Part shown: positions 1 through 59,345 of the stretch, in pieces
Layout of the letters: each line of letters begins with the position of its first letter
Numbering within the stretch: position 1 is the stretch's first letter
Assembly (NCBI GenBank): GCA_001787755.1
Contig: MFYJ01000002.1
Coordinates: 1 to 59,345 of the forward strand
Length of the DNA: 59,345 nucleotides
Reading direction: 5' to 3'
Source of the DNA: Candidatus Peribacteria bacterium RIFOXYB1_FULL_54_35
GTDB taxonomy: Bacteria > Patescibacteriota > Gracilibacteria > Peribacterales > Peribacteraceae
Made by a program: the position numbers and the translations under genes
Notes under the pieces: model-generated
Database searches by the model: none
What the model was told of the DNA's origin: nothing
What the model saw: only the letters and a program-made list of their open reading frames with translations

Positions 1-83
1 TCCTCATGGCAAGCCAATCCCCCGCTGGGGGAGTTCGAGCTTGCACTGAGGAGTAGAGCGACGAAGTGTCTCTCCATCGGCAC

Positions 84-194
84 CAGCCTTCGCGCAGCGA
101 AGGCTGTCCACCATAGCCTCCTGAGCTTCGTTTGTAGAACAGCAACTGAGCCGCTGCGGCTGCGGCTGGCGAGCCATCAGGAGCGAAGGTGGAC
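84..194. repeat. Two consecutive hairpins, the second with an ATA/GAA internal loop
   Basis: Positions 84-106 form a perfect 10-bp hairpin (CAGCCTTCGC, loop GCA, GCGAAGGCTG). Positions 106-118 pair with 181-194: a 7-bp outer stem GTCCACC/GGTGGAC, an internal loop ATA/GAA, then an inner stem CTCCTGA/TCAGGAG. The same internal loop recurs at 38181-38223. The rest of positions 1-300 holds no convincing gene; the minus-strand reading frame at 4-258 runs through these hairpins and looks accidental. Confidence 0.6.
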
Positions 195-313
195 TGCCCT
201 GAGAAAGCGAGAAACCAGCGATGAGCGAGCCGGAAGGGAAAAAACATACTGCACCCACGCTTTAAAACACTCCGATGCAGCGCACCGGAGTGTGTATGTT
301 CAAAGAGAGATCT

Positions 314-733
314 CTACTCCAGTGACTCCGGAATGTAGATGCCGTCCCGCATGAGGCTATCCACACAGTTCACGAGCCTGGAGCGCGTGAACCCTTTCGA
401 GGTGCACACACGGTATGCCCTGCTTTCGTTGTAGAAGGCTGTAGCAGGCTCCTCCGGAGCAGCGGTGTGGAGGACATCCTCCTCTTCTTGCTCAGCCTGG
501 AGACGAGTCACCTTGCGATCCTGAATCCGGAGCATCATCTCAGCATCACGCTCAGGAGCGACTTCATTCTGACGCGTTGTCGGGCGGACGTACTCGTCGA
601 AATTCACCTGCCAGTCAGAGGAACCAGGATAGGAACGGAGGGTGTATGCCGAGAGCACAGCCCCTGCACCAATGGCGGTGCTGACGACTGCGACGATTGC
701 TCCCATGAGGAAAGAATTTGAAGTGCTTTTCAT
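314..733 (-). CDS. Hypothetical membrane-anchored protein
   Basis: A 139-residue protein of unknown function. Residues 8-30 are one hydrophobic segment rich in Ala, Val and Gly, so it is a signal anchor or signal peptide. The rest is soluble and charged, with an acidic, Gln/Glu-rich middle (about 65-90) and a C-terminal part containing two cysteines (CTSKGF and VNCVDS) that could form a disulfide if exported. A good AT-rich promoter lies just upstream (764-791). It is on the same strand as the Lys/Leu-rich giant at 843-3326 but has its own promoter. I recognise no family. Confidence 0.65.
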   Translation of the reverse strand: MKSTSNSFLMGAIVAVVSTAIGAGAVLSAYTLRSYPGSSDWQVNFDEYVRPTTRQNEVAPERDAEMMLRIQDRKVTRLQAEQEEEDVLHTAAPEEPATAFYNESRAYRVCTSKGFTRSRLVNCVDSLMRDGIYIPESLE

Positions 734-763
734 GGCACGAATGGGGTATGAATTTGTATATAT

Positions 764-791
764 ATTATAACATATAATTAGATATATTCAA
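764..791 (-). promoter_or_regulatory. Sigma70-type promoter for the 314-733 gene
   Basis: Read on the minus strand: -35 TTGAAT (786-791), a 16-bp spacer, and a perfect -10 TATAAT (764-769). The surrounding 50 bp are very AT-rich compared with the coding DNA. The start codon lies about 30 nt downstream. Confidence 0.7.
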
Positions 792-842
792 ATACCCGGG
801 GAACATCAAATACTCATTCCTCTGGGCTTTCCACACACTTTC

Positions 843-3326
843 CTACCCAGCCACGCGATTCTTCGCACTTCTCGTGCTCTCTATCACTTCCACCAGTGAA
901 AAGGAAATCGCCTCGGCATCGCCTCCCTCCTCCTGCAATACGCGCTGGAGAGGGAGCGTTGCAGGGAGAACAACCTGCTGCATCCGTTCCGGCTCCTCCG
1001 TGCTCTCTCGTTCTTCCTCCGCAGACTGGAGTGCTCTCTCACCCCTCCCAAACAGCAGAGAGGGCACGGCGAAGAGGAGCTTTCTGCTCTGCCGCGTCTT
1101 CTTCTCTAACCCGTCGAAAAGACCGCTCTCTTTGCTCTGCAGAGAATCTTGTGATCTGCCCTCCCCCACATACTCACGTATCCCCGCATGGACATCTGAT
1201 CCGCTGCCTTCCCTGGAAACGACAGGCACCGCCATGACAGGACGTTCTCCCTCCTCTGCATACACACTCCCATGGGACGAACCGTAGACCAGAGGGGCAT
1301 TGGCAACTGCATGTCCTTCCTGTGGCACAGGCTCTTGCTGCCTCTGTTCCTCCTCCTGACTGCGTTTCTTTGACTCTTCCCTCTCCCTCCGAATGTGCTG
1401 CAGCGCAAGAAAGAACGGAATCCAGAGAAGCCAGCGCAACCGGGGCAGAACCCTGAGAAATCTTGGTGATCTGCTGGCGAGTACGCTGAACCTCCGCACG
1501 AGCTCCCTCAGCACCCCTGCAATGAAGCGGAGTGCGGGCATGAACGGTTTGAGTACCATGCGCAATCCCCTCGTCACCAACGAATACAGTTGCTTCAGCA
1601 TTCGGCCGATCACTGAGAGTACCCGTGCGAGCACCGGGAACGTGCGGAGGAGAGACCGGAAAAGCTTTGCAACCGCTCCCAGCGCACGACCGAAGAGCTT
1701 CGCAACCGCACCCAAAGCGTGACCCAGCAGAGAGAGCACCTTCTTTCCAAAGCGGACAACGAATGCCCCGATGCGACCGAGCACGGGGAATTTCTTCACG
1801 AGAAATTTGAGGAATTTCCCGAGGAGTGAAAAGAGCTTTCCCATCAGCCTGAATACAGGACCAAGCACACGACCCAATGCCTTGAAGACAGTTTTGAGGA
1901 GCATGCCGAGCAAACGGATCACTGGCGCAAAGAGTTTCCTGAGGATCTTTCCCACGCTTCTCAGCAACTTCATGAACAGAGCAAGGGGCTTGGAAAACAG
2001 TGTGCGAAGCAAGCGGAACACTTGTTTGAAGAGCGTACCGATAGCTTTCATGAACGGCCTCAGTAATGCAGAGAGTGCTTTCCACACTGCCTTGAATACA
2101 TTCCCGAAAAGAGAGAAGAACTTCTTCAGCACTCCGCCGAGCAACCGCAGGACCGGAGCAAGGAGCTTCATGAGCGCTTTGATCAGTTTGCCAATACTCT
2201 TGAATACCAGAGAGAGTGCTTTCGAGAGCACCTTCCAGAGAGGCTTGAGTACAGCCATGACAATTCTGCCGATGGCCTTCAATGCTGTCTTGAGCACACC
2301 CCACACAGCTCTGAGCAGTTTCAAAACAGCTTTCAGCGCTACCCTGAGAGCATTCCATACCGTCTTCAGGGCCGTCTTGAGGAGCTTCGCTGCCGTCCTG
2401 AGGATGCCTTTGAAGAGCTTTGCGATCCAGCGCAACGCCGTCCTCACCAACCTGAGCGCTGCGTTGAGTATCCGCGCAATGCCCTTCACTGCTGCGCGCA
2501 GAATCTTCATCACCGACTTGAGGAGAGAGGTGATCAGCTTCAGAAGCCCCCTGAAAGCTTTGACGATCGCCCTGAGCAGCGCATTCAGAGTCTTGATGGG
2601 AGACCGGAGAGCCTTCAAGATTCCTTTGAGCATCTTCCAGAGCATCCGGAGTAATGCCTTTAAGGTCTTAATGGGAGACTTGATTGCTTTCCACAGCGCC
2701 TTCAGTGCCTTGCCCAAAAACTTCAGGAGCTTCACTGCAGTCTTCAGCAGAGATCTGAGAAGCTTGAGAGCGGACTTAAGAACAATCTTCAGAAGCTTTG
2801 CGAGCGCCTTCAGCGCTGTTTTGATGAACTTCACCACCACTTTGAGAGCGGTCTTCAGTGCCTTCACGATGACCTGAAATGCGGTCTTCAAAAGTTTTCC
2901 CGCCGCCTTCAGAGCAGCCTTGAGCAGTTTCCCGAGAACAGAGAGAACTCTCTTCAGTAATCCCCATATGGGAGCAAGCAGTTTGCCAAGCAACCGAAAG
3001 AGTCCTTTGAACACCTTCCCGATCACTTTGAACAATCCCTTCACGAGAGGCCGCAGAATTTCGGAAGTGAGCAGTCTCCACAAGCCGTACAGGAGGAACC
3101 CGGCGAGAGCGACGACGAGAACGACGCCCAGAGCTGCCAAAATAATTGGAATGAGAAAGATGGCGGCAGCCAGAAGAACAACGGCAACGGGAATGGTGAT
3201 GAGCATGCCGAGGAGGTTCGATTCCCCTTTCGCATCTTCGTCCATATCACCGGTCGTGAAGAGAGCCCAGAACATTGCGATAGCCCCAATGCCCGTGGCG
3301 ATGGCGGTGATGGAGAGATTTTCCAT
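843..3326 (-). CDS. Giant Lys/Leu protein made of 11-residue amphipathic repeats
   Basis: An 827-residue protein of unknown family. Residues 1-23 and about 40-83 are hydrophobic membrane segments. Residues about 95-600 are a long run of Leu, Ala, Val, Phe, Lys and Arg with almost no acidic residues. From residue 132 the basic residues fall at positions 1, 4 and 8 of an 11-residue repeat for about seven repeats with hardly an exception (units such as GKLLKAALKAA, VKALKTALKVV and VKFIKTALKAL), then the register drifts. A motif (K/R)SPIKTL occurs twice, 25 residues apart. Near residue 630 is a last hydrophobic patch, followed by a charged tail of about 190 residues with many Glu and Gln. An 11-residue period with a narrow basic face is typical of helices lying on membranes or lipid droplets (synuclein, perilipin and apolipoprotein types). 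Membrane binding is inferred. The open frame and lack of interruptions argue for a real gene. Confidence 0.8.
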   Translation of the reverse strand: MENLSITAIATGIGAIAMFWALFTTGDMDEDAKGESNLLGMLITIPVAVVLLAAAIFLIPIILAALGVVLVVALAGFLLYGLWRLLTSEILRPLVKGLFKVIGKVFKGLFRLLGKLLAPIWGLLKRVLSVLGKLLKAALKAAGKLLKTAFQVIVKALKTALKVVVKFIKTALKALAKLLKIVLKSALKLLRSLLKTAVKLLKFLGKALKALWKAIKSPIKTLKALLRMLWKMLKGILKALRSPIKTLNALLRAIVKAFRGLLKLITSLLKSVMKILRAAVKGIARILNAALRLVRTALRWIAKLFKGILRTAAKLLKTALKTVWNALRVALKAVLKLLRAVWGVLKTALKAIGRIVMAVLKPLWKVLSKALSLVFKSIGKLIKALMKLLAPVLRLLGGVLKKFFSLFGNVFKAVWKALSALLRPFMKAIGTLFKQVFRLLRTLFSKPLALFMKLLRSVGKILRKLFAPVIRLLGMLLKTVFKALGRVLGPVFRLMGKLFSLLGKFLKFLVKKFPVLGRIGAFVVRFGKKVLSLLGHALGAVAKLFGRALGAVAKLFRSLLRTFPVLARVLSVIGRMLKQLYSLVTRGLRMVLKPFMPALRFIAGVLRELVRRFSVLASRSPRFLRVLPRLRWLLWIPFFLALQHIRREREESKKRSQEEEQRQQEPVPQEGHAVANAPLVYGSSHGSVYAEEGERPVMAVPVVSREGSGSDVHAGIREYVGEGRSQDSLQSKESGLFDGLEKKTRQSRKLLFAVPSLLFGRGERALQSAEEERESTEEPERMQQVVLPATLPLQRVLQEEGGDAEAISFSLVEVIESTRSAKNRVAG

Positions 3327-3470
3327 GGGCGTATATTATGAACTATAACATGATTTAATCAATACCTTTCAAATCAGAATATCCAGCAGGAATCTGCCAT
3401 TCTATGGCAAAAAGACATCAGCCATTATACACCCAATCCCCACGAGAGCCTTCGAGCGGTACTACCGCCC

Positions 3471-5153
3471 TCAGGCGCCGTTTTTCAGCTCTAATCTCTG
3501 CAAAATTTCACTCACCTCCGCATCCTCCGGATCGAGTTCCAGCACCCTCCGGTACGACCCGACCGCCTCCTCAATGTTCCCCTGCACCTCGTACGCTGCT
3601 CCAAGGTTGTAGTGGACGAAGGTGGAGACAGGATCCAGATCCCGCGCCTGCTTCAGGTGGCCGATGGCGCGCGGGAGGTCGCCCGCACGCATCTCGAGCA
3701 CACCCAGATTCACGAGCGTCGGCACATCGTCAGGACGGTTCTTGAGCGCGTCGCGGTACGCCCGCATCGCTTCGAGCGTCTGCCCCGCGGCACTGTAGAG
3801 CTGCCCGAGGTTGTAGGAAGCCTGGCTGTTGGGACGGATGGCGAGAGACTGCAGGTAGTGCTGCAGTGCTTCTTCCTCCTTCCCTTCCCGGTACCGCAGG
3901 CTCCCGAGGTTATTGTGGGCGAGATGGGAATTGGGGTAGTGCTCAAGCACATTCGTAAACAGTGTTTCCGAGTTCTCCCACGTGAGCGACTGCGCGTACG
4001 CCTGGAAGGAGAAGAGGACAACAAGCACAGCAATGAGCCCCTGTACAATCTGCGCGCGTTTATGAAGAAGACGGTGGAGCAGCAGAGCCGCAAGGAAGAA
4101 TGCCGCAATACTCGGAAGGTACGTGTAGCGGTCCGAAGCGAAGTAGATGTCTTTGAGGAGATCCTTCCCTCTGGCGAAGTTACTGAAGGTCGGGGCAACC
4201 GTGATGAGGAAGAAGAGCCACGCGAAGAGGATCTCACGCGTCTTCCTGCTGCTCTTCCACGCGAGGATGGTGATGGCAATAACGAGGAAAAATGGAACAA
4301 GGAGACCGATGTTTGTGAGCGATGGAGGCTCGGTGTACGGGTACAGCACAGAGAGACCTGCGGGGAGGAGGAGCTTCCCGAGGTAGAAGACGACGGCCTT
4401 AGATCCTATGAGGAGCTTCTCTGCAACGAGCTCGTCACTGCCATACTTGCCTCCGAGCGCAATGACCCCAAAGAGGATGGAGAGCACAAAGAACGGCAGC
4501 TTCTCCCTGAGGTTCGCCCTGTCAATCTTCCTCCCCTCCCGCCAGTCGAGGAGCAGAAGAATGAGAGGAAGCGTGATCGCGATGACCTTGGAGAGAAGTG
4601 CGAGCAGGAGCGCGAGGACACTATAGCGGTACAGACGCTTCTCTCCTCCCGCACGGAACAGCTGGTACGCGATGAGTGAGAGGAGAAAGAAGCACGCCGC
4701 CTGCACATCCTTGCGCGAGCTCGCCCACACCACCGCTTCAGTATGCAGCGGATGGACTGCGAAGAGCAGCGCCGTGACTGCCGCCACCCACCGCCTGCCA
4801 GTGAGCAGCAGCACAAACCACGCCACCAGTGCAGAATTCAGCAGGTGGAAAGCGAGATTTTCAAGGTGATACAGGAAAGGATGCAATCCCACAAACAGGT
4901 GATCAAGCTGATAGCCGACCAGCGTGAGGGGGATGTAGAGCTCAGGATCGTAACTGGTGAATGCCTCTTTGATGGTTGCCGGCGTGAAGGAGTGGACGAT
5001 GGGGTTCTCCACGATGAGCAGCTTGTCATCCCAGTCCACAAATCCGAACCCGAGCGAACGCCCGTAGACAAGGAGCAGCAGAATCCCCAGGAGCCCGAGA
5101 GTCGTGAGAGCCTGCTTCTGCGATGGGATGAATGCTTTTGGCACGAGCTGCAT
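3471..5153 (-). CDS. GT-C-type membrane protein with C-terminal TPR repeats
   Basis: A 560-residue polytopic membrane protein resembling the GT-C/TMTC-like group (lipid-linked sugar-dependent protein glycosyltransferases). The first luminal loop carries FVDWDD, the position of the catalytic Asp in GT-C enzymes, and a later loop carries HPLHTEAVVWASSRKD, very close to the conserved TMTC HP(I/L)HTEAV motif. About ten hydrophobic segments span residues 15-390. Residues about 405-555 are four to five TPR units (LAHNNLGSL, ASYNLGQLY, TLVNLGVLE, VHYNLGAAY). A paralogue sits at 47460-49325. It probably glycosylates exported or surface proteins such as the SLH proteins nearby. Substrate and sugar are unknown. 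Confidence 0.75.
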   Translation of the reverse strand: MQLVPKAFIPSQKQALTTLGLLGILLLLVYGRSLGFGFVDWDDKLLIVENPIVHSFTPATIKEAFTSYDPELYIPLTLVGYQLDHLFVGLHPFLYHLENLAFHLLNSALVAWFVLLLTGRRWVAAVTALLFAVHPLHTEAVVWASSRKDVQAACFFLLSLIAYQLFRAGGEKRLYRYSVLALLLALLSKVIAITLPLILLLLDWREGRKIDRANLREKLPFFVLSILFGVIALGGKYGSDELVAEKLLIGSKAVVFYLGKLLLPAGLSVLYPYTEPPSLTNIGLLVPFFLVIAITILAWKSSRKTREILFAWLFFLITVAPTFSNFARGKDLLKDIYFASDRYTYLPSIAAFFLAALLLHRLLHKRAQIVQGLIAVLVVLFSFQAYAQSLTWENSETLFTNVLEHYPNSHLAHNNLGSLRYREGKEEEALQHYLQSLAIRPNSQASYNLGQLYSAAGQTLEAMRAYRDALKNRPDDVPTLVNLGVLEMRAGDLPRAIGHLKQARDLDPVSTFVHYNLGAAYEVQGNIEEAVGSYRRVLELDPEDAEVSEILQRLELKNGA

Positions 5154-5179
5154 TGTACAGCAATCACGTTCTACCGATC

Positions 5180-5290
5180 ATGTCACACTTCGATACTCCA
5201 AATGCTGTCATCCTGAGTGTCCCGAGTCCTCACGTCAGTGAGGATGAGGGACGTATCGAAGGAGACAGCATTTGGCACTCAGTGTGACAT
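5180..5290. repeat. 111-nt long inverted repeat (REP/MITE-like stem-loop)
   Basis: Nested inverted arms: ATGTCACACT (5180-5189) with AGTGTGACAT (5281-5290); AAATGCTGTC with GACAGCATTT further in; and TCCTCAC-N4-GTGAGGA at the tip. It contains CATCCTGAG and TCGAAGGA words, linking it to the CTGAG/GTCGAAG hairpins at 13.2, 15.8 and 16.2 kb. It fills the gap between two minus-strand genes. No coding potential was seen. Confidence 0.75.
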
Positions 5291-5345
5291 GCTTGCTTGT
5301 CTACCTGCTTGAAACGGGTGAACGAGCCAACGAAAAAACTTCAAG

Positions 5346-6797
5346 CTAATAGAGGTAGAGCGTCGCAGAGCTCGGCGAGGCCAGCGTCGCAGCGGTAGGA
5401 CTCTGCAGCACCAGGTTGATAGCTTCGCCGCCATCGGAGGCGAGATCTTCCAGCACTTCCACCACGAAAACTTTCTTCATTTCCCCCTGACGGAATGTGA
5501 GGATGCCCTCAGCCGCTTTGTAGTCGCTGTTGATCTGGGCAGTCCCGCCGGAAGTCTTGTACTGCACCGTTGCCTGCCCGGCAGCCCCCCCCTGGCGCAG
5601 CACCGCTATATCCTTGTGCCCCTCGGATTCCAGCACCTCGTACTCCGATTCGGTAAAGCGGAACGCACCGGAACCAAAGGCCCCCACCTCGTCGTCAAAG
5701 ATGGTAAGCAGGGAAGTCATGAACTGCTCGTCCAGCACCGCACCTCCCGTAGGAGTAGTGAGCGTAAGATTCACCGTCTTGTTCCCGCCGATGTCGTTGT
5801 TGTCATCGAGGGTGACAGTGAACGTCTTCTCCATCTCCCCATCGGCAAAGCTCAGCGTGCCGCTTGTCTTCGTGTATTCCGTGCCGTTCCTCGCCGTCCC
5901 GTCTGACATGTTGTACCCCACACTCACCGATCCCTTGGTTCCTCCTGTGCGCTGCACGTAAATAGTGATGCTCTCCCAGCTCTCTCTGGCCATGTAGGCC
6001 ACCGCGCTGTAGCGGAATGTCCCCTGCTCCGGCCCGCTCTCCACGGCAGCTGTGCTGCTGGAGCTCGCTGTCTCATCATCCTGAATCGTGAACACAGAAA
6101 CCTTGGGGTCTATGATCTCCGCCCCGCCCGTCGCATTGGAGAGCTCCAGCGTGAACGTCTCAGTCCCCTCCTGGTCCGCGTCATTCAGCAGCTTCACCTG
6201 GAATGTCTTGCTTGTGTCCCCGTCCTGGAAAAGCAGAGTTCCTTCCTGTGCCTCAAAGTCCAGGCCTCCCGATGCCGTACCGCTGACAAGCTTATAGTCC
6301 ACGGTGGCAATACCTTCATTCCCTCCCGTCCGAACAATACTCACCGATGTCTCTCCGTCCTCCTCACCGTGACTGTACGCATTGGTGGTGAAGCGGAACT
6401 TGCCATGCGCATTCGGGGCAGTGGAAGAGACCTGCGCGCTGCTGCTACTGCTGCTCACGGAAGAGGAACTGCGCGAACTGCTCGAGGACCTGCTCCGGGC
6501 ACTGCTGCTGCTCCCCCCCGTTTCAATGCCTAAAATCTCGTTGCGGAGGCGCTGCATCATCACGGCTGCCTGTCCGCGCGTCAGCCCTTCGTCCGGCTTG
6601 AAGGTGCCGTCACCGAACCCGGTGATGATGCCGAGGCCGTACATCTCCCCCACTGCGCTGTCGTAGTACGCACCGAGCGGCACGTCGGGAAATATGGAGG
6701 AACCGGCCCGCGTCGCACCGAGTGAGGTACCGACAATGCCGAGAGTGAGACCTACGGCGAACGAACCAACGGAGAAAGACCTGAGAGAATTTTTCAT
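5346..6797 (-). CDS. Surface protein: SLH domain, Ser-rich linker, three Calx-beta domains
   Basis: A 483-residue exported protein. Residues 1-30 form a signal peptide. Residues about 35-90 are one S-layer-homology unit (FPDVPLGAYYDSAVGEM, then GIITGFGDGTFKPDEGLTRGQA). Residues about 95-128 are a nearly pure Ser/Arg linker, probably an extended and possibly glycosylated spacer. Three Calx-beta-type beta-sandwich repeats follow. Each has the pattern of a YxxxE start, a (V/T)xYxxxxGTA core, GTLxFxxGxxxKxFxV and a closing acidic calcium-type loop (NDADQEGTE, DDNNDIGGN, EDLASDGGE). The expected role is calcium-dependent adhesion or S-layer structure. It is divergent to groES, with the word palindrome at 6878-6942 between them. 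Confidence 0.85.
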   Translation of the reverse strand: MKNSLRSFSVGSFAVGLTLGIVGTSLGATRAGSSIFPDVPLGAYYDSAVGEMYGLGIITGFGDGTFKPDEGLTRGQAAVMMQRLRNEILGIETGGSSSSARSRSSSSSRSSSSVSSSSSSAQVSSTAPNAHGKFRFTTNAYSHGEEDGETSVSIVRTGGNEGIATVDYKLVSGTASGGLDFEAQEGTLLFQDGDTSKTFQVKLLNDADQEGTETFTLELSNATGGAEIIDPKVSVFTIQDDETASSSSTAAVESGPEQGTFRYSAVAYMARESWESITIYVQRTGGTKGSVSVGYNMSDGTARNGTEYTKTSGTLSFADGEMEKTFTVTLDDNNDIGGNKTVNLTLTTPTGGAVLDEQFMTSLLTIFDDEVGAFGSGAFRFTESEYEVLESEGHKDIAVLRQGGAAGQATVQYKTSGGTAQINSDYKAAEGILTFRQGEMKKVFVVEVLEDLASDGGEAINLVLQSPTAATLASPSSATLYLY

Positions 6798-6877
6798 ACG
6801 GTGGTGAGGGAAAGATCAGGGACAGTATGAGAACAGTGGGGAAAAATTTCAATGGTGACATGGAAGCGGTGAATGAT

Positions 6878-6942
6878 GAGCGGTTAGCGTGTAGCGTTTA
6901 GCGGGTAGCTATTCGCTGCTAATCGCTAACCGCTACCCGCTC
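6878..6942. repeat. Palindrome built from short GTTAGCG-type words
   Basis: A 65-nt inverted repeat. The left half is GAGCGGTTAGCGTGTAGCG plus GGGTAGC; the right half is GCTAATCGCTAACCGCTACC plus CGCTC. Both halves consist of near-repeats of the word (G/T)TAGCG. The design matches the palindrome at 21996-22076, which uses the word TGTAGCT. It lies between divergent genes, so it is not a simple terminator. Confidence 0.7.
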
Positions 6943-6975
6943 CTGCTCCGGCCTTTCTTCTACTCCATAATTTTC

Positions 6976-7003
6976 TTGACGCGCGCCATTGGCACTCTAT
7001 ACT
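6976..7003 (+). promoter_or_regulatory. groES-groEL promoter
   Basis: The -35 is TTGACG (6976-6981) and the -10 is TATACT (6998-7003), with a 16-bp spacer. The -10 lies in the spacer of the CIRCE operator, the usual arrangement for HrcA repression. The predicted 70-80-nt leader before groES is pyrimidine-rich and has no Shine-Dalgarno sequence. Confidence 0.75.
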
Positions 7004-7015
7004 TCCGAGTGCTTA
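6989..7015. promoter_or_regulatory. CIRCE operator (HrcA site) of groES-groEL
   Basis: TTGGCACTC-N9-GAGTGCTTA, against the CIRCE consensus TTAGCACTC-N9-GAGTGCTAA; there are two differences and the N9 spacing is exact. It overlaps the groES -10. In most bacteria with CIRCE, HrcA binds here and is released when unfolded protein titrates GroEL. hrcA itself is not in the window. Confidence 0.85.
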
Positions 7016-7083
7016 GCACTCTGTACTCAAGACTGCTAACAGCAATTCTCACACGATTCTTCACTTCTCTCCCCTCTTCACCT

Positions 7084-7413
7084 ATGGCAAACATTCCCCA
7101 GCTCGCAGTGAGCATAGAGCCACTTGGAGACCGCGTGGTCGTGGTTCCGATGGAGAAAGAACAGATCACCGCATCCGGCATCGTGATTCCGGATACCGCC
7201 TCCGGCGAAAAACCTTCCGAAGGAGTGGTGATTGCGCTCGGCAGCGGCGGAGTGGGTGAAGACTGCCCCAATCCCAAAGAATTCCTGAAAGTGGGCGACA
7301 AGATCCTCTTCGGCAGGTACGCCGGCGACGACGTGAAGCTGAAAGACAAGAAAGGCAAAGACATAGAAGTGAAAATCCTCCGTCTCGAATCTGTACTGGG
7401 CAAAGTGAAGTAA
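7084..7413 (+). CDS. groS: GroES co-chaperonin
   Basis: A 109-residue Cpn10, the heptameric lid of the GroEL folding chamber in the cytoplasm. The conserved start [16 protein letters not shown] is clear, followed by the mobile-loop region [20 protein letters not shown], then [18 protein letters not shown] and the closing beta strand. The ATG at 7084 is chosen because the upstream in-frame sequence is a non-protein-like leader that includes the promoter and CIRCE. Length is slightly above the usual 95-100 because of about ten extra N-terminal residues ([10 protein letters not shown]). groEL follows after 38 nt in one operon. Confidence 0.96.
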
Positions 7414-7451
7414 GCCCTTCTTTTTTCTGCATCTCTTTCCCTCTTACGACT

Positions 7452-9083
7452 ATGGCAAAGCAACTCCTCTTCAGTAACGCAGCCCGCGAGCGCGTGCTCG
7501 CCGGGGTGTCCAAGCTCACGGAAGCCGTGCGGGCCACTATGGGCCCCAAGGGCCGCAACGTCCTCCTGGAGAAATCCTACGGCGCACCCACCGTCACCAA
7601 AGACGGCGTGACCGTGGCCAAGGAAATAGAACTGGAAGACAAGTTCGAGAACATGGGCGCGCAGCTCGTGAAAGAAGCCGCCACCAGAACCAACGACGCA
7701 GCCGGCGACGGCACCACCACCGCCACTGTCCTCGCGCACGCCATCATGGAAGCAGGCCTCAAGCACCTCTCCAGCGGCTCCAACGCCATCTCCATCAAGC
7801 GCGGCATAGACAAGGCCGTGGAAGCCGTGGTCGCCGAACTGGAGAAAATGAAGAAAGACATCTCCTCCAAAGACGAGTACAAAGCCGTTGCGAATATTTC
7901 CGCGCAGGACGAGGAAATCGGCGACGTGATCGCGGAAGTCATAGACGAAGCCGGCAAGGACGGAGTGGTGACCGTGGAAGCGGGACAGACCCTCGGCATC
8001 GAGAAGGAGTACGTGGAGGGCATGCAGTTCGATAACGGCTACATCTCCCCGTACTTCGTCACAGATCCCGCCCGCATGGAAGCGGTGTTCGAGAATGCGT
8101 CCATCCTCATCACCGACAGGAAGATCGGCAGTATCCAGGACATCCTCCCGCTGCTGGAAGGCCTCGCGCAACGCGGCAGGAAGGAGATCGTGATCATCGC
8201 CGAGAACATCGAGGGCGAAGCGCTCGCCACGCTCGTGGTGAACAAGCTCCGCGGCACGTTCTCCGCGCTCGCCGTGAAGGCCCCGGCCTTCGGTGACCGC
8301 CGCAAGGAGATCCTCAAGGACATCGCCGCCCTCACCGGCGGACGCCTGATCTCCGAGGAAGTCGGCCTCAAACTGGAGAACGCCTCGGTGGAAGACCTTG
8401 GCAAAGCCAAGAAAGTCATCGCCACCAAGGACTCCACCACCATCGTGGGAGGAGCCGGCAAGAAGAGCGATATCACAGCACGCATCAACGAGATCAAAAC
8501 CGGCATGGAGAAATCCAAGTCGGACTTCGACAAAGAGAAGCTCCAGGAGCGTCTCGCCAAGCTCACCGGCGGCGTGGCTGTCATCCGCGTGGGCGCTGCA
8601 ACAGAAGTCGAGCAGAAGGAGCGCCAGCACCGCGTGGAAGACGCGCTCTCCGCCACCCGCGCCGCAGCGGAGGAAGGAATCCTCCCCGGAGGCGGTGTGG
8701 CCTACATCCGCGCCATGAAAGTGCTGGATGTCCTGAAAGCAGGGAACGAAGACGAGCAGATTGGCGTGGAGATCGTGAAGGAAGCCCTTCTCTCTCCTCT
8801 GCGCAACATTGCCGCGAATGCCGGCGCCGCGCAGGACGTGGTGGTGGACAAAGTCCGCCAGATGAAAGGCAATGAAGGCTTCAACGCCCTCACCGGAAAG
8901 TACGAAGACATGGTGAAAGCGAGGATTATAGACCCCAAGAAGGTCACGCGGTCCGCGCTGCAGAACGCAGCCTCCGTGGCCTCCATGTTCCTCACGCTGG
9001 AAGCCGCCGTTGCAGAAATCCCGAAGAAAGAAGAACACGCACCTATGCAGGGAGGCGGTATGGGAGGGATGGATATGATGTAG
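7452..9083 (+). CDS. groL: GroEL chaperonin
   Basis: A 543-residue Cpn60 of normal length, the ATP-driven folding chamber. Visible hallmarks are [18 protein letters not shown], the nucleotide site [24 protein letters not shown] (here [14 protein letters not shown]), the apical-domain polypeptide-binding region, and a C-terminal Gly/Met tail ([10 protein letters not shown]). It shares the CIRCE-controlled promoter with groES. There is no Shine-Dalgarno site; the 30 nt before ATG are mostly pyrimidine. A strong intrinsic terminator follows at 9093-9116. Confidence 0.98.
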
Positions 9084-9092
9084 TTTCTTAAG

Positions 9093-9116
9093 GCCCCCGC
9101 GAGAGCGGGGGCTTTT
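9093..9116 (+). terminator. Intrinsic terminator after groEL
   Basis: A perfect GC stem GCCCCCGC, loop GAGA, GCGGGGGC, followed by TTTT. It separates groES-groEL from the downstream CIRCE-controlled operon, so the latter needs its own promoter. Confidence 0.9.
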
Positions 9117-9212
9117 CAGAACATCAACAAAGACGATTTTGTGGCGACCGCGTTCTTGCGCCAGTGGCTTGCAGAAAAGAAAAACTCTGAATGGAAAAAA
9201 ACCACATCGCGA

Positions 9213-9242
9213 CTAGCACTCTGGAGGAGAGAGTGCTATACT
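9213..9242 (+). promoter_or_regulatory. Second CIRCE operator with overlapping -10 of the defence-like operon
   Basis: CTAGCACTC (9213-9221), N9, GAGTGCTAT (9231-9239). The inner eight bases of each arm match the CIRCE consensus exactly, better than the groES copy. A -10 TATACT (9237-9242) overlaps the right arm and continues with TTCC, as the groES -10 does. No strong -35 is visible, although weak matches fall inside the left arm. Bound HrcA should block this promoter. The next start codons are 24-57 nt downstream. Confidence 0.85.
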
Positions 9243-9265
9243 TCCATTCCATTCCAAGCGATGTA

Positions 9266-10060
9266 GTGACGACGATACTGGAAAAAATCATCATAACAAT
9301 GGTACTCTTGGTTTCTTTCAGCCCTGGAGTTAGCCTTGCCCAAACAGAAACACCTACTGATAGTTCATCGCTGCTGGAACAGGAATATTCGATCCTAAAA
9401 GAACAAACACAATCCTTCGTAGAATTTATAAAAGACGAACGCGAAGCGTTGCGTGAACAACAGGCAGCCGTCTTCACCCACGTAGAATGGTTCATTGCCA
9501 TTGCAGCGCTTGTCATTTGTGCCGTACTTGGATTCTTCGGCTGGAAAACGCTTGGCAATATCGACAAATCCGTGCAGAAACATCTGGGACCATCTATTGC
9601 AAATGCGGTCAAAGAACAATCTGAAAACATTAAGCAACAGATTGAGCGAGAGCTGCAATCACTGGAAAGAAAAATTACCGTAATCGCCGACCATGACGAT
9701 ATCCCAACGTTTAAAAGCAGAGAGTTGTCCATCATGGAACGCAGGGGCTTCAAAAACATTGTCGTTTCCGACTCGCCCGAAGATAAGTCAATCGAACAGG
9801 CCGAACTTGTAGTGTATTGGTACCGCTCTGACAAAGAGGGTATGGCCGACGATGTCTTTCGCGCCTTGGTCAATCGGTTGTCCAGTCATCCAAATCAACC
9901 ACCTTTGATCGTATACACCTTTGACAAGGCACCGCGGATTGTAGGCGATGACAAAGTGGCGCTGGATTCGTACGTATTCCACTTCATTGCAAATATGCCT
10001 CTGACTCTCATCAACAGCATATTCTCAACCCTTAATGCTTTTTACCCCACACACAAATGA
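9266..10060 (+). CDS. Membrane protein with cytosolic alpha/beta domain, possible CBASS effector
   Basis: A 264-residue protein, first gene of a three-gene operon. GTG at 9266 is my choice because it lies after the CIRCE and gives a normal signal or anchor segment (residues 6-25, ending GVSLAQ); ATG at 9299 is the alternative. Residues 35-72 are charged helix and 75-93 a clear membrane segment. Residues 100-135 are a probable coiled coil. Residues 136-264 look like a Rossmann/receiver-like alpha/beta domain: strands KITVIADHDD, NIVVSDS, AELVVYWYR and PPLIVYTFDKA alternate with helices. Two membrane segments plus a soluble sensor domain are common in CBASS membrane effectors, which open or damage the membrane after binding a cyclic oligonucleotide; that role is inferred from neighbours. 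Its TGA overlaps the next ATG (ATGA). Confidence 0.7.
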   Translation: MTTILEKIIITMVLLVSFSPGVSLAQTETPTDSSSLLEQEYSILKEQTQSFVEFIKDEREALREQQAAVFTHVEWFIAIAALVICAVLGFFGWKTLGNIDKSVQKHLGPSIANAVKEQSENIKQQIERELQSLERKITVIADHDDIPTFKSRELSIMERRGFKNIVVSDSPEDKSIEQAELVVYWYRSDKEGMADDVFRALVNRLSSHPNQPPLIVYTFDKAPRIVGDDKVALDSYVFHFIANMPLTLINSIFSTLNAFYPTHK

Positions 10061-11187
10061 GCTCCACCAACGTCGTAACACTGGATTCCATTATTGATGC
10101 ATACGTTGCAAATGCTGTGTCTCTTCAAAAGCGCTGCCAGACTTGCTCGGGCACGAACGAAGACTGTGACATTTGCACAATCTTGAGGCACCGCCCTATT
10201 CGTGACCAACTTGAGAGCGCTGGTATTTACCTTAAGCGCTATGAGAAAGACGAAGGCAATGATTACGGATACCGCAATTCGTTCCTCACAGGCTCATACG
10301 CGCGTGGCACCGCAAAACGACCACCAAAAGATGTTGATATGTTCTGGGTGCTCGACAGGAGTAAATACGCAGCAGAAAAAGAACCCGAACCCGCTGCGCT
10401 GCTGAATGCTCTGGCTGGGGTGGCTTCATCCAAAACAGGTACTTCTATATTTGGCCATGCAATCATAAATGTGGAGGCGCAGCACCGCTCAATCCGCATT
10501 GACTTCGACGACGACTTTTCAATCGACATTATCCCTGCGTTTGATGCAAGCAGAGAAGGCAAAGAGCTTTATGAAATACCAGACAGTAAGCTAGGACGGT
10601 ACATAGAATCGAATCCAAAGGTCCACAAAGAGAACTTGAACTCCGCAGTATCGGAGTCAGATTTACCAAAACTAAAGAACATCACTAAGCTCGCACGGCA
10701 ATGGAGAGGAGGTGCGTTTGAGGAGCACGAAAAAAAGCCCAAGTCCTTTCATTTGGAAACCGCTATCGTAGAGATATTGCGAAGTTCATCGCTGGGAACG
10801 TACGTTGAGATGCTGCAGCACTGTTTCGATGAACTCCCGGCTTACTTCAACGAACCACGTATTCCCGACCCCGCCTGCCCAGACTGCCCAAAGGATCAGT
10901 GGGTGGATTCGTACCTCGATGAACTTTCGGTGGAGCAAAAATCACTCATTGTGGAACGCATAAATATCGCTCAAGGCGCTTTAGCGGAAGCTGTCAAACT
11001 CGAAGAGCAAGGCAAGATAGTACAAGCCATCCGCAAACTCCGTGGAATCTTCCAAGACTTGCCTGAACAAGAACCAGAAGCCCTCCTGCGCAAGACCAAA
11101 GAATCCTATACCCCCTCCCATGCAACAGCCAACACAGGCGGACGAACACAGCCATGGTCCCCAAGAACACCAATGGTACGAGAATGA
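10057..11187 (+). CDS. CD-NTase-like (SMODS-type) nucleotidyltransferase
   Basis: A 376-residue protein with a pol-beta-type nucleotidyltransferase core. The signature GSYARGT (residues 79-85) precedes KDVDMFWVL with the metal-binding pair D92 and D94, and the third acidic residue is D157 in FSIDIIPAF. This order is that of the cGAS/DncV (CD-NTase) family, which makes cyclic di- or trinucleotide alarms on phage infection. Unusual are two CxxC pairs near the N-terminus (C27, C30, C37, C40) that could bind zinc, and another CxxC at 274-277. The C-terminal 90 residues are helical and then disordered. It is coupled to the upstream membrane protein by ATGA and overlaps the E2-like gene by 68 nt. 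A tRNA-type or aminoglycoside-type transferase is less likely given the context. Confidence 0.8.
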   Translation: MSSTNVVTLDSIIDAYVANAVSLQKRCQTCSGTNEDCDICTILRHRPIRDQLESAGIYLKRYEKDEGNDYGYRNSFLTGSYARGTAKRPPKDVDMFWVLDRSKYAAEKEPEPAALLNALAGVASSKTGTSIFGHAIINVEAQHRSIRIDFDDDFSIDIIPAFDASREGKELYEIPDSKLGRYIESNPKVHKENLNSAVSESDLPKLKNITKLARQWRGGAFEEHEKKPKSFHLETAIVEILRSSSLGTYVEMLQHCFDELPAYFNEPRIPDPACPDCPKDQWVDSYLDELSVEQKSLIVERINIAQGALAEAVKLEEQGKIVQAIRKLRGIFQDLPEQEPEALLRKTKESYTPSHATANTGGRTQPWSPRTPMVRE

Positions 11188-11926
11188 TCCTGAGAGACTT
11201 AAAGAAGAAAAAAACTTAGTGCGCGAGTACTACCCTCAATTTCAATTTTCGATCGATAAACAAGGGTGTGCGACTTGGGAAGGAGAAATATATCTTCTAG
11301 AAGAAGCAGGGTACGCTCCATACAGCCCAATGCGTGTGCTTGTTAAGTGCCCAAATGAGTATCCAAAAGTAGTGCCTGTAGTCATGGATATAGAAAAAAA
11401 GCTGTGTGGCAAATCTCCTCACTTTGAGTCAAGCGGAAGAATTTGTGTTGAAAATCGCTGTACCGACAACAAAGAGCTATACGAAGGCAGTATGCGGATC
11501 AAGGACGTAATAGAACACTCTGAAGATGTGTTAAAGCTGTATTGGGCTAGCCTTCAAGAAGGAGCAGACATCGGCGGACAGCCGCATGGAGAATATGCAT
11601 TTATTAAGGATGAACTGGATCACGGCTGCTACCCACTTGATAGGCCTTGCCTTTGCGGTAGAACTGGCAATAGTTATGAAGATTGCTGTAATCCAAAAGT
11701 ACAACTCATCATTGATTCTTGGACAGGTTGCAATAGAGACAAGAAACAAAAAGGTGCTGAGAGATGCCTTTGCGGCAGTGGAAGAACAGTACGCAAATGC
11801 AAGATGCGAAGACATTGCATTCGCTATTGCGATCCAAGCCACACACAACGATCGCTGTTCAAGAGAAAGCTGAAAGAAGAGATTGCAAAGCAGCGAGAGA
11901 ATGACAGGGAAAAATATTATCGTTGA
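11120..11926 (+). CDS. E2 (UBC)-like protein fused to two SEC-C zinc motifs
   Basis: A 268-residue protein. Residues about 25-145 match a ubiquitin-conjugating E2 fold: beta-hairpin region WEGEIYLLEEAG, then VKCPNEYPKVVPVV (the E2 YPxxxP segment), then HFESSGRICVENRC. In the last, H101 and GRIC109V mirror the HPN...GxICL active site, making C109 the likely thioester cysteine. Residues 177-192 (CLCGRTGNSYEDCC) and 216-233 (CLCGSGRTVRKCKMRRHC) are SEC-C-type zinc motifs. No E1, JAB or ubiquitin-like gene is next to it, as in E2-only (short type II) CBASS where E2 modifies the CD-NTase. The start at ATG 11120 is uncertain; it overlaps the CD-NTase gene end. GC content is low compared with the neighbours. 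Confidence 0.75.
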   Translation: MQQPTQADEHSHGPQEHQWYENDPERLKEEKNLVREYYPQFQFSIDKQGCATWEGEIYLLEEAGYAPYSPMRVLVKCPNEYPKVVPVVMDIEKKLCGKSPHFESSGRICVENRCTDNKELYEGSMRIKDVIEHSEDVLKLYWASLQEGADIGGQPHGEYAFIKDELDHGCYPLDRPCLCGRTGNSYEDCCNPKVQLIIDSWTGCNRDKKQKGAERCLCGSGRTVRKCKMRRHCIRYCDPSHTQRSLFKRKLKEEIAKQRENDREKYYR

Positions 11927-12059
11927 CACGCCTTAAATACCCCAAGGAATAATTGTCCTAAAAGTCAAATCCCTTTTACAATGCTCTGAGCAGCGCATTG
12001 CTGCGTCGTGGAAAGTAGTGTCCGATCTTTGTTTCCAATGTAAGAAGGAGAACTAGACC

Positions 12060-13079
12060 ATGAATGAGTCCCCGAGAGTCACTCTCTCAATGTTCAGCGA
12101 CGAGATCGCAGCAGGCTTCGAAAGCCAGCTCGTCGGAGCACTCTCCCAAAGAGTGCCCCGGATCTCCATCCGCTCCGGAGACCCCTGCCGTACCGGGAAG
12201 TCGAATAACATCATGCGCTGGACCCGCCACGAAGTGGAGGTGGCCAAGCGCATGCTGGACGACGCCGGAATGCAGGTCGCCGAGTTCGGCGGCCCCATCG
12301 GCAAGGTCAAGCTGGAGGACGTGGAAGACGGGACGAAGAACGTGTACGTGGCCCCCGACAAGTACCTGGGGACCGTGGACAAAGCGCTGGACCTCACCGA
12401 GTTCTTCGGATGCAAGCGTTTCCGCGGGTTCACATTCTACCACCCGAAGGGCAAGAATCCCGATGACTACGTCCCGCAGGTGGTGGACCGCCTCGGCCCC
12501 ATCGTTGACAGATGTGTCCGGCGCAAGATCGTCTACGGCGCCGAAGTCGAGGCGAATCTGGTGGGTGACAGCGGGCAGCGACTGGCGCGGATCGCGCAGC
12601 AGTTGGAAACCGCATGGTTCCGCCTGGTCTTCGACCCGGCGAACCTCACGTGCCAGAACCTGCCGGCCGAAACCGTCCTGCAGAACTACCTCGCAATGCG
12701 TCAGCGCATCGGGTGGTTCCATGCCAAGGAGTACAGGGTGGACCCTGCCCTCCAGTGGAAGGGCCACGTCGATGAGGAGATGCTGAGGAACTTCGTGCCG
12801 TTCGGCGAGGGAAGCAGCGACATCCCCACCATCCTCGCGGCCTTCGCCGAGGACCTCCCCCGCCTCACGGCGGAACTCGCGGAACTCGGCATCGAGGACG
12901 GCGTGCTGCTCACCGAGGAACCCCACGAGAAGGGCGGCGGGCAGTTCGGCGGCTACAGCGGGCCGGAGGGCATGGGCGTGCACCTCGCCGCCACGCGCCG
13001 GCATCTCATTGCCGCCGGCATCGAGTACAGCCTGCTCGAAGAGGCGGATGTTAAGGCGAGGCGGGCGATCCGCTTCTGA
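12060..13079 (+). CDS. Sugar isomerase/epimerase-like TIM-barrel protein
   Basis: A 339-residue protein resembling the xylose-isomerase-like TIM-barrel superfamily (AP endonuclease 2 / sugar phosphate isomerase/epimerase). Visible features are an early FSDEIAAGFESQL strand-helix, ISIRSGD, the acidic VYGAEVEAN metal-ligand strand, LVFDPANLT, a GWFHAKEY strand with His and Glu, GEGSSDIPTIL and a late LLTEEPHEK glutamate. The reaction cannot be told from sequence. It has a clear Shine-Dalgarno AAGGAG about 10 nt before ATG, rare in this window, and high GC. It faces an SDR gene convergently across terminators, suggesting a small carbohydrate-acid module that may have been acquired. Confidence 0.75.
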   Translation: MNESPRVTLSMFSDEIAAGFESQLVGALSQRVPRISIRSGDPCRTGKSNNIMRWTRHEVEVAKRMLDDAGMQVAEFGGPIGKVKLEDVEDGTKNVYVAPDKYLGTVDKALDLTEFFGCKRFRGFTFYHPKGKNPDDYVPQVVDRLGPIVDRCVRRKIVYGAEVEANLVGDSGQRLARIAQQLETAWFRLVFDPANLTCQNLPAETVLQNYLAMRQRIGWFHAKEYRVDPALQWKGHVDEEMLRNFVPFGEGSSDIPTILAAFAEDLPRLTAELAELGIEDGVLLTEEPHEKGGGQFGGYSGPEGMGVHLAATRRHLIAAGIEYSLLEEADVKARRAIRF

Positions 13080-13110
13080 ACAAGTTCGAGAGAGCGACAC
13101 GACTTCCACG

Positions 13111-13154
13111 ACAACCCCGTATTCCGTCACCGTGACTGGATGCGGGGTTGTTTT
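13111..13154 (+). terminator. Terminator after the TIM-barrel gene
   Basis: Stem ACAACCCCG (13111-13119) with CGGGGTTGT (13143-13151), an inner GTCAC/GTGAC pairing, then TTT and AAAA, so it could act on both strands. Confidence 0.75.
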
Positions 13155-13198
13155 AAAAAGCAACTATCCACTGACATAGAAGTGCCATATAAAGCACG

Positions 13199-13305
13199 TC
13201 ACCCCGAGCACGGTCGAGGGGGACGTGCCCAAAGGGAACGTCATGGTTCGTGGTTCGACGAGCTCACCATGACAGGCTCACCATGACGTTTCAAGCTCAT
13301 CATGA
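13199..13305. repeat. Repeat-rich spacer with CGAGCACGGTCGAGG and CACCATGAC words
   Basis: The spacer holds CCCGAGCACGGTCGAGGG, then GTCATGGTTCG and three near-copies of CTCACCATGAC. The same words occur at 16202-16263 (CCCGAGCACAGTCGAGGG, GTCATGGTTCGACCG, CTCACCATGACA). These resemble the widespread CTGAGC...GTCGAAG intergenic hairpin repeats of bacteria. Confidence 0.65.
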
Positions 13306-13313
13306 CACATGCG

Positions 13314-13345
13314 AAAAGCCCCGTACCACGTAGGGTACGGGGCTT
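13314..13345 (-). terminator. Terminator after the SDR gene
   Basis: A perfect 12-bp stem AAGCCCCGTACC (13316-13327) with GGTACGGGGCTT (13334-13345). Read on the minus strand it is followed by TT and CGC, just downstream of the SDR stop codon. Confidence 0.8.
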
Positions 13346-13377
13346 CTCTTTGAACAACAGGTTCTGCTCGCTGTGGC

Positions 13378-14175
13378 TCACAGCGTGAAGGCGGTGAACC
13401 CTCCGTCCACGGAGTACGCCGCACCCGTGATGTAGCTGCCGGCCACGGGGCTCGCGAGCAACAGGACGGTCGGGACCAGCTCGGGTGGCTCGCCGAAGCG
13501 GTGCTGCGGCGTCTGCCGCATGATCGCTTCCACCCGATCCGGCGACAACACCTTGCGGTTCTGCTCCGCCGGGAAGAACCCCGGGCAGATCGCGTTCACG
13601 CGGATGTGGCGGGGAGCCCACTCGGCCGCGAGCGACTTGGTGAGGCTCACCACACCCACTTTTGTGACGCAGTACGTGGAGACGCCGGAGAGCGGGCAGA
13701 AGCTCGTGACCGACCCGATGTTGATGATGGACCCGTGGGTCTCGTGCTGGATCATGAACTTGCCGAACACCTGGCAGGAATTGCGAACTCCCGTCAGATT
13801 GATCGCGATGATCCGGGCCCACTCATCATCATCCACATCGAGGAACGGTTTTTTCGAGTTCACGCCGGGCGCGTTGATAAGAATGTCGCAGTCGCGCCCC
13901 TGGACGGCGAGCGCACGAGTGACTTCCACCATGCTCTCCCGCACCTGCACATCGACCTGGAAGAACTGCGCTGTCCCTCCCTGCTGCTCGATCGCCTGCA
14001 CGCGGGCCCGGCCGGCCTCTTCTACGACATCAGCGACAATGATGTGCGCGCCTGCCATAGAAAGACCCATGGCCATTTCGCCACACAGCACTCCCCCGCC
14101 GCCGATACACACGGCGGTTTTCCCCTCAAGACCGTAGAGGTCATTGAGGAAAGCCAAGCGTTTGGCTTCTTGCAT
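13378..14175 (-). CDS. Short-chain dehydrogenase/reductase (SDR)
   Basis: A 265-residue classical SDR, an NAD(P)-dependent oxidoreductase of sugars or related alcohols. Seen are the glycine-rich cofactor loop IGGGGVLCGEMA, ADVVEEAGR after strand 2, the conserved NAPG (INAPGVNSKKP), the catalytic YCVTK (YxxxK) with upstream Ser in IGSVTS, and VNAICPGF. The start is set at 14175 because GGAGGTG lies 9 nt upstream; the longer frame to 14214 has no ribosome site. The C-terminal YITGAAYSVDGGFTAF is typical of gluconate-5-dehydrogenase or fructuronate-reductase-like SDRs, but substrate cannot be assigned. It pairs with the TIM-barrel gene opposite. Confidence 0.88.
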   Translation of the reverse strand: MQEAKRLAFLNDLYGLEGKTAVCIGGGGVLCGEMAMGLSMAGAHIIVADVVEEAGRARVQAIEQQGGTAQFFQVDVQVRESMVEVTRALAVQGRDCDILINAPGVNSKKPFLDVDDDEWARIIAINLTGVRNSCQVFGKFMIQHETHGSIINIGSVTSFCPLSGVSTYCVTKVGVVSLTKSLAAEWAPRHIRVNAICPGFFPAEQNRKVLSPDRVEAIMRQTPQHRFGEPPELVPTVLLLASPVAGSYITGAAYSVDGGFTAFTL

Positions 14176-14220
14176 CGGACTACACCTCCTCGGAAAAAAA
14201 GTTGAGTTGCACACAACGAA

Positions 14221-14262
14221 ACGGTAGCACCCTGCGCTTCGCGGAGCGCACGATGCTACCGT
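14221..14262 (-). terminator. Hairpin between the SDR start and the 14415 gene end
   Basis: Arms ACGGTAGCA (14221-14229) and TGCTACCGT (14254-14262) enclose a second stem GCGCTTCGCGGAGCGC. On the minus strand TTTCGTT follows, suiting a terminator for the gene at 14415-15293. A second perfect 11-bp hairpin (TCCGGAATTGG, AAG, CCAATTCCGGA) lies at 14310-14334. Confidence 0.55.
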
Positions 14263-14414
14263 CGCAAGAACCTATCGTTTCAAAGAGCGTGCCTGAAGAA
14301 AGCTTCAGATCCGGAATTGGAAGCCAATTCCGGAAAAGTCACTGTACCCCTGAAAGTAAACATGTCAACGATGTACCGATTTTCCATACGCCAAGCCACC
14401 CGCCTCAGGAAAGC

Positions 14415-15293
14415 TCAAAACTCATCGACCTGCTCCTGTATCGTCTGAACGAGGAGATCAATTTCTGCCTGTGTCATCACTCCATACTCCGTCAGTATGT
14501 GCAGACGCCGGGAAAGGGCGGGACGGCTCGGTGTGCCATTGAGCACAGCATGGAAGAGAAGCCGCGCACAGTTGCGAGCACAGATTTCCCCGCCGAGATC
14601 AGACCCGCTGGAGTACAGCGTTCCCGTTTGCACTCTCCCGCTTCCTCCCTCGCCTCCCGCATCGGTAGCATCGTCATCTGAGAACGCTCTCACGCGCATC
14701 GTACCACCCAGCTCCTCAATAATTGCATTCACTTCTTCCAGTACTTCAGCAGCAATCCCGCTGTCAGCTTCCTGGGAGCGTTCATGTTGTGCATCTATGG
14801 CACGCTGGTTGCCGAGGTCGCCATGCGCAGCAATGTCCCGGTCCGTGACGTTCGAACCGCCCATGAAACTTTCCCGTATGGCCGCATCGTCGGGTGGTGG
14901 CGGAGCCTCCGGGGAAACATCCTGTGCAGCACTCAGGTCTACATTCTCAAACCTGATTGCTTCCGGTGAGTCGTCTTTAAACCCCACTGCGTTGATTCTG
15001 CGTGCAAATGAAAACATGATGTCGGCGATCCGCCTTGCATAGAGTGCATCGAACTTCTCGTTGGGCTTTTGCGCCGTTCCCCCCTCTCCAACGTAGGGCA
15101 ACCCATACCATGCATCACGGGTCACGCTGTAGGCCTGCGGGTACATCGTGAGGGACGGCCGGATCGCCTCTAAGTCATCCAGTGTATTCGCAGTATTCTG
15201 ATCGACATACTCGTCGTAAAATTCTCTCTCTGTTGGGGCAAACTGTTTCAATGCTGCTGGTTCCGTCTCGTTCATGTGCGGGATAGTATGCAA
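14415..15293 (-). CDS. Hypothetical acidic cytosolic protein
   Basis: A 292-residue protein of no family I recognise. It has no signal peptide or membrane segment and is acidic, with a Pro/Asp-rich linker near residue 130 (PEAPPPPDD) and a Gly/Asp/Ser-rich stretch around 205-235. The C-terminal 50 residues form two probable helices. ATG at 15275 (MNETEP) is an alternative start. Possible roles are structural or regulatory; nothing in the sequence decides. Confidence 0.6.
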   Translation of the reverse strand: MHTIPHMNETEPAALKQFAPTEREFYDEYVDQNTANTLDDLEAIRPSLTMYPQAYSVTRDAWYGLPYVGEGGTAQKPNEKFDALYARRIADIMFSFARRINAVGFKDDSPEAIRFENVDLSAAQDVSPEAPPPPDDAAIRESFMGGSNVTDRDIAAHGDLGNQRAIDAQHERSQEADSGIAAEVLEEVNAIIEELGGTMRVRAFSDDDATDAGGEGGSGRVQTGTLYSSGSDLGGEICARNCARLLFHAVLNGTPSRPALSRRLHILTEYGVMTQAEIDLLVQTIQEQVDEF

Positions 15294-15363
15294 ATATGCA
15301 TTTCATAGCAAACAACATACCTGCAAATTTGCAATGACGGACATTCCATGAAGTGCACAATAA

Positions 15364-15391
15364 TTGACATATATATTAAATATACTAAAAT
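15364..15391 (+). promoter_or_regulatory. Promoter of the small membrane-protein pair
   Basis: A perfect -35 TTGACA (15364-15369), a 16-bp AT-only spacer and -10 TAAAAT (15386-15391). The same layout (TTGACA-N16-TAAAAT) appears on the minus strand at 17477-17504. Confidence 0.75.
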
Positions 15392-15451
15392 ATCACTCCC
15401 TGTTCATTTCCCTACTGGCTTCGAAGTGCGTAAAAGAAAGAGAGACGCTCC

Positions 15452-15568
15452 ATGAGCGACATCATGCTTGTTTCCGCTATTGAGCCACGCCTCACCCCGC
15501 AGGGTCTCATCGCTCTCGCGGTGATCATCGTTGGCATCCCAGTAAAAGAGAGGAGATATTTCTCATGA
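15452..15568 (+). CDS. Small membrane protein (38 aa)
   Basis: MSDIMLVSAIEP begins a 38-residue protein with one hydrophobic segment (about residues 16-30, LIALAVIIVGIPV) and a basic end KERRYFS. A purine-rich AAGAGAGA lies upstream. Its TGA overlaps the start of the next small gene (CATGATG), so the two are likely translationally coupled. Function unknown. Confidence 0.5.
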   Translation: MSDIMLVSAIEPRLTPQGLIALAVIIVGIPVKERRYFS

Positions 15569-15684
15569 TGATCCCCATACCCTTCGCGAATGAACCGCCG
15601 TTCAGTCCACTTATCGTCTTCGCTGTGGTGGCAGCATTCCTCGGCATCATGGTGGTCATGAAGTACTTTGCAGAACGGAGCTGA
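15565..15684 (+). CDS. Small membrane protein (39 aa)
   Basis: A 39-residue protein starting MMIPIPFANEPPF, with one membrane helix (LIVFAVVAAFLGIMVVM) and a short basic end KYFAERS. An AGGAG Shine-Dalgarno sits 9-14 nt upstream. A terminator follows at 15707-15739, closing a two-gene unit. The short single-span layout recalls accessory subunits of membrane complexes, but no partner is evident. Confidence 0.6.
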   Translation: MMIPIPFANEPPFSPLIVFAVVAAFLGIMVVMKYFAERS

Positions 15685-15706
15685 CGTTTTGCACCCGAAC
15701 AGGCCA

Positions 15707-15739
15707 CTGCGATTCCCCCGAAGCCGGAATCGCAGTTTT
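15707..15739 (+). terminator. Intrinsic terminator after the small membrane-protein pair
   Basis: Stem CTGCGATTCC (15707-15716) with GGAATCGCAG (15726-15735), then TTTT. Confidence 0.85.
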
Positions 15740-15782
15740 CACATGCCAAGCCACCCATCCCTTTCGAGATGGGCGGCGGCCG

Positions 15783-15809
15783 GTCACCCTGAGCTTGTCG
15801 AAGGGTGAC
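15783..15809. repeat. CTGAGC/GTCGAAG hairpin
   Basis: GTCACCCT-GAGCTTGTCGA-AGGGTGAC, an 8-bp perfect stem. It belongs to the common bacterial intergenic repeat type containing CTGAGC and GTCGAAG words. Confidence 0.7.
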
Positions 15810-15825
15810 ACGAAGGTTGATCCGG

Positions 15826-16086
15826 TCAGTGCTGGGCGGCGACGCATTGCACAAGGTAGAACATACCCATAGCAGCGAAGAACACCCACAGCACCGTGGA
15901 GCTCACAAGTTGGTTCATGTGGGGGCTCCGCCACAGACGCAGGCGGATGGTCTCGTACCAGGCCCTCGCGAGATGGCTGGCAAAGTAGACCATGAGAGCC
16001 ATCATGACCAATGGGAACAGAATCTTCGGCCAGTCAGCTAACGACAGCTTTGGCTGCTCAGCAACCAGCACAGCAAAACCGTTCAT
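15826..16086 (-). CDS. Small membrane protein (86 aa)
   Basis: An 86-residue protein with two membrane segments (residues about 22-38, LFPLVMMALMVYFASHL, and 62-80, STVLWVFFAAMGMFYLV) joined by a basic loop (RAWYETIRLRLWRS). ATG 16086 is chosen because AGGGAG lies 9 nt upstream. It is flanked by repeats on both sides. Function unknown. Confidence 0.65.
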   Translation of the reverse strand: MNGFAVLVAEQPKLSLADWPKILFPLVMMALMVYFASHLARAWYETIRLRLWRSPHMNQLVSSTVLWVFFAAMGMFYLVQCVAAQH

Positions 16087-16201
16087 GGCACACTCCCTTT
16101 GCTTGAACTTGAGTGACTGCGGAAAGAATGACCGGTGGAGAAGTGTAGTACCGGGAATAGGCGGTGTCACCCTTTGTCGTAGTTTTGTGTCATCTCGATC
16201 A

Positions 16202-16263
16202 ATACAACCATGTCATCCCGAGCACAGTCGAGGGATGTCATGGTTCGACCGTGCTCACCATGA
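16202..16263. repeat. CCCGAGCACAGTCGAGGG repeat with CACCATGACA
   Basis: CATCCCGAGCACAGTCGAGGG folds as a CATCCC/GGGATG stem and is followed by GTCATGGTTCGACCGTGCTC plus ACCATGAC, an inverted pair. It is a second copy of the word family at 13199-13305. Confidence 0.65.
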
Positions 16264-16270
16264 CACCTTT

Positions 16271-17458
16271 TTATGGCAGCACCACGCTCTCCACCATCTT
16301 CTCAAACATCCTTGTTGCCTCCGTCCCCGGAATGTACAGGAAGGAATAGAGGACGCGGCGGTCCACCGTGAGCACTTCGCTGCGGGTCTGCCGCTCTCCG
16401 GTACCGTTCTTTCCCCTGTACTCCAGGAATATCGCAGGCCTGCCGTCCACTGTCATCTCCGTGTTCTTCAGGAGTTCGAATTCCGGCACGCGCTCCGTGA
16501 AGTGCGCAATCTGCGCATCGACGACGGTCTGCAGCCAGAAGTCGTCTCCTTTCTCCACGAGTTTCTCGCGGTCGGGAAAGACTTCCGCGTTCGCAATGAA
16601 CACGTCGTAGAGATCAGTGACAGTCACGACGAAGGGGAGGGCATTCTTCTCGTCAGCCGTGAGAGTGGCCGACTCGGAGAAGAGGTTCTCATACAGAGGT
16701 TCGGCAATCCACTCCTCGGGGTAGCGCACCGTCATGCCACCTTCCATGTAGTACACGCGCGGGAGCTCATGATCGGGAATCGCGCTGCGCGTGCGAGGCT
16801 CCGCCCAGTCCGAGAGCTCCCCTCCAAGGGACAGAAGATTGTCGGTTGGCGTGAGAGTATCACCGTCGTGCACGCGGATGAGGGACTGCACCATGTCCCG
16901 GAAGATCTCTTCGTAGTGCTCCTCGCGGTGGTTCGCATCCGCGTAGGTGGCAAAACGCATGCTCACGGCAAGCGTACCTACCGCCTGCCAGACTTCCTTC
17001 ACGTAGCGCGTCTCGCCATCCCCGAGCATGGTGTAGCGAAACTCCACGGCAGGCCTGCTGTTCACTTCTACATCATCACGCTGGAACACGCGGTACATGT
17101 GCGGACGGTCCAGGTAGTAGCGCTGGAATCCATCGGCGAGCCCGCGGACATCCGCAAGATCCGTTGATTTGGTTCTCACGGCCCGGAGTTCCACCGTTGC
17201 CGGCTGCTCCTTATTTGTCCACTCGCCCGTCACGGGTGCGAGGAATGTGACAATGAGCTCAGGATCATATTCCTTCTCACGGGGATCCGCCCCCCAGTAC
17301 GAGGGGAAGCGCACGGAAAGCCCGGTCTCCGGATCTTCGTACCTCCGCCACTGCGTTGCGGCATGTGCTTGCACGCTCGCGGTGAAGACGAGCAGGAAAA
17401 CTGAAAGGCAAGCGAGCAGCCGCTTTACATCCCAATGATGGAGAGTTACGAGGAACAT
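16271..17458 (-). CDS. Secreted protein with two PsbP/Mog1-like modules
   Basis: A 395-residue exported protein. Residues 12-34 form a signal peptide (hydrophobic core, then QAHAA). Two similar halves begin with a polar YEDPETGLSVRFPSYWGADP segment (about residue 40) and YMEGGMTVRYPEEWIAEP (about 235). This GxxVxxPxxW start is typical of PsbP/DUF1795-like domains. Each half then has an RPAxExxY strand (SRPAVEFRYTM, GRPAIFLEYRG). Likely a periplasmic or surface binding protein of unknown ligand. A consensus promoter is just upstream. Confidence 0.65.
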   Translation of the reverse strand: MFLVTLHHWDVKRLLACLSVFLLVFTASVQAHAATQWRRYEDPETGLSVRFPSYWGADPREKEYDPELIVTFLAPVTGEWTNKEQPATVELRAVRTKSTDLADVRGLADGFQRYYLDRPHMYRVFQRDDVEVNSRPAVEFRYTMLGDGETRYVKEVWQAVGTLAVSMRFATYADANHREEHYEEIFRDMVQSLIRVHDGDTLTPTDNLLSLGGELSDWAEPRTRSAIPDHELPRVYYMEGGMTVRYPEEWIAEPLYENLFSESATLTADEKNALPFVVTVTDLYDVFIANAEVFPDREKLVEKGDDFWLQTVVDAQIAHFTERVPEFELLKNTEMTVDGRPAIFLEYRGKNGTGERQTRSEVLTVDRRVLYSFLYIPGTEATRMFEKMVESVVLP

Positions 17459-17476
17459 GGGAGAAATGGGGTTAAT

Positions 17477-17504
17477 ATTTTATAATATTTATATTATTTG
17501 TCAA
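17477..17504 (-). promoter_or_regulatory. Promoter of the 16271-17458 gene
   Basis: On the minus strand TTGACA (17499-17504), 16 bp, TAAAAT (17477-17482), in a 45-bp stretch of nearly pure A/T. The start codon is about 19 nt downstream. Confidence 0.75.
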
Positions 17505-17509
17505 TATCT

Positions 17510-18005
17510 CAAGGGACCTCCAAATTGCCTCTCATGGAAGGATGGCGCGCCACGGGGGGTGAAGGGGAAGGCCCTGCCGAATGGCAGAACGCCGACGAAT
17601 CGGCTCCGAATCCTTGCAGGAGCCGATGAGGAGGCACAGGGCCGAGTGGAGGAGCTTTGGCGCGCCAGGCGTTTTGGTTCCACCTTTGTCGCCGGACAAA
17701 GGTGGATATGTTCCCTTCTCCAAAAAAACGCTGGCCCCCGATACATGAAACATGGCTCGGGGACCAGCCGGAGGAACGAGCGGTGGCCAAACCACTCGCC
17801 CGCAGAAAAGTACAATCATCTGTCTATCTCGTCAATTACCGCCTCTCGGACACTTAAAATGTGCCGGCCCCTGTTCTACGAAGGTCATAGAGCAGAGGCC
17901 GGCTATGGAATCTCCCGGGAAAGCCCAGGAGCGACAAGAGGTGGACCGGCTCCCCTTCGAAGCGGTCCGATGCACACAAAACTCGGGGAGCCGGTCCGGG
18001 ACAAA
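17510..18005. ncRNA. Candidate large structured RNA of about 500 nt
   Basis: No reading frame here looks like a protein, yet the DNA is dense with nested complementary arms. GGCGCGCC occurs at both ends of the first 130 nt. Inside lie GGCCCTG/CAGGGCC and TCGGCTCC/GGAGCCGA. Then come an 11-bp hairpin CCACCTTTGTC-GCCG-GACAAAGGTGG, CCCCGA/TCGGGG within GCTGG/CCAGC, GTGG/CCAC, GCCGGCC/GGCCGGC and finally GGACCGGCTCCCC/GGGGAGCCGGTCC (17942-17998). I found no RNase P, tmRNA, 6S or SRP signature. The strand is undecided: the A/T block at 17470-17505 could serve a plus-strand transcript. A cluster of repeats is the alternative. Confidence 0.5.
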
Positions 18006-18084
18006 AAAGAGAAATGAAGCCTTTGCCGTGAGAAAATTACATACTCTCCCTCTTTCTCAGTCAACGAATTGAAGGCTAATTTTC

Positions 18085-18150
18085 TGCACAGAAAAAGGTG
18101 AGCGGGCCCCCGGGGAAAACAGGGGAAAACAGATGGGGACCCGCTCGGTA
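18085..18150 (-). terminator. Terminator after the 18209-18553 gene
   Basis: On the minus strand GAGCGGGTCCCC pairs with GGGGCCCGCTC and is followed by ACCTTTTTCTG. A second hairpin CCAGG..CCTGG (18152-18175) lies between it and the stop codon. Confidence 0.65.
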
Positions 18151-18208
18151 ATCCAGGCATCCGGAGATACCTGGCATCATGGGAAGCTAATCTTCTTCCG
18201 GCTGCGAA

Positions 18209-18553
18209 TCAACTCTCTGAGAGACTTTCGTAGTACTTGTCCGGGCGGATGACTTCGGAGGCAAAGGTGCCGTACGGAGAGTTGAACTGGTTATCCGGAA
18301 TGCGGCCGTACATCTGGTACGGAGCCTTGCGGTAATAAGGATGGAGCATGTGTGTGTAGGTGCGGTAGCGGCTCGCGTAGAACCGCTGAATTTCCCGGTA
18401 TCCCCACGTGCGCTTGTTGTTGCGGTGGGTGTTTCCCCGCACGATGCGCTCTGGCTGGTCGTACGGGTGTGTCCCCTCCCATCCTGCGGCAACTGCCGCA
18501 GAAGCAGAGAGCAGAAGACTGATGGCAACGGCGTAGAGGAACTGCTTGAGCAT
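18209..18553 (-). CDS. Small secreted basic protein, Tyr/Arg-rich
   Basis: A 114-residue protein with a textbook signal peptide (MLKQFLYAVAISLLLSASAAVAA, cleavage after AVAA). The mature 90 residues are rich in Tyr, Arg and His (RTWGYREIQRFYASRYRTYTHM and PYYRKAPYQMYG segments), with no cysteine. Function unknown. The composition suggests a wall- or S-layer-associated structural peptide. Start at 18553, ahead of 18-nt spacing without Shine-Dalgarno. Confidence 0.65.
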   Translation of the reverse strand: MLKQFLYAVAISLLLSASAAVAAGWEGTHPYDQPERIVRGNTHRNNKRTWGYREIQRFYASRYRTYTHMLHPYYRKAPYQMYGRIPDNQFNSPYGTFASEVIRPDKYYESLSES

Positions 18554-18733
18554 GGGAGTGAAAGAAAGTGTTTCACAGTAAACCAGTCATGTGGGATGTC
18601 AACACGACAACCTGCTTTTAGATTGGAGATATCCAGAGGTTTCAGGCCCATAACACCCACAGAAAACGACTCTGGCTGATCCTGCCGGCCGAAGTTCGCA
18701 CACAGCGAACGAGGGCTGGTCAATCTATTGACA

Positions 18734-18767
18734 TATTTTGACTTTATTCAATAAATGTATATGCTAA
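18734..18767 (+). promoter_or_regulatory. Promoter of the second small membrane-protein pair
   Basis: Around 18736 a -35 TTGACT, 16 bp, and -10 TATGCT can be read in an AT-rich stretch. A consensus TTGACA also lies about ten bases upstream. The GAGGAGA ribosome site of the 18834 gene is about 60 nt downstream. Confidence 0.5.
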
Positions 18768-18833
18768 CTACACTGCTCTGCAGTGTCGTTTCTTTCACAC
18801 TTTACGAACTCGTACATTGAGGAGACACATCCA

Positions 18834-19013
18834 ATGTACGCACCGGTTGAACGGGGCAATGCTGGTTCCGAGGAGAAACGGGGCATAGCGGATTGGATCC
18901 GCTATGGGCTTACCGCACTCCTCATCGCGGTCATCGCCCTGATCCTCTGGTCACAGCTCAGCCCCCGCGGAGCACCTGCTCCGCCGGAGCAACCACCCAT
19001 CGAAGAGAGGTAA
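18834..19013 (+). CDS. Small membrane protein (59 aa)
   Basis: A 59-residue protein: a charged N-terminus (MYAPVERGNAGSEEKRGIAD), one membrane helix at about 24-42 (YGLTALLIAVIALILWS) and a Pro-rich acidic tail (PAPPEQPPIEER). GAGGAGAC lies 8 nt before ATG. The second small protein begins 2 nt after its stop, so they form an operon closed by the 19182 terminator. Layout parallels the pair at 15452-15684. Confidence 0.65.
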   Translation: MYAPVERGNAGSEEKRGIADWIRYGLTALLIAVIALILWSQLSPRGAPAPPEQPPIEER

Positions 19014-19015
19014 CC

Positions 19016-19162
19016 ATGGAAAAGAAGAACTCTCTCTGGGGGCTCGCATTCGCCGGGCTCCTCCTCCTCACCGGTGCCGTGTTGCTTGCGCTCAGCCTGA
19101 GCACACAGTGCAACCGCACCACCCGGGAGCCACCGCCCGCGAGTGCCGGCACCGAGAGGTAG
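19016..19162 (+). CDS. Small membrane protein (48 aa)
   Basis: A 48-residue protein starting MEKKNSLWG, with one membrane helix (residues 8-28, LAFAGLLLLTGAVLLALSLS) and a polar tail with one Cys (STQCNRTTREPP). AGAGAGG is 4-10 nt upstream. It is cotranscribed with the 59-residue protein. Function unknown. Confidence 0.6.
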   Translation: MEKKNSLWGLAFAGLLLLTGAVLLALSLSTQCNRTTREPPPASAGTER

Positions 19163-19181
19163 CCGGCCACAAGAAACGACG

Positions 19182-19213
19182 ACCGCCCTGCCACTTACGC
19201 AGGGCGGTTGTTC
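19182..19213 (+). terminator. Intrinsic terminator after the small-protein pair
   Basis: ACCGCCCTG (19182-19190) pairs with CAGGGCGGT (19200-19208), followed by TGTTCT. Confidence 0.8.
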
Positions 19214-19215
19214 TA

Positions 19216-19236
19216 TTGAACAAATATTTTGCTCAA
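19216..19236. promoter_or_regulatory. TTGAACAA-N5-TTG(C)TCAA dyad
   Basis: TTGAACAA, ATATT, TTGCTCAA: one mismatch from a perfect 8-bp dyad. A perfect version, TTGAACAA-ATATC-TTGTTCAA, lies at 46570-46590. Both sit in the gap before a plus-strand gene, so they may be binding sites of one regulator. Confidence 0.45.
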
Positions 19237-19339
19237 TCTTTGGGCACCCCTCCGTAAGAACTCCCCTCCCCTCTCGTCTTACCCCTTGGAGACTGCCCCT
19301 ATTCTGGTAGTCTTTCTCTACCCTTTCCTCTCATCCACC

Positions 19340-21997
19340 ATGCAATCTCTCCGCACGACTGCACGTCTCTGCCTCTGCGCGATAGTTCTGAGCACGTTTC
19401 CGGCCCCCGCACTCGGTTTCAACGATGTGCGCCCGGGGTTCACCCCCTACTCCGAAGCCATTCAATTCCTTCAGGAAGAAGGAGTGGTGGAGGGATACGA
19501 AGACGGAACGTACAAGCCGACGGCAGACATCAACCGCGCAGAATTCCTCAAGATCATCCTCGAGAGCCGCGGAGTAGAAGTTTCCGGCGACGATTGCTTC
19601 CCGGATGTGGAGGATGAGTGGTTCGCCGGGTACGTCTGCACCGCGAAGCAGGAAGGAATTATAGAGGGATACCCGGACGGAACCTTCAAACCGGAGAAAG
19701 CCATTAACTTCGCAGAAGCATCCAAGATCCTCGCACGCGCCTACGGCCAGAGCATCGAGGAGTATTCACCGGACTGGTACGAACCTTTCGTGCGCGCACT
19801 GGAGAGTTCCAAAGCCATTCCCCTCTCCATAGAGAAACTGGACCAGCAGGTGAACCGCGGCGAGATGGCGGAGATGATGTGGCGGCTGAAGGAGGAGAAG
19901 ACAGATGAGCCCAGCAAGGGGTACCTGAATGTGAAGTACCCCGAAGTCATGGTGAACATGGCATCCGATTCCCCACAGCGAGCAAGCTCCTGCGCGGATC
20001 TCAAAGCATTCACGGAAGAAGCAAGCAGAGGATACGGAGGCGGATACTCCATGATGGATGGAGCAGTCGCCGCCCCGCTCGGCATGGGTCTTGGCATGGC
20101 ACCGATGCGCGCGAAGAGCGGCGTCGCCCAGGAGATGGCGATGGATACCAATACAAGTGATGGCGACTACTCCCAGACGAACGTGCAGGTGAGCGGCGTG
20201 GATGAGGCGGATATCGTGAAGACGGATGGCACATACGTGTATGCCGTTCTGGAGGGGCAGATACGCATCGCCCAGGCCCGCCCGGCAGACTCCATGAAAC
20301 TCTTGAGCACCCTCTCGCTGCAGAATGATGCATTCCAGCCGAGCGAGCTCTACATCGACGGAGACCGCCTGGTGCTGCTCGGGAACACGTGGCGTACGTA
20401 CGAACGGCCGGCGGCCGGCTTCATCCCCGGCATGCTCCAGAAGATGATCGCCCCCGAGCCGTTCTACGGAGGCAACCAGACAGAAGTACGCATTTACAAC
20501 GTCTCAGACAAGAGCAAGCCGACGCTGGAACGCACCGTCGCCTTCGACGGGAACATCGTCTCCACCCGCAAGATCGGAGACAAGCTGTACCTGGTGATGA
20601 ATGAGAACGTGCGCTGGCACGTGCCCTCGCCCATTCCCGTACCGCTGGAGGATGATCTGCTCCCCAAGTTCAGTGATTCATCCGAAAGCGATGCAGAGCA
20701 GCCCGTGGCCCGCTGCGGGGACGTCGTGATCCTGCCCCACATCCCGCAGCCGCAGTACCTCATTGTCGCCGTCATCCCGACGGCTAACCCGGAGGGTGAA
20801 GTGAAGCGGGAAGTAGTCCTCGGGAGCGCAGAGAATGTCTACTCGTCGCTCCAGAACCTCTACATCGCCGCCACGCAGTGGAATTACCGATGGAACGGAC
20901 CGCAGGGAACGAGCGAAGAGAAAACGAGCATCTTCCGTTTCGCCCTCACGGAGAACGGCATCGAAATGAAGGCGCAGGGATCTGTTCCCGGCCGTGTCCT
21001 CAACCAGTTTTCCATGGATGAATCCGAGGGGTACTTCCGCATTGCCACGACCAAAGGGGATGCATGGAGTTCCGTGGCCCCCTCTACCAATAACCTCTAC
21101 GTCCTCAACATGAACCTCGAGCAGGTCGGGAAGATAGAAGGCATTGCCCCGGGCGAGACCATCTACTCCGTGCGGTTCATGGGCAAGCGCGCGTACCTCG
21201 TCACCTTCAAGAAAATTGACCCCTTCTTCGCCATAGATCTCACCGACCCCACGAACCCGAAGATCCTCGGGAAGTTAAAGATCCCCGGGTACAGTGATTA
21301 CCTCCACCCGTACGACGAGAACCACATCATCGGATTCGGGAAGGAAGCGGTGGAATCCAAAGAGGGAGACTTCGCCTGGTACCAGGGAATGAAGATGGCC
21401 GTGTTTGACGTTACCGACCCGGAGAACCCCATCGAACTCCACAAGTTCGGCATCGGTGACCGCGGCACAGAGAGCCCCCTCCTCCACAACCACAAAGCAC
21501 TCCTGTTTGATAAAGAACGGCAGCTGCTTGCCTTCCCCGTGCAGGTCCACAAGATCAGCCAGGAAGAGAAAAGTAACCCGGAGAGCAATACATGGGGAGA
21601 GCCCGTCTTCCAGGGCGCGTACGTGTTCAACTTCAACCTGGAAACCGGATTCACTCTCAAAGGCACCATCAGCCACTACAATCAGCAGGATTACCTCATG
21701 GCCGGCAGCTACTTCTACGGCAAGAACGTCGAGCGCATCCTGCGGATAGAGGACTCGCTCGTCACGCTCTCCGCCTTCGGACTCCAGAGCCACAGCGTGG
21801 ATTCCGTGAACCTGGAAGCAGACATGCCATTTACGGCAGTGAGCGATACCGCATCTGCATGTCCGGACAAGAATGCTGACGGCGTAGTGTACGTCTCCGA
21901 TGACCCGGGCGCCTGCTCCACCATCGACTTCTACTGCCGGGACAACCAGACCGCCTTCAGTAATGAATGCGGCTGCGGATGTGTGCCCTCAGAATAG
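19340..21997 (+). CDS. Surface protein: SLH domains and a beta-propeller domain
   Basis: An 885-residue exported protein. ATG 19340 begins a signal peptide (MQSLRTTARLCLCAIVLSTF, then PAPALG). Two to three SLH units follow, at about 27-200 (FNDVRPGFTPYSEAIQFLQ, GVVEGYEDGTYKPTADINRAEF; FPDVEDEWFAGYVCTAKQ, GIIEGYPDGTFKPEKAINFAEA). From about 270 the protein matches the bacterial beta-propeller family often called Beta_propel: TNVQVSGVDEADIVKTDGTYVYAVLEGQIRI, several repeated strands, DVTDPENPIELHKFGIGDRGTESPLLHNHKALLFD, and a Cys-rich C-terminus (CPDKNADG, CSTIDFYC, CGCGC). Likely S-layer-bound, possibly adhesive or enzymatic. It ends inside the palindrome at 21996. Confidence 0.85.
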   Translation: MQSLRTTARLCLCAIVLSTFPAPALGFNDVRPGFTPYSEAIQFLQEEGVVEGYEDGTYKPTADINRAEFLKIILESRGVEVSGDDCFPDVEDEWFAGYVCTAKQEGIIEGYPDGTFKPEKAINFAEASKILARAYGQSIEEYSPDWYEPFVRALESSKAIPLSIEKLDQQVNRGEMAEMMWRLKEEKTDEPSKGYLNVKYPEVMVNMASDSPQRASSCADLKAFTEEASRGYGGGYSMMDGAVAAPLGMGLGMAPMRAKSGVAQEMAMDTNTSDGDYSQTNVQVSGVDEADIVKTDGTYVYAVLEGQIRIAQARPADSMKLLSTLSLQNDAFQPSELYIDGDRLVLLGNTWRTYERPAAGFIPGMLQKMIAPEPFYGGNQTEVRIYNVSDKSKPTLERTVAFDGNIVSTRKIGDKLYLVMNENVRWHVPSPIPVPLEDDLLPKFSDSSESDAEQPVARCGDVVILPHIPQPQYLIVAVIPTANPEGEVKREVVLGSAENVYSSLQNLYIAATQWNYRWNGPQGTSEEKTSIFRFALTENGIEMKAQGSVPGRVLNQFSMDESEGYFRIATTKGDAWSSVAPSTNNLYVLNMNLEQVGKIEGIAPGETIYSVRFMGKRAYLVTFKKIDPFFAIDLTDPTNPKILGKLKIPGYSDYLHPYDENHIIGFGKEAVESKEGDFAWYQGMKMAVFDVTDPENPIELHKFGIGDRGTESPLLHNHKALLFDKERQLLAFPVQVHKISQEEKSNPESNTWGEPVFQGAYVFNFNLETGFTLKGTISHYNQQDYLMAGSYFYGKNVERILRIEDSLVTLSAFGLQSHSVDSVNLEADMPFTAVSDTASACPDKNADGVVYVSDDPGACSTIDFYCRDNQTAFSNECGCGCVPSE

Positions 21998-22076
21998 TTT
22001 GTAGCTTGTAGTGAGTAGCTTGTAGTTTTGGTTTTGTACCTAGCTACAAGCTACAAACTACCAGCTACAACCTACT
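21996..22076. repeat. Word palindrome (TGTAGCT) between two convergent genes
   Basis: The left half repeats GTAGCTTGTAG with spacers and the right half repeats CTACAAGCTACAAACTACC. A T-rich loop (TTTTGGTTTTGTACC) joins them. The stop codon TAG of the gene at 19340 (21995-21997) and the last codons plus TAG of the Clp-like gene (22065) lie inside it, so it supplies the 3' ends of both genes. Confidence 0.7.
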
Positions 22077-24518
22077 ATCGGTTTTTGGCTCGTCTGAGAC
22101 CACATCCTGGCGCCGGATGAGAATCTGATCTCCCCGTTTCACCTCGTTCCTCAGCAGGTACTCCGCGAGGAAGTTCTCGATCATGTCGAGGATGACGCGG
22201 CGCATCTCCCGCGCTCCAAACTCTATGGAGTACCCCTCCTTCACGATTTCCACCACCACATCCTCCTCCACTCTCACGATATATCCCTTCTTCTCCTCGA
22301 TCTCCTTCACGATGTCCTGGAGCATGATGAGCGCAACTTTGATTGCTTCCTGGATGGAGAGCGGGTAGTAGAGGATGATTTCGTCGAAGCGGTTCACGAA
22401 CTCCGGTGAGAAGATCTTCTCCTTGAGAATGGTATCCATGAGCGCCGTCTTAAATTCTTCCTTGGTCTTGCCCTGGTTGCTCTTGATGAAATCACGGATG
22501 AAGAGGGCACCAGCATTGGAGGTGGCAATGATGATGGTGTTGCGGAAGTCTGTGGTGACTCCCCGGCTGTCCGTGAGCTTCCCTTCATCGAGAATCTGCA
22601 GGAACAGGTTGAGCACCTTCTGGTGCGCTTTCTCGATCTCATCGAGCAGGATGAGAGCGAACGGCCTGTCCTGCACCTGCTTGGTGAGGAACCCCTCCGA
22701 CTTCTCGCTGGGATTCGGATCACCGATGACGCCGAACACCGAATCCTCGTTGCTGTACTCGTTCATGTCCAGGCGAATGAGCGCATCGGTGCTCCCGAAG
22801 TACTCGCGCGCAAGCACCTTGGCCGTGTGCGTCTTCCCCACACCCGTCGGCCCGAGGAAGAGGAACGTGCCGAGCGGACGCTTGCCTGCGTTGATGTCGA
22901 GCCGGGCGCGCTTGAGTGTGCTCACGAGCGACTCCACGGATTTATCCTGCCCCATGATGTTTGATTTGAGTGCGTCTTCCAGGCGCAGGAGCTTCTGCTT
23001 CTCGTCACCGGAAATTTCGGTCACATCCATGTGTGCCTTCAGCGAAACCGCCCTGCGGATGTGCCCATCTCCCACGTACTTCCTGTGATCGTCGCGCGCG
23101 GCAATCACTGCGTCATCCAGCACTGCCCTCGCCTTGCCCGGCATCGCTCCTTTCCCAATGAACCGCTTGGAGAGCGCCATGAGCGACTTGAACGCGCGGT
23201 ATGTCACATGCACCTTGTACTTCCTCTCCAGCTCAAAGTACCGCATCATGAGCACAGCTATTGTCTCATCATCCGTTGTGTCGCTGAGGTACACCTTCTC
23301 AAACAGACCATCGAGCACCGGATCCGTCTTCACGAAGTTGTGGTAATCCTCCCCAACGGCGATGGCGAACATGGAAACCTTGTTTGATTCGAGGAACTTC
23401 GTGAAAACATTGCGCAGATTCGTATCCTTCGACCGCAGGATGAGCGCAATGTTCTCAATGATGAGGAGCACTTTCCCCGCTTTCTCGCCCTTCTTCAGCG
23501 CACGGAGCAGCACCTCGTCCGGCTTGCTGAACCCGGACATGAGTTCCTCCGTCTTAAGGACGAGCTGCCGTGTGAGCGGGAGGCCCTTCTCCAGCTCCTG
23601 CTTGCGCAGCAAATACCCCACATTCTGCACAAGCGTCCGCTTGCCAGCCCCTACGGAACCCACCACGAGCATGTTGCGCTGGCTCGCACGCGAGAGCACC
23701 TGCACCGCAATCTCTATCTCCTTCTCGTGCACAAGCACGCCGCGGTGCTCCCCTTCCCACACCACGTAACCGCTGACGTCCCGGGTGATCATGTCGAGAT
23801 CGTTGGTGTACCCCTGGACCCATGAGCGCCCGATGGTCCCGAGGGAACGCACGAGGCGGTGGGGATGGAACAGCCATTCCCTCTGCGAGATTTTCTCGTG
23901 GAATCCCTCCCACTTCAGAATGGTGCGCACGTCATCCAGCGACACGTCGCACTCGTTCAGGAACTCTTTGAACACTCCCCCCCGCTTAAAGAACGCGAAC
24001 AGGATGGCATTGGAATCCACGCGTTTCTCCCCCAGTTCCTTCGCACATTCCACTGCTTCACCAATGAAGAGGAGCACGTCATCCCGCTTTGAAACCCCCT
24101 CCATGCAACGCTGCAGGAACTCCTTCTGCTCCTTCCCGAGCTGGCGCAGGATGAAGAGACCCCTCTTTGTCCCCGATGCCGCAAGGAGCAGCTTCGGGAG
24201 CGTGACATTGCCGCGGTTCCGCAAGCGCCGCACCACGGCAAACGTGATATAGCACCCAAGGTTGTTCTTTGAGATCACGGGTTCCTCGTCATGCTCGAGC
24301 TTCCGCCGGATGAAGAGGTTCACCACGTACAGCCCGAAGAACAGCAACGCAGTGATGAACGCGACGACAATATAGTCCCCGGTCGCGGTGGATCTGAGCC
24401 AGAAAGGCGCCAGAGCCAGCACGTAGACCAGTAGCGAGACCGGGCTCAAGAACATGTTCTTCAGCGCGAGCGCAGCAAAGGCGCGTGTGGGCCAGAGATC
24501 GAAACGGAGAGAGGGCAT
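22065..24518 (-). CDS. Membrane-anchored Clp/Hsp100-like AAA+ ATPase
   Basis: An 817-residue protein. Two membrane helices (about 25-70) are followed by a ClpC-like helical N-domain region (about 85-225) and two AAA+ modules. Module 1 has Walker A GSVGAGKRTL (about 287-296), but its Walker B reads KVLLIIENI, with Asn after Glu, so hydrolysis may be reduced. Module 2 has GPTGVGKTHTAK (about 556), ALILLDEIEKAH, the sensor ATSNAG and the C-terminal arginine region EFVNRFDEIILY. Membrane anchoring is unusual for ClpB/ClpC; it could extract or remodel membrane or exported proteins. Its ATG follows the partner's TAA with no gap, showing co-translation. Confidence 0.85.
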   Translation of the reverse strand: MPSLRFDLWPTRAFAALALKNMFLSPVSLLVYVLALAPFWLRSTATGDYIVVAFITALLFFGLYVVNLFIRRKLEHDEEPVISKNNLGCYITFAVVRRLRNRGNVTLPKLLLAASGTKRGLFILRQLGKEQKEFLQRCMEGVSKRDDVLLFIGEAVECAKELGEKRVDSNAILFAFFKRGGVFKEFLNECDVSLDDVRTILKWEGFHEKISQREWLFHPHRLVRSLGTIGRSWVQGYTNDLDMITRDVSGYVVWEGEHRGVLVHEKEIEIAVQVLSRASQRNMLVVGSVGAGKRTLVQNVGYLLRKQELEKGLPLTRQLVLKTEELMSGFSKPDEVLLRALKKGEKAGKVLLIIENIALILRSKDTNLRNVFTKFLESNKVSMFAIAVGEDYHNFVKTDPVLDGLFEKVYLSDTTDDETIAVLMMRYFELERKYKVHVTYRAFKSLMALSKRFIGKGAMPGKARAVLDDAVIAARDDHRKYVGDGHIRRAVSLKAHMDVTEISGDEKQKLLRLEDALKSNIMGQDKSVESLVSTLKRARLDINAGKRPLGTFLFLGPTGVGKTHTAKVLAREYFGSTDALIRLDMNEYSNEDSVFGVIGDPNPSEKSEGFLTKQVQDRPFALILLDEIEKAHQKVLNLFLQILDEGKLTDSRGVTTDFRNTIIIATSNAGALFIRDFIKSNQGKTKEEFKTALMDTILKEKIFSPEFVNRFDEIILYYPLSIQEAIKVALIMLQDIVKEIEEKKGYIVRVEEDVVVEIVKEGYSIEFGAREMRRVILDMIENFLAEYLLRNEVKRGDQILIRRQDVVSDEPKTDSRL

Positions 24519-24935
24519 TTAGAGACTTGTGCTCGTGAGATATGCAATCCCGGCGATGAGTATCCCGGGGTAGAAGAACCAGAGAATGATGTACGCCAAA
24601 AAACCGACGAAGAGAGCAACCTGCATGGCAAGCCCTATCGCCAGCGTCACGATGCGGAACAGGAAACCGATCACTCTGGAAGTGATGTTGAGCGTGAGTG
24701 ACTGGGCAAACTCCCCGAGGTTAAACCCGCCGGAAGGGTACTCGTCCCGGATGCTCTTCCAGGGGCTGATGAGCGTGAGGAGCAGGAACTTGATCGAGAC
24801 GATTTCATGGAAAGCCCTGGCATACAGCATGTACGTCTTCACGATGTGCTTCGGTTCCTCAAAGAAGTACCACGGGAGGAATGAACCCAGGAAGAGGCCA
24901 GGAAGCAGCCAGATGACTTGGAGAGCTCCAATCAT
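24519..24935 (-). CDS. Small membrane partner of the Clp-like ATPase
   Basis: A 138-residue membrane protein. Hydrophobic segments are at about 3-24 and 95-135; between them is an amphipathic region (EEPKHIVKTYMLYARAFHEIVSIKFLLL, SPWKSIRDEYP). It is unknown to me as a family. It is first in the operon, its TAA directly abuts the ATG of the Clp-like ATPase, and TATACC lies 6 nt before its start, so it is probably leaderless. A joint membrane complex with the ATPase is inferred. Confidence 0.7.
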   Translation of the reverse strand: MIGALQVIWLLPGLFLGSFLPWYFFEEPKHIVKTYMLYARAFHEIVSIKFLLLTLISPWKSIRDEYPSGGFNLGEFAQSLTLNITSRVIGFLFRIVTLAIGLAMQVALFVGFLAYIILWFFYPGILIAGIAYLTSTSL

Positions 24936-24941
24936 TGTTTA

Positions 24942-24967
24942 GGTATAAAGTATCTCGAGATTATACC
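24942..24967. promoter_or_regulatory. Symmetric divergent promoter dyad
   Basis: GGTATAA (24942-24948) and TTATACC (24961-24967) are perfect inverted arms around AGTATCTCGAGA. Each arm supplies a TATACC -10-like hexamer, one towards the Clp operon and one towards tmk. It may be a bidirectional promoter with an operator in its centre. Confidence 0.5.
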
Positions 24968-24994
24968 ATTTTTCCTGTAGGATTTGAACCCAAT

Positions 24995-25612
24995 ATGGCT
25001 GGCAGCTTCATTGTCTTCGAAGGCCCGGATGGCGGCGGGACCACTCGCCAGAGCCAAATGCTGGCCGATCGCCTGCGTGCGGAGGGCCACGATGTCCTCC
25101 TCACCTCGGAACCGACGGATGGGCTTATTGGACGCGAAATCCGCGCCCTGCTGCGTTCCGAGGCCATGCCGCCGGCAGATGCCATGCAGCTGCTCTTCAC
25201 GGCAGACCGGGCGCAGCACGTCCGGGATGTCATTGAACCGGCCCTGAGAGAAGGCAAAATCGTCATTTCCGACCGGTATGCCCTCTCTACGTTCATCTAC
25301 GGGAAAGCGCTCGGGCTGGACGAAGAGTGGCTCAGAGACCTCAATCGTACGTTCCCCACTCCTGATTTCACGATCATCACACTTCCCCCTCTCGCAGTCT
25401 GCCTCGACCGGATCGGGAAGAGAGAGAGTACCGACCAGTATGAAAATGCACTCTTCCAGAAGCACATCTACGAGGGGTACCGCACCGTAGAAGAACCCAC
25501 AACCATCTTCATCGACACATCCGCCGACAAAGACGCAGTGGCAGACATCGTCTGGCAAAAAGTACAGGAGCACTTCGGGCCTATTTCACGGGAGAGTATT
25601 GCGAAGCTGTAG
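24995..25612 (+). CDS. tmk: Thymidylate kinase
   Basis: A 205-residue dTMP kinase, phosphorylating dTMP to dTDP with ATP. Seen are FEGPDGGGTTRQSQ (P-loop), TSEPTDGLIGREIRALL, LLFTADRAQHV, the DRY motif VISDRYALSTFIYG and a C-terminal FIDTSADKD. The P-loop has Thr where Walker A normally has Lys (GGGTT instead of GxGKT), a variant known in part of the family. ATG 24995 is chosen because the homologous region starts MAGSFIVFEG. It works downstream of dUMP supply, compare the dCMP deaminase at 53037. It is followed by a purine/pyrimidine inverted repeat and folD. Confidence 0.88.
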   Translation: MAGSFIVFEGPDGGGTTRQSQMLADRLRAEGHDVLLTSEPTDGLIGREIRALLRSEAMPPADAMQLLFTADRAQHVRDVIEPALREGKIVISDRYALSTFIYGKALGLDEEWLRDLNRTFPTPDFTIITLPPLAVCLDRIGKRESTDQYENALFQKHIYEGYRTVEEPTTIFIDTSADKDAVADIVWQKVQEHFGPISRESIAKL

Positions 25613-25618
25613 AACCTT

Positions 25619-25735
25619 GATGAGGATTCAGAAGAAACAGAGGAAGAAGAGGAAACAGATGAAAGATACAGCAGAAAGAATGGGAGAATGGATCTCCTCT
25701 TACTCTTCTGTTTCGTCTGTTTCCTCAGTTTCCTC
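25619..25735. repeat. Purine/pyrimidine inverted repeat between tmk and folD
   Basis: The first half is purine-only runs such as GAAGAAACAGAGGAAGAAG and GAGGAAACAGATGAAAG; the second half is its approximate complement (CTCCTCTTACTCTTCTG, TTTCGTCTGTTTCCTC). Arms are about 45 nt. A relative with the same AGAAACAGAGGAA word lies at 41534-41600 between carB and greA. Confidence 0.55.
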
Positions 25736-25747
25736 TATACTACAACC

Positions 25748-26599
25748 ATGTCCTTCACCCTCCTCGACGGCCGGAAAGCAGCAGACGCCCTGCTTGCATC
25801 CCTCAAGCCGAAAGTGCAGAAGCTCGATCCCAAGCTCGTCGTCATCCAGGTGGGTGATGATCCTGCCAGCGCAAGTTACATCACGCAGAAACTGAGGAGC
25901 TGTGAGAGTATCGGGATGCGCAGCGAGCACAAACATCTCCCGGCGGACACAGATCTTCCTGTGCTGATGACACTGATTGATGATCTAAACGCTGATGCCG
26001 ACGTTACAGGATTCCTCGTGCAGCTTCCGCTGCCGGAGCACCTGCAGAAGCATGTTCCCCAAATCATCCGGCAGATCGACCCCAAGAAAGACATAGACGG
26101 GTTCTGCGCCTACAACCTCGGCAAGATGTTCCTCTCCACGGAGTTCGAGCACCTTCCTCCGGCTACACCGTCGGGAGTGATCGCGTTGCTGGACCATTAC
26201 CACATTCAGATTGAGGGGAAAGACGCTGTCGTCGTCGGTCACAGCAACACGGTCGGAAAACCGCTCAGCATCATGCTGCTGAATAGAAATGCGACTGTCA
26301 CGACGTGCCACATCTACACCAAAAACCTCGCGAGGCATACGCGTGAAGCAGATATCCTCGCTGTTGCGGTCGGAAAACCCGGCCTCATCACGGCAGACAT
26401 GGTGAAGGAAGGCGCTGTCGTCGTAGATATCGGCATTACCCGCACGAAAGACGGACTCAGAGGAGACACAGATTTCGATGCGCTGAAAGAGAAAGTTTCC
26501 GCCATCAGCCCGGTGCCCGGCGGTGTGGGACCCATGACCGTGGCAAGCCTCCTGCAGAATTGTGTGCGTGCAAAAGAACGGCAACTTGAAGCGGCGTAG
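25748..26599 (+). CDS. folD: FolD: methylene-THF dehydrogenase / methenyl-THF cyclohydrolase
   Basis: A 283-residue bifunctional folate enzyme supplying formyl-THF for purines. Seen are VGDDPASASYITQK (catalytic Lys), VQLPLPEHL, the PKKDIDGF motif, ATPSGVIALL, the cofactor loop VVGHSNTVGKPLSIML, ADILAVAVGKPG and PVPGGVGPMTVA. ATG 25748 has a TATACT -10 only 6 nt upstream (25736-25741), so the message is probably leaderless. Purine genes purF and purD follow. Confidence 0.96.
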   Translation: MSFTLLDGRKAADALLASLKPKVQKLDPKLVVIQVGDDPASASYITQKLRSCESIGMRSEHKHLPADTDLPVLMTLIDDLNADADVTGFLVQLPLPEHLQKHVPQIIRQIDPKKDIDGFCAYNLGKMFLSTEFEHLPPATPSGVIALLDHYHIQIEGKDAVVVGHSNTVGKPLSIMLLNRNATVTTCHIYTKNLARHTREADILAVAVGKPGLITADMVKEGAVVVDIGITRTKDGLRGDTDFDALKEKVSAISPVPGGVGPMTVASLLQNCVRAKERQLEAA

Positions 26600-26722
26600 C
26601 TTGCGTTTCAGCAAGACATCTCTACAATGCTTCCATGAACAGTCATGATACGGACAAGACGGCTGCCTCACGCACCCTCTTGGCGTATTTTAGCGTGCAT
26701 CACTCACCTGCCCAACCGTAGC

Positions 26723-28231
26723 ATGTGCGGGATTATTGCAGTTTCCGGCTTCCAGGACGTCATTCAGGACCTCTACGACGGTCTCATACTACTCCAGCAC
26801 CGGGGGCAGGATGCCGCCGGCATCATGACGTACAACAACCAGTTTCACCTCAAGAAAGCGAACGGCATGGTGCGTGATGTCTTCCATATCAAATCCCTCG
26901 CAAGACTGCGCGGTCCTATGGGCATCGGGCACGTGCGCTACCCCACTGCCGGATGTTCCAGCGAATTCGAAGCACAACCATTCTTCGTGAATACCCCCTT
27001 CGGCATCGCACTCGCGCACAACGGAAACCTCACGAACGCCGCGGCACTCGCAAAAGAACTGCTTGAGAAAGACTACCGCCACCTCAATACCAATTCCGAC
27101 TCAGAAGTGCTCCTCAACATGTTCTCAGTCGCACTCCGCAATACCAAACCGCAGAAGCTCACTCCGGAACACGTGTTCAAAGCAGTCCGTACGGTGTTTC
27201 GCAAGTGCACCGGCGCATACTCCGCCGTCGCACTCATTGGCGGCCACGGGATTGTCGGATTCCGTGACCCGTATGGTATCCGGCCGCTTCAGCTCGGGAA
27301 ACGCAAATATGGCATGAAGGAGGAGTACATTATCGCTTCGGAGAACACGGCATTCAGGGCACTGGACTTCGAATTCGTCCGGGACATCGAACCGGGAGAG
27401 GCTGTATTCATTGACCATAAGAACCGCCTCCACTCCTGCCAATGTCAGAAGAGCAAACTCAGCCCCTGCATTTTTGAGTGGGTCTACCTTGCAGCACCAG
27501 ATTCCATTCTGGATGGCGTGAGCGTCTACAAGGCCCGTCTCCGCATGGGTGAGGCGCTGGCCGAACAAATCAAGAAATCAGGCATCAAGATCGACTCTGT
27601 CATCCCCGTTCCGGATACGGGCCGTCCCATGGCAGCGGGACTCGCCGACAGGCTGAAAATCCGCTACCGGGAAGGCTTTGTAAAGAACCGCTACATCGGC
27701 CGCACGTTCATCATGCCAGGCCAGCAGCTCCGCAAGCGGAGCCTCCAATTCAAACTGCACCCCATTACGCTCGAATTCCGGAATAACCGGGTTCTCCTCG
27801 TCGACGACTCCATCGTCCGGGGAAACACCAGCAAGAAAATAGTGGAAATCTGCCGCGAAGCAGGAGCGAAGAAGGTGTACTTCGCCTCCGCATCACCACC
27901 CATCATCTCTCCGGACCCCTACGGTATAGACCTCCCGACAACAGAGGAACTCATAGCGGCGAACCAGAGCATCGAGGAAATCCGGAAGTACATCGGAGCC
28001 GACGGCCTCTTCTACAACACCATCGACGCCATTCGTACTGCAGTCCGGGTAGGAAACAGAAACATCAAACAATTCAGTGACGGCTGCTTCACTAAAAAAT
28101 ACCCCACGCCGGAAGTCACCCCACACTTGCTCCATTCCCTCGGCTGTGGACGGAACAGAACACGCGATACCTACTCCAGTGAGGGCACGGACGAAGAGGG
28201 AGAAGGGTACAAAATGATGACATTGGTATAG
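26723..28231 (+). CDS. purF: Amidophosphoribosyltransferase
   Basis: A 502-residue PurF, first committed step of purine synthesis (PRPP plus glutamine to phosphoribosylamine). The start must be ATG 26723 because the mature protein begins MCGIIAV, with Cys2 as the N-terminal nucleophile of the glutaminase. QHRGQDAAGI, GIGHVRYPT, AHNGNLTN and GFRDPYGIRPL follow. The PRPP site is VLLVDDSIVRGNTSKKI. CQCQKSKLSPCIFEWVY is the usual position of a protein-bound metal or Fe-S cluster, and a Cys pair is present. The C-terminal 30 residues are low-complexity. A terminator follows at 28265. Confidence 0.96.
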   Translation: MCGIIAVSGFQDVIQDLYDGLILLQHRGQDAAGIMTYNNQFHLKKANGMVRDVFHIKSLARLRGPMGIGHVRYPTAGCSSEFEAQPFFVNTPFGIALAHNGNLTNAAALAKELLEKDYRHLNTNSDSEVLLNMFSVALRNTKPQKLTPEHVFKAVRTVFRKCTGAYSAVALIGGHGIVGFRDPYGIRPLQLGKRKYGMKEEYIIASENTAFRALDFEFVRDIEPGEAVFIDHKNRLHSCQCQKSKLSPCIFEWVYLAAPDSILDGVSVYKARLRMGEALAEQIKKSGIKIDSVIPVPDTGRPMAAGLADRLKIRYREGFVKNRYIGRTFIMPGQQLRKRSLQFKLHPITLEFRNNRVLLVDDSIVRGNTSKKIVEICREAGAKKVYFASASPPIISPDPYGIDLPTTEELIAANQSIEEIRKYIGADGLFYNTIDAIRTAVRVGNRNIKQFSDGCFTKKYPTPEVTPHLLHSLGCGRNRTRDTYSSEGTDEEGEGYKMMTLV

Positions 28232-28264
28232 GACAGTACTCGTTCCTCGGTATGCACCTGGAAC

Positions 28265-28294
28265 GCTGCATGATATCATGCAGCCGTTTTCGTC
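28265..28294 (+). terminator. Perfect 20-bp palindrome ending in TTTT after purF
   Basis: GCTGCATGAT followed directly by its complement ATCATGCAGC, then CGTTTTCG. It fits an intrinsic terminator with a tight loop, 34 nt after the purF stop codon. Confidence 0.6.
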
Positions 28295-28307
28295 TCCCTT
28301 CTCTGCC

Positions 28308-28694
28308 ATGAATATTCCCTTATTCAGCAGATATACCGGCTGGACTCTGATTACCATCGGAGTTGCAGGGTTCTTCACGGGGAGCACTCTCCTCTACTTT
28401 CGTGTCAGCGACGCACTCAATATCTTTTACATCACAACAGGTATTCTCGCAGTCATCGCCGGTACCGGGAGAGGTTTCCCCTTCCTGCTGACTGTCCTTG
28501 GCAGTGTGTACGCTCTTGTAGCAGCCATCGGCCTTATTCGTTCCGGCGATCTCTTCGGCTTTGCCGAAGTGAATACCGCAAATCACCTCCTCTTCATTCT
28601 TGTCGCCGCCGGATGCCTCTTTTTCGGCACCACTCCTAAAAAAAGAAAGGATGCACTGCCGCCCTTTCCTTCAGAACCTCCACCAGCGCAGTAG
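28308..28694 (+). CDS. Small four-helix membrane protein (DUF4383-like)
   Basis: A 128-residue protein (from ATG 28308) with four membrane segments: YTGWTLITIGVAGFFTG, FYITTGILAVIAGTG, PFLLTVLGSVYALVAAIG and NHLLFILVAAGCLFFG. It ends in a Lys/Pro tail. The layout and VNTANHLLF resemble the DUF4383 group. It lies between purF and purD but has no evident metabolic role. Confidence 0.6.
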   Translation: MNIPLFSRYTGWTLITIGVAGFFTGSTLLYFRVSDALNIFYITTGILAVIAGTGRGFPFLLTVLGSVYALVAAIGLIRSGDLFGFAEVNTANHLLFILVAAGCLFFGTTPKKRKDALPPFPSEPPPAQ

Positions 28695-28727
28695 CCGTGA
28701 GAGGATAAGGTATGCTACGTTCTCCCC

Positions 28728-30059
28728 ATGAAGATTCTCCTCATCACCAGCAGCGCGCGCGGCCACGCCATCGCAGATGCACTCTCTCGGAGCAGGCACC
28801 AACCCGACATCATCTCTCTGTGCCCAAGCAGGAACCCGGGCATCCGCAGGCTCGCATCTGCACAGCACGTCATGAACATCATGGACTTCCCTTCTGTGCT
28901 GGAGATTGCACGCAGTACGCGGCCGGACTTCGCCTTCATTGGCCCGGATGATCCCATAGGAGCAGGGTTGGCTGACGCACTGGAGGAGGCCGGTATCCCC
29001 ACTGTTGCCCCGAAGAAATCACTCGCACGCATCGAGGCGAGCAAAGGATTCACACGGGAGCTCCTCGCGGAGTTCGGCATAGATGCATCACCTAAGTTTT
29101 CCGTATTTACTAGGGCTGAACCTAAATTGCTGAATAAATATATTGTTCAGGAATTGGGTGGAGAATACGTCGTGAAATACGATGCGCTCAAAGGAGGGAA
29201 AGGCGTGAAGCTCAGCGGCGAGCACTTGGCAACAGTGGAAGAGGGAATTGCCTACGCTCTTGAGTGCATAGAAGAGTGCGGGCAGGTCGTGCTGGAGGAG
29301 AAGCTCACTGGCGTAGAGTTCAGTCTCCTAAGCTTCGTCTCTGATCTGCAGGTTGTCGATATGCCAGCAGTGCAGGACCATAAGCGCGCATACGAGGGGG
29401 ATACCGGCCCGAATACGGGAGGAATGGGAACGTACAGTGACTGCAACCATTCGCTCCCCTTCCTCACGGAGGAAGACCTGAGCCGCGCAAAGGAAATAAA
29501 CCGTCTCACCGCGGAAGCGCTGATGAAGAAATGCGGGGAGGGATACTGCGGTATCCTCTACGGGGGTTTCATTGCGGTGAAAGACGGCGTGCGCCTCATA
29601 GAGTACAATGCACGATTTGGGGATCCTGAAGCCCTGAACATCCTTCCTCTCCTCTCCTCAGACTTCGTGGATATCTGCCAGGCAATGCTTTCCCGTGAAC
29701 TCGCGGAAGATCTCGTCACCTTCGATCACAAAGCCACTGTCTGTAAGTACATCACCCCGAAGGGGTACCCCGAGAACAAGGATCAACGGGGCCAGCCAGT
29801 GAAGTTCCCGAACATCCCAGAGAATGCCCGGCTCTTCTTCGGAGACATCTCAGAAACAGAAGACGGATCACTGCAGCTCGGCGGCTCCCGGACTGCAGGG
29901 ATCGTCGGCATAGGGAAAAACATTGCAGAAGCGGAGAAGATCACACAAAGCCTCTGTGAACAGGTGGAAGGGCCTGTGCGATTCCGCTCCGATATCGGGA
30001 CGGAAGCACTGGTGTCACAACGTAGTACAACGCTATCACGTATCCGCTCAGCCCGCTGA
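28728..30059 (+). CDS. purD: Phosphoribosylamine-glycine ligase
   Basis: A 443-residue ATP-grasp enzyme, second step of purine synthesis. It has an N-terminal MKILLITSSARGHAIADAL, PDFAFIGPDDPIGAGLADAL, ATP-grasp strand YVVKYDALKGGKGVKL, VLEEKLTGVEFSLLSFV, the signature DHKRAYEGDTGPNTGGMGTYS, YCGILYGGF and YNARFGDPEAL. Slightly longer than typical (about 425) and the N-terminal Gly motif GxGxREHA is altered (TSSARGHA). TATGCT lies 11 nt before ATG. Residues about 122-140 are coded by an AT-rich patch, unlike the rest. Confidence 0.95.
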   Translation: MKILLITSSARGHAIADALSRSRHQPDIISLCPSRNPGIRRLASAQHVMNIMDFPSVLEIARSTRPDFAFIGPDDPIGAGLADALEEAGIPTVAPKKSLARIEASKGFTRELLAEFGIDASPKFSVFTRAEPKLLNKYIVQELGGEYVVKYDALKGGKGVKLSGEHLATVEEGIAYALECIEECGQVVLEEKLTGVEFSLLSFVSDLQVVDMPAVQDHKRAYEGDTGPNTGGMGTYSDCNHSLPFLTEEDLSRAKEINRLTAEALMKKCGEGYCGILYGGFIAVKDGVRLIEYNARFGDPEALNILPLLSSDFVDICQAMLSRELAEDLVTFDHKATVCKYITPKGYPENKDQRGQPVKFPNIPENARLFFGDISETEDGSLQLGGSRTAGIVGIGKNIAEAEKITQSLCEQVEGPVRFRSDIGTEALVSQRSTTLSRIRSAR

Positions 30060-30068
30060 CATACGAAT

Positions 30069-31397
30069 ATGAAACGCGATTTCACGAACTTCCTGATCCC
30101 CTTCGTTTACTTCATTGCAGGAACAACGGGCCTCGCAAGCGTCGCCTCCACTTTCTTCTACAAGGAAAACCTCCATCTCACCATCCAGCAGGTCCAGATT
30201 CTCGGTTCCATCTCCATCATCCCCTGGAGCATTAAACCCCTGTATGGACTGCTCTCAGACAGACAACCTATCTTCAAGCTGCGCAGGAAACCCTACCTCT
30301 TCCTCTCAGGCCTCTTCGGATGCGGCGGGTACCTCCTGCTCGCTCTCTGGGTACAGAGCTTCCGGGAAGCGATGCTTGCACTCATTCTCTCCGGATTGGG
30401 ATTCGCGCTGGCCGATGTCATCGTAGACGGCATCGTTGCCGAAAGCAGCCGCAGCCAGCAGACAGCAGGGAAACTCCAGAGCATCTGCCGGGGAGCCATC
30501 ATGACGGGAGCTCTCCTCGTCGCGTACGCATCCGGGCTGCTTGTTGAAATGATAGGCATACGGAATGTGTATCTCGCCACAGCTATCCTGCCGCTCTTCA
30601 CCAGCCTGTTTGCCATCCTCATCACCGAACCGCCAGGCACCGTGAAGCAGTTCTCTCTCAGGGAAACCTGGCAGAACATGAGGCTAGGCCTCACCCCAGC
30701 CATCCTGTGGTCATCGGTTTTCCTCTTCATCTGGCGGGCAACACCGAACAGCGGCGGAAGCCTCAGCTACTTTATGATCGACGAATTGCAGTTCGATCCG
30801 GAATTCTTCGGGAGGCTCAGCCTCATTGGCAACTTCATGGGAATCGTGGGTGTAGTGATCTTCCGTAAGTTCCTCATCAGTATCTCTCTCAGGAAACTCC
30901 TCTTCTGGATCATGATTGCAAGTGTCGTTCTCTCGCTCCCGAGCATCGGCCTCGTGTACAGGTGGTACGAGTACCTCGGCATGAGCCCAAAGATGTTCGC
31001 TATGGCAGATACCTTCATTACGGGGCCGCTCACCGAGATCGCATTCCTCCCGCTCCTCGTCCTCGTCGCACGCATCTGTCCGAAGGGCATAGAAGCGACA
31101 ATGTTCGCACTGCTCGCAAGCATCATGAATATCGGGCTTGCGGTGAGCGATCTCGGAGGCGCCTGGCTTGTCTCGATATTCGATGTCCACCAGGCAACGG
31201 ATACAATCGCAGCAAATTACACGCACATCGACAAAGTGCTCTGGATTGCCATCCTCTCCAGCTTCCTGCCCATGCCGCTCCTCCGGTTCCTCCCGGACAT
31301 CCGCGCAGCAGAGGAAATTCTTCCGAGCGATACTTCTCCCTCTGCAGAAGTACAGGAAGCACCCGGCATGCCGAGTGAGAAACGAGAGATTGTTTAG
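30069..31397 (+). CDS. BT1-family folate/pteridine carrier (MFS-like)
   Basis: A 442-residue, 12-helix transporter. SIIPWSIKPLYGLLSDRQPIFKLRRKPYLFL matches the BT1 (folate-biopterin transporter) signature PWxxKPxxGxxSDxxPxxxxRRxPY. Further matches are GFALADVIVDGIVAESSR and a conserved mid-protein GGSLSYFMIDEL. It is placed after folD, purF and purD; import of folates by a host-dependent cell is a fair inference. Its TAG overlaps the prfA stop on the opposite strand (TTAG). Confidence 0.85.
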   Translation: MKRDFTNFLIPFVYFIAGTTGLASVASTFFYKENLHLTIQQVQILGSISIIPWSIKPLYGLLSDRQPIFKLRRKPYLFLSGLFGCGGYLLLALWVQSFREAMLALILSGLGFALADVIVDGIVAESSRSQQTAGKLQSICRGAIMTGALLVAYASGLLVEMIGIRNVYLATAILPLFTSLFAILITEPPGTVKQFSLRETWQNMRLGLTPAILWSSVFLFIWRATPNSGGSLSYFMIDELQFDPEFFGRLSLIGNFMGIVGVVIFRKFLISISLRKLLFWIMIASVVLSLPSIGLVYRWYEYLGMSPKMFAMADTFITGPLTEIAFLPLLVLVARICPKGIEATMFALLASIMNIGLAVSDLGGAWLVSIFDVHQATDTIAANYTHIDKVLWIAILSSFLPMPLLRFLPDIRAAEEILPSDTSPSAEVQEAPGMPSEKREIV

Positions 31398-32449
31398 GAT
31401 GCAGCGATTCTCTGTTCCTGTTCCTTCTGATGCAACGCCTGAATGATGTCCCCTATGTCTCCATCCAGCACACCGGGGAGATTGCTGAAGTTTTCCCCTA
31501 ACCGGTGGTCGGTCACACGATCCTGCGGGTAGTTGTAGGTGCGGATCTTCTCACTGCGGTCCCCGGATCCTATCTGGCCGCTGCGCAACTCCCCCCTCTC
31601 CTTCGCAAGCCGCTCCTGCTCAGCGGCATACAGGCGGGAGCGGAGAATCCCCATCGCCTTGTGCTTGTTCTTGAGCTGGCTCTTCTCATCCTGGCAACTC
31701 ACCACCACCCCCGTCGGCAGATGGGTAATGCGCACTGCGGAATCCGTTCTGTTGACAGACTGTCCACCCGGACCGCTGCTGCGGAAGACATCGATACGCA
31801 GATCACCCTCCTTGATCTCGATATCGACCTCCTCAGCCTCCGGCAGAATAGCAACAGAAGCTGCAGAAGTGTGAATGCGCCCCTTGCTCTCCGTCACCGG
31901 AATCCTCTGCACCCTATGAACACCCGACTCAAACTTCAATTTTCCATATGCTCCTGCACCATCAATTTTGCACACTGCCTCTTTTATGCCGCCGCTCTCT
32001 GCATCCGCCTTGCTGAGCAGCTCTGTCCGCCAGCCCTGCTGCTCCGCAAACCGCAGATACATGCGCAGCAGTTCCGCAGCGAAGAGTGCCGCCTCTTCCC
32101 CTCCTGTCCCCGCCCGGACCTCCAGAATGACAGAACGGCTGTCGTTCGGATCCCGCGGGATGAGGAATAGTTCCATTTCCTTCGTCAGTTCCTGCAGACG
32201 AACTTTTGCACTCTTTGCTTCCTCTTCTGCCAGCGCCTTCAGTTCCGGATCGTCTCCGGCCTGCTGGACAAATGCAATGGATGCCTGGCAGGCATCGTAC
32301 TCTTTCAGCATCTCAATCAACGGCTCAAGTTCTGCAATGCGCTTGCCGATACGGGCGATCTCCTTCGGGTTTGAAAGGACTGCAGGATCCTGCATGGAAT
32401 CCTGGAGGACCTGCATCTCCCCTGCCAGTGCACGCAATTTTTCAATCAT
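31394..32449 (-). CDS. prfA: Peptide chain release factor 1
   Basis: A 351-residue class I release factor. The codon-recognition tripeptide is PVT (VQRIPVTESKGRIHTS), the RF1 type that reads UAA and UAG. The catalytic GGQ is in SSGPGGQSVNRTDSAVRI. The domain-1 coiled coil and RAGTGGEEAALFA are intact. TAGCAT lies 6 nt before the start, again a likely leaderless arrangement. prmC is not adjacent. A 94-bp repeat element lies 35 nt upstream. Confidence 0.97.
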   Translation of the reverse strand: MIEKLRALAGEMQVLQDSMQDPAVLSNPKEIARIGKRIAELEPLIEMLKEYDACQASIAFVQQAGDDPELKALAEEEAKSAKVRLQELTKEMELFLIPRDPNDSRSVILEVRAGTGGEEAALFAAELLRMYLRFAEQQGWRTELLSKADAESGGIKEAVCKIDGAGAYGKLKFESGVHRVQRIPVTESKGRIHTSAASVAILPEAEEVDIEIKEGDLRIDVFRSSGPGGQSVNRTDSAVRITHLPTGVVVSCQDEKSQLKNKHKAMGILRSRLYAAEQERLAKERGELRSGQIGSGDRSEKIRTYNYPQDRVTDHRLGENFSNLPGVLDGDIGDIIQALHQKEQEQRIAAS

Positions 32450-32483
32450 GTAAACATGCTACATGAAAACACACCGGAGAACG

Positions 32484-32577
32484 CTAGACACGGCGCCGTT
32501 TCTCAACGAACGTGTATAGATGTCCAAAGACTGTGTCTGTATCAATAGTGTCCGCAGACAAACGACGCCGTGTCTAG
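32484..32577 (-). repeat. 94-bp element with terminal inverted repeats, copy 1
   Basis: The ends are CTAGACACGGCGCCGTTT and AAACGACGCCGTGTCTAG, an 18-bp inverted repeat with one mismatch. Read on the minus strand it aligns along its whole length with 49555-49646 (CGTTTGTC, GCAGAC or GCGGAC, CTATTGAT, ACACAG, GGATATCT or GGACATCT in the same order). The stop codon TAG of the 32574-33089 gene is formed by its CTAG end. Confidence 0.8.
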
Positions 32578-33089
32578 AGTAATTCCAGATCAACCACGAC
32601 AGCGTTGCACCTGGAAGATGCCACAACCTCCGCAACCATGTTTTCAAGATTGGTTTCTAACTCTTTCCCTTCCCCCTCAGGCACAAAATACTGCGATATC
32701 TGCGGGAAAAATACAGAACTCCTTCCCGTACCTTCCGCCCAATCCCACCGCACGCTCTCGTCCGCCCGGGCGACAATACACGCCTGACCTGGCTGGAGTT
32801 CGGGCCTCTGCAGTCCTGCCTGCACAAACGTTGCCGGGCGATCCGTTGTGACCGTGATGTAGAGAGAATCCCTGCCCTCATACGCTTCACGCGCAAGATC
32901 CAGTGGAACCTGATCCCCAATCGGGTAATCCAAGATTACATAGTCCCCACGGAAGAGCTCACGGGGATCCACTCTGCGCGTCTCCAGGAAAACATGCGTA
33001 CCCGTTCCGGTCACGATAAGCGGCGGGATGAGCACCAGCACCATGATGAACACCTGGAGCGCCACGGCAATGAAGAGCGTGCGTTTCAT
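32574..33089 (-). CDS. GDYXXLXY-type membrane-anchored protein
   Basis: A 171-residue protein with an N-terminal membrane helix (residues 3-28) and an outside domain. The motif LFRGDYVILDYPIGDQ (about 46-61) is the GDYxxLxY signature of a family usually encoded next to DUF2157/DUF4401 membrane proteins, as here. Its ATG overlaps the stop of the 33086-34282 gene (ATGA), so they are coupled. Its last codons end in the 94-bp repeat. Function of the family is unknown. Confidence 0.8.
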   Translation of the reverse strand: MKRTLFIAVALQVFIMVLVLIPPLIVTGTGTHVFLETRRVDPRELFRGDYVILDYPIGDQVPLDLAREAYEGRDSLYITVTTDRPATFVQAGLQRPELQPGQACIVARADESVRWDWAEGTGRSSVFFPQISQYFVPEGEGKELETNLENMVAEVVASSRCNAVVVDLELL

Positions 33090-34282
33090 GAGGCTGTGAA
33101 AGAAGAGAGAATTTTCCGCCGCTTCCTCTCGATGCCCACTGTCATGGCAATAAGAAGAATCCCTCCGAGAATAAACGCGATGGACCTATCGAGCAGGGCA
33201 AAGGACCACGAGAAGTACTGAATGATAATGATGATCGATGCCGCAACAATTCCTGCATTCACCAGTCTGCCATTCTGTACGAGGATGCCGATCCACACAC
33301 CCCAGAGCGAGAGGACGAAGAGCACGAGAATGTAGAGGAAGTACAGGAACGCATTCTGTTCAAAAACGTAGCCAATGAGCGCCGTGTCTTGCCGCTGGAT
33401 GAGCAACACCGCAGAGAGGAGCAGAAGCACCAGCACGTAACTCCTCACTTCCATTCGTCCCATTCCTTTCACGCACGCAAGGAGAACAAGCACAAGAGAG
33501 GCGGCAGTGATGCACCACTGTTTCAGCGTTCCACCCATCGCAAACATTTCCTCCGGGATGCTCTCATCTGCGGTGGAAATGATGAACGGAACAACGACAA
33601 GCAGCACGCCGAAATTCAGCAGTGCGTCGTGAAGGAATGCGCAGTGCCTCTCCTTCCGAATAAGAAGGGAAAGAGATGCAAGACTCAAGCCAAGGAGCGG
33701 CAGTACGGGAAGAAGATTGTCGTGACTGCCAAGAAACTCCATCTGCCCTCCGAATCCCCATCCCCTGCCGCTATCAAGCCAGCCAAGCGCAAGAATGCCG
33801 AGCGGCACCGCAAGATACCCGTGCACTTTCTGCTGGCGCGCAAGACCCATGGCAAGAGCACCGACCATCCAGAGAAAAGGCCCCTGCCAGAACGTGAGGG
33901 AGTAGTGGAAGATCTGTGCCAACAGCATGATATTTGCTCCAAAGAGAATATCCGTGAGCAGCCAGAGAGACTCAGAAGTTCTCATAAGCTTTCTCTGCTC
34001 CGTAACGAACGCCCCTGCAACAACAACTCCATACCCCAGAAACAGAGTGGCGATGCGCTGGAAAGGTGTCATATCTGCCCAGTTGCTCCCGACGAACAGA
34101 ACAACTCCCAACCCGATAAGCACTGCCCCTACCGTGGCGAAGATCGTGACAGCCCGTGGCATACCATGCTGATCAAAGTGATCCGCATCTCCCAAGGCAG
34201 CCTTGAGTTTTGCAGCCTGCTCCTTGGTGAGGAGCTGCTTCTTCTGCCAATGCGCAAGGGCCTGTTCCACTGTCCAGGGCAT
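33086..34282 (-). CDS. DUF2157/DUF4401-like polytopic membrane protein
   Basis: A 398-residue protein. The soluble N-terminus MPWTVEQALAHWQKKQLLTKEQAAKL is the DUF2157-type start; about ten membrane helices follow (for example AVTIFATVGAVLIGLGVVLFVGSNW). The start at 34282 is chosen because the longer frame to 34522 overlaps mnmA and does not look protein-like. It forms an operon with the GDYXXLXY gene. The known three-part DUF2157-DUF4401-GDYXXLXY cluster appears here as two genes, suggesting fusion. Confidence 0.8.
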   Translation of the reverse strand: MPWTVEQALAHWQKKQLLTKEQAAKLKAALGDADHFDQHGMPRAVTIFATVGAVLIGLGVVLFVGSNWADMTPFQRIATLFLGYGVVVAGAFVTEQRKLMRTSESLWLLTDILFGANIMLLAQIFHYSLTFWQGPFLWMVGALAMGLARQQKVHGYLAVPLGILALGWLDSGRGWGFGGQMEFLGSHDNLLPVLPLLGLSLASLSLLIRKERHCAFLHDALLNFGVLLVVVPFIISTADESIPEEMFAMGGTLKQWCITAASLVLVLLACVKGMGRMEVRSYVLVLLLLSAVLLIQRQDTALIGYVFEQNAFLYFLYILVLFVLSLWGVWIGILVQNGRLVNAGIVAASIIIIIQYFSWSFALLDRSIAFILGGILLIAMTVGIERKRRKILSSFTAS

Positions 34283-34357
34283 GGCGGCATTGTATGCAAT
34301 TGCAGGGGCAAATTCTAGCCCATATCCTGTTTGATTCATTAAGATAGCAACCCGAAG

Positions 34358-35455
34358 ATGAAAGTACTCGTTGCCATGTCCGGCGGAGTAGATTCCAGCG
34401 TCACAGCACACCTGCTCAGAGAGCGGGGGCATGAGATCGTCGGAATGATGATGAAGATGTGGAGCGACCCCCTCGCGCCACCGGTGCGCACGTCGCCGAA
34501 GTCCTGTTGCTCCGTGGAACACATCGCACGTGCAAGAGTGGTTTCAGAAAAACTTGGTGTACCGTTCTACGTGGTAGATGTGGAACGCGCATTCAAAGAG
34601 AAAGTCGTGGATCCGTTCCTGGAAGGACATGCGAGAGGAGAAACACCCAACCCTTGTGTGGAATGCAACAAGCATATCAAATTCGGCTTGTTCCTTGAGA
34701 AAGCAAAAGAACTTGGATGTGAAAAAGTTGCGACAGGACACTATGCACGCATTGCAACGGAACAGGAGGCAGATGGCAGTCAGCGTTATCTGCTGCTGCA
34801 GGGAGCGGATACCAGTCGGGACCAGAGCTACTACCTCTACACACTCACACAGGAAAAACTGGCACACATCCTCTTTCCTCTCGGTGCCATGGAGAAGAAG
34901 GAGGTATACAGACTGGCAACTGCCTTTGGCATTTCGATTCCTGCACACTACCGCGAAACACAGGATGTCTGCTTCTACCCCGAGAAAAGTAAAGAAGCAT
35001 TCCTCAGACGGTACCTAGGTGCAGTGGAACAAGGTGACATCCGCATGGAAGACGGAAAGAAAGTTGGCACACACAAAGGACTTCCCTTCTACACCATAGG
35101 ACAGAGAAAAGGCCTGGGAATTGGGGGCTTACGCATTCCACTCCACGTCTCACGGGTGGAACCTCACACGAATACACTCTTCGTTGCAGAGGATGGGGAA
35201 GATCACGGGAAATCAGTACAAATATCTTCCCTGTCTTGGATCTCAAAGAGCCCTAGGAAAAGCGAAAAAGTGAGATTTTTTGCCAAGGTACATTCGACAG
35301 GAGAAAACCATCCGGGATCACTCCTCTACCGTGGGAAAGAGGGCACATTCACCTTCGATACTCCGCAGCGAGGCATAGCACCCGGACAAGCTCTTGTCCT
35401 CTACAGAGACCAGGAAGTAGTGGGGGGAGGAACAATAATTCCCTCTTCTTCCTAA
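34358..35455 (+). CDS. mnmA: tRNA-uridine 2-sulfurtransferase MnmA
   Basis: A 365-residue tRNA-thiolating enzyme that makes s2U34 in tRNA Lys, Glu and Gln. The PP-loop SGGVDSS is at residues 8-14. The catalytic cysteines are C100 (NPCVECNKHIKF) and C205 (TQDVCFY). ATGHYAR, SRDQSYYLY and FYTIGQRKGLGIGG are present. The C-terminal OB-like domain ends RGIAPGQALVLYRD. Length is typical. Confidence 0.97.
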   Translation: MKVLVAMSGGVDSSVTAHLLRERGHEIVGMMMKMWSDPLAPPVRTSPKSCCSVEHIARARVVSEKLGVPFYVVDVERAFKEKVVDPFLEGHARGETPNPCVECNKHIKFGLFLEKAKELGCEKVATGHYARIATEQEADGSQRYLLLQGADTSRDQSYYLYTLTQEKLAHILFPLGAMEKKEVYRLATAFGISIPAHYRETQDVCFYPEKSKEAFLRRYLGAVEQGDIRMEDGKKVGTHKGLPFYTIGQRKGLGIGGLRIPLHVSRVEPHTNTLFVAEDGEDHGKSVQISSLSWISKSPRKSEKVRFFAKVHSTGENHPGSLLYRGKEGTFTFDTPQRGIAPGQALVLYRDQEVVGGGTIIPSSS

Positions 35456-35557
35456 TTCTGCTCCAGCCCTGTACATAGCCTCTTCAAAGAATTTTCTCCC
35501 TGTTGATTCTCTGATAGAATGCCCCCTTGAGCACGTGCACAACGCCCCATTCTCTGC

Positions 35558-35563
35558 TATAAT
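35558..35563 (+). promoter_or_regulatory. -10 hexamer TATAAT just before the sortase gene
   Basis: TATAAT at 35558-35563 is four bases before the GTG at 35567. If it is the true -10, transcription would begin at or just after this GTG, so either the mRNA is leaderless or translation starts downstream. No consensus -35 is seen. Confidence 0.45.
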
Positions 35564-35566
35564 ACT

Positions 35567-36784
35567 GTGATTTTTGACTCCCCGAACCAACACGGCGCGA
35601 AGTACGACGAAGATGGGAACATCATTCTCCCTTCTGACGACTCTGGGGGCCACTCCAGTGAACATGTACTCGAGGAGGGAACATGGACGTCAATTGATGA
35701 CGAGAACGCAGGATCTGCAGAGCCTCCCAGGAGCAGCAGACTCACAAGACGCAGAAACCAACCCGCAAGCATCTGGCAGGATGCCCGCACGAAAATGCAC
35801 AATGTGTTTCAGGGGTTGACGGAGGAGGGTGCTTCCCAATACCGCTGGAGCATCCGCAGAATGCAGAGAAACAGTACTGCTGCATACCGTACTCTCGGAA
35901 GAAGCCTGGGAATCCTGTGGTCCTTCCTCACACAACCCGTTTGGATTGTCAATCCACGCAAACAGAGCGCCAAACAGTACAGCAGGCTCACACTCTTCGT
36001 GCTCGATACCGTGCGATTCGGAGGGACATTCGCCGCACTCTTCGTCTTCCTCTTTGTTTCACTGAACTACCAGAGCTTCTGGCAAATCACACAGTCATAC
36101 TTCAATCCTGTTAATTACATTCATTCCGCAAATTCCCGCGTCTCCGCAACACAGTCCGCACTCAAAGAGAAGCTGCTCCGCAGTCCCACGCTCGCAACAG
36201 CAGGATCGAACAATGGCGATCTCCTCGCCCTGCTCCCCGGTGTTGGCCCCCCGGAAAACAGAATGATTATCCCCAAACTTGATTTGAATATTCCGCTGGT
36301 TACCCCCTCCTATCAGGCACTCCTCTCTGAAAACTGGGAGGGACTGGAGAAGGATATCCAGGATGCACTGCAGCTCGGAGTTGTGCACTATCCCGGGACA
36401 GCCCGTCCGGGCCAGGCTGGCAACTTCTTTGTGACCGGCCATAGCTCCTACTACCCCTGGGCCCCGGGAAAGTACAAGAACGTCTTCGCGAGACTCCATG
36501 AGCTCAATGTCGGAGACGAGTTCTGGGTGTACTACGGCGGAGACAAGTACCGCTACATCATTCGCAAAGAAGAGGAAGTGAAACCTACCAATGTCAACGT
36601 ACTCGACCAGCCTGTGAGCAGGCGCACGGCAACTCTCATGACCTGCACTCCTGTTGGCACAACTTTACGCAGATTGATCCTTGCAGCTGAAGAGGTAGAC
36701 CCCCTCACGGGAACAAGCCTGATTGTCGGGCAGCAACATGCAAAACCGCTGCCAAAGATCAACGTGGAATCCCTCCCGATCTAA
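35567..36784 (+). CDS. Class D/E-like sortase
   Basis: A 405-residue membrane-bound transpeptidase that would attach proteins with LPxTG-like tails to the cell surface. The N-terminal 140 residues are disordered and cytosolic. A membrane helix lies at about 145-167 and the catalytic domain at about 225-395. The catalytic set is complete: H292 in VTGHSSYY, C360 in TLMTCTPVG and R368 in TLRRLIL. The TLxTC with downstream Arg is the sortase signature. The GTG start is uncertain. A candidate substrate with a QPETG tail is encoded at 45601-46569. Confidence 0.88.
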   Translation: MIFDSPNQHGAKYDEDGNIILPSDDSGGHSSEHVLEEGTWTSIDDENAGSAEPPRSSRLTRRRNQPASIWQDARTKMHNVFQGLTEEGASQYRWSIRRMQRNSTAAYRTLGRSLGILWSFLTQPVWIVNPRKQSAKQYSRLTLFVLDTVRFGGTFAALFVFLFVSLNYQSFWQITQSYFNPVNYIHSANSRVSATQSALKEKLLRSPTLATAGSNNGDLLALLPGVGPPENRMIIPKLDLNIPLVTPSYQALLSENWEGLEKDIQDALQLGVVHYPGTARPGQAGNFFVTGHSSYYPWAPGKYKNVFARLHELNVGDEFWVYYGGDKYRYIIRKEEEVKPTNVNVLDQPVSRRTATLMTCTPVGTTLRRLILAAEEVDPLTGTSLIVGQQHAKPLPKINVESLPI

Positions 36785-36807
36785 ACTGCTATACTCTCGG
36801 ATAGCTC

Positions 36808-36823
36808 CTTGCCGCTGTGGTGG
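36808..36823 (+). repeat. 16-nt duplicate of the tRNA-Leu 5' end
   Basis: CTTGCCGCTGTGGTGG here is identical to 36924-36939, where it forms the last three leader bases and first 13 bases of tRNA-Leu. It looks like a relic of a duplicated or excised tRNA end. Confidence 0.6.
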
Positions 36824-36926
36824 CCCACCTTCGTTTCGCACCTCTTTTCATTTCATTCCCCATGAGCGAAACTACGGAGGGTGAACCACCCTGCCATCTG
36901 CTCTTTTCCCATGAATACTCCTGCTT

Positions 36927-37017
36927 GCCGCTGTGGTGGAATGGTAGACACGGGGGACTTAAAATCCCCCGCCCGTTCTTTACGGGCGTGCTGGTTCAAG
37001 TCCAGCCAGCGGCACCA
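36927..37017 (+). tRNA. tRNA-Leu (anticodon UAA)
   Basis: A complete class II tRNA with encoded CCA (37015-37017). The acceptor stem GCCGCTG/CAGCGGC pairs perfectly. The D-loop contains AATGGTAGACAC. The anticodon stem GGGGGA/TCCCCC closes the loop CTTAAAA with anticodon TAA. The long variable arm GCCCGTTCTTTACGGGC and T-arm GCTGG-TTCAAGT-CCAGC are typical of leucine. It reads UUA and UUG. Confidence 0.97.
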
Positions 37018-37091
37018 TTCGACTCGGCTCTCCGGGCCTCGCTCATGGTCCTCGGACTGTGGCCTCGGGCCAAAAAATGCAGAGTCGAATG
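37016..37091. repeat. Inverted repeat immediately after tRNA-Leu
   Basis: CATTCGACTC (37016-37025, beginning inside the CCA end) pairs perfectly with GAGTCGAATG (37082-37091). The enclosed 56 nt are GC-rich with CGGGCCTCG/GGCCTCGGG words. A further hairpin GTCCGC-CGTAA-GCGGAC follows at about 37106-37122. It could be a processing or termination structure. Confidence 0.5.
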
Positions 37092-37197
37092 ACACTGAGT
37101 GAGTCCGCCGTAAGCGGACGAATCGAAGGGCCCAAAACAAACACATACAAAACAACAGGGCAAAAGCAATATATGAGCCGAGTCCGCTCCCAACTCC

Positions 37198-38043
37198 TCA
37201 CTCCCCGTACACCTGCAACGCAAGTGAGAGGATCTTTGCCATGGCCGCACGGTTCACGGGATCCTTCGGACCGAATTCCCCTGTGAGATTGCCCTGGCTG
37301 TCTGCGTAGCCGGAAACAATATTATCCGCAGCAGCACGCTCTATAGCACCACTGAACTCCGTCGAAGTTGTGACATCAGTAAAAACCGTACCGAGAGCAC
37401 GTTCGAAGAGAACTCCGAAAGCCTGAAGGACCGTCACGACCACTTCAGACCTGGTTGCAAAACGCTTCACATCCACCGACCCATCGCTGTACACCGCCCA
37501 ATGCAAGTGCTCAGCACAACGGATGTACTGCTCAGACCAGCTTCCTCTCGCGCTCTCATTGCGCAGTCCCCCTTCGGAGCAATCCAGAAGTATATGGCCA
37601 GTCGCCTCGATGGCCATCTTCGCGAGCTGCTCAACAGTGACACTGTCCTGCGGGCCAAAGAGCCCTATGGGCAAGCCATCGGCACCGCGGTACCCGGAAA
37701 CAATGCCCCGCTCTGCAACATCACGGACATAGGGGGCAAACCATGCATCACCGGGAACATCTGTGAGTTCCACCGGCACACCGTCGATATGGACACTCAC
37801 AAATTCTTGGAACGCGGCATCTTTCAGGGGGCTGCCCCTGCTCTCTCCCCCCTCAGGAAATAACTCATCGGAAAGCTGATAATCATGTTCAGCCTCTGCA
37901 GATGACTGCACCTCCGCACCCGCCTGCATGTCTTCTTCAAATTTCTGCAGATCCCCCATGAGGTAATCAAAATCGTCCGCTGCGATAGCAAAACCTCCTG
38001 GGAGCAAAAAACAGAGAAGCAAAGCAGCAACAATACGAACCAT
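37198..38043 (-). CDS. Secreted SLH-domain protein
   Basis: A 281-residue exported protein: signal peptide 1-21 (LLLCFLLPGGFAIAA), then an acidic region, then three SLH-type units from about 90 (LTDVPGDAWFAPYVRDVAERGIV, SGYRGADG; SWSEQYIRCAEHLHWAV; FTDVTTSTEFSGAIERAAADNIV, SGYADSQG, FGPKDPVNRAAMAKILSLAL). Unlike the two larger SLH proteins of the window it has no added domain. It may bind the wall polymer or cap the layer. Confidence 0.85.
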   Translation of the reverse strand: MVRIVAALLLCFLLPGGFAIAADDFDYLMGDLQKFEEDMQAGAEVQSSAEAEHDYQLSDELFPEGGESRGSPLKDAAFQEFVSVHIDGVPVELTDVPGDAWFAPYVRDVAERGIVSGYRGADGLPIGLFGPQDSVTVEQLAKMAIEATGHILLDCSEGGLRNESARGSWSEQYIRCAEHLHWAVYSDGSVDVKRFATRSEVVVTVLQAFGVLFERALGTVFTDVTTSTEFSGAIERAAADNIVSGYADSQGNLTGEFGPKDPVNRAAMAKILSLALQVYGE

Positions 38044-38180
38044 ACGGTGGGGAAGAATGAAGCAAGGCTATGCAGAGTGCGCTCAAACCACAATTGACAA
38101 TTGGCACGAGTTCTCCGTCTGTAGTTACCCATGAACCTATACCCTGGCACTCCCGGGAGGAGAAGGATCACCAATCCCGC

Positions 38181-38223
38181 CGGCCATAGCCACGTCGCTC
38201 GCGAGCGACGTGGCGAAGGCTGG
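38181..38223. repeat. Hairpin with perfect 26-bp palindrome and ATA/GAA loop
   Basis: Positions 38189-38214 are self-complementary (GCCACGTCGCTCG and its complement). Outside it an internal loop ATA (38186-38188) faces GAA (38215-38217), and GGCC pairs with GGCT beyond. The arrangement CC-ATA-GC...GC-GAA-GG repeats that at 106-194. It lies 60 nt before carB. Confidence 0.65.
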
Positions 38224-38282
38224 TGAGATACACCCCGAACCGCTTGTGCGTCATAGGCAATTCCTCTACTCTCCACCGGAAC

Positions 38283-41200
38283 ATGATAGCCAAGAAAGCT
38301 GTAGGCTCTGGAGAGCCCTCCCCGGGCGACAGAGACTCTTTTCCCAAACTCACTATTCTTCTCCTGGGTTCCGGCGCACTGAAGATTGGAGAAGCCGGTG
38401 AGTTCGATTACTCCGGAAGCCAAGCCATAAAAGCCTTCAGGGAAGAGGGCCACCGCATCATCCTCGTCAACCCAAACATTGCGACAAACCAGACGAGCTG
38501 GAATCTCGCCGATACGGTGTACTTCGTCCCGGTGAACCCAATGTTCGTGAGCAGGATTATTGAAAAAGAAAAACCACAAGCCATCGCCCTCAGCTTCGGA
38601 GGACAAACCGCACTGAACTGCGGTTTGCAGCTCGAGAAGTCAGGCATACTCAAAAAATATAACATCCAGGTACTGGGCACCCCCGTAGAGAGCATCAACA
38701 AAACGGAAGACCGCGCACTCTTCAACGCAGAATTGCAGACCATCGGTATTCCTGTCCCAAAATCGAGAGCCTGTGAATCGGTGGACGAAGCTCTCAAGGC
38801 CGCAGAAGAGATTGGGTATCCTATCATCGTGCGCGGAGCATTCGCACTCGGTGGGAAAGGGAGCGGCCGGGCATTCAACGAGAAGGAACTCAAGGACATC
38901 GCGCAGAAAACATTTGTCGAATCTCCCCAGGTTCTTGTAGAAGAAGATCTGACAGGGTGGAAGGAAATTGAGTATGAAGTGGTGCGAGACTGCGCGGACA
39001 ACTGCATTACCGTCTGCAACATGGAGAATGTAGACCCGCTAGGCATTCACACGGGTGAATCCATTGTGATTGCACCGAGTCAGACGCTGGACAATTTCGA
39101 TTATCAGATGCTGCGCACTGCAGCACTCCAGGTGATACGACATCTGCAAATCGTCGGCGAATGCAACATCCAGTACGCACTCGACCCGCGCAGCAGGGAG
39201 TACCGCGTCATTGAAGTGAATGCCCGGCTGAGCCGCAGCTCCGCACTGGCGTCGAAGGCAACCGGCTACCCTCTCGCTTTCATCGCAGCCAAGCTGGGAC
39301 TCGGCCACACTCTGCCGGAACTCAAGAATGCAATCACACTGAGCACGTGCGCAGACTTTGAACCTTCCCTTGACTACGTGGCAGTCAAGATGCCGCGGTG
39401 GGATCTTCAGAAATTCCGCTTCGTCTCAGACAGTGTCACAAGCGAAATGAAATCCGTGGGAGAGGTCATGGCTTTGGGCCGCACGTTTGAGGAAGCACTC
39501 CAGAAAGCCATCCGGATGCTCAACATCGGAGCAGAAGGCCTTGCTTCGCACCCCTTTGAGCTCAAGGAACTGACGAAAGAAGTGAAGCGTCCCACGCCAC
39601 GCAGATTATTCGCACTTGCGAAAGCGCTGTACGGCGAGTGGAGCGTTGAAGAAGCCGCAATTGCCACAGGCATTGACCGCTGGTTCCTCGAGCGCATTCA
39701 GGCATGCATGCGCACCGCCAAGCTGCTGGAAGGGAAAAGATCTGTTCCGGAAAGAGATCTTCTCCTCCAGGCGAAGAAAATGGGATTTTCTGACGCCAGC
39801 ATCGCACAGCTGACGGGGACTGAAACGGAAGAAGTGCGGGAACAGCGTCTCAGGGACAAGATCACCCCTGTCGTGAAGCAGATCGACACACTCGCCGGTG
39901 AATTCCCCGCCCAAACGAACTATCTCTACCTCACCTACCACGGAGCAGAATCGGACATTGCATTCGACGCCCCAGGACATCAGGAACGGGTCATCGTCCT
40001 CGGGGGAGGCCCGTACTCCATCGGCTCCTCCGTAGAGTTTGACTGGTGCTGCGTGCAGGCAGTGCACGAACTCCAGAGGGAGCAGTTTGAGGTGATCATG
40101 ATCAACAGCAATCCTGAAACCGTCAGTACAGACTACGACGAATGCGATGTTCTCTTCTTCGAGGAACTGAGTGAGGAGCGTGTGCGGGACATTGTTGACC
40201 TCGTATCCCCCAAGAGCATTGTCGTTTCCATGGGAGGACAGATCCCAAACTCTCTCGCCCCCAAACTGGCCAAGAAGAACATCTTCATCCTCGGCACACA
40301 CCCGGACAACATCGACAGGGCCGAAGACCGCAATAAATTTAGTTCTTTGCTCGATACTCTTGGTATAGACCAGCCGGAGTGGAAAGAATTTATCGAATTG
40401 TCTTCTGCCACCGCATTCGCCAAAGAAGTCGGGTATCCGGTCATTGTCCGACCGAGCTATGTTCTCTCCGGTGCCTCGATGGCTGTAGTGCACTCAGAAC
40501 AGGATCTTCAGGCGTACATTCGCGGTTCAGCATTCATCAATAAGGAGGCACCTATTGTGATCTCCAAATTCGAAGTGGCAGCGAAAGAAATTGAGTTCGA
40601 CGGCGTTTCACAGAACGGTGACGTGCTCGTGTACGCAGTCTCTGAGCATGTTGAACATGCCGGCGTGCATTCCGGGGATGCGACGATGGTCATGCCTCCG
40701 CAGCGTGTCACTCTGGAAACTCTGCGGCGCGTGAAGATCATTGCAAAGAAAATAGCCAAAGAACTCTCCATTTCAGGTCCATTCAATATCCAACTCCTCG
40801 CGAAGCACAACCGCCTGAAAGTGATTGAGTGCAATCTCCGGGCAAGCCGTAGTTTCCCGTTCGCGAGCAAAGTCACAGGAGTGAATTTCATCACGCTTGC
40901 CACACAGGCTTTGCTTGGGAAAGCACCAACGGATAAGCGGTATCAGACCATTGATCTCAATCACGTCGCTGTCAAAGCGGCACAGTTTAGCTTCAGTCGT
41001 CTCAAAGGCGCCGATCCGCGCCTTGGTGTGGAAATGGCCAGCACCGGGGAAGTGGCATGTTTCGGAGACAATGCCGAACAGGCTCTGCTCATTTCCATGC
41101 TCGCTGTAGGGTTCACCATCCCGAAGAAGAACATCCTCCTCACCATCGGAAAATTGGAAGATAAGGTGGAAGTTCTTCCCTCCGTCCATCTGCTCTATCA

Positions 41201-41537
41201 GCAGGGCTACTCGTTCTTCGCGACAAAAAACACCCATGACTTCCTCAAGTCACGCGGGATTCCCTCGGCACTGCTCCATAAGGTATCGGAGCCCCGCAGC
41301 CCAAACATCTCTGAATACCTCCAAAACAAGCGCATTGACCTTGTGATCAATATCCCAACCCATTCCACCGGAGATGAGCAGACAGATGGATACTTCATTC
41401 GCCGGATGACCACCGACCAGGGCATCCCCCTGATCACGAATATTCAGCTCGCAAAACGCCTGACTGAGGCAATCGCACAGGAGGCCCCGGAGAAACTCCC
41501 TCTCCTGCGATGGCCGGATCTTCTCGAGAACATGTAG
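38283..41537 (+). CDS. carB: Carbamoyl-phosphate synthase large subunit
   Basis: A 1084-residue CarB with both ATP-grasp halves. The N-half has GSGALKIGEAGEFDYSGSQA (usually GSGPIxIGQAxEFDYSGTQA), NPNIATNQT, VRGAFALGGKGSG and EVNARLSRSSALASKATGYPLA. The C-half has VIVLGGGPYSIGSSVEFDWC, INSNPETVSTDYDECD, VRPSYVLSGASM, HSGDATMVMPP and NLRASRSFPFASKVTG. A C-terminal MGS-like allosteric domain ends near NIQLAKRLTEAI. It makes carbamoyl phosphate for pyrimidines and arginine. carA is not nearby. The start is uncertain; residues 1-20 are non-conserved. Confidence 0.95.
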   Translation: MIAKKAVGSGEPSPGDRDSFPKLTILLLGSGALKIGEAGEFDYSGSQAIKAFREEGHRIILVNPNIATNQTSWNLADTVYFVPVNPMFVSRIIEKEKPQAIALSFGGQTALNCGLQLEKSGILKKYNIQVLGTPVESINKTEDRALFNAELQTIGIPVPKSRACESVDEALKAAEEIGYPIIVRGAFALGGKGSGRAFNEKELKDIAQKTFVESPQVLVEEDLTGWKEIEYEVVRDCADNCITVCNMENVDPLGIHTGESIVIAPSQTLDNFDYQMLRTAALQVIRHLQIVGECNIQYALDPRSREYRVIEVNARLSRSSALASKATGYPLAFIAAKLGLGHTLPELKNAITLSTCADFEPSLDYVAVKMPRWDLQKFRFVSDSVTSEMKSVGEVMALGRTFEEALQKAIRMLNIGAEGLASHPFELKELTKEVKRPTPRRLFALAKALYGEWSVEEAAIATGIDRWFLERIQACMRTAKLLEGKRSVPERDLLLQAKKMGFSDASIAQLTGTETEEVREQRLRDKITPVVKQIDTLAGEFPAQTNYLYLTYHGAESDIAFDAPGHQERVIVLGGGPYSIGSSVEFDWCCVQAVHELQREQFEVIMINSNPETVSTDYDECDVLFFEELSEERVRDIVDLVSPKSIVVSMGGQIPNSLAPKLAKKNIFILGTHPDNIDRAEDRNKFSSLLDTLGIDQPEWKEFIELSSATAFAKEVGYPVIVRPSYVLSGASMAVVHSEQDLQAYIRGSAFINKEAPIVISKFEVAAKEIEFDGVSQNGDVLVYAVSEHVEHAGVHSGDATMVMPPQRVTLETLRRVKIIAKKIAKELSISGPFNIQLLAKHNRLKVIECNLRASRSFPFASKVTGVNFITLATQALLGKAPTDKRYQTIDLNHVAVKAAQFSFSRLKGADPRLGVEMASTGEVACFGDNAEQALLISMLAVGFTIPKKNILLTIGKLEDKVEVLPSVHLLYQQGYSFFATKNTHDFLKSRGIPSALLHKVSEPRSPNISEYLQNKRIDLVINIPTHSTGDEQTDGYFIRRMTTDQGIPLITNIQLAKRLTEAIAQEAPEKLPLLRWPDLLENM

Positions 41538-41605
41538 GAGAAGAAACAGAGGAACGAGGGGAAAGAAAGCGATCCTCCTGCCCATTTTCTCCCTTTCCTT
41601 CTGTT
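41534..41605. repeat. Purine/pyrimidine inverted repeat between carB and greA
   Basis: AGGAGAAGAAACAGAGGAAC plus GAGGGGAAAG faces CTTTCCTTCTGTTTCCCC. The AGAAACAGAGGAA word is shared with 25619-25735. Confidence 0.5.
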
Positions 41606-41703
41606 TCCCCTTCCCAAAGCAAAACCGCAATTCTTCGCCAGATTCTTGCGAAAACACCCTTCAGTACAGTAGGATGCCCCGGCACATTCCCCTTAAGAAC
41701 ACT

Positions 41704-42228
41704 ATGGCCGATGATCTGCAGAATGACGACAACACCACAGATATTGATGAAGATCAAACCCTTGTAACGAAAGAAGGCCTGAGGAAACTAAAAGAAGAGC
41801 TCGACTACTTAAAGAAGGTTCGCCGTCAGGAAGTCGCACAGCGCCTGAAGGAAGCAATTTCCTACGGAGACCTCTCTGAGAACTCTGAGTACGAAGAAGC
41901 GAAGAATGAACAAGCATTCGTGGAAGGGCGGATTCTTGAACTTGAGAGAAAGATCAAGAACGCCAAAATCATCTCTGAGAAGAAAATAGATATGAAGATC
42001 GGCAAGGAGGTGGAGATCGGTTCCACAGTGACAGTGCGCAACAAAACCGAGCGGGGCGACCCGGAGGTCTACACCATTGTCGGTTCAACGGAAGCAGACC
42101 CGATTGAACGCAAAATCAGCAATGAATCTCCCATTGGTAAATCTTTCCTTGGGAAGAAGAAGGGGGATACGACCACCATCGAAACTCCTGCAGGATCGAT
42201 GCGGTACGAAATACTGAAGGTCGCATGA
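41704..42228 (+). CDS. greA: Transcription elongation factor GreA
   Basis: A 174-residue factor that rescues backtracked RNA polymerase by stimulating transcript cleavage. The coiled-coil N-domain carries the signature ISYGDLSENSEYEEAKNEQAFVEGRI, whose acidic tip (D, E) enters the polymerase channel. The C-domain includes GSTVTV, EYTIVG-like VYTIVGSTEADP, ISNESPIGKSFLGKKKGD and YEILKV. Fifteen extra acidic N-terminal residues precede the domain. ATG 41674 is a longer alternative start. Confidence 0.96.
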   Translation: MADDLQNDDNTTDIDEDQTLVTKEGLRKLKEELDYLKKVRRQEVAQRLKEAISYGDLSENSEYEEAKNEQAFVEGRILELERKIKNAKIISEKKIDMKIGKEVEIGSTVTVRNKTERGDPEVYTIVGSTEADPIERKISNESPIGKSFLGKKKGDTTTIETPAGSMRYEILKVA

Positions 42229-42275
42229 GTAGATATGCTTGTGAGCATCTTTGAAACAACGTAGTCTTTCCATGC

Positions 42276-42668
42276 ATGGCTGAACCTCCCGCAGGAACAC
42301 AGGCACAGAGTGGTTTAATCATCCCGGACGACATCCGGCAGAAGTTCCCTGAACTCATAGAACTCATCCTCCAGTCAGAGAGCATGAACGACGAGGAGCG
42401 GCAATACTGGATTAATATTCTCCCCATCATGACCCCGGATCAGATAGAGAACCTCCGAGGCATTTTGCAGAATGAGAAAGAGCAGCTTGCTGCAATCGAC
42501 AATAAATATTCCAAGCAGATTGAACAGATGGGACAGGAAGAACTCATCCGCCGCACGGAAGTAGAGAGGAGAGGCCGCCGCACACAACTCCAGAGCGACG
42601 AGGCCACACACAGCGCACAGGATGAAGAGCAGGCAGAAGAACTGCTCAAGCAAATTGAGAGTGCTTAG
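42276..42668 (+). CDS. Conserved-looking helical protein of unknown function
   Basis: A 130-residue soluble, almost all-helical protein. Residues 20-65 (IRQKFPELIELILQSESMNDEERQYW) suggest paired helices; residues about 65-130 form a long Glu/Gln/Arg-rich coiled coil (NEKEQLAAIDNKYSKQIEQ, EQAEELLKQIES). There is no signal or membrane segment. It follows greA by 47 nt. Its TAG shares TTAG with the holA stop on the other strand. Confidence 0.65.
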   Translation: MAEPPAGTQAQSGLIIPDDIRQKFPELIELILQSESMNDEERQYWINILPIMTPDQIENLRGILQNEKEQLAAIDNKYSKQIEQMGQEELIRRTEVERRGRRTQLQSDEATHSAQDEEQAEELLKQIESA

Positions 42669-43633
42669 GCAAAGGAAAGAATTGATCGGTCTATGAGAGC
42701 GAGCAGTTCCTCCGGCGCTTCGTTCGTCGCCTTGAACATACCCGTTTTGAGTCCTCTGTCCGCCGCAAGTGCATTACGCAAAATGCGTTCAAGGAATGTA
42801 CGATCCATCTTGCGGGCGGAGGGCAGGATAGCCCGCACTCCCGCCCCATGCACATGGAGATCCCGCGCAATGGTCCAGGGATTCGTCTCTCCATCTTCCA
42901 CGCACGCTACCACCTCCACGAGGAGCGCAAGCATCCACAGAAAGGTATTCCACAGCGCCTGCGGGCTGAACCCCCTATCGAGAAGTTCATGCACATACCG
43001 CAGGGCTTCGTCAATGCGGCCATCCCCAAGATAGTCCATCAGCTTCCATACTTCACGCTCAGCACTGCAAGCCACCATGGTACGTACATCTTCCGCCTCC
43101 ACTCTCCTCCCATGGGCATAGAGCGAAATTTTCCTGAGTTCTTGGGCGAGCAACTGCTGATCTTCGCCGATCATATCTAAGAGAAGCTGCAATGCTGCAG
43201 GTGAAGCTGTGCCCCCCAGCGTTGCAAGGAACTCCTCTATCCATTGCCTCAGTTGCCTGCTGGAGAGCAGTGGGAACTCCGTGCAAGAAGCAAGCTCTTT
43301 GAGCTCTTTCTGGGCAACGGTGAACTTTGCATTTTTGCCGATCTCTGCTTCGAGCGTAAAGAGCAGCGCAACATCTGGATGCATCTCATCCACAATGGAG
43401 GATACTTCTCCCCTTTTCCCCTTCGGAACACCCTCAACCACAATCAGGCGCTTCGCTGCAATGAACGGCGCAACAGTGACCTCGTCCCTCAGCTCCCGAA
43501 ACGTGACCTTGTTCCCGTCGAACACCGCGAGATTCTCGCTGCCATGCTTCTCTCGAAACATCTGCGTCCACCGAAGACGCTCCTGCGCAAGGGCATAGGC
43601 ATTCGGGCCAAGGAGGAGATGTACCTGGGTCAC
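42665..43633 (-). CDS. holA: DNA polymerase III delta subunit (HolA-like)
   Basis: A 322-residue clamp-loader delta subunit. It begins VTQVHLLLGPNAYALAQERLRW, followed by the family's FDGNKVTFRELRDEVTVAPFIAAKRLIVVEGV (Asp and hydrophobic strand), LLFTLEAEIGKNAKFTVAQKELK, and a C-terminal helical collar (LLLDMIGEDQQLLAQELRKISLYAHGRRVEAEDV, WKLMDYLGDGRIDEAL). There is no Walker A, as expected for delta. The GTG at 43633 is an estimate; the open frame extends to 43714. Confidence 0.85.
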   Translation of the reverse strand: MTQVHLLLGPNAYALAQERLRWTQMFREKHGSENLAVFDGNKVTFRELRDEVTVAPFIAAKRLIVVEGVPKGKRGEVSSIVDEMHPDVALLFTLEAEIGKNAKFTVAQKELKELASCTEFPLLSSRQLRQWIEEFLATLGGTASPAALQLLLDMIGEDQQLLAQELRKISLYAHGRRVEAEDVRTMVACSAEREVWKLMDYLGDGRIDEALRYVHELLDRGFSPQALWNTFLWMLALLVEVVACVEDGETNPWTIARDLHVHGAGVRAILPSARKMDRTFLERILRNALAADRGLKTGMFKATNEAPEELLALIDRSILSFA

Positions 43634-43762
43634 AGGAGAAGCATTGTAGCGCACCCGGAGAACAGCACAGATGCACCAAAAGAATACTTCAATAACTTTC
43701 TTAATAATAGTCAATTTCCTGACCGTTGTGGAAATACCATTTTTCTTTTATACTAATAGGAA

Positions 43763-44092
43763 ATGCACACACATAACCGCTCCATCTTCTCGCGGCAAAA
43801 CCTCCACATCCTCTCACTGGGGACACTGGCAATTGTCGCCTCATTCTCGCTCGGCATTCAGTCGGCTGGTGAGGTACAACCCATTTCCCTCATTGAGGCT
43901 GGAAGCATCCAGCTTTCTGGCGATGTGGACGGCAGCGGAGAGGTGACTGTCCGGGACGCCATCGTGATCCTGGAAATTGCCCGGGGGTACGTACAGGCCA
44001 CCCCGGAGCAGCTCAGGGCCGACCCCAATGGGGACGGTACCCTGACAGTCGACGATGCCATCCGCATCCTACGAGAACTCTCTCCTCGTTAG
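43763..44092 (+). CDS. Secreted dockerin-like protein
   Basis: A 109-residue protein: a signal peptide (to about residue 40), then two calcium-loop repeats of dockerin type I: GDVDGSGEVTVRDAIVILEIARGY and DPNGDGTLTVDDAIRILREL, each with the DxDGxGxV/LTVxDAxxIL pattern. Dockerins dock onto cohesins; a cohesin-like protein is encoded 19 nt downstream. TATACT (43749-43754) lies 8 nt before ATG, so the message may be leaderless. Confidence 0.85.
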   Translation: MHTHNRSIFSRQNLHILSLGTLAIVASFSLGIQSAGEVQPISLIEAGSIQLSGDVDGSGEVTVRDAIVILEIARGYVQATPEQLRADPNGDGTLTVDDAIRILRELSPR

Positions 44093-44111
44093 CTGTACCC
44101 GCTTCCGCCCC

Positions 44112-45608
44112 ATGCACACACAAAAGCGCCATGACAGGCAGACATTCTGTGGCACCATCACTGTGCTTCTGGCCGTCTCCATCCTCATTGGAACACCAGA
44201 GGTATTCGCTGCCTCCCAGGATGCAACCGTGTTCTTCCGGCCGCACTGCGACCTCCACACGGAGGATGGCGATACTATTTTTGGACCCGTGCCGGATGTG
44301 GAAGGAATGGTGGGGCCGGCACCAGGGAGCCAGTGCCCGCGCTTTGATGTAGAAGATCCTCAGACCCTCAAAACGATTCCTTTCAACATTGGTGACGTTC
44401 TGAACTTTGATGTCGCGGTACAGAACCCGTCCCACCAATCTATTCAACACGTTCGTTCCTGGATTGCGTACGATACAAACGTCTTCGAAGGCGTCTCTAT
44501 TGCACTATCCCCAAATTTCCCGCTCATCACACCCGGAGAATCCGACTTCGATCACATGAATGGTTACATCATGATTGAAGCGAGCAACGACGCACCCGGA
44601 GCAAATGCCAATGCAATCGTCTCTGTGGCACAAATCCAGCTCCGTGCAAAAATTGCTCCGCCCTCCGGAACATTCATCAGCTTCTACGACATCCAGCAGG
44701 GCGGCCATACCTCTCTGTACACAAAGGAGAACGGCAACGATGCATACGTCCTGGGAGAGGAGCCAGGCGGCCTGCACGTGATCTTCGTGCAGGAGAATCC
44801 TCCTCCCACATCCGACCAGCCTCCCGTGCAGGACCAGCCCACTCCAGGGAATTTCCCGAATCCGGAAGATTTCTTCCAGGACGTGAATACGCAGCAAACA
44901 CCTCCAGCGGATGAGGCACCTCAGGAATCCCCTGAACCCGATCCAATGATAGTAGAAGCTCCTCCCCCACCCCCTGAACCAAACGGAGGCAGCTGTATGG
45001 TTGCCGATGACTGTGAGAGTAACAACTGTCAGAACGGAATCTGCACCGCAGCTGAAGAACCTTCAGGTGCAGATGAGCCATCCACCCCTGCAACGAGAAC
45101 AGCTTTCGTACTCCTGCAGGTGCGGAACCTGCGAGCGACAACGGAGGGAAGCTCCGTCTTCCTCGCCTGGGATGAACTCAATTCCTCTTCACTGAAAGCA
45201 TACAACATCTACTTCGGCACAACGACCGGACGCTATATCCAGCGCAAAACGATAGATGGGAGCATGAAGAGCGTGGTGATCCGCAATCTGCCCATCGGCA
45301 CAACGTACTACTTCGCAATACGCGCCGTAAGCACAGAGGAAGAGGAAAGTGCCTTCAGTCAGGAAGTAGCCGTGGAAGTAGGAAGCGCCGAGACTTCGAC
45401 TTCTCCCCTCGTGGAAGATGCCACCATGGAAGTAGTAACAGAAAACCCCATCGGAGACCTCACAGGAAAGGGAGCTATCACTGTTCCCGGAGAAACTGGT
45501 TCCTCCTCCACCATTGCATTGCTCTTTGTGGTCTGTGCCATCGTCGGCACCTTCGTTGCCTCGAGGAGACAGATGATCGTTACCACGCAACATCCGTCAC
45601 ATGAGTAG
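44112..45608 (+). CDS. Surface protein with cohesin-like and fibronectin III domains
   Basis: A 498-residue exported protein. Signal peptide to about residue 34. Residues about 35-215 resemble a cohesin-like beta-sandwich (FNIGDVLNFDVAVQNPSHQSI, VRSWIAYDTNVFEGVSI, IVSVAQIQLRAKIAPPSGTFISF). A Pro/Gln-rich linker follows, then a Cys knot (CMVADDCESNNCQNGIC) near 280-300, an FN3 domain (VRNLRATTEGSSVFLAWDEL, YNIYFGTTTGRY, GTTYYFAIRAVS) and a C-terminal membrane anchor (TIALLFVVCAIVGTFVASRR) after PGETG. It is the natural partner for the dockerin encoded upstream. Confidence 0.8.
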   Translation: MHTQKRHDRQTFCGTITVLLAVSILIGTPEVFAASQDATVFFRPHCDLHTEDGDTIFGPVPDVEGMVGPAPGSQCPRFDVEDPQTLKTIPFNIGDVLNFDVAVQNPSHQSIQHVRSWIAYDTNVFEGVSIALSPNFPLITPGESDFDHMNGYIMIEASNDAPGANANAIVSVAQIQLRAKIAPPSGTFISFYDIQQGGHTSLYTKENGNDAYVLGEEPGGLHVIFVQENPPPTSDQPPVQDQPTPGNFPNPEDFFQDVNTQQTPPADEAPQESPEPDPMIVEAPPPPPEPNGGSCMVADDCESNNCQNGICTAAEEPSGADEPSTPATRTAFVLLQVRNLRATTEGSSVFLAWDELNSSSLKAYNIYFGTTTGRYIQRKTIDGSMKSVVIRNLPIGTTYYFAIRAVSTEEEESAFSQEVAVEVGSAETSTSPLVEDATMEVVTENPIGDLTGKGAITVPGETGSSSTIALLFVVCAIVGTFVASRRQMIVTTQHPSHE

Positions 45609-46569
45609 CGATATCCACCCGGATTGGCATACAACTGACGACGAGGAAATAGTCCCTGTGCACGAAGCACAGAGGAAAGAAGAGAAACACATTCCTGTGC
45701 ATACAACGAGTGTTTCGCGGAAACCTGCTGCTGTAATGGGCATACTCCTGGTCGTGAGCTGCACCACACTCTTCTACCAGGGTGTGCGGAATTTAACCGG
45801 ACAGCTCTCCGGCGCCACTGAAGTCCGGATCACCGGAAACGGATTTAACCCCCCGGACATTACGGTGGCACCAGGAGGACAAATTGCATGGACCAACGAG
45901 AACCAGATCCCGCAGTACATTATTTCTGATACGCTCTGCAGCCCGGGCGGGGGATGCCTCAATACCCCGACGATGTTCCAGAATGACAGAGCAAGTTTCA
46001 CCATCTCTGCCGACACCGCCGAAGGAACGTACACATACTATTCCCCTACTGATCCAAACCTGAGGGGCACAATTACGGTAGGAAGCAGCGGGCCAGCTCC
46101 CGCAGCGACTCCTCCTCCCGGTCCAGACACATCGAATCTCCTGCCGGATACGGGAGACGCCGATTCCGTGGATGCATTCTCCTTCGCACAACAATCTCTG
46201 CTGGAATCCATCCAGCGCCAACTCGCACTCGACGAGGAATCCCAAGAGGGAATGGAGAATCCCACTGCAGAAACCACTTCCCCAACAACAGACACGAACA
46301 TCCCGCAAAATCCATACACAGTCGGAAGCAACAGAGAGTTCCCCTTCGATAGCGAAGGAAACCCCGTTGCCTCGGTGTTCGGAGATGAAGAGTCACCTCC
46401 GGTACGAGCCCTCGTTGTGGAAGATCCCCTTCCAGCACTCGGGAGGAGCACCCAGAAACCATTGAGGCAGCCAGAGACAGGCCCTGGCATCTGGCTGGTT
46501 GTTTCCCTGAGCGCTCTCGGCCTCTGGCTTGCTGTCCGCAAAGCCACACCAGTGGTCCGTGCACGTTAA
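45601..46569 (+). CDS. Cupredoxin-like surface protein with sortase-type tail
   Basis: A 322-residue protein. Cytosolic N-terminus 1-40, membrane helix 42-60, then a plastocyanin/azurin-like fold at about 72-162 (VRITGNGFNPPDITVAPGGQIAWTNENQ, FTISADTAEGTYTYYSPTDPNLRGTITV). The usual first copper His is replaced (NQIPQYI), so copper binding is doubtful; C113 and C119 remain. A low-complexity acidic stretch leads to QPETG (290-294), a hydrophobic run and a basic end RKATPVVRAR, a typical sortase sorting signal. LPDTG at 181-185 is internal and not followed by a membrane segment. It overlaps the upstream gene by 8 nt. Confidence 0.8.
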   Translation: MSSDIHPDWHTTDDEEIVPVHEAQRKEEKHIPVHTTSVSRKPAAVMGILLVVSCTTLFYQGVRNLTGQLSGATEVRITGNGFNPPDITVAPGGQIAWTNENQIPQYIISDTLCSPGGGCLNTPTMFQNDRASFTISADTAEGTYTYYSPTDPNLRGTITVGSSGPAPAATPPPGPDTSNLLPDTGDADSVDAFSFAQQSLLESIQRQLALDEESQEGMENPTAETTSPTTDTNIPQNPYTVGSNREFPFDSEGNPVASVFGDEESPPVRALVVEDPLPALGRSTQKPLRQPETGPGIWLVVSLSALGLWLAVRKATPVVRAR

Positions 46570-46590
46570 TTGAACAAATATCTTGTTCAA
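46570..46590. promoter_or_regulatory. Perfect TTGAACAA-N5-TTGTTCAA dyad
   Basis: Arms TTGAACAA (46570-46577) and TTGTTCAA (46583-46590) around ATATC. It is 70 nt before the VIT1-like gene and directly after the cupredoxin gene. A near copy is at 19216-19236. Stem strength is low for a terminator, so an operator is more likely. Confidence 0.5.
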
Positions 46591-46659
46591 ATTGATCCCT
46601 TCACAGGGGCCAAAAGACACATTTAGCATTCGTGTTTTTCTTCTGCTACAGTGAAAAGT

Positions 46660-47409
46660 ATGACTGAGAGAAGGAATCTGAAGCTTGCACTGAGAGAACA
46701 CCAGGAACATGCTCACCACGGAACCCGTCTCGGGGAATTTATCCGCGGTATTGTCTACGGAGGCAATGACGGTATTGTAACGACGTTCGCCGTTGTCGCA
46801 GGAACAGTGGGAGCCGGCATGCCACGCTACGTTGTCATTATTCTCGGACTTGCCAATCTTCTGGCCGACGGCGCATCCATGGCAACAGGTGCCTATCTCT
46901 CACTCAAATCTGAATTTGACCAATACAAACGTCTCCGCAGAGAAGAGAAGCAGGAAATTGCGAACGACCCGGAGATCGAGCGAGCAGAAATCCTGGCGTA
47001 CCTGGAATCGAAAGGGGTGCCACAGAAAGAACTGGAACAAATGACAGATACCATTATCTCGAATGAAGAATTGTGGGCAGACATCATGATGCTCTCTGAA
47101 CACGGAATGGCCAGAGAGTCCTACAACAAACCTCTGGAACATGCGCTTGTGACATTCTGCTCCTTTGCCTTCTTTGGGAGCATCCCCCTCGTCTCCTACA
47201 TCCTCCCCTTCGACCTTGCCCTGCGCTTCCCCATCGCTATTGCCGCCACTATTTCCTCCCTCTATGTTCTCGGTCTCACACGAAGCATTGTGACACAGGA
47301 ACGTCTCTTCCGCGGACCGCTGGAGATCATGGGAGTGGGTGCACTGGGGGCATGCATCGCCTATGGAGTAGGAATCGCATTGAGAAACATTGTGGGCGTA
47401 GCGCTCTAA
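46660..47409 (+). CDS. VIT1/CCC1-family metal (Fe/Mn) transporter
   Basis: A 249-residue membrane protein. The family start is clear: [29 protein letters not shown] (helix 1), then [24 protein letters not shown] (helix 2 with metal-ligand region). A charged cytosolic domain of about 75 residues ([18 protein letters not shown]) carries the Glu residues of the metal-binding domain, and three further helices end in [14 protein letters not shown]. It would export or store iron or manganese. TACAGT lies 7 nt before ATG. Confidence 0.9.
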
Positions 47410-47459
47410 GACGAACAAAAATGTACAGTTGCGACCTGCAGGAGTGATAGAGTGCGCGC

Positions 47460-49325
47460 GTGGAAGAAACCACTCCCCTCCCCGCCCGGCACATACTTGG
47501 CTTGGTTGTCGCGGTATTTTTCCTGCTGACATTCACTGTGTACTACCAGTCACTCTTTCATCCGTTCGTGCGGTGGGATGACGGACTGCTCATCTACGAT
47601 AACCCTGCCGTGTGGGCAATCACTCCTGCAACACTCAAAAGAATCTTCACTTCCTACGACCCGGAACTGTACATCCCTCTCACATTCCTCACGTATCAAA
47701 TCGACTTCCTCATCGGAGGGACGAACCCCGTGATCTACCACCTGAGTAATCTTCTCTTCCACACCGCGAACGCCATCCTTGTTGCATGGTTCATCTTCCT
47801 CCTCTCCAAGCAAAAATGGATTGGTCTCGCGTGCGGTTTCCTCTTTGCCGTTCATCCGCTCCACACCGAAGCAGTGGCATGGGCGAGCGCACGCAAAGAT
47901 GTGCTCTCAACGTTCTTCTTCCTGCTCACACTCATCGGGTACCTCCGTTACCGCAGCACAGGACGTTATCTGAAACACAGCCTCATTGCATACCTCTTTG
48001 CTCTTCTGGCAAAAGTGACTGTTGCGACACTCCCTGTGCTGCTCCTCCTTCTTGACGTGCTCGAGGGGAGAAAAATCGACCGGAAAGCGCTCATGGAGAA
48101 AATCCCCTTCTTTGCTCTGAGCATTGTGTTCGGCATTATTGCCATCTTCGGAAAATCGGAAATTCTCCAGCGTGCCACACTGCTCGAAAAGATACTCATG
48201 TCCTGCAAAAGCACTGTGTTCTATCTTGAGAAAATTATCTGGCCCACCAAGCTTTCCGTGCTGTATCCGTACGTTGGTGACATTGGAATCACAAACCCCG
48301 ACTTTCTCTGGCCTGCAATCAGTGTCGCAATCCTCATCCTCATCGCGTTCCTCTCACTGAAAAAAAGCCGCGTGTTCTTCTTCGGGGTGTTCTTCTTCCT
48401 CATCACCATTTCCCCGACGTTCCTCAACTTCGCCAAGGGGGAGATGGACCTGTACTTCGCTTCAGACCGCTACGCCTACGCAGGTTCCATTGGGATCCTG
48501 TTCCTGCTTGCACTCGGCCTAGCACACCTTTCAAAACGTCTTCCGCTGGTTGCCCTGAACGGAGGAATCGGCGCGCTTGTGCTCCTCTTCGCCTGGATGG
48601 CACATGCGCAGTCCCAAACATGGGCAGGAACAGAAGCGCTCTTCCAGAACGTCATAGAGCACTACCAGGATTCCCATGTTGCCCACAACAACCTCGGCAA
48701 TGCGTACCGCAGGCAGGAGGATATCACAAAGGCAATTGAACACTTCGAGAAAGCCATCGCTATCCGGGACCACCCGCGCACACGCAGCAACTACGGCGCA
48801 GCCCTCAGGAAACAGGGGAAAATGGAGGAAGCACTTGCGCAGTATGATCGCGCGCTGGAACTTGATCCGGAGAGTAAAAACGCACACTTCGGTCTCGGCA
48901 TTCTCTACGCAGAACTCGGGAAGAGAGATGAAGCTCTCCTAGAGTACCAGCGTGCCATTGCAATAGATCCCACCTACTCGGAGGTGTACCTCAACCTCGG
49001 AGCTCTGTACATGCAAATGGACCAGCCTCAGGAGGCCATAGACCAGTACCAGAAAGCAATTGCCACTACTCCCTACTTTGCACAGGCCTACTACAACCTC
49101 GGGGTTGCGTACAGAAAAATCGACAAGCCACGGCAGGCAATGGAGAACTACGAAATGGCAATACGCTACGAACCTTCCTTCGTTGCGGCGCGCATCAATC
49201 TCGGCATCGCCTACTACGAACGGAAACGTCTGGAGGATGCCAGAGAACAGTTCGAAATAGTGCTCCTGTACGATCCCGGGAATCAGCGCGCTCTCTCAGC
49301 GCTCAAACAGATCGGAGTCCGGTAA
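47460..49325 (+). CDS. GT-C/TMTC-like membrane protein with TPR repeats (second copy)
   Basis: A 621-residue paralogue of the 3471-5153 protein with the same key loops (VRWDDGLLIYDNPAVWAITPATLKRIFTSYDPELYIPL; HPLHTEAVAWASARKD). About ten membrane helices reach residue 385, then at least six TPR units (VAHNNLGNAYRRQEDITKAIEHFEKA, AHFGLGILYAELGKRDEALLEYQRA, YYNLGVAYRKIDKPRQAMENYEMA). GTG start, with TAGAGT 8 nt upstream. Predicted to glycosylate exported proteins. Two such genes suggest different acceptors. Confidence 0.78.
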   Translation: MEETTPLPARHILGLVVAVFFLLTFTVYYQSLFHPFVRWDDGLLIYDNPAVWAITPATLKRIFTSYDPELYIPLTFLTYQIDFLIGGTNPVIYHLSNLLFHTANAILVAWFIFLLSKQKWIGLACGFLFAVHPLHTEAVAWASARKDVLSTFFFLLTLIGYLRYRSTGRYLKHSLIAYLFALLAKVTVATLPVLLLLLDVLEGRKIDRKALMEKIPFFALSIVFGIIAIFGKSEILQRATLLEKILMSCKSTVFYLEKIIWPTKLSVLYPYVGDIGITNPDFLWPAISVAILILIAFLSLKKSRVFFFGVFFFLITISPTFLNFAKGEMDLYFASDRYAYAGSIGILFLLALGLAHLSKRLPLVALNGGIGALVLLFAWMAHAQSQTWAGTEALFQNVIEHYQDSHVAHNNLGNAYRRQEDITKAIEHFEKAIAIRDHPRTRSNYGAALRKQGKMEEALAQYDRALELDPESKNAHFGLGILYAELGKRDEALLEYQRAIAIDPTYSEVYLNLGALYMQMDQPQEAIDQYQKAIATTPYFAQAYYNLGVAYRKIDKPRQAMENYEMAIRYEPSFVAARINLGIAYYERKRLEDAREQFEIVLLYDPGNQRALSALKQIGVR

Positions 49326-49541
49326 CCGAAGGCCACGTCGCCTGGCCTTCCGCGCAATGAGATCTTTCATATCGTCCCGATATACAGGATCCACCCATTG
49401 CACATCCCGCAAATCATCCGGAAAAGCAAGGGAGGCAAGGAGCGCCTCGCACCGCACTCGGGGTTCCCTGTGTGCGTCTGGATCAACCCATCCGTCGATG
49501 AGCTCCGCGACACTGTTCAAATCGGATGCTGAGGTTTCCAT
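49296..49541 (-). CDS. Small acidic protein, hypothetical
   Basis: An 81-residue protein (METSASDLNSVAELIDGWVD...) overlapping the end of the TPR gene by 30 nt. There is no membrane segment. It contains ALLASLAFPDDLRDVQWVDP and a basic end RKARRRGLRLP. A toxin-antitoxin or ribosome-associated role is possible but not shown. The frame continues upstream into the 92-bp repeat, so the start is uncertain. Confidence 0.45.
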   Translation of the reverse strand: METSASDLNSVAELIDGWVDPDAHREPRVRCEALLASLAFPDDLRDVQWVDPVYRDDMKDLIARKARRRGLRLPDSDLFER

Positions 49542-49554
49542 TGCTTTCACTATA

Positions 49555-49646
49555 CTAGACACGGCATCGTTTGTCCGCAGACGCTATTGATGCCAACACA
49601 GCCTCCGGATATCTGTGTGATCATCTGGAAACGGCGCCGTGTCAAG
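49555..49646 (+). repeat. 92-bp element with terminal inverted repeats, copy 2
   Basis: Begins CTAGACACGGCATCGTTT and ends AAACGGCGCCGTGTCAAG. It aligns over its full length with copy 1 (32484-32577, opposite strand) at roughly three of four bases. It sits between a minus-strand small gene and the 49725 gene. Confidence 0.8.
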
Positions 49647-49724
49647 AAAACTGCTCTGCCAACGCCCAGGAAGTGAGAAAGTTTCTCGAAGTTGATCACC
49701 TGCTAGATGCGTTATACTTCCACC

Positions 49725-51686
49725 ATGCTGGAATACCGCAAACAGCTTAACATCGCAGCATTCATCATCACTGTAGCACTGATCGGCTGGCTCCTCCTCT
49801 ATAAGATCACCTCCTCAGACTTCTGGTGGCACGTGAAGGCGGGGCAGGTGCTGCGGTCCACGGGATGGATACACACGGACCCATTTGCGTACACGCGGGA
49901 AGGACTCCCCTACCTCGCGACGCAGAGCTGGCTCGCGCAAGTGATCCTCTCCATGTTCTATGACTTCGGCAGCGCAAGCGGCGTGATCTTCCTGCGCTTT
50001 CTCCTTGTGGCACTCACATTCTCAGTACTGCTCCTGATCGACAGACGGAGCATCTGGCCCAATGTTTTCGTCATTCTTCTGGCACTTATCCTTTTGCGCC
50101 CTTTCCTCCTCGACCGCCCGCAACTCTGGACTTTCCTCTGCTTTTCCCTGCAGTTATTTTTTACAATTAAATTCATAGAGAGCCCTATTTCAAGCTATGA
50201 AAATAGAACAAAATATTTGATCAAATATCTGCTTCCCATCTGGGCAGTGCAAGTGCTCTGGGTCAACATGCACGGCGCAGCTGCACTCGTAACCGTGGCA
50301 CTCATTGGTGCGGCATTTCTCGGATTTCTCGTGGAGGACGTACGTAGCCACTCCCCTCTTCCCCAAACCATCCTGAGATCCTGGATCTACCTGCTCGCGA
50401 TTGCAGGAGCACTCGTTACCTTGTTGTTCTCACCCAATGGCATCGGTAACCTCGCGTATGTCCAGAACCTTTTCTCCGATCAGACCAAGGAATTCATCGT
50501 GGAATGGCAAGCTCCCGTACTCTCCAGATACCTGCAGGTGACAGGTGTTTTCTGGATACTTGCACTCATCTCCCTGCTCTGGTCCCGGAAACATACTATT
50601 GCTTTCGGAACCATCCTTATCGTCTTCGGTCTTTTTGCATGCACAGCCATGCGTCACCTTCCGCTCTTTGTGCTGGCCGCGGTTGCTATTTCCTTTGCCT
50701 CACTCAAGCACACTACTGGGTGGCAAGCTCTGCTCACTGCTGCAGACAGACACAAGATGGCTATACTGCTCTTGAGTGCAGGCATCCTTGCTGCGCTTTT
50801 GGGACTAAACAGAATGACACGCATCCACCTGATCCGGTCTGGTACCAATACAGCCGGAATTCTTGAACAGTACACGAGCGCGTACGATTTCCTGGAACGT
50901 ACGCAGCCTTCAGGACACATGTTCAACTCCTACGATGTCGGTAGCTATCTTCTCTCCCGTGGATACCCTGACCGCAAGGTATTTGTCGACGGCCGTAACG
51001 TGGACTACGGTTACGAGTTCCTCAGAAAAACCATGGATGCTGCACAAGACCCAAGTACATGGAAACAACTGGAAGAAGAGTTCGGACTCACCTACGCGGT
51101 CTTCAACTATACACCCAACCGTGAGCTCTACGCAGAGAGCGTGCCATATGCAAACCATCTGGACAGAAACCCCGACTGGGCACTCGTCTACATAGATGAC
51201 CAGATTGCCGTGTACTTCAAACGCATCCCCGAGCATACGGAACTCATCGACCAGTACGAATACCACTTCATCAATCCGGAGAAACTCGACAGGGGAACAG
51301 TATTCCAGAGTATCGCGCAGGAAAACGTGCATGCCCTGGAAACGGAGCTGCTGCGTGTCTCCCGCAGTGATGCTGAGGGGATCAAAGCGTTGCTCCTTCT
51401 CGTAAAGCTGTACTTTGCTTCCAATCTCCCCGACGATGCCCTTCGGGTACTGAGCAAAACCATGGAACGCCAACCAATGCATTACGAAGCGTATGAGATT
51501 GCCGGGCAGGTGTATGAGAAAGCCGGCCGCTACGAGGAGGCTGTGCAGATGTTTACAAAGTCCATGCAGTACTCCAGCCACCTGGACGCTTCCTACGACT
51601 ACGCACGGTTCGCGGAAGTATGGGAAAAAGCGGGGCACGCAAAGAAGGCGGAGCAGTTCCGGAGAAAAGCCCTTCTCAGCCAATAA
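49725..51686 (+). CDS. Polytopic GT-C-type membrane protein with short TPR tail
   Basis: A 653-residue membrane protein. Helix 1 is followed by SSDFWWHVKAGQVLRSTGWIHTDPFAYT, a first-loop motif common in bacterial GT-C-like proteins annotated as TPR or glycosyltransferase family. About ten to twelve helices reach residue 370. A soluble part with FNSYDVGSYLLSRGYPDRKVFVDGRNVDYGYEF follows, then TPR-like helices (VYEKAGRYEEAVQMFTKSMQYSSHLDASYDYARFAEVWEKAGHAKKAE, broken into repeats). TATACT is 6 nt before ATG. It is related in layout, not in detail, to the two TMTC-like genes. Confidence 0.65.
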   Translation: MLEYRKQLNIAAFIITVALIGWLLLYKITSSDFWWHVKAGQVLRSTGWIHTDPFAYTREGLPYLATQSWLAQVILSMFYDFGSASGVIFLRFLLVALTFSVLLLIDRRSIWPNVFVILLALILLRPFLLDRPQLWTFLCFSLQLFFTIKFIESPISSYENRTKYLIKYLLPIWAVQVLWVNMHGAAALVTVALIGAAFLGFLVEDVRSHSPLPQTILRSWIYLLAIAGALVTLLFSPNGIGNLAYVQNLFSDQTKEFIVEWQAPVLSRYLQVTGVFWILALISLLWSRKHTIAFGTILIVFGLFACTAMRHLPLFVLAAVAISFASLKHTTGWQALLTAADRHKMAILLLSAGILAALLGLNRMTRIHLIRSGTNTAGILEQYTSAYDFLERTQPSGHMFNSYDVGSYLLSRGYPDRKVFVDGRNVDYGYEFLRKTMDAAQDPSTWKQLEEEFGLTYAVFNYTPNRELYAESVPYANHLDRNPDWALVYIDDQIAVYFKRIPEHTELIDQYEYHFINPEKLDRGTVFQSIAQENVHALETELLRVSRSDAEGIKALLLLVKLYFASNLPDDALRVLSKTMERQPMHYEAYEIAGQVYEKAGRYEEAVQMFTKSMQYSSHLDASYDYARFAEVWEKAGHAKKAEQFRRKALLSQ

Positions 51687-52292
51687 TCACTCCGAAGTAT
51701 CCTGGGGATCCAACGAAGGATCATGCTCATAGCGCAGTTCTACCTTCCTGCGGTTTCTTCCTCCTGACACAGGCTCGATACTTCCTTTCCATTCAGAAGA
51801 ATACGTCTGCCAGGGGTACCTCTCTTTGGCAACATTGTATGCAAACTGCATCAGCGCATCATCGGTGACTTCGTCGGATGCACCGAGGCTCTCAAACGTT
51901 ACGTATATGTTGAACTCTGTATGTTCCCGGTCATTCCAAACCATGATATCGACAATATGATTCTCCTGCATCCATCCTGCTATCCGCTCATTGGAATCCC
52001 ACTGCTCCTGCGTGAACCTCCTGGAATCGAGCGTGCCGTCCCAACCCATCTTGGAGAGCCGGAAAAAGATACCGGACCACTCCCTCTCCATTCCCTGCTG
52101 CTGCCACCATGCTTTCTTCATGTATGGCTCTTCATCCTCCACACGTTGCTGCACGGGATCTGGTAAACCATGCCCCCCGCAACCTCCGAGTGTAGAAGCA
52201 TAGGCACACCCGAACACGATGCGCAGGAGAGCAGTTCTGCGCCCGCACCTCTTCTCCGGCCTCACTGTCTCCGGAAGTTGCTCCTGCTGCAT
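51687..52292 (-). CDS. Putative lipoprotein
   Basis: A 201-residue protein. A basic N-terminus and short hydrophobic stretch lead to the lipobox STLGGC, so it is probably acylated at that Cys and held on the outer face of the membrane. The rest is acidic and aromatic-rich (KAWWQQQGMEREWSGIFFRLSKMGWDG) with no known domain. It is divergent from the chorismate mutase unit. It ends 1 nt after the TPR gene's stop. Confidence 0.6.
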   Translation of the reverse strand: MQQEQLPETVRPEKRCGRRTALLRIVFGCAYASTLGGCGGHGLPDPVQQRVEDEEPYMKKAWWQQQGMEREWSGIFFRLSKMGWDGTLDSRRFTQEQWDSNERIAGWMQENHIVDIMVWNDREHTEFNIYVTFESLGASDEVTDDALMQFAYNVAKERYPWQTYSSEWKGSIEPVSGGRNRRKVELRYEHDPSLDPQDTSE

Positions 52293-52331
52293 AGGTTCGA
52301 CGTACAAAGAGAGGAAGCATAACAAATAAAA

Positions 52332-52359
52332 TTGACATATCAATTTCTTTCACTATAAT
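52332..52359 (+). promoter_or_regulatory. Full consensus promoter TTGACA-N16-TATAAT
   Basis: -35 TTGACA (52332-52337) and -10 TATAAT (52354-52359), both perfect. A short leader-peptide frame starts 9 nt after the -10, so its mRNA would be practically leaderless. Confidence 0.88.
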
Positions 52360-52367
52360 CATCCCAC

Positions 52368-52418
52368 ATGATTTCTCAGGGCATTCTGTACGGCTTCTCC
52401 TATCCCTCCTTTACGTAA
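52368..52418 (+). CDS. 16-residue aromatic-rich leader peptide
   Basis: MISQGILYGFSYPSFT, with two Tyr and two Phe in the last nine residues. It lies between a consensus promoter and a probable chorismate mutase. Its 3' end (CTTCTCCT 52394-52401, CTCCTT 52406-52411) can pair with AAGGAGAAG (52417-52425). A following GAAGGAG (52422-52428) can instead pair with CTCCTTC (52469-52475), right before the next ATG. Such competing stems downstream of a codon-rich leader resemble phe/tyr attenuation. Too small to be sure. Confidence 0.45.
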   Translation: MISQGILYGFSYPSFT

Positions 52419-52476
52419 GGAGAAGGAGCTGCACACCTGAGAACTTTCCATTCCTAAAAGCTTCCTTCCTCCTTCC

Positions 52477-52989
52477 ATGAGCAGTAGGAATTTTTCTATA
52501 TCCACCGTTGCCACCGCTACGGATCAACCAGATCGACAGGCAGCACTGCACGCGCTGCGCAACGGCATAGATGAGGCAGACAGAGCATTGCTCGAGAGTA
52601 TTGCAGCAAGAACCCAACCTGAACCAGCAGACAGCCTCGCAGCAACATTTGCCCGGGAGTTCAGAGGCCTGTTCCCATCCTGCCCGCAGAAAAAGGCAGA
52701 GGAAGCAGCCAGGCACCTGGTAGCAGAGATGCAGACCCTCTTCCCCTGGTCGCTCTGCAGAGCATCCATTGCAGCGCTCATCAACGGCTTCTCACACCGG
52801 GCACAGGTGCGACAGCATAAGAATCAGACACGGGACGCGGTGCGGGAGCAGGAAATGAGCGAACGATGGTGTTCCTCCTCCACCGCATTGGCAATGGATC
52901 CACAGAAAACCGACAGACTGCTGCAAACCATCATCGAAACCTCCGTGCGCATGCAGGAAATTCAAGTGCCACCGGCCGCCGCCCCGTAA
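52477..52989 (+). CDS. Probable AroQ-type chorismate mutase with inserted segment
   Basis: A 170-residue protein. Helix 1 (LHALRNGIDEADRALLESIAAR, residues 24-45) and the C-terminal part (HRAQVRQHK, then TRDAVREQEMSER, then DPQKTDRLLQTIIETSVRMQ) together match the AroQ fold. Equivalents of E. coli R11, K39, D48, R51, E52, S84 and Q88 appear as R28, K115, D120, R123, E124, S156 and Q160, with the R-E to S-Q spacing exact. About 60 residues are inserted between, and the K-R loop is four residues short. It would turn chorismate to prephenate for Phe and Tyr. The upstream Phe/Tyr leader supports this. No signal peptide. Confidence 0.55.
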   Translation: MSSRNFSISTVATATDQPDRQAALHALRNGIDEADRALLESIAARTQPEPADSLAATFAREFRGLFPSCPQKKAEEAARHLVAEMQTLFPWSLCRASIAALINGFSHRAQVRQHKNQTRDAVREQEMSERWCSSSTALAMDPQKTDRLLQTIIETSVRMQEIQVPPAAAP

Positions 52990-53036
52990 AGCCTGCTTGC
53001 GGATGCCGGCAGAGTAGCAATACAATCGACCCCTCT

Positions 53037-54065
53037 ATGCCAAAGTACATTGGTCTCACCGGGTACATGGGGAGCGGAAAAGGCGAGGTTGCAAAACTCT
53101 TGCAGAAACGAGGGTACAAGTACATCTCCCTCTCCGACATGGTCCGGGAGGAAGCGACGAAGCGCGGCCTGCCTCATACGCGGGAGAATCTTCAAAATGT
53201 GGGAAACGACCTGCGGGAGAAAGGCGGTGCAGGTGTACTTGGCGCAAAGGTATGTGCACTTGTTGGGCAGGAACCAGAGAGCTCCTGGGTCATAGACGGC
53301 ATCCGCAACCCCGGAGAGGCGGAGGAACTCAAGAAGCTGCCCGATCTGCAGGTGGTTGGCGTGAGTGCTTCCCCGGAGATCCTCGTGCAACGCGTGTTGG
53401 AGAGGAACCGCGGCGGCACTGTGCTCAAGCGCGAAGCGATTCTGGAACGCCTGGAACGGGAGAAGGGTATCGGCGAACCGCCAAAGGGGCAGCAGGTGAA
53501 GAAGTGCCTGGAGAACGTGGACTACTTCATCCTCAACGAAGGAACGCTCGAAGAGCTTGGCCGGAAATTTGAGCACTTCCTCAGACTAGGAACCGGAGAA
53601 GACCGGCCGACTTTCGACGAGATCTTCATGGAAATCGCCTACACCTGGGCCAAACGCGCTACCTGCCTCCGGCGCAAGGTAGGCGCAGTGATCGCCAAGG
53701 ACAAGCAGCAGCTCACCGCAGGGTACAACGGAGCACCCAGGGGTGTGCCACACTGTGCGGAACTCGGAGGATGCCTGCGGGAAAAACTTGGAATTCCTTC
53801 GGGGCAGCGGCACGAGATCTGCCGCGGCACGCACGCGGAGCAGAATGCCATCACACAGGCAGCGAAGTTCGGCATCAGCATCGAAGGCTCCACGCTCTAC
53901 TGCAACACGTTCCCCTGCGTGATCTGCACGAAGATGATCCTCAATGCCGGCATTGATACCGTGGTGTACGACAGCGACTACGATGACCCCCTCTCCAAAG
54001 AAATTCTCGCCCAGCAAAACGTGCTCGTACTCAGGAGGTACGAGGGGAGAAAAATTCGTGTTTGA
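53037..54065 (+). CDS. P-loop kinase-like / dCMP deaminase fusion
   Basis: A 342-residue protein. Residues 1-185 are a nucleotide-kinase-like P-loop domain (GYMGSGKGEVAKLL, then VIDGIRNPGEAEEL, a dephospho-CoA-kinase or AAA-like layout). Residues 190-342 are a zinc deaminase: HAEQNAI (H266, E268) and PCVICTKMI (C294, C297), with CxxxAxRATCLRRKVGAVI at the start, as in deoxycytidylate deaminase. The two-domain order matches AvcD anti-phage deaminases as well as some housekeeping dCMP deaminases; AvcD is longer. TACAAT lies 10 nt before ATG. It would supply dUMP for the thymidylate path that tmk completes. Confidence 0.85.
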   Translation: MPKYIGLTGYMGSGKGEVAKLLQKRGYKYISLSDMVREEATKRGLPHTRENLQNVGNDLREKGGAGVLGAKVCALVGQEPESSWVIDGIRNPGEAEELKKLPDLQVVGVSASPEILVQRVLERNRGGTVLKREAILERLEREKGIGEPPKGQQVKKCLENVDYFILNEGTLEELGRKFEHFLRLGTGEDRPTFDEIFMEIAYTWAKRATCLRRKVGAVIAKDKQQLTAGYNGAPRGVPHCAELGGCLREKLGIPSGQRHEICRGTHAEQNAITQAAKFGISIEGSTLYCNTFPCVICTKMILNAGIDTVVYDSDYDDPLSKEILAQQNVLVLRRYEGRKIRV

Positions 54066-54117
54066 CACCTAAATTAATTCTTGACCAGTGTATGGACAAG
54101 GAGAAGAATGCTCCACA

Positions 54118-54480
54118 ATGGAGAAAACAGAATACGCATTCCGGGCAACACTCGATCTTGAAAGCGTCAACTTCTGCAAAGATGCTGATGGGGCCGCCAC
54201 GATCATGGTGGATACAGAAAACGGAACACACTTCGCTCTCCACTCAGATGAAGTCGCAAAACGAATTGGAAAACCCGCTGATGATGTCCTCCGCTCCCTC
54301 CCCGATGCCCCAGACTGCAGTGTCACTAATCCGGGATACCTCGGAGAAGTGCAAGCCGCCATTCGATGCACACCGGAAGAGGCGGAGAAAATCAAATCCA
54401 CCATCGAAGGATGGCAATCCTGGAACGGCAGGCAAATGTGGAGAGTATGTATGAGGGAAACGGAGCCTGCTTACGCATAG
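54118..54480 (+). CDS. Hypothetical small protein
   Basis: A 120-residue soluble protein starting MEKTEYAFRATLDLESVNFC. The pattern (a beta-rich N-half TIMVDTENGTHFALHSDEVAKRIGKP, and a C-half TPEEAEKIKSTIEGWQSWNGRQMWRV) gives no family match. AAGGAG is 13 nt before ATG. It follows the deaminase by 53 nt, so cotranscription is possible. Confidence 0.55.
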   Translation: MEKTEYAFRATLDLESVNFCKDADGAATIMVDTENGTHFALHSDEVAKRIGKPADDVLRSLPDAPDCSVTNPGYLGEVQAAIRCTPEEAEKIKSTIEGWQSWNGRQMWRVCMRETEPAYA

Positions 54481-54487
54481 AAAAACA

Positions 54488-55393
54488 CTAGGCCGCTTCT
54501 CTCTGCCACACTTGCCAAAGATACTCCGGAACAGTGCCGCCCGCCGTGCGGATGAGGTGGTTCACTGCGAGCGTGGAACGGGAGAACGCCGGTCTCCCCC
54601 CTCTGCGAATATGCTTCTTGAGTTCGTGCGTCCTCGGATCGCTGTACAGATGCCAATGGGAAAATGTTGGCGCTTCCACAAGCGGATTGGTGTGGTTGTG
54701 CGTCGTATGATCAGAAACACCAGGAAGCATACTCAGACCCATGCGCTCATCAATTTCATCCGTATACGCAAATCCCCTTGATACGGTGTACGCACCCATC
54801 ACATCACGAGTCTCCTCCACGAGAGCACAGAGCTCATCTGTGCTCACGATCTCTTCGGGGAGTACCGGGCTGATGCAGGCACCAACAGGAACATCCTTCG
54901 CTGCAAGGAGCCGCGCGGCATCTATCCTGGCCTGCACGGTAGGTGCATGAACCTCAAGATCCGGCCGGTCTCTCCCGGAGACAAATGAAACTTCCACTGC
55001 AAGCCTGTTCCCCTGCTCCTTCATCCGGTTGTTGAGTTCAGCGAGTTCATCGACAGTCCGTGCACTCAGAGCAGCTTTGGTGAGGAGAGATACGCTCTTC
55101 CCATAGCCTGCAAGCCTGCGGACATGCGCCAATCCCTCCTGCTCGCCACGCGCAAAGAGTTCATGGAACCGTGAGGAGACGAGGCAGTGTACCCATTTTC
55201 CAAGACGCTCGAGAGTGACCCGTATTTGCCTGTCTGCTTCCGCAGGAGAACCGGGCTTAAGTTGATCTGCATCCTGACAAAATCCCTTCGTGTGCGCAAA
55301 GCAGTACTTGCATCCATAAGAGCAGGGAGGCTCGTCCCCAAAAGCCGGCATCATATGCCCCTCGTACACCGGCAGCATCTCCGAGTAATCCAT
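54488..55393 (-). CDS. Radical SAM protein
   Basis: A 301-residue radical SAM enzyme. The Fe-S motif is PPCSYGCKYCFAHTKG, a Cx3Cx2C triple (C24, C28, C31). A TIM-barrel-like order follows: SLLTKAAL, VEVSFVSGRD, PVGACISPVLPEEI and FAYTDEIDERMGL. The start LPVYEGHMMPAFGDEPPCSYGCKYC resembles SPL/DUF-type radical SAM enzymes acting on nucleic acids or unknown substrates. No auxiliary cluster motif is seen. Substrate unknown. Confidence 0.85.
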   Translation of the reverse strand: MDYSEMLPVYEGHMMPAFGDEPPCSYGCKYCFAHTKGFCQDADQLKPGSPAEADRQIRVTLERLGKWVHCLVSSRFHELFARGEQEGLAHVRRLAGYGKSVSLLTKAALSARTVDELAELNNRMKEQGNRLAVEVSFVSGRDRPDLEVHAPTVQARIDAARLLAAKDVPVGACISPVLPEEIVSTDELCALVEETRDVMGAYTVSRGFAYTDEIDERMGLSMLPGVSDHTTHNHTNPLVEAPTFSHWHLYSDPRTHELKKHIRRGGRPAFSRSTLAVNHLIRTAGGTVPEYLWQVWQREAA

Positions 55394-55505
55394 TGCAAGG
55401 ATTCTAAAACTATCCCTTTCTCTGTCAACACTCCCCCTGGGAAATCATTCCTCTCTATTTCGCTTCTATTAGGGCTGAAACAGCTGTACAAGCAAATTTG
55501 TTACG

Positions 55506-56402
55506 TCATACACCGGAAATTGCCGGCCTTCTGGAAGCTGTGACAACATTGGCTGCGAGAACCAGCAACCCCCCGAGCAGGATATTCCCCGTTATTGCTT
55601 CATGGAGAAACACCACCGCAAGCAGCGCTGCACTCACTGGTTCAAGGAGAAGCACAATGCCGGAGAGTGACGCTTCCACCGTTTGTGATCCTTTGAACAG
55701 CGCCGCAGCAGGCAACACTTCAGCCGTCATCGCAAACACAAAGATGAGCAACCAAGCTGTCGGTGATACATCCGTCCGCAGGGACACTAATGCAGGATCC
55801 TGCGTCACCAGAAAAACAAATGGGTAGAAAACAATGAACCAAAACAATGAAAAGATGAGCCAGCCAAACGTTCCGAGCAGTGATGGGATTTCGTCAAAGT
55901 GTGTTTTCCTAATCAGGATGATGTAGAGGGAAAGCAACATTCCCGCCAGGAGACCGAGCAGCGCACCTGACAGAGAGCCGATCGCCTGCATCTTCCACGG
56001 CTGGAAGAGAATGATGACGCCACACAGTGCTATGACCAATGCGAGAATCTTTCTCAGTGTGGGCTGCTCTCCAAGAATGAGCCAGCTCAGGAACACCGTC
56101 CACAGCGGCTGGCTGTAGATAAGAAACGCAGCCAAAGCAACGGGTGCGCCAAGTACGACAGCAGCGATTTCCGAGAGCCCCAGTGCCGCTCCAACGAGAC
56201 CAAGAACAATCAATGGTTTCCACTTTCTCCGGAGTATCGGCAGTGCATTCCACACGAACGGAAGAAGCACCAATGCACCAATGGCATACCGATAGATCGA
56301 GATCTCGAAGAGAGACACCCCGAGATCACTCAAGACTCTCCCGCCAAATGTCACCGTCCCGCTCAAAATGCCACAGGCGGCTACAAACAGATATCCGCGC
56401 AT
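55506..56402 (-). CDS. EamA-type (DMT) transporter
   Basis: A 298-residue drug/metabolite transporter with ten helices in two EamA halves (GILSGTVTFGGRVLSDLG, VALAAFLIYSQPLWTVFLSWLILGEQPTLRKILA; GALLGLLAGMLLSLYIILIRK, VEASLSGIVLLLEPVSAALLAVVFLHEAITGNILLGGLLV). Such carriers export amino acids or other small metabolites. Substrate not predictable. Confidence 0.9.
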   Translation of the reverse strand: MRGYLFVAACGILSGTVTFGGRVLSDLGVSLFEISIYRYAIGALVLLPFVWNALPILRRKWKPLIVLGLVGAALGLSEIAAVVLGAPVALAAFLIYSQPLWTVFLSWLILGEQPTLRKILALVIALCGVIILFQPWKMQAIGSLSGALLGLLAGMLLSLYIILIRKTHFDEIPSLLGTFGWLIFSLFWFIVFYPFVFLVTQDPALVSLRTDVSPTAWLLIFVFAMTAEVLPAAALFKGSQTVEASLSGIVLLLEPVSAALLAVVFLHEAITGNILLGGLLVLAANVVTASRRPAISGV

Positions 56403-56425
56403 ACAAGCACAGTATATCGGAACAC

Positions 56426-57691
56426 TTACCTCCGACGATATCTTCCCCGGGTATGGTGCCTGTGTGCACTGCGATTGAAACTGTGTGCATGCGGCCGCCC
56501 GGTGTGCTGGTGTGGATGTGCCGACGTACGCGATTTTTCTTCCATGGGAACAGGAGGAAGAGCCGCATGCTGCCGGCGCCGTATTGGCGTGCGAATAAGC
56601 CGTTCAATGTCCCGGATGCTGCTGGCCTGCGTGGGTGTCGCGAACGAGATGGCATGTCCTTCGCGATCAGCGCGGCCTGTCCGCCCGATCCGGTGGACGT
56701 AGTCGGAGGGATCATCCGGAAGATCGTAGTTGATCACTATCGCGATGTCCGTGACATCGATACCCCGCGAGGCGATATCTGTTGCAACGAGTACGCGGTG
56801 CGCGCCCTTCTTAAATCCTTCGAGCGCCGCGCGGCGTTGCCCCAGAGACCGGTTGGAGTGTATTTCCGCTGCACGGAATTTCGCAGCACTCAGTGCACGC
56901 ACAATCTTCTTGGCACCATATTTCGTGCGCGAGAAAACAAGCACCTTTCCCTCACTTTCGCCAAGGAGTGATTTGAGCAGCAAAAGCTTATCCTGCTGCT
57001 GCACAATGATAACCTCCTGTTCAACCTTTGCTGCGGCCGTTCCGGACGGAGCAACTTCTATGTGCAGCGGAAGATGCATCTGGCTGGAGGCGAGCTTGAT
57101 GATGCTCTGCGGCATTGTTGCCGAGAAGAGCAGTGTCTGACGCACGCGCGGGACATGGGAGAGAACGCGATCGATCTGCGGCTTGAACCCCATATCGAGC
57201 ATGCGATCCGCTTCGTCGAGGACGAGAATATCGACCTCTTTGAGAGACACAGTCCGCCGCTGCAAGTGGTCGTTGAGCCGACCGGGAGTAGCAATGAGAA
57301 TGCGGGGATTTCCCTTGATCATCTGCTGTTGCAAATGCATGGATGCACCGCCGACGAACACCGCCATGCGAATCCCAACCACGGACGCAAATGGCCGGAG
57401 CGCCTCCTCCACCTGGTACGCGAGCTCGCGCGTCGGGAGAAGGATGAGCGCCCTCTTCTTGCCGGCTGCCAGCTGCTGCAACATCGGGAGCCCGAAGGCA
57501 AAAGTCTTGCCCGTGCCTGTTTGCGCTATGCCAACGAGATCTTTCCCCTCAAGCGCGAGAGGAATTGCCTGATGCTGAATGGGCGTCGGCTGCGAGATCT
57601 TTCGGTCATCGAGGATTTTCAGGAACACAGGCTTAATGCCAATCTCACGAAATCCGAGAGATTCTCTCGCAGAGACAGTACTGGTTTGCAT
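56426..57691 (-). CDS. DEAD-box RNA helicase (RhlE-like)
   Basis: A 421-residue ATP-dependent RNA helicase with all motifs: Q motif (PTPIQHQAI), I AQTGTGKT, Ia PTRELA, TPGRL, II DEAD, III SAT, V ATDIASRGIDV and VI HRIGRTGR. The RhlE-type core is followed by a basic His/Arg-rich tail of about 55 residues (TSAHPHQHTGRPHAHSF, HRHHTRGRYRRR), likely for RNA binding. The start MQTSTVSARESLGF at 57691 is preferred over 57748. The role is RNA remodelling in ribosome assembly or decay. Confidence 0.96.
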   Translation of the reverse strand: MQTSTVSARESLGFREIGIKPVFLKILDDRKISQPTPIQHQAIPLALEGKDLVGIAQTGTGKTFAFGLPMLQQLAAGKKRALILLPTRELAYQVEEALRPFASVVGIRMAVFVGGASMHLQQQMIKGNPRILIATPGRLNDHLQRRTVSLKEVDILVLDEADRMLDMGFKPQIDRVLSHVPRVRQTLLFSATMPQSIIKLASSQMHLPLHIEVAPSGTAAAKVEQEVIIVQQQDKLLLLKSLLGESEGKVLVFSRTKYGAKKIVRALSAAKFRAAEIHSNRSLGQRRAALEGFKKGAHRVLVATDIASRGIDVTDIAIVINYDLPDDPSDYVHRIGRTGRADREGHAISFATPTQASSIRDIERLIRTPIRRRQHAALPPVPMEEKSRTSAHPHQHTGRPHAHSFNRSAHRHHTRGRYRRR

Positions 57692-57824
57692 ACGGTTTAA
57701 GCCTACTCTCAGCGGAGAAAAAGGCGAACAAATACCCGAGATTATCACGCAGAAATTCCTGCCAAAACAGCCAGGAAGAGAGGAAAAAGGACCTTTCTCC
57801 TAGGAAGATTGCCCCAAGAAGCCT

Positions 57825-58100
57825 ATGGTGGCTCTGCGCAGTTGCGTGCCTTTTCCACCCTCTCTCATTCCAAAAAAACGTGAATTCTGCGCGGTGAAAG
57901 GTTGCAGCAAAGCAACGAACGGCAGGCAGTACTGCGAAAAGCACCTGTCGGTGGATGAGCGCAGAAAGCTGTCTCAGGAGCAACAGGATGGCATCCGGTC
58001 AGACTGTTGTGGCGCACTGTGCATTACCGGCAAAGTCCACGAGAACGGAGAGCAGTATTGCACCAAATGCAAGCAGGCTTGCTGCTGGAGGGGGGTATGA
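57825..58100 (+). CDS. Small Cys-rich zinc-binding protein
   Basis: A 91-residue protein. Two metal-site clusters: C-x4-C-x9-C-x2-H (CAVKGCSKATNGRQYCEKH) and CC...C-x2-C-x3-C (SDCCGALCITG, YCTKCKQACC). Probably two zinc ribbons or fingers. The first cluster resembles short zinc-finger motifs of ribosome- or nucleic-acid-binding proteins. Function unknown. The frame is open but the N-terminal 18 residues may not be translated. Confidence 0.55.
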   Translation: MVALRSCVPFPPSLIPKKREFCAVKGCSKATNGRQYCEKHLSVDERRKLSQEQQDGIRSDCCGALCITGKVHENGEQYCTKCKQACCWRGV

Positions 58101-58152
58101 GTGAATGGTGGTGCGGACTCAATAGTATTCAGACTTGATAGCACGGTACTGC

Positions 58153-58158
58153 TATACT
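58153..58158 (+). promoter_or_regulatory. -10 hexamer TATACT before a small membrane protein
   Basis: TATACT at 58153-58158 ends 6 nt before the GTG at 58165, again giving a leaderless arrangement. The -35 is weak. Confidence 0.45.
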
Positions 58159-58164
58159 CTCTTC

Positions 58165-58302
58165 GTGGTCGCTCTTGCTTTGTTCATATTCGTTGTTGTT
58201 CTCTTCCTCATCCTCATGTCACAGTGGGGCGCAAAAACAGACAGCACACCCGGTCAACGGAAAGATGGCGAGGAGCATTCTAAAGACGACAAAAGCAAGT
58301 AA
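58165..58302 (+). CDS. Small membrane protein (45 aa)
   Basis: A 45-residue protein from GTG 58165: one strong membrane helix (residues 2-18, VALALFIFVVVLFLILM) and a charged, Lys/Asp-rich tail (QWGAKTDSTPGQRKDGEEHSK). Too short for any family call. The TATACT promoter element just before it and the clean stop support it. Confidence 0.5.
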   Translation: MVALALFIFVVVLFLILMSQWGAKTDSTPGQRKDGEEHSKDDKSK

Positions 58303-58356
58303 TCAGGGAATAGGTGATGGGCTTAAAGAGTGTGAAGGCAAACCCTTTGTGGAATG

Positions 58357-59124
58357 TTATGGCAAACTGGCATCAGTCTCTTGTGTCTCTACCTGTTGCA
58401 TAGACTCATTATTCGAACTTCGCAGAAATTGAGACATCATTATTACTATTCCTATAAAGGACATACCTAGCATCAGTACTGTCATCCAAAGTCTCACTGA
58501 TTCGTACCATCCAACAGGTGCAGCAACGTATTTCATAAGTCGTAACCCTCTTTTATCTGCTTTGATTCGCAGTTTTAACCATTTGATTTCATCTGGATCA
58601 GTTTCCTGTTTCAATTTTTGTTTACATTCTTCAATTGAATCTCGGTAATCCATCTTTCTTCCGTCAATTGGATTAATTCTTTCGTCTCTTTTTCTTCCAG
58701 GAAGAGCAAAAAGCACTCGGGCATTTATTATCTTTCTCTCAACAAAAATAGTAATGAAGATCGAAAGAAGTGCCAGCAACACTGAAGTACCTATAAATCC
58801 AAAAGACCAATAAACTGTACTCCAGTCTGGTTCTACTCTCATTAAATTAGATCCAACAAGGGTTGTGAAGAATGCTGTAATAGACATCATCACAATTGAA
58901 TACTTGTGCAAGTAGTCCCTCCACTCTTCAAAATTCTTTTGGATCAGTGACTCTGATTTTGCAGCTTCCTCAAGAAATCTGTCTGGTCTATTCAACTCAT
59001 CAAGCCTCCTCTGAAAATCAAAAATCCTCTCCAGAGAGTCCATTTTTATTTTAAGCAAAGACACTTCGCTTCTAATACCTGAAAGCTCTTTGAGTATGTG
59101 TTGTGATTCGTCCATGGAGATCAT
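58357..59124 (-). CDS. AT-rich membrane protein with N-terminal coiled coil
   Basis: A 255-residue protein of unknown family. Residues 5-60 are a likely coiled coil (ILKELSGIRSEVSLLKIKMDSLERIF). Membrane helices lie at about 75-97, 105-128 and 213-234. A long charged cytosolic loop (ERKIINARVLF, EECKQKLKQETDPDEIKWLKLR) lies between the second and third. The DNA is clearly richer in A/T than the rest of the window, so the gene may be recently acquired. The three-helix plus loop design recalls small SLATT-like or channel-type effectors, but that is only a resemblance. Confidence 0.65.
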   Translation of the reverse strand: MISMDESQHILKELSGIRSEVSLLKIKMDSLERIFDFQRRLDELNRPDRFLEEAAKSESLIQKNFEEWRDYLHKYSIVMMSITAFFTTLVGSNLMRVEPDWSTVYWSFGFIGTSVLLALLSIFITIFVERKIINARVLFALPGRKRDERINPIDGRKMDYRDSIEECKQKLKQETDPDEIKWLKLRIKADKRGLRLMKYVAAPVGWYESVRLWMTVLMLGMSFIGIVIMMSQFLRSSNNESMQQVETQETDASLP

Positions 59125-59162
59125 TCTACCTCCTTAACGGTCTTTCGATAAGCACACCACTC

Positions 59163-59197
59163 ATAAAAAAACCCGCGAAGCGGAAGCTTGCTTTCGC
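59163..59197 (-). terminator. Hairpin with T-run upstream of the 58357-59124 gene
   Basis: On the minus strand GCGAAAGC pairs (one bulge) with GCTTCGC, then GGG and a run of seven T. It would stop transcription entering from beyond the window. The last 150 bases hold no gene I can support. Confidence 0.45.
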
Positions 59198-59345
59198 TGG
59201 AGCGGCACCGCTAAAGGGAAGGGGGTACTGGGGGAAACCGTAGGTTTCCCTCAGAAAATGGTGGGCCAGGAGGGACCCCTCCACTCGTCATATGAGACGT
59301 TTATTCCGGAAGGCAAAACCTGATGATGACTTCAGGTACTTCTCA

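Follow-up and report, generated by a model that had tools for sequence, protein, structure and literature searches.

The stretch of DNA analysed here (the window) comprises 59,345 nucleotides of contig MFYJ01000002.1 from Candidatus Peribacteria bacterium RIFOXYB1_FULL_54_35. Its minus strand carries an open reading frame of 827 codons, which opens with an ATG at position 3326, runs down to position 843 and codes for a protein dominated by a giant amphipathic helix. An earlier note made from the letters of this DNA had placed the protein at the correct positions, to which the minus strand has now to be added. The protein comprises an N-terminal membrane anchor, a long polycationic segment that we term the belt, a short hydrophobic patch and an acidic tail ending in a predicted helix (Table 1).

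Table 1. Features of the belt gene and its upstream neighbor (positions in the window)
Feature	Positions	Strand	Basis or remark
827-aa ORF, giant amphipathic-helix protein	843..3326	-	ORF call; conserved family
Membrane anchor, residues 1-95: TM1 (3-24), acidic loop DMDEDAKGE, 48-residue uncharged second hydrophobic stretch, conserved P46 and P60	3042..3326	-	alignments, loop charge, stretch lengths, hydropathy, AF2 (pLDDT 72)
Polycationic amphipathic belt, residues 96-620, net charge +116	1467..3041	-	Fourier analysis, helical wheel, moment 0.60
Seven 11-mers, residues 132-208, basic residues at three fixed positions, one break (Q151)	2703..2933	-	
Short Pro-containing hydrophobic patch WLLWIPFFLALQHI followed by RRER, residues 632-645	1392..1433	-	similar patch and R/K cluster in all non-g33 relatives
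Acidic, predicted disordered tail, residues 646-827	846..1391	-	composition; AF2
C-terminal predicted helix, residues 804-826, site of the family C-terminal motif; degenerate in the window's genus: SFSLVEVIESTRSAKNRV	849..917	-	
Multi-TM and TPR protein (context only)	3471..5153	-	syntenic upstream neighbor in the same-genus genome G002

Other open reading frames overlap the gene on both strands (e.g. 1771-2877 on the plus and 1174-2358 on the minus strand) and were taken as by-products of its biased codons; an antisense match within its own genome was spurious. For the anchor codons of three genomes of the related genus g33 we obtained dN values of 0.10-0.14 and dS values of 0.9-1.6, and the resulting dN/dS of about 0.06-0.15 places the gene under purifying selection, which supports its being real. 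Outside the anchor the protein evolves fast, since the flanking genes in g33 are 84-93% identical as against about 44-53% for the belt-family protein.

Composition and geometry of the belt

The belt contains 117 lysines and arginines (22% of ~525 residues), 59% of its residues are A, I, L, M, V, F, W or Y, and a single glutamate and no aspartate interrupt it, exactly as the earlier note had it when it reported acidic residues to be almost absent ahead of the acidic tail. The Fourier power of the K/R positions peaks at 43 at an angle of 99.0 degrees (3.64 residues per turn), whereas none of 500 shuffles exceeds ~12; for hydrophobicity the peak lies at that angle too, with a power of 69 versus ~21 at most in the shuffles, so that both peaks stand three to four times above the best of the shuffled sequences. 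The Fourier check that the note had proposed for a 100-degree and an 11/3 period thus gives a helical period of 99.0 degrees, and the polycationic helix of 500 residues that it described grows to about 525. Within the seven consecutive 11-mers the basic residues occupy positions 2, 5 and 9 counted from residue 132 (equivalently 1, 4 and 8 from residue 133). Beyond residue 208 the phase drifts, the angle of best fit varying locally between 98 and 101 degrees, and hence the belt, which totals about 48 repeat-lengths, combines 11/3 and 18/5 geometry rather than following a single strict hendecad. The note had read both the seven repeats with their one break and the ensuing drift correctly; of its likening to the perilipin, synuclein and apolipoprotein class the type of amphipathicity holds, whereas the 11/3 period is strict only for the seven repeats.

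On a local helical wheel 97% of the K/R residues lie no more than 90 degrees to either side of the local basic center, with G, S, T, W and A at the borders of the basic face and L, I, V and F opposite. The mean hydrophobic moment is 0.60 versus 0.23 for shuffled sequence (Fauchere-Pliska scale, 100 degrees, 18-residue windows). On the Wimley-White octanol scale 5% of the 19-residue belt windows lie below -2 kcal/mol, and the segments that are membrane-inserting on the Wimley-White scales are residues 3-27, 34-96 and 618-650; by this measure the belt is of the interfacial and not of the transmembrane type. Of its 13 prolines, three lie in residues 96-360 and ten in residues 361-620, suggesting that the second half is probably kinked. 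Because prolines are commoner there, a single unbroken helix of 79 nm is an upper limit. In the structure prediction advocated by the note, AF2 yielded a low-confidence model for the whole protein (pLDDT 46.6), and the continuity of the helix therefore rests on sequence, while residues 1-130 were modeled with a pLDDT of 72 and helices at 2-24, 33-87 (55 residues) and 92-129.

Internal duplication may help to make belts: residues 200-229 and 225-254 are identical at 18 of 30 positions, which is only just above shuffles (14-17), and one relative (genome G009) displays near-copies of one segment. The autocorrelation of the belt tracks the helix period, and no inverted repeats of at least 18 nt were found in its DNA.

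A helix of this kind might alternatively belong to a homo-oligomeric bundle or rod, anchored in the membrane by its N-terminus, in which hydrophobic faces pack as they do in phage tape-measure proteins. The pattern does resemble that of tape-measure proteins and AF2 draws long straight helices; however, at about 220-240 degrees the hydrophobic arc is broad for soluble packing of this kind, salt bridges would lack acidic partners, and length is unconstrained across the relatives described below, all of which renders such a bundle rather improbable in our estimate.

A lineage-restricted family with constant ends

A search with the protein turned up relatives within the same GTDB family. Searches of the genomes of this family with N-terminal profiles (A2, A4 and A7) and C-terminal profiles (A5 and A6) recovered members in 15 of 74 genomes, distributed over 8 of 40 genera. 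No convincing members were found elsewhere in the class (353 genomes of the class searched), and when 380 genomes from across the phylum were searched with the belt alone, family members were all that was retrieved at E <= 1e-6; as judged from these sequence searches the family is lineage-restricted. The C-terminal profile, built without N-terminal data, recovered the proteins of G008 and G211 (E 4e-5), whose reading frames start with the same kind of anchor; these anchors were later added to profile A7. Among the marginal C-terminal matches (E 6e-4 to 0.009), those inspected were unrelated or tiny ORFs.

Common to the members are TM1, a loop that is usually acidic, another hydrophobic stretch, in which most conserve two prolines, and a zone of net positive charge. 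Within the 150 residues that follow residue 80 the net charge is +16 to +42 in each of the 15. The loop is net acidic in most members, as scored by script or, for the topology of G008 and G211, judged by eye. Most also possess the C-terminal motif L..(M/L)R.IGW.TR..(L/M); this is degenerate in the window's genus and in genus g18, where we identify it mainly by its position. Outside g33, every member additionally has a short hydrophobic patch, often with proline, and an R/K cluster after it.

By contrast, the middle of the protein is variable. As delineated by script, the belt is 553 residues long in the window protein (or 525 under stricter bounds), 372 in G001, 253 in G015, 206 before a frameshift in G009, 132-141 in G019 and G227 and 57 in G002, with shorter basic stretches in G008 and G211; members from g33 have no belt, and basic charged or disordered linkers occur instead. 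In every belt-bearing member the K/R periodicity, near 97-101 degrees, exceeds the 95% level of shuffles. The ortholog search suggested by the note, in which a lack of relatives with a preserved period would have counted against its reading, thus found the helical period kept in G001, G009, G015, G019 and G227, but the belt itself fails as a family hallmark, its length running from 0 to 525 residues among relatives. By these alignments the constant parts are the N-terminal membrane anchor and the short C-terminal motif, on either side of a middle that varies yet is always net positive.

Two copies are irregular. In the G009 ortholog the frameshift (L025 near 5985) is an assembly error or real, and the other frame carries the patch, the acidic tail and the end of the protein. 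In G196 an in-frame TAG lies inside a recognizable N-terminal anchor (L034:6590-6700), and might reflect a decayed copy or a sequencing error.

Profile matches to phage tape-measure proteins

PHROG tape-measure profiles match the whole protein with E-values down to 5e-26 and the belt with values down to 1e-29, which raises the question of whether it is a remnant or homolog of such a protein. As a control, belt residues were permuted within the basic, hydrophobic and small/polar classes. The two class-preserving shuffles scored 1.5e-23 and 9e-22 on the same profiles and one full shuffle gave no match, indicating that the profiles recognize a pattern of residue classes; since the shuffles score nearly as well, the matches are no evidence of descent. 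Moreover, the flanking genes are cellular, no tail genes occur among the neighbors of the window gene or its relatives, and among phages, viral contigs and plasmids nothing matches the N-terminus. Tape-measure ancestry is already largely refuted by these observations and we give it hardly any credence.

The weak Pfam and NCBIfam matches (Collagen_mid, Baculo_PEP_C, Phasin_2 and MCE) all fell below the curated cut-offs in low-complexity sequence (e.g. Phasin_2, 17.1 bits versus 24.9), and the Pfam scan returned no match to PspA_IM30 (the PspA-Vipp1 family) and, at E <= 1, none to perilipin, synuclein or apolipoprotein. Matches in PDB obtained with phmmer were to designed helical repeats and tape-measure proteins, with E-values of about 0.005 or worse.

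Genomic context, presence and absence

Neighbors of the gene in the window code for GroES/EL, a Calx-beta/SLH protein and the TPR membrane protein, and those of its relatives include HisRS-like and GyrB-like genes. The gene order of the window (Calx-beta, TPR, belt) recurs in G002, with a belt a tenth as long. There, the counterpart of the multi-TM protein, which carries its TPRs at the C-terminus, is 62% identical, and that of the Calx-beta protein (window 5346-6797, minus strand), which combines an SLH domain, three Calx-beta domains and a Ser-rich linker and is likely attached to the surface layer, is 67% identical. A similar TPR gene lies near an empty site (L104:683-2458). Directly downstream of the belt gene, positions 314-733 of the minus strand code for a 139-residue protein with one N-terminal hydrophobic segment, for which there is no Pfam match and which was not found beside orthologs of the belt gene. 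A search with the neighboring gene of G015 in its genus gave no match, a result that is uninformative.

Two genomes of genus g18 carry the gene, whereas three lack it at the syntenic site (yidD, tRNA-Gly). These empty sites indicate that the belt-family gene is accessory and dispensable.

In three lineages a tRNA gene is located no more than about 250 bp from the belt-family gene, namely tRNA-Gly in g18, tRNA-His in g33 and tRNA-Leu in G002, and in G015 the distance to tRNA-Gly is about 550 bp (L027:8157-8231, L030:8004-8078, L029:68-144, L031:5054-5130, L034:5702-5778 and L024:5852-5938). These tRNA genes are possible integration hot spots, an observation made post hoc. Two large serine recombinases from different genera (L030:8067-9692 and L032:4842-6464), 58% identical, end inside tRNA-Gly(TCC); together with a conserved partner gene (L030:9692-11041 and L032:3350-4711), in both genomes adjoining the belt gene, they look like an integrative element that uses this tRNA.

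Proposed topology and function

The AF2 model of residues 1-130 is compatible with either two or three membrane passes and does not decide between them; we favor a two-TM anchor because the basic amphipathic stretch of G211 directly follows TM2. Under the positive-inside rule, the acidic loop together with the net positive charge that follows the anchor would place the N-terminus inside, the loop outside and the belt and tail in the cytoplasm. This orientation weighs against an exported or surface-exposed protein that attacks or contacts the membrane of a host or neighboring cell, one of the roles raised by the earlier note. Cationic amphipathic helices are indeed membrane-active, the gene is patchy and fast evolving, and the lineage consists of small, presumed host-associated bacteria; but we recognized no signal peptide, secretion signature or secretion partner, nor any Pfam or NCBIfam toxin match, and consider this role very unlikely. 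Nothing points to the lipid storage that the note had also entertained, and membrane scaffolding, another of its suggestions, endures as the best broad class.

Within that class, a reading to which we would give an even chance is a membrane-lining tether. The N-terminal anchor would insert into the cytoplasmic membrane, and the polycationic belt, by virtue of its chemistry, would lie in the plane of the anionic inner leaflet, with L, I, V and F in the acyl chains and K and R snorkelling to the head groups; were it helical throughout, it would span up to 75-80 nm. The belt would end with the short Pro-kinked patch, and the disordered tail would display the conserved C-terminal helix, whose conservation suggests that it binds a putative cytoplasmic partner. 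Belt length, adjustable in evolution, would tune the strength or area of membrane hold or bending, a role in curvature or division being speculative.

As beltless relatives keep both ends, lying flat on lipid cannot be the only essential function of the family. All members have in common the net positive charge that follows the anchor, whereas amphipathicity is not shared by all, and this opens the alternative that a membrane-anchored polycation retains DNA, RNA or ribosomes at the membrane, with amphipathicity an elaboration in some species. It is hardest to dismiss for the beltless forms with their basic, charged or disordered linkers, and in g18 the gene adjoins yidD, which codes for a membrane insertion factor; yet yidD also occurs at the site from which the gene is absent, so the link may be incidental, and the strict helical face of the belt forms, with their high hydrophobic content, would be needless for binding nucleic acid. 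We judge this alternative unlikely. Since the beltless members retain both ends and the positive charge, the core job of the family is probably to act as a tether, through a basic linker anchored in the membrane, with the giant belt as an extreme form that would add lipid binding and perhaps curvature.

Relationship to known systems

Amphipathic helices of giant size have been described on eukaryotic lipid droplets. By its physics the nearest analog of the belt appears to be perilipin-4, though not as a relative: human Plin4 (968 residues) has a very long amphipathic helix of the 11-residue type and modular length, along which it binds the lipid surface (PMC5889406). It differs in its near-identical 33-mers, with about +1 net charge each, its low hydrophobicity and its location on eukaryotic lipid droplets (PMC5889406), whereas the bacterial, TM-anchored belt is shorter, has degenerate repeats, is far more hydrophobic and is purely cationic. 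The moment of the belt exceeds those published for ApoA-I (0.39), synuclein (0.30) and Plin4 (0.257) and is near that of the artificial liposome-tubulating Hel 13-5 (0.69), as far as scale and windowing, which are only approximately equal, permit comparison (Table 1 of PMC5889406). The 11-mers of alpha-synuclein and ApoA-I share the 3-11 helix periodicity with residues 132-208 of the belt only, and are much shorter and mix acidic with basic residues. Phage tape-measure proteins (PHROG tail families) likewise contain long hydrophobic-basic amphipathic helical stretches, a likeness confined to the level of pattern. PARCEL repeats of Mollicutes and others are also variable-number amphipathic repeats in membrane-linked accessory proteins of patchy distribution, but are 25 residues long and encoded by palindromic DNA (PMC2996958). 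No bacterial amphipathic helix of such length was found in the literature, structures and family libraries searched, an absence that is not proof, and searches combining candidate-phyla names with amphipathic helices found no description in the literature covered, most subscription journals being outside its scope.

Tentatively, then, the family might constitute a previously undescribed, accessory and lineage-restricted bacterial membrane-lining system: both ends of the protein would be fixed, and evolution would have tuned the cationic helix lying in-plane between them to lengths from nil to about 75-80 nm, thereby setting membrane coverage or curvature in ultra-small cells. The family, in which one membrane-binding helix occurs naturally in a series of lengths between constant ends, would allow a direct test of how helix length and hydrophobicity set membrane binding, and would offer a foothold on membrane organization in the ultra-small bacteria of the candidate phyla.
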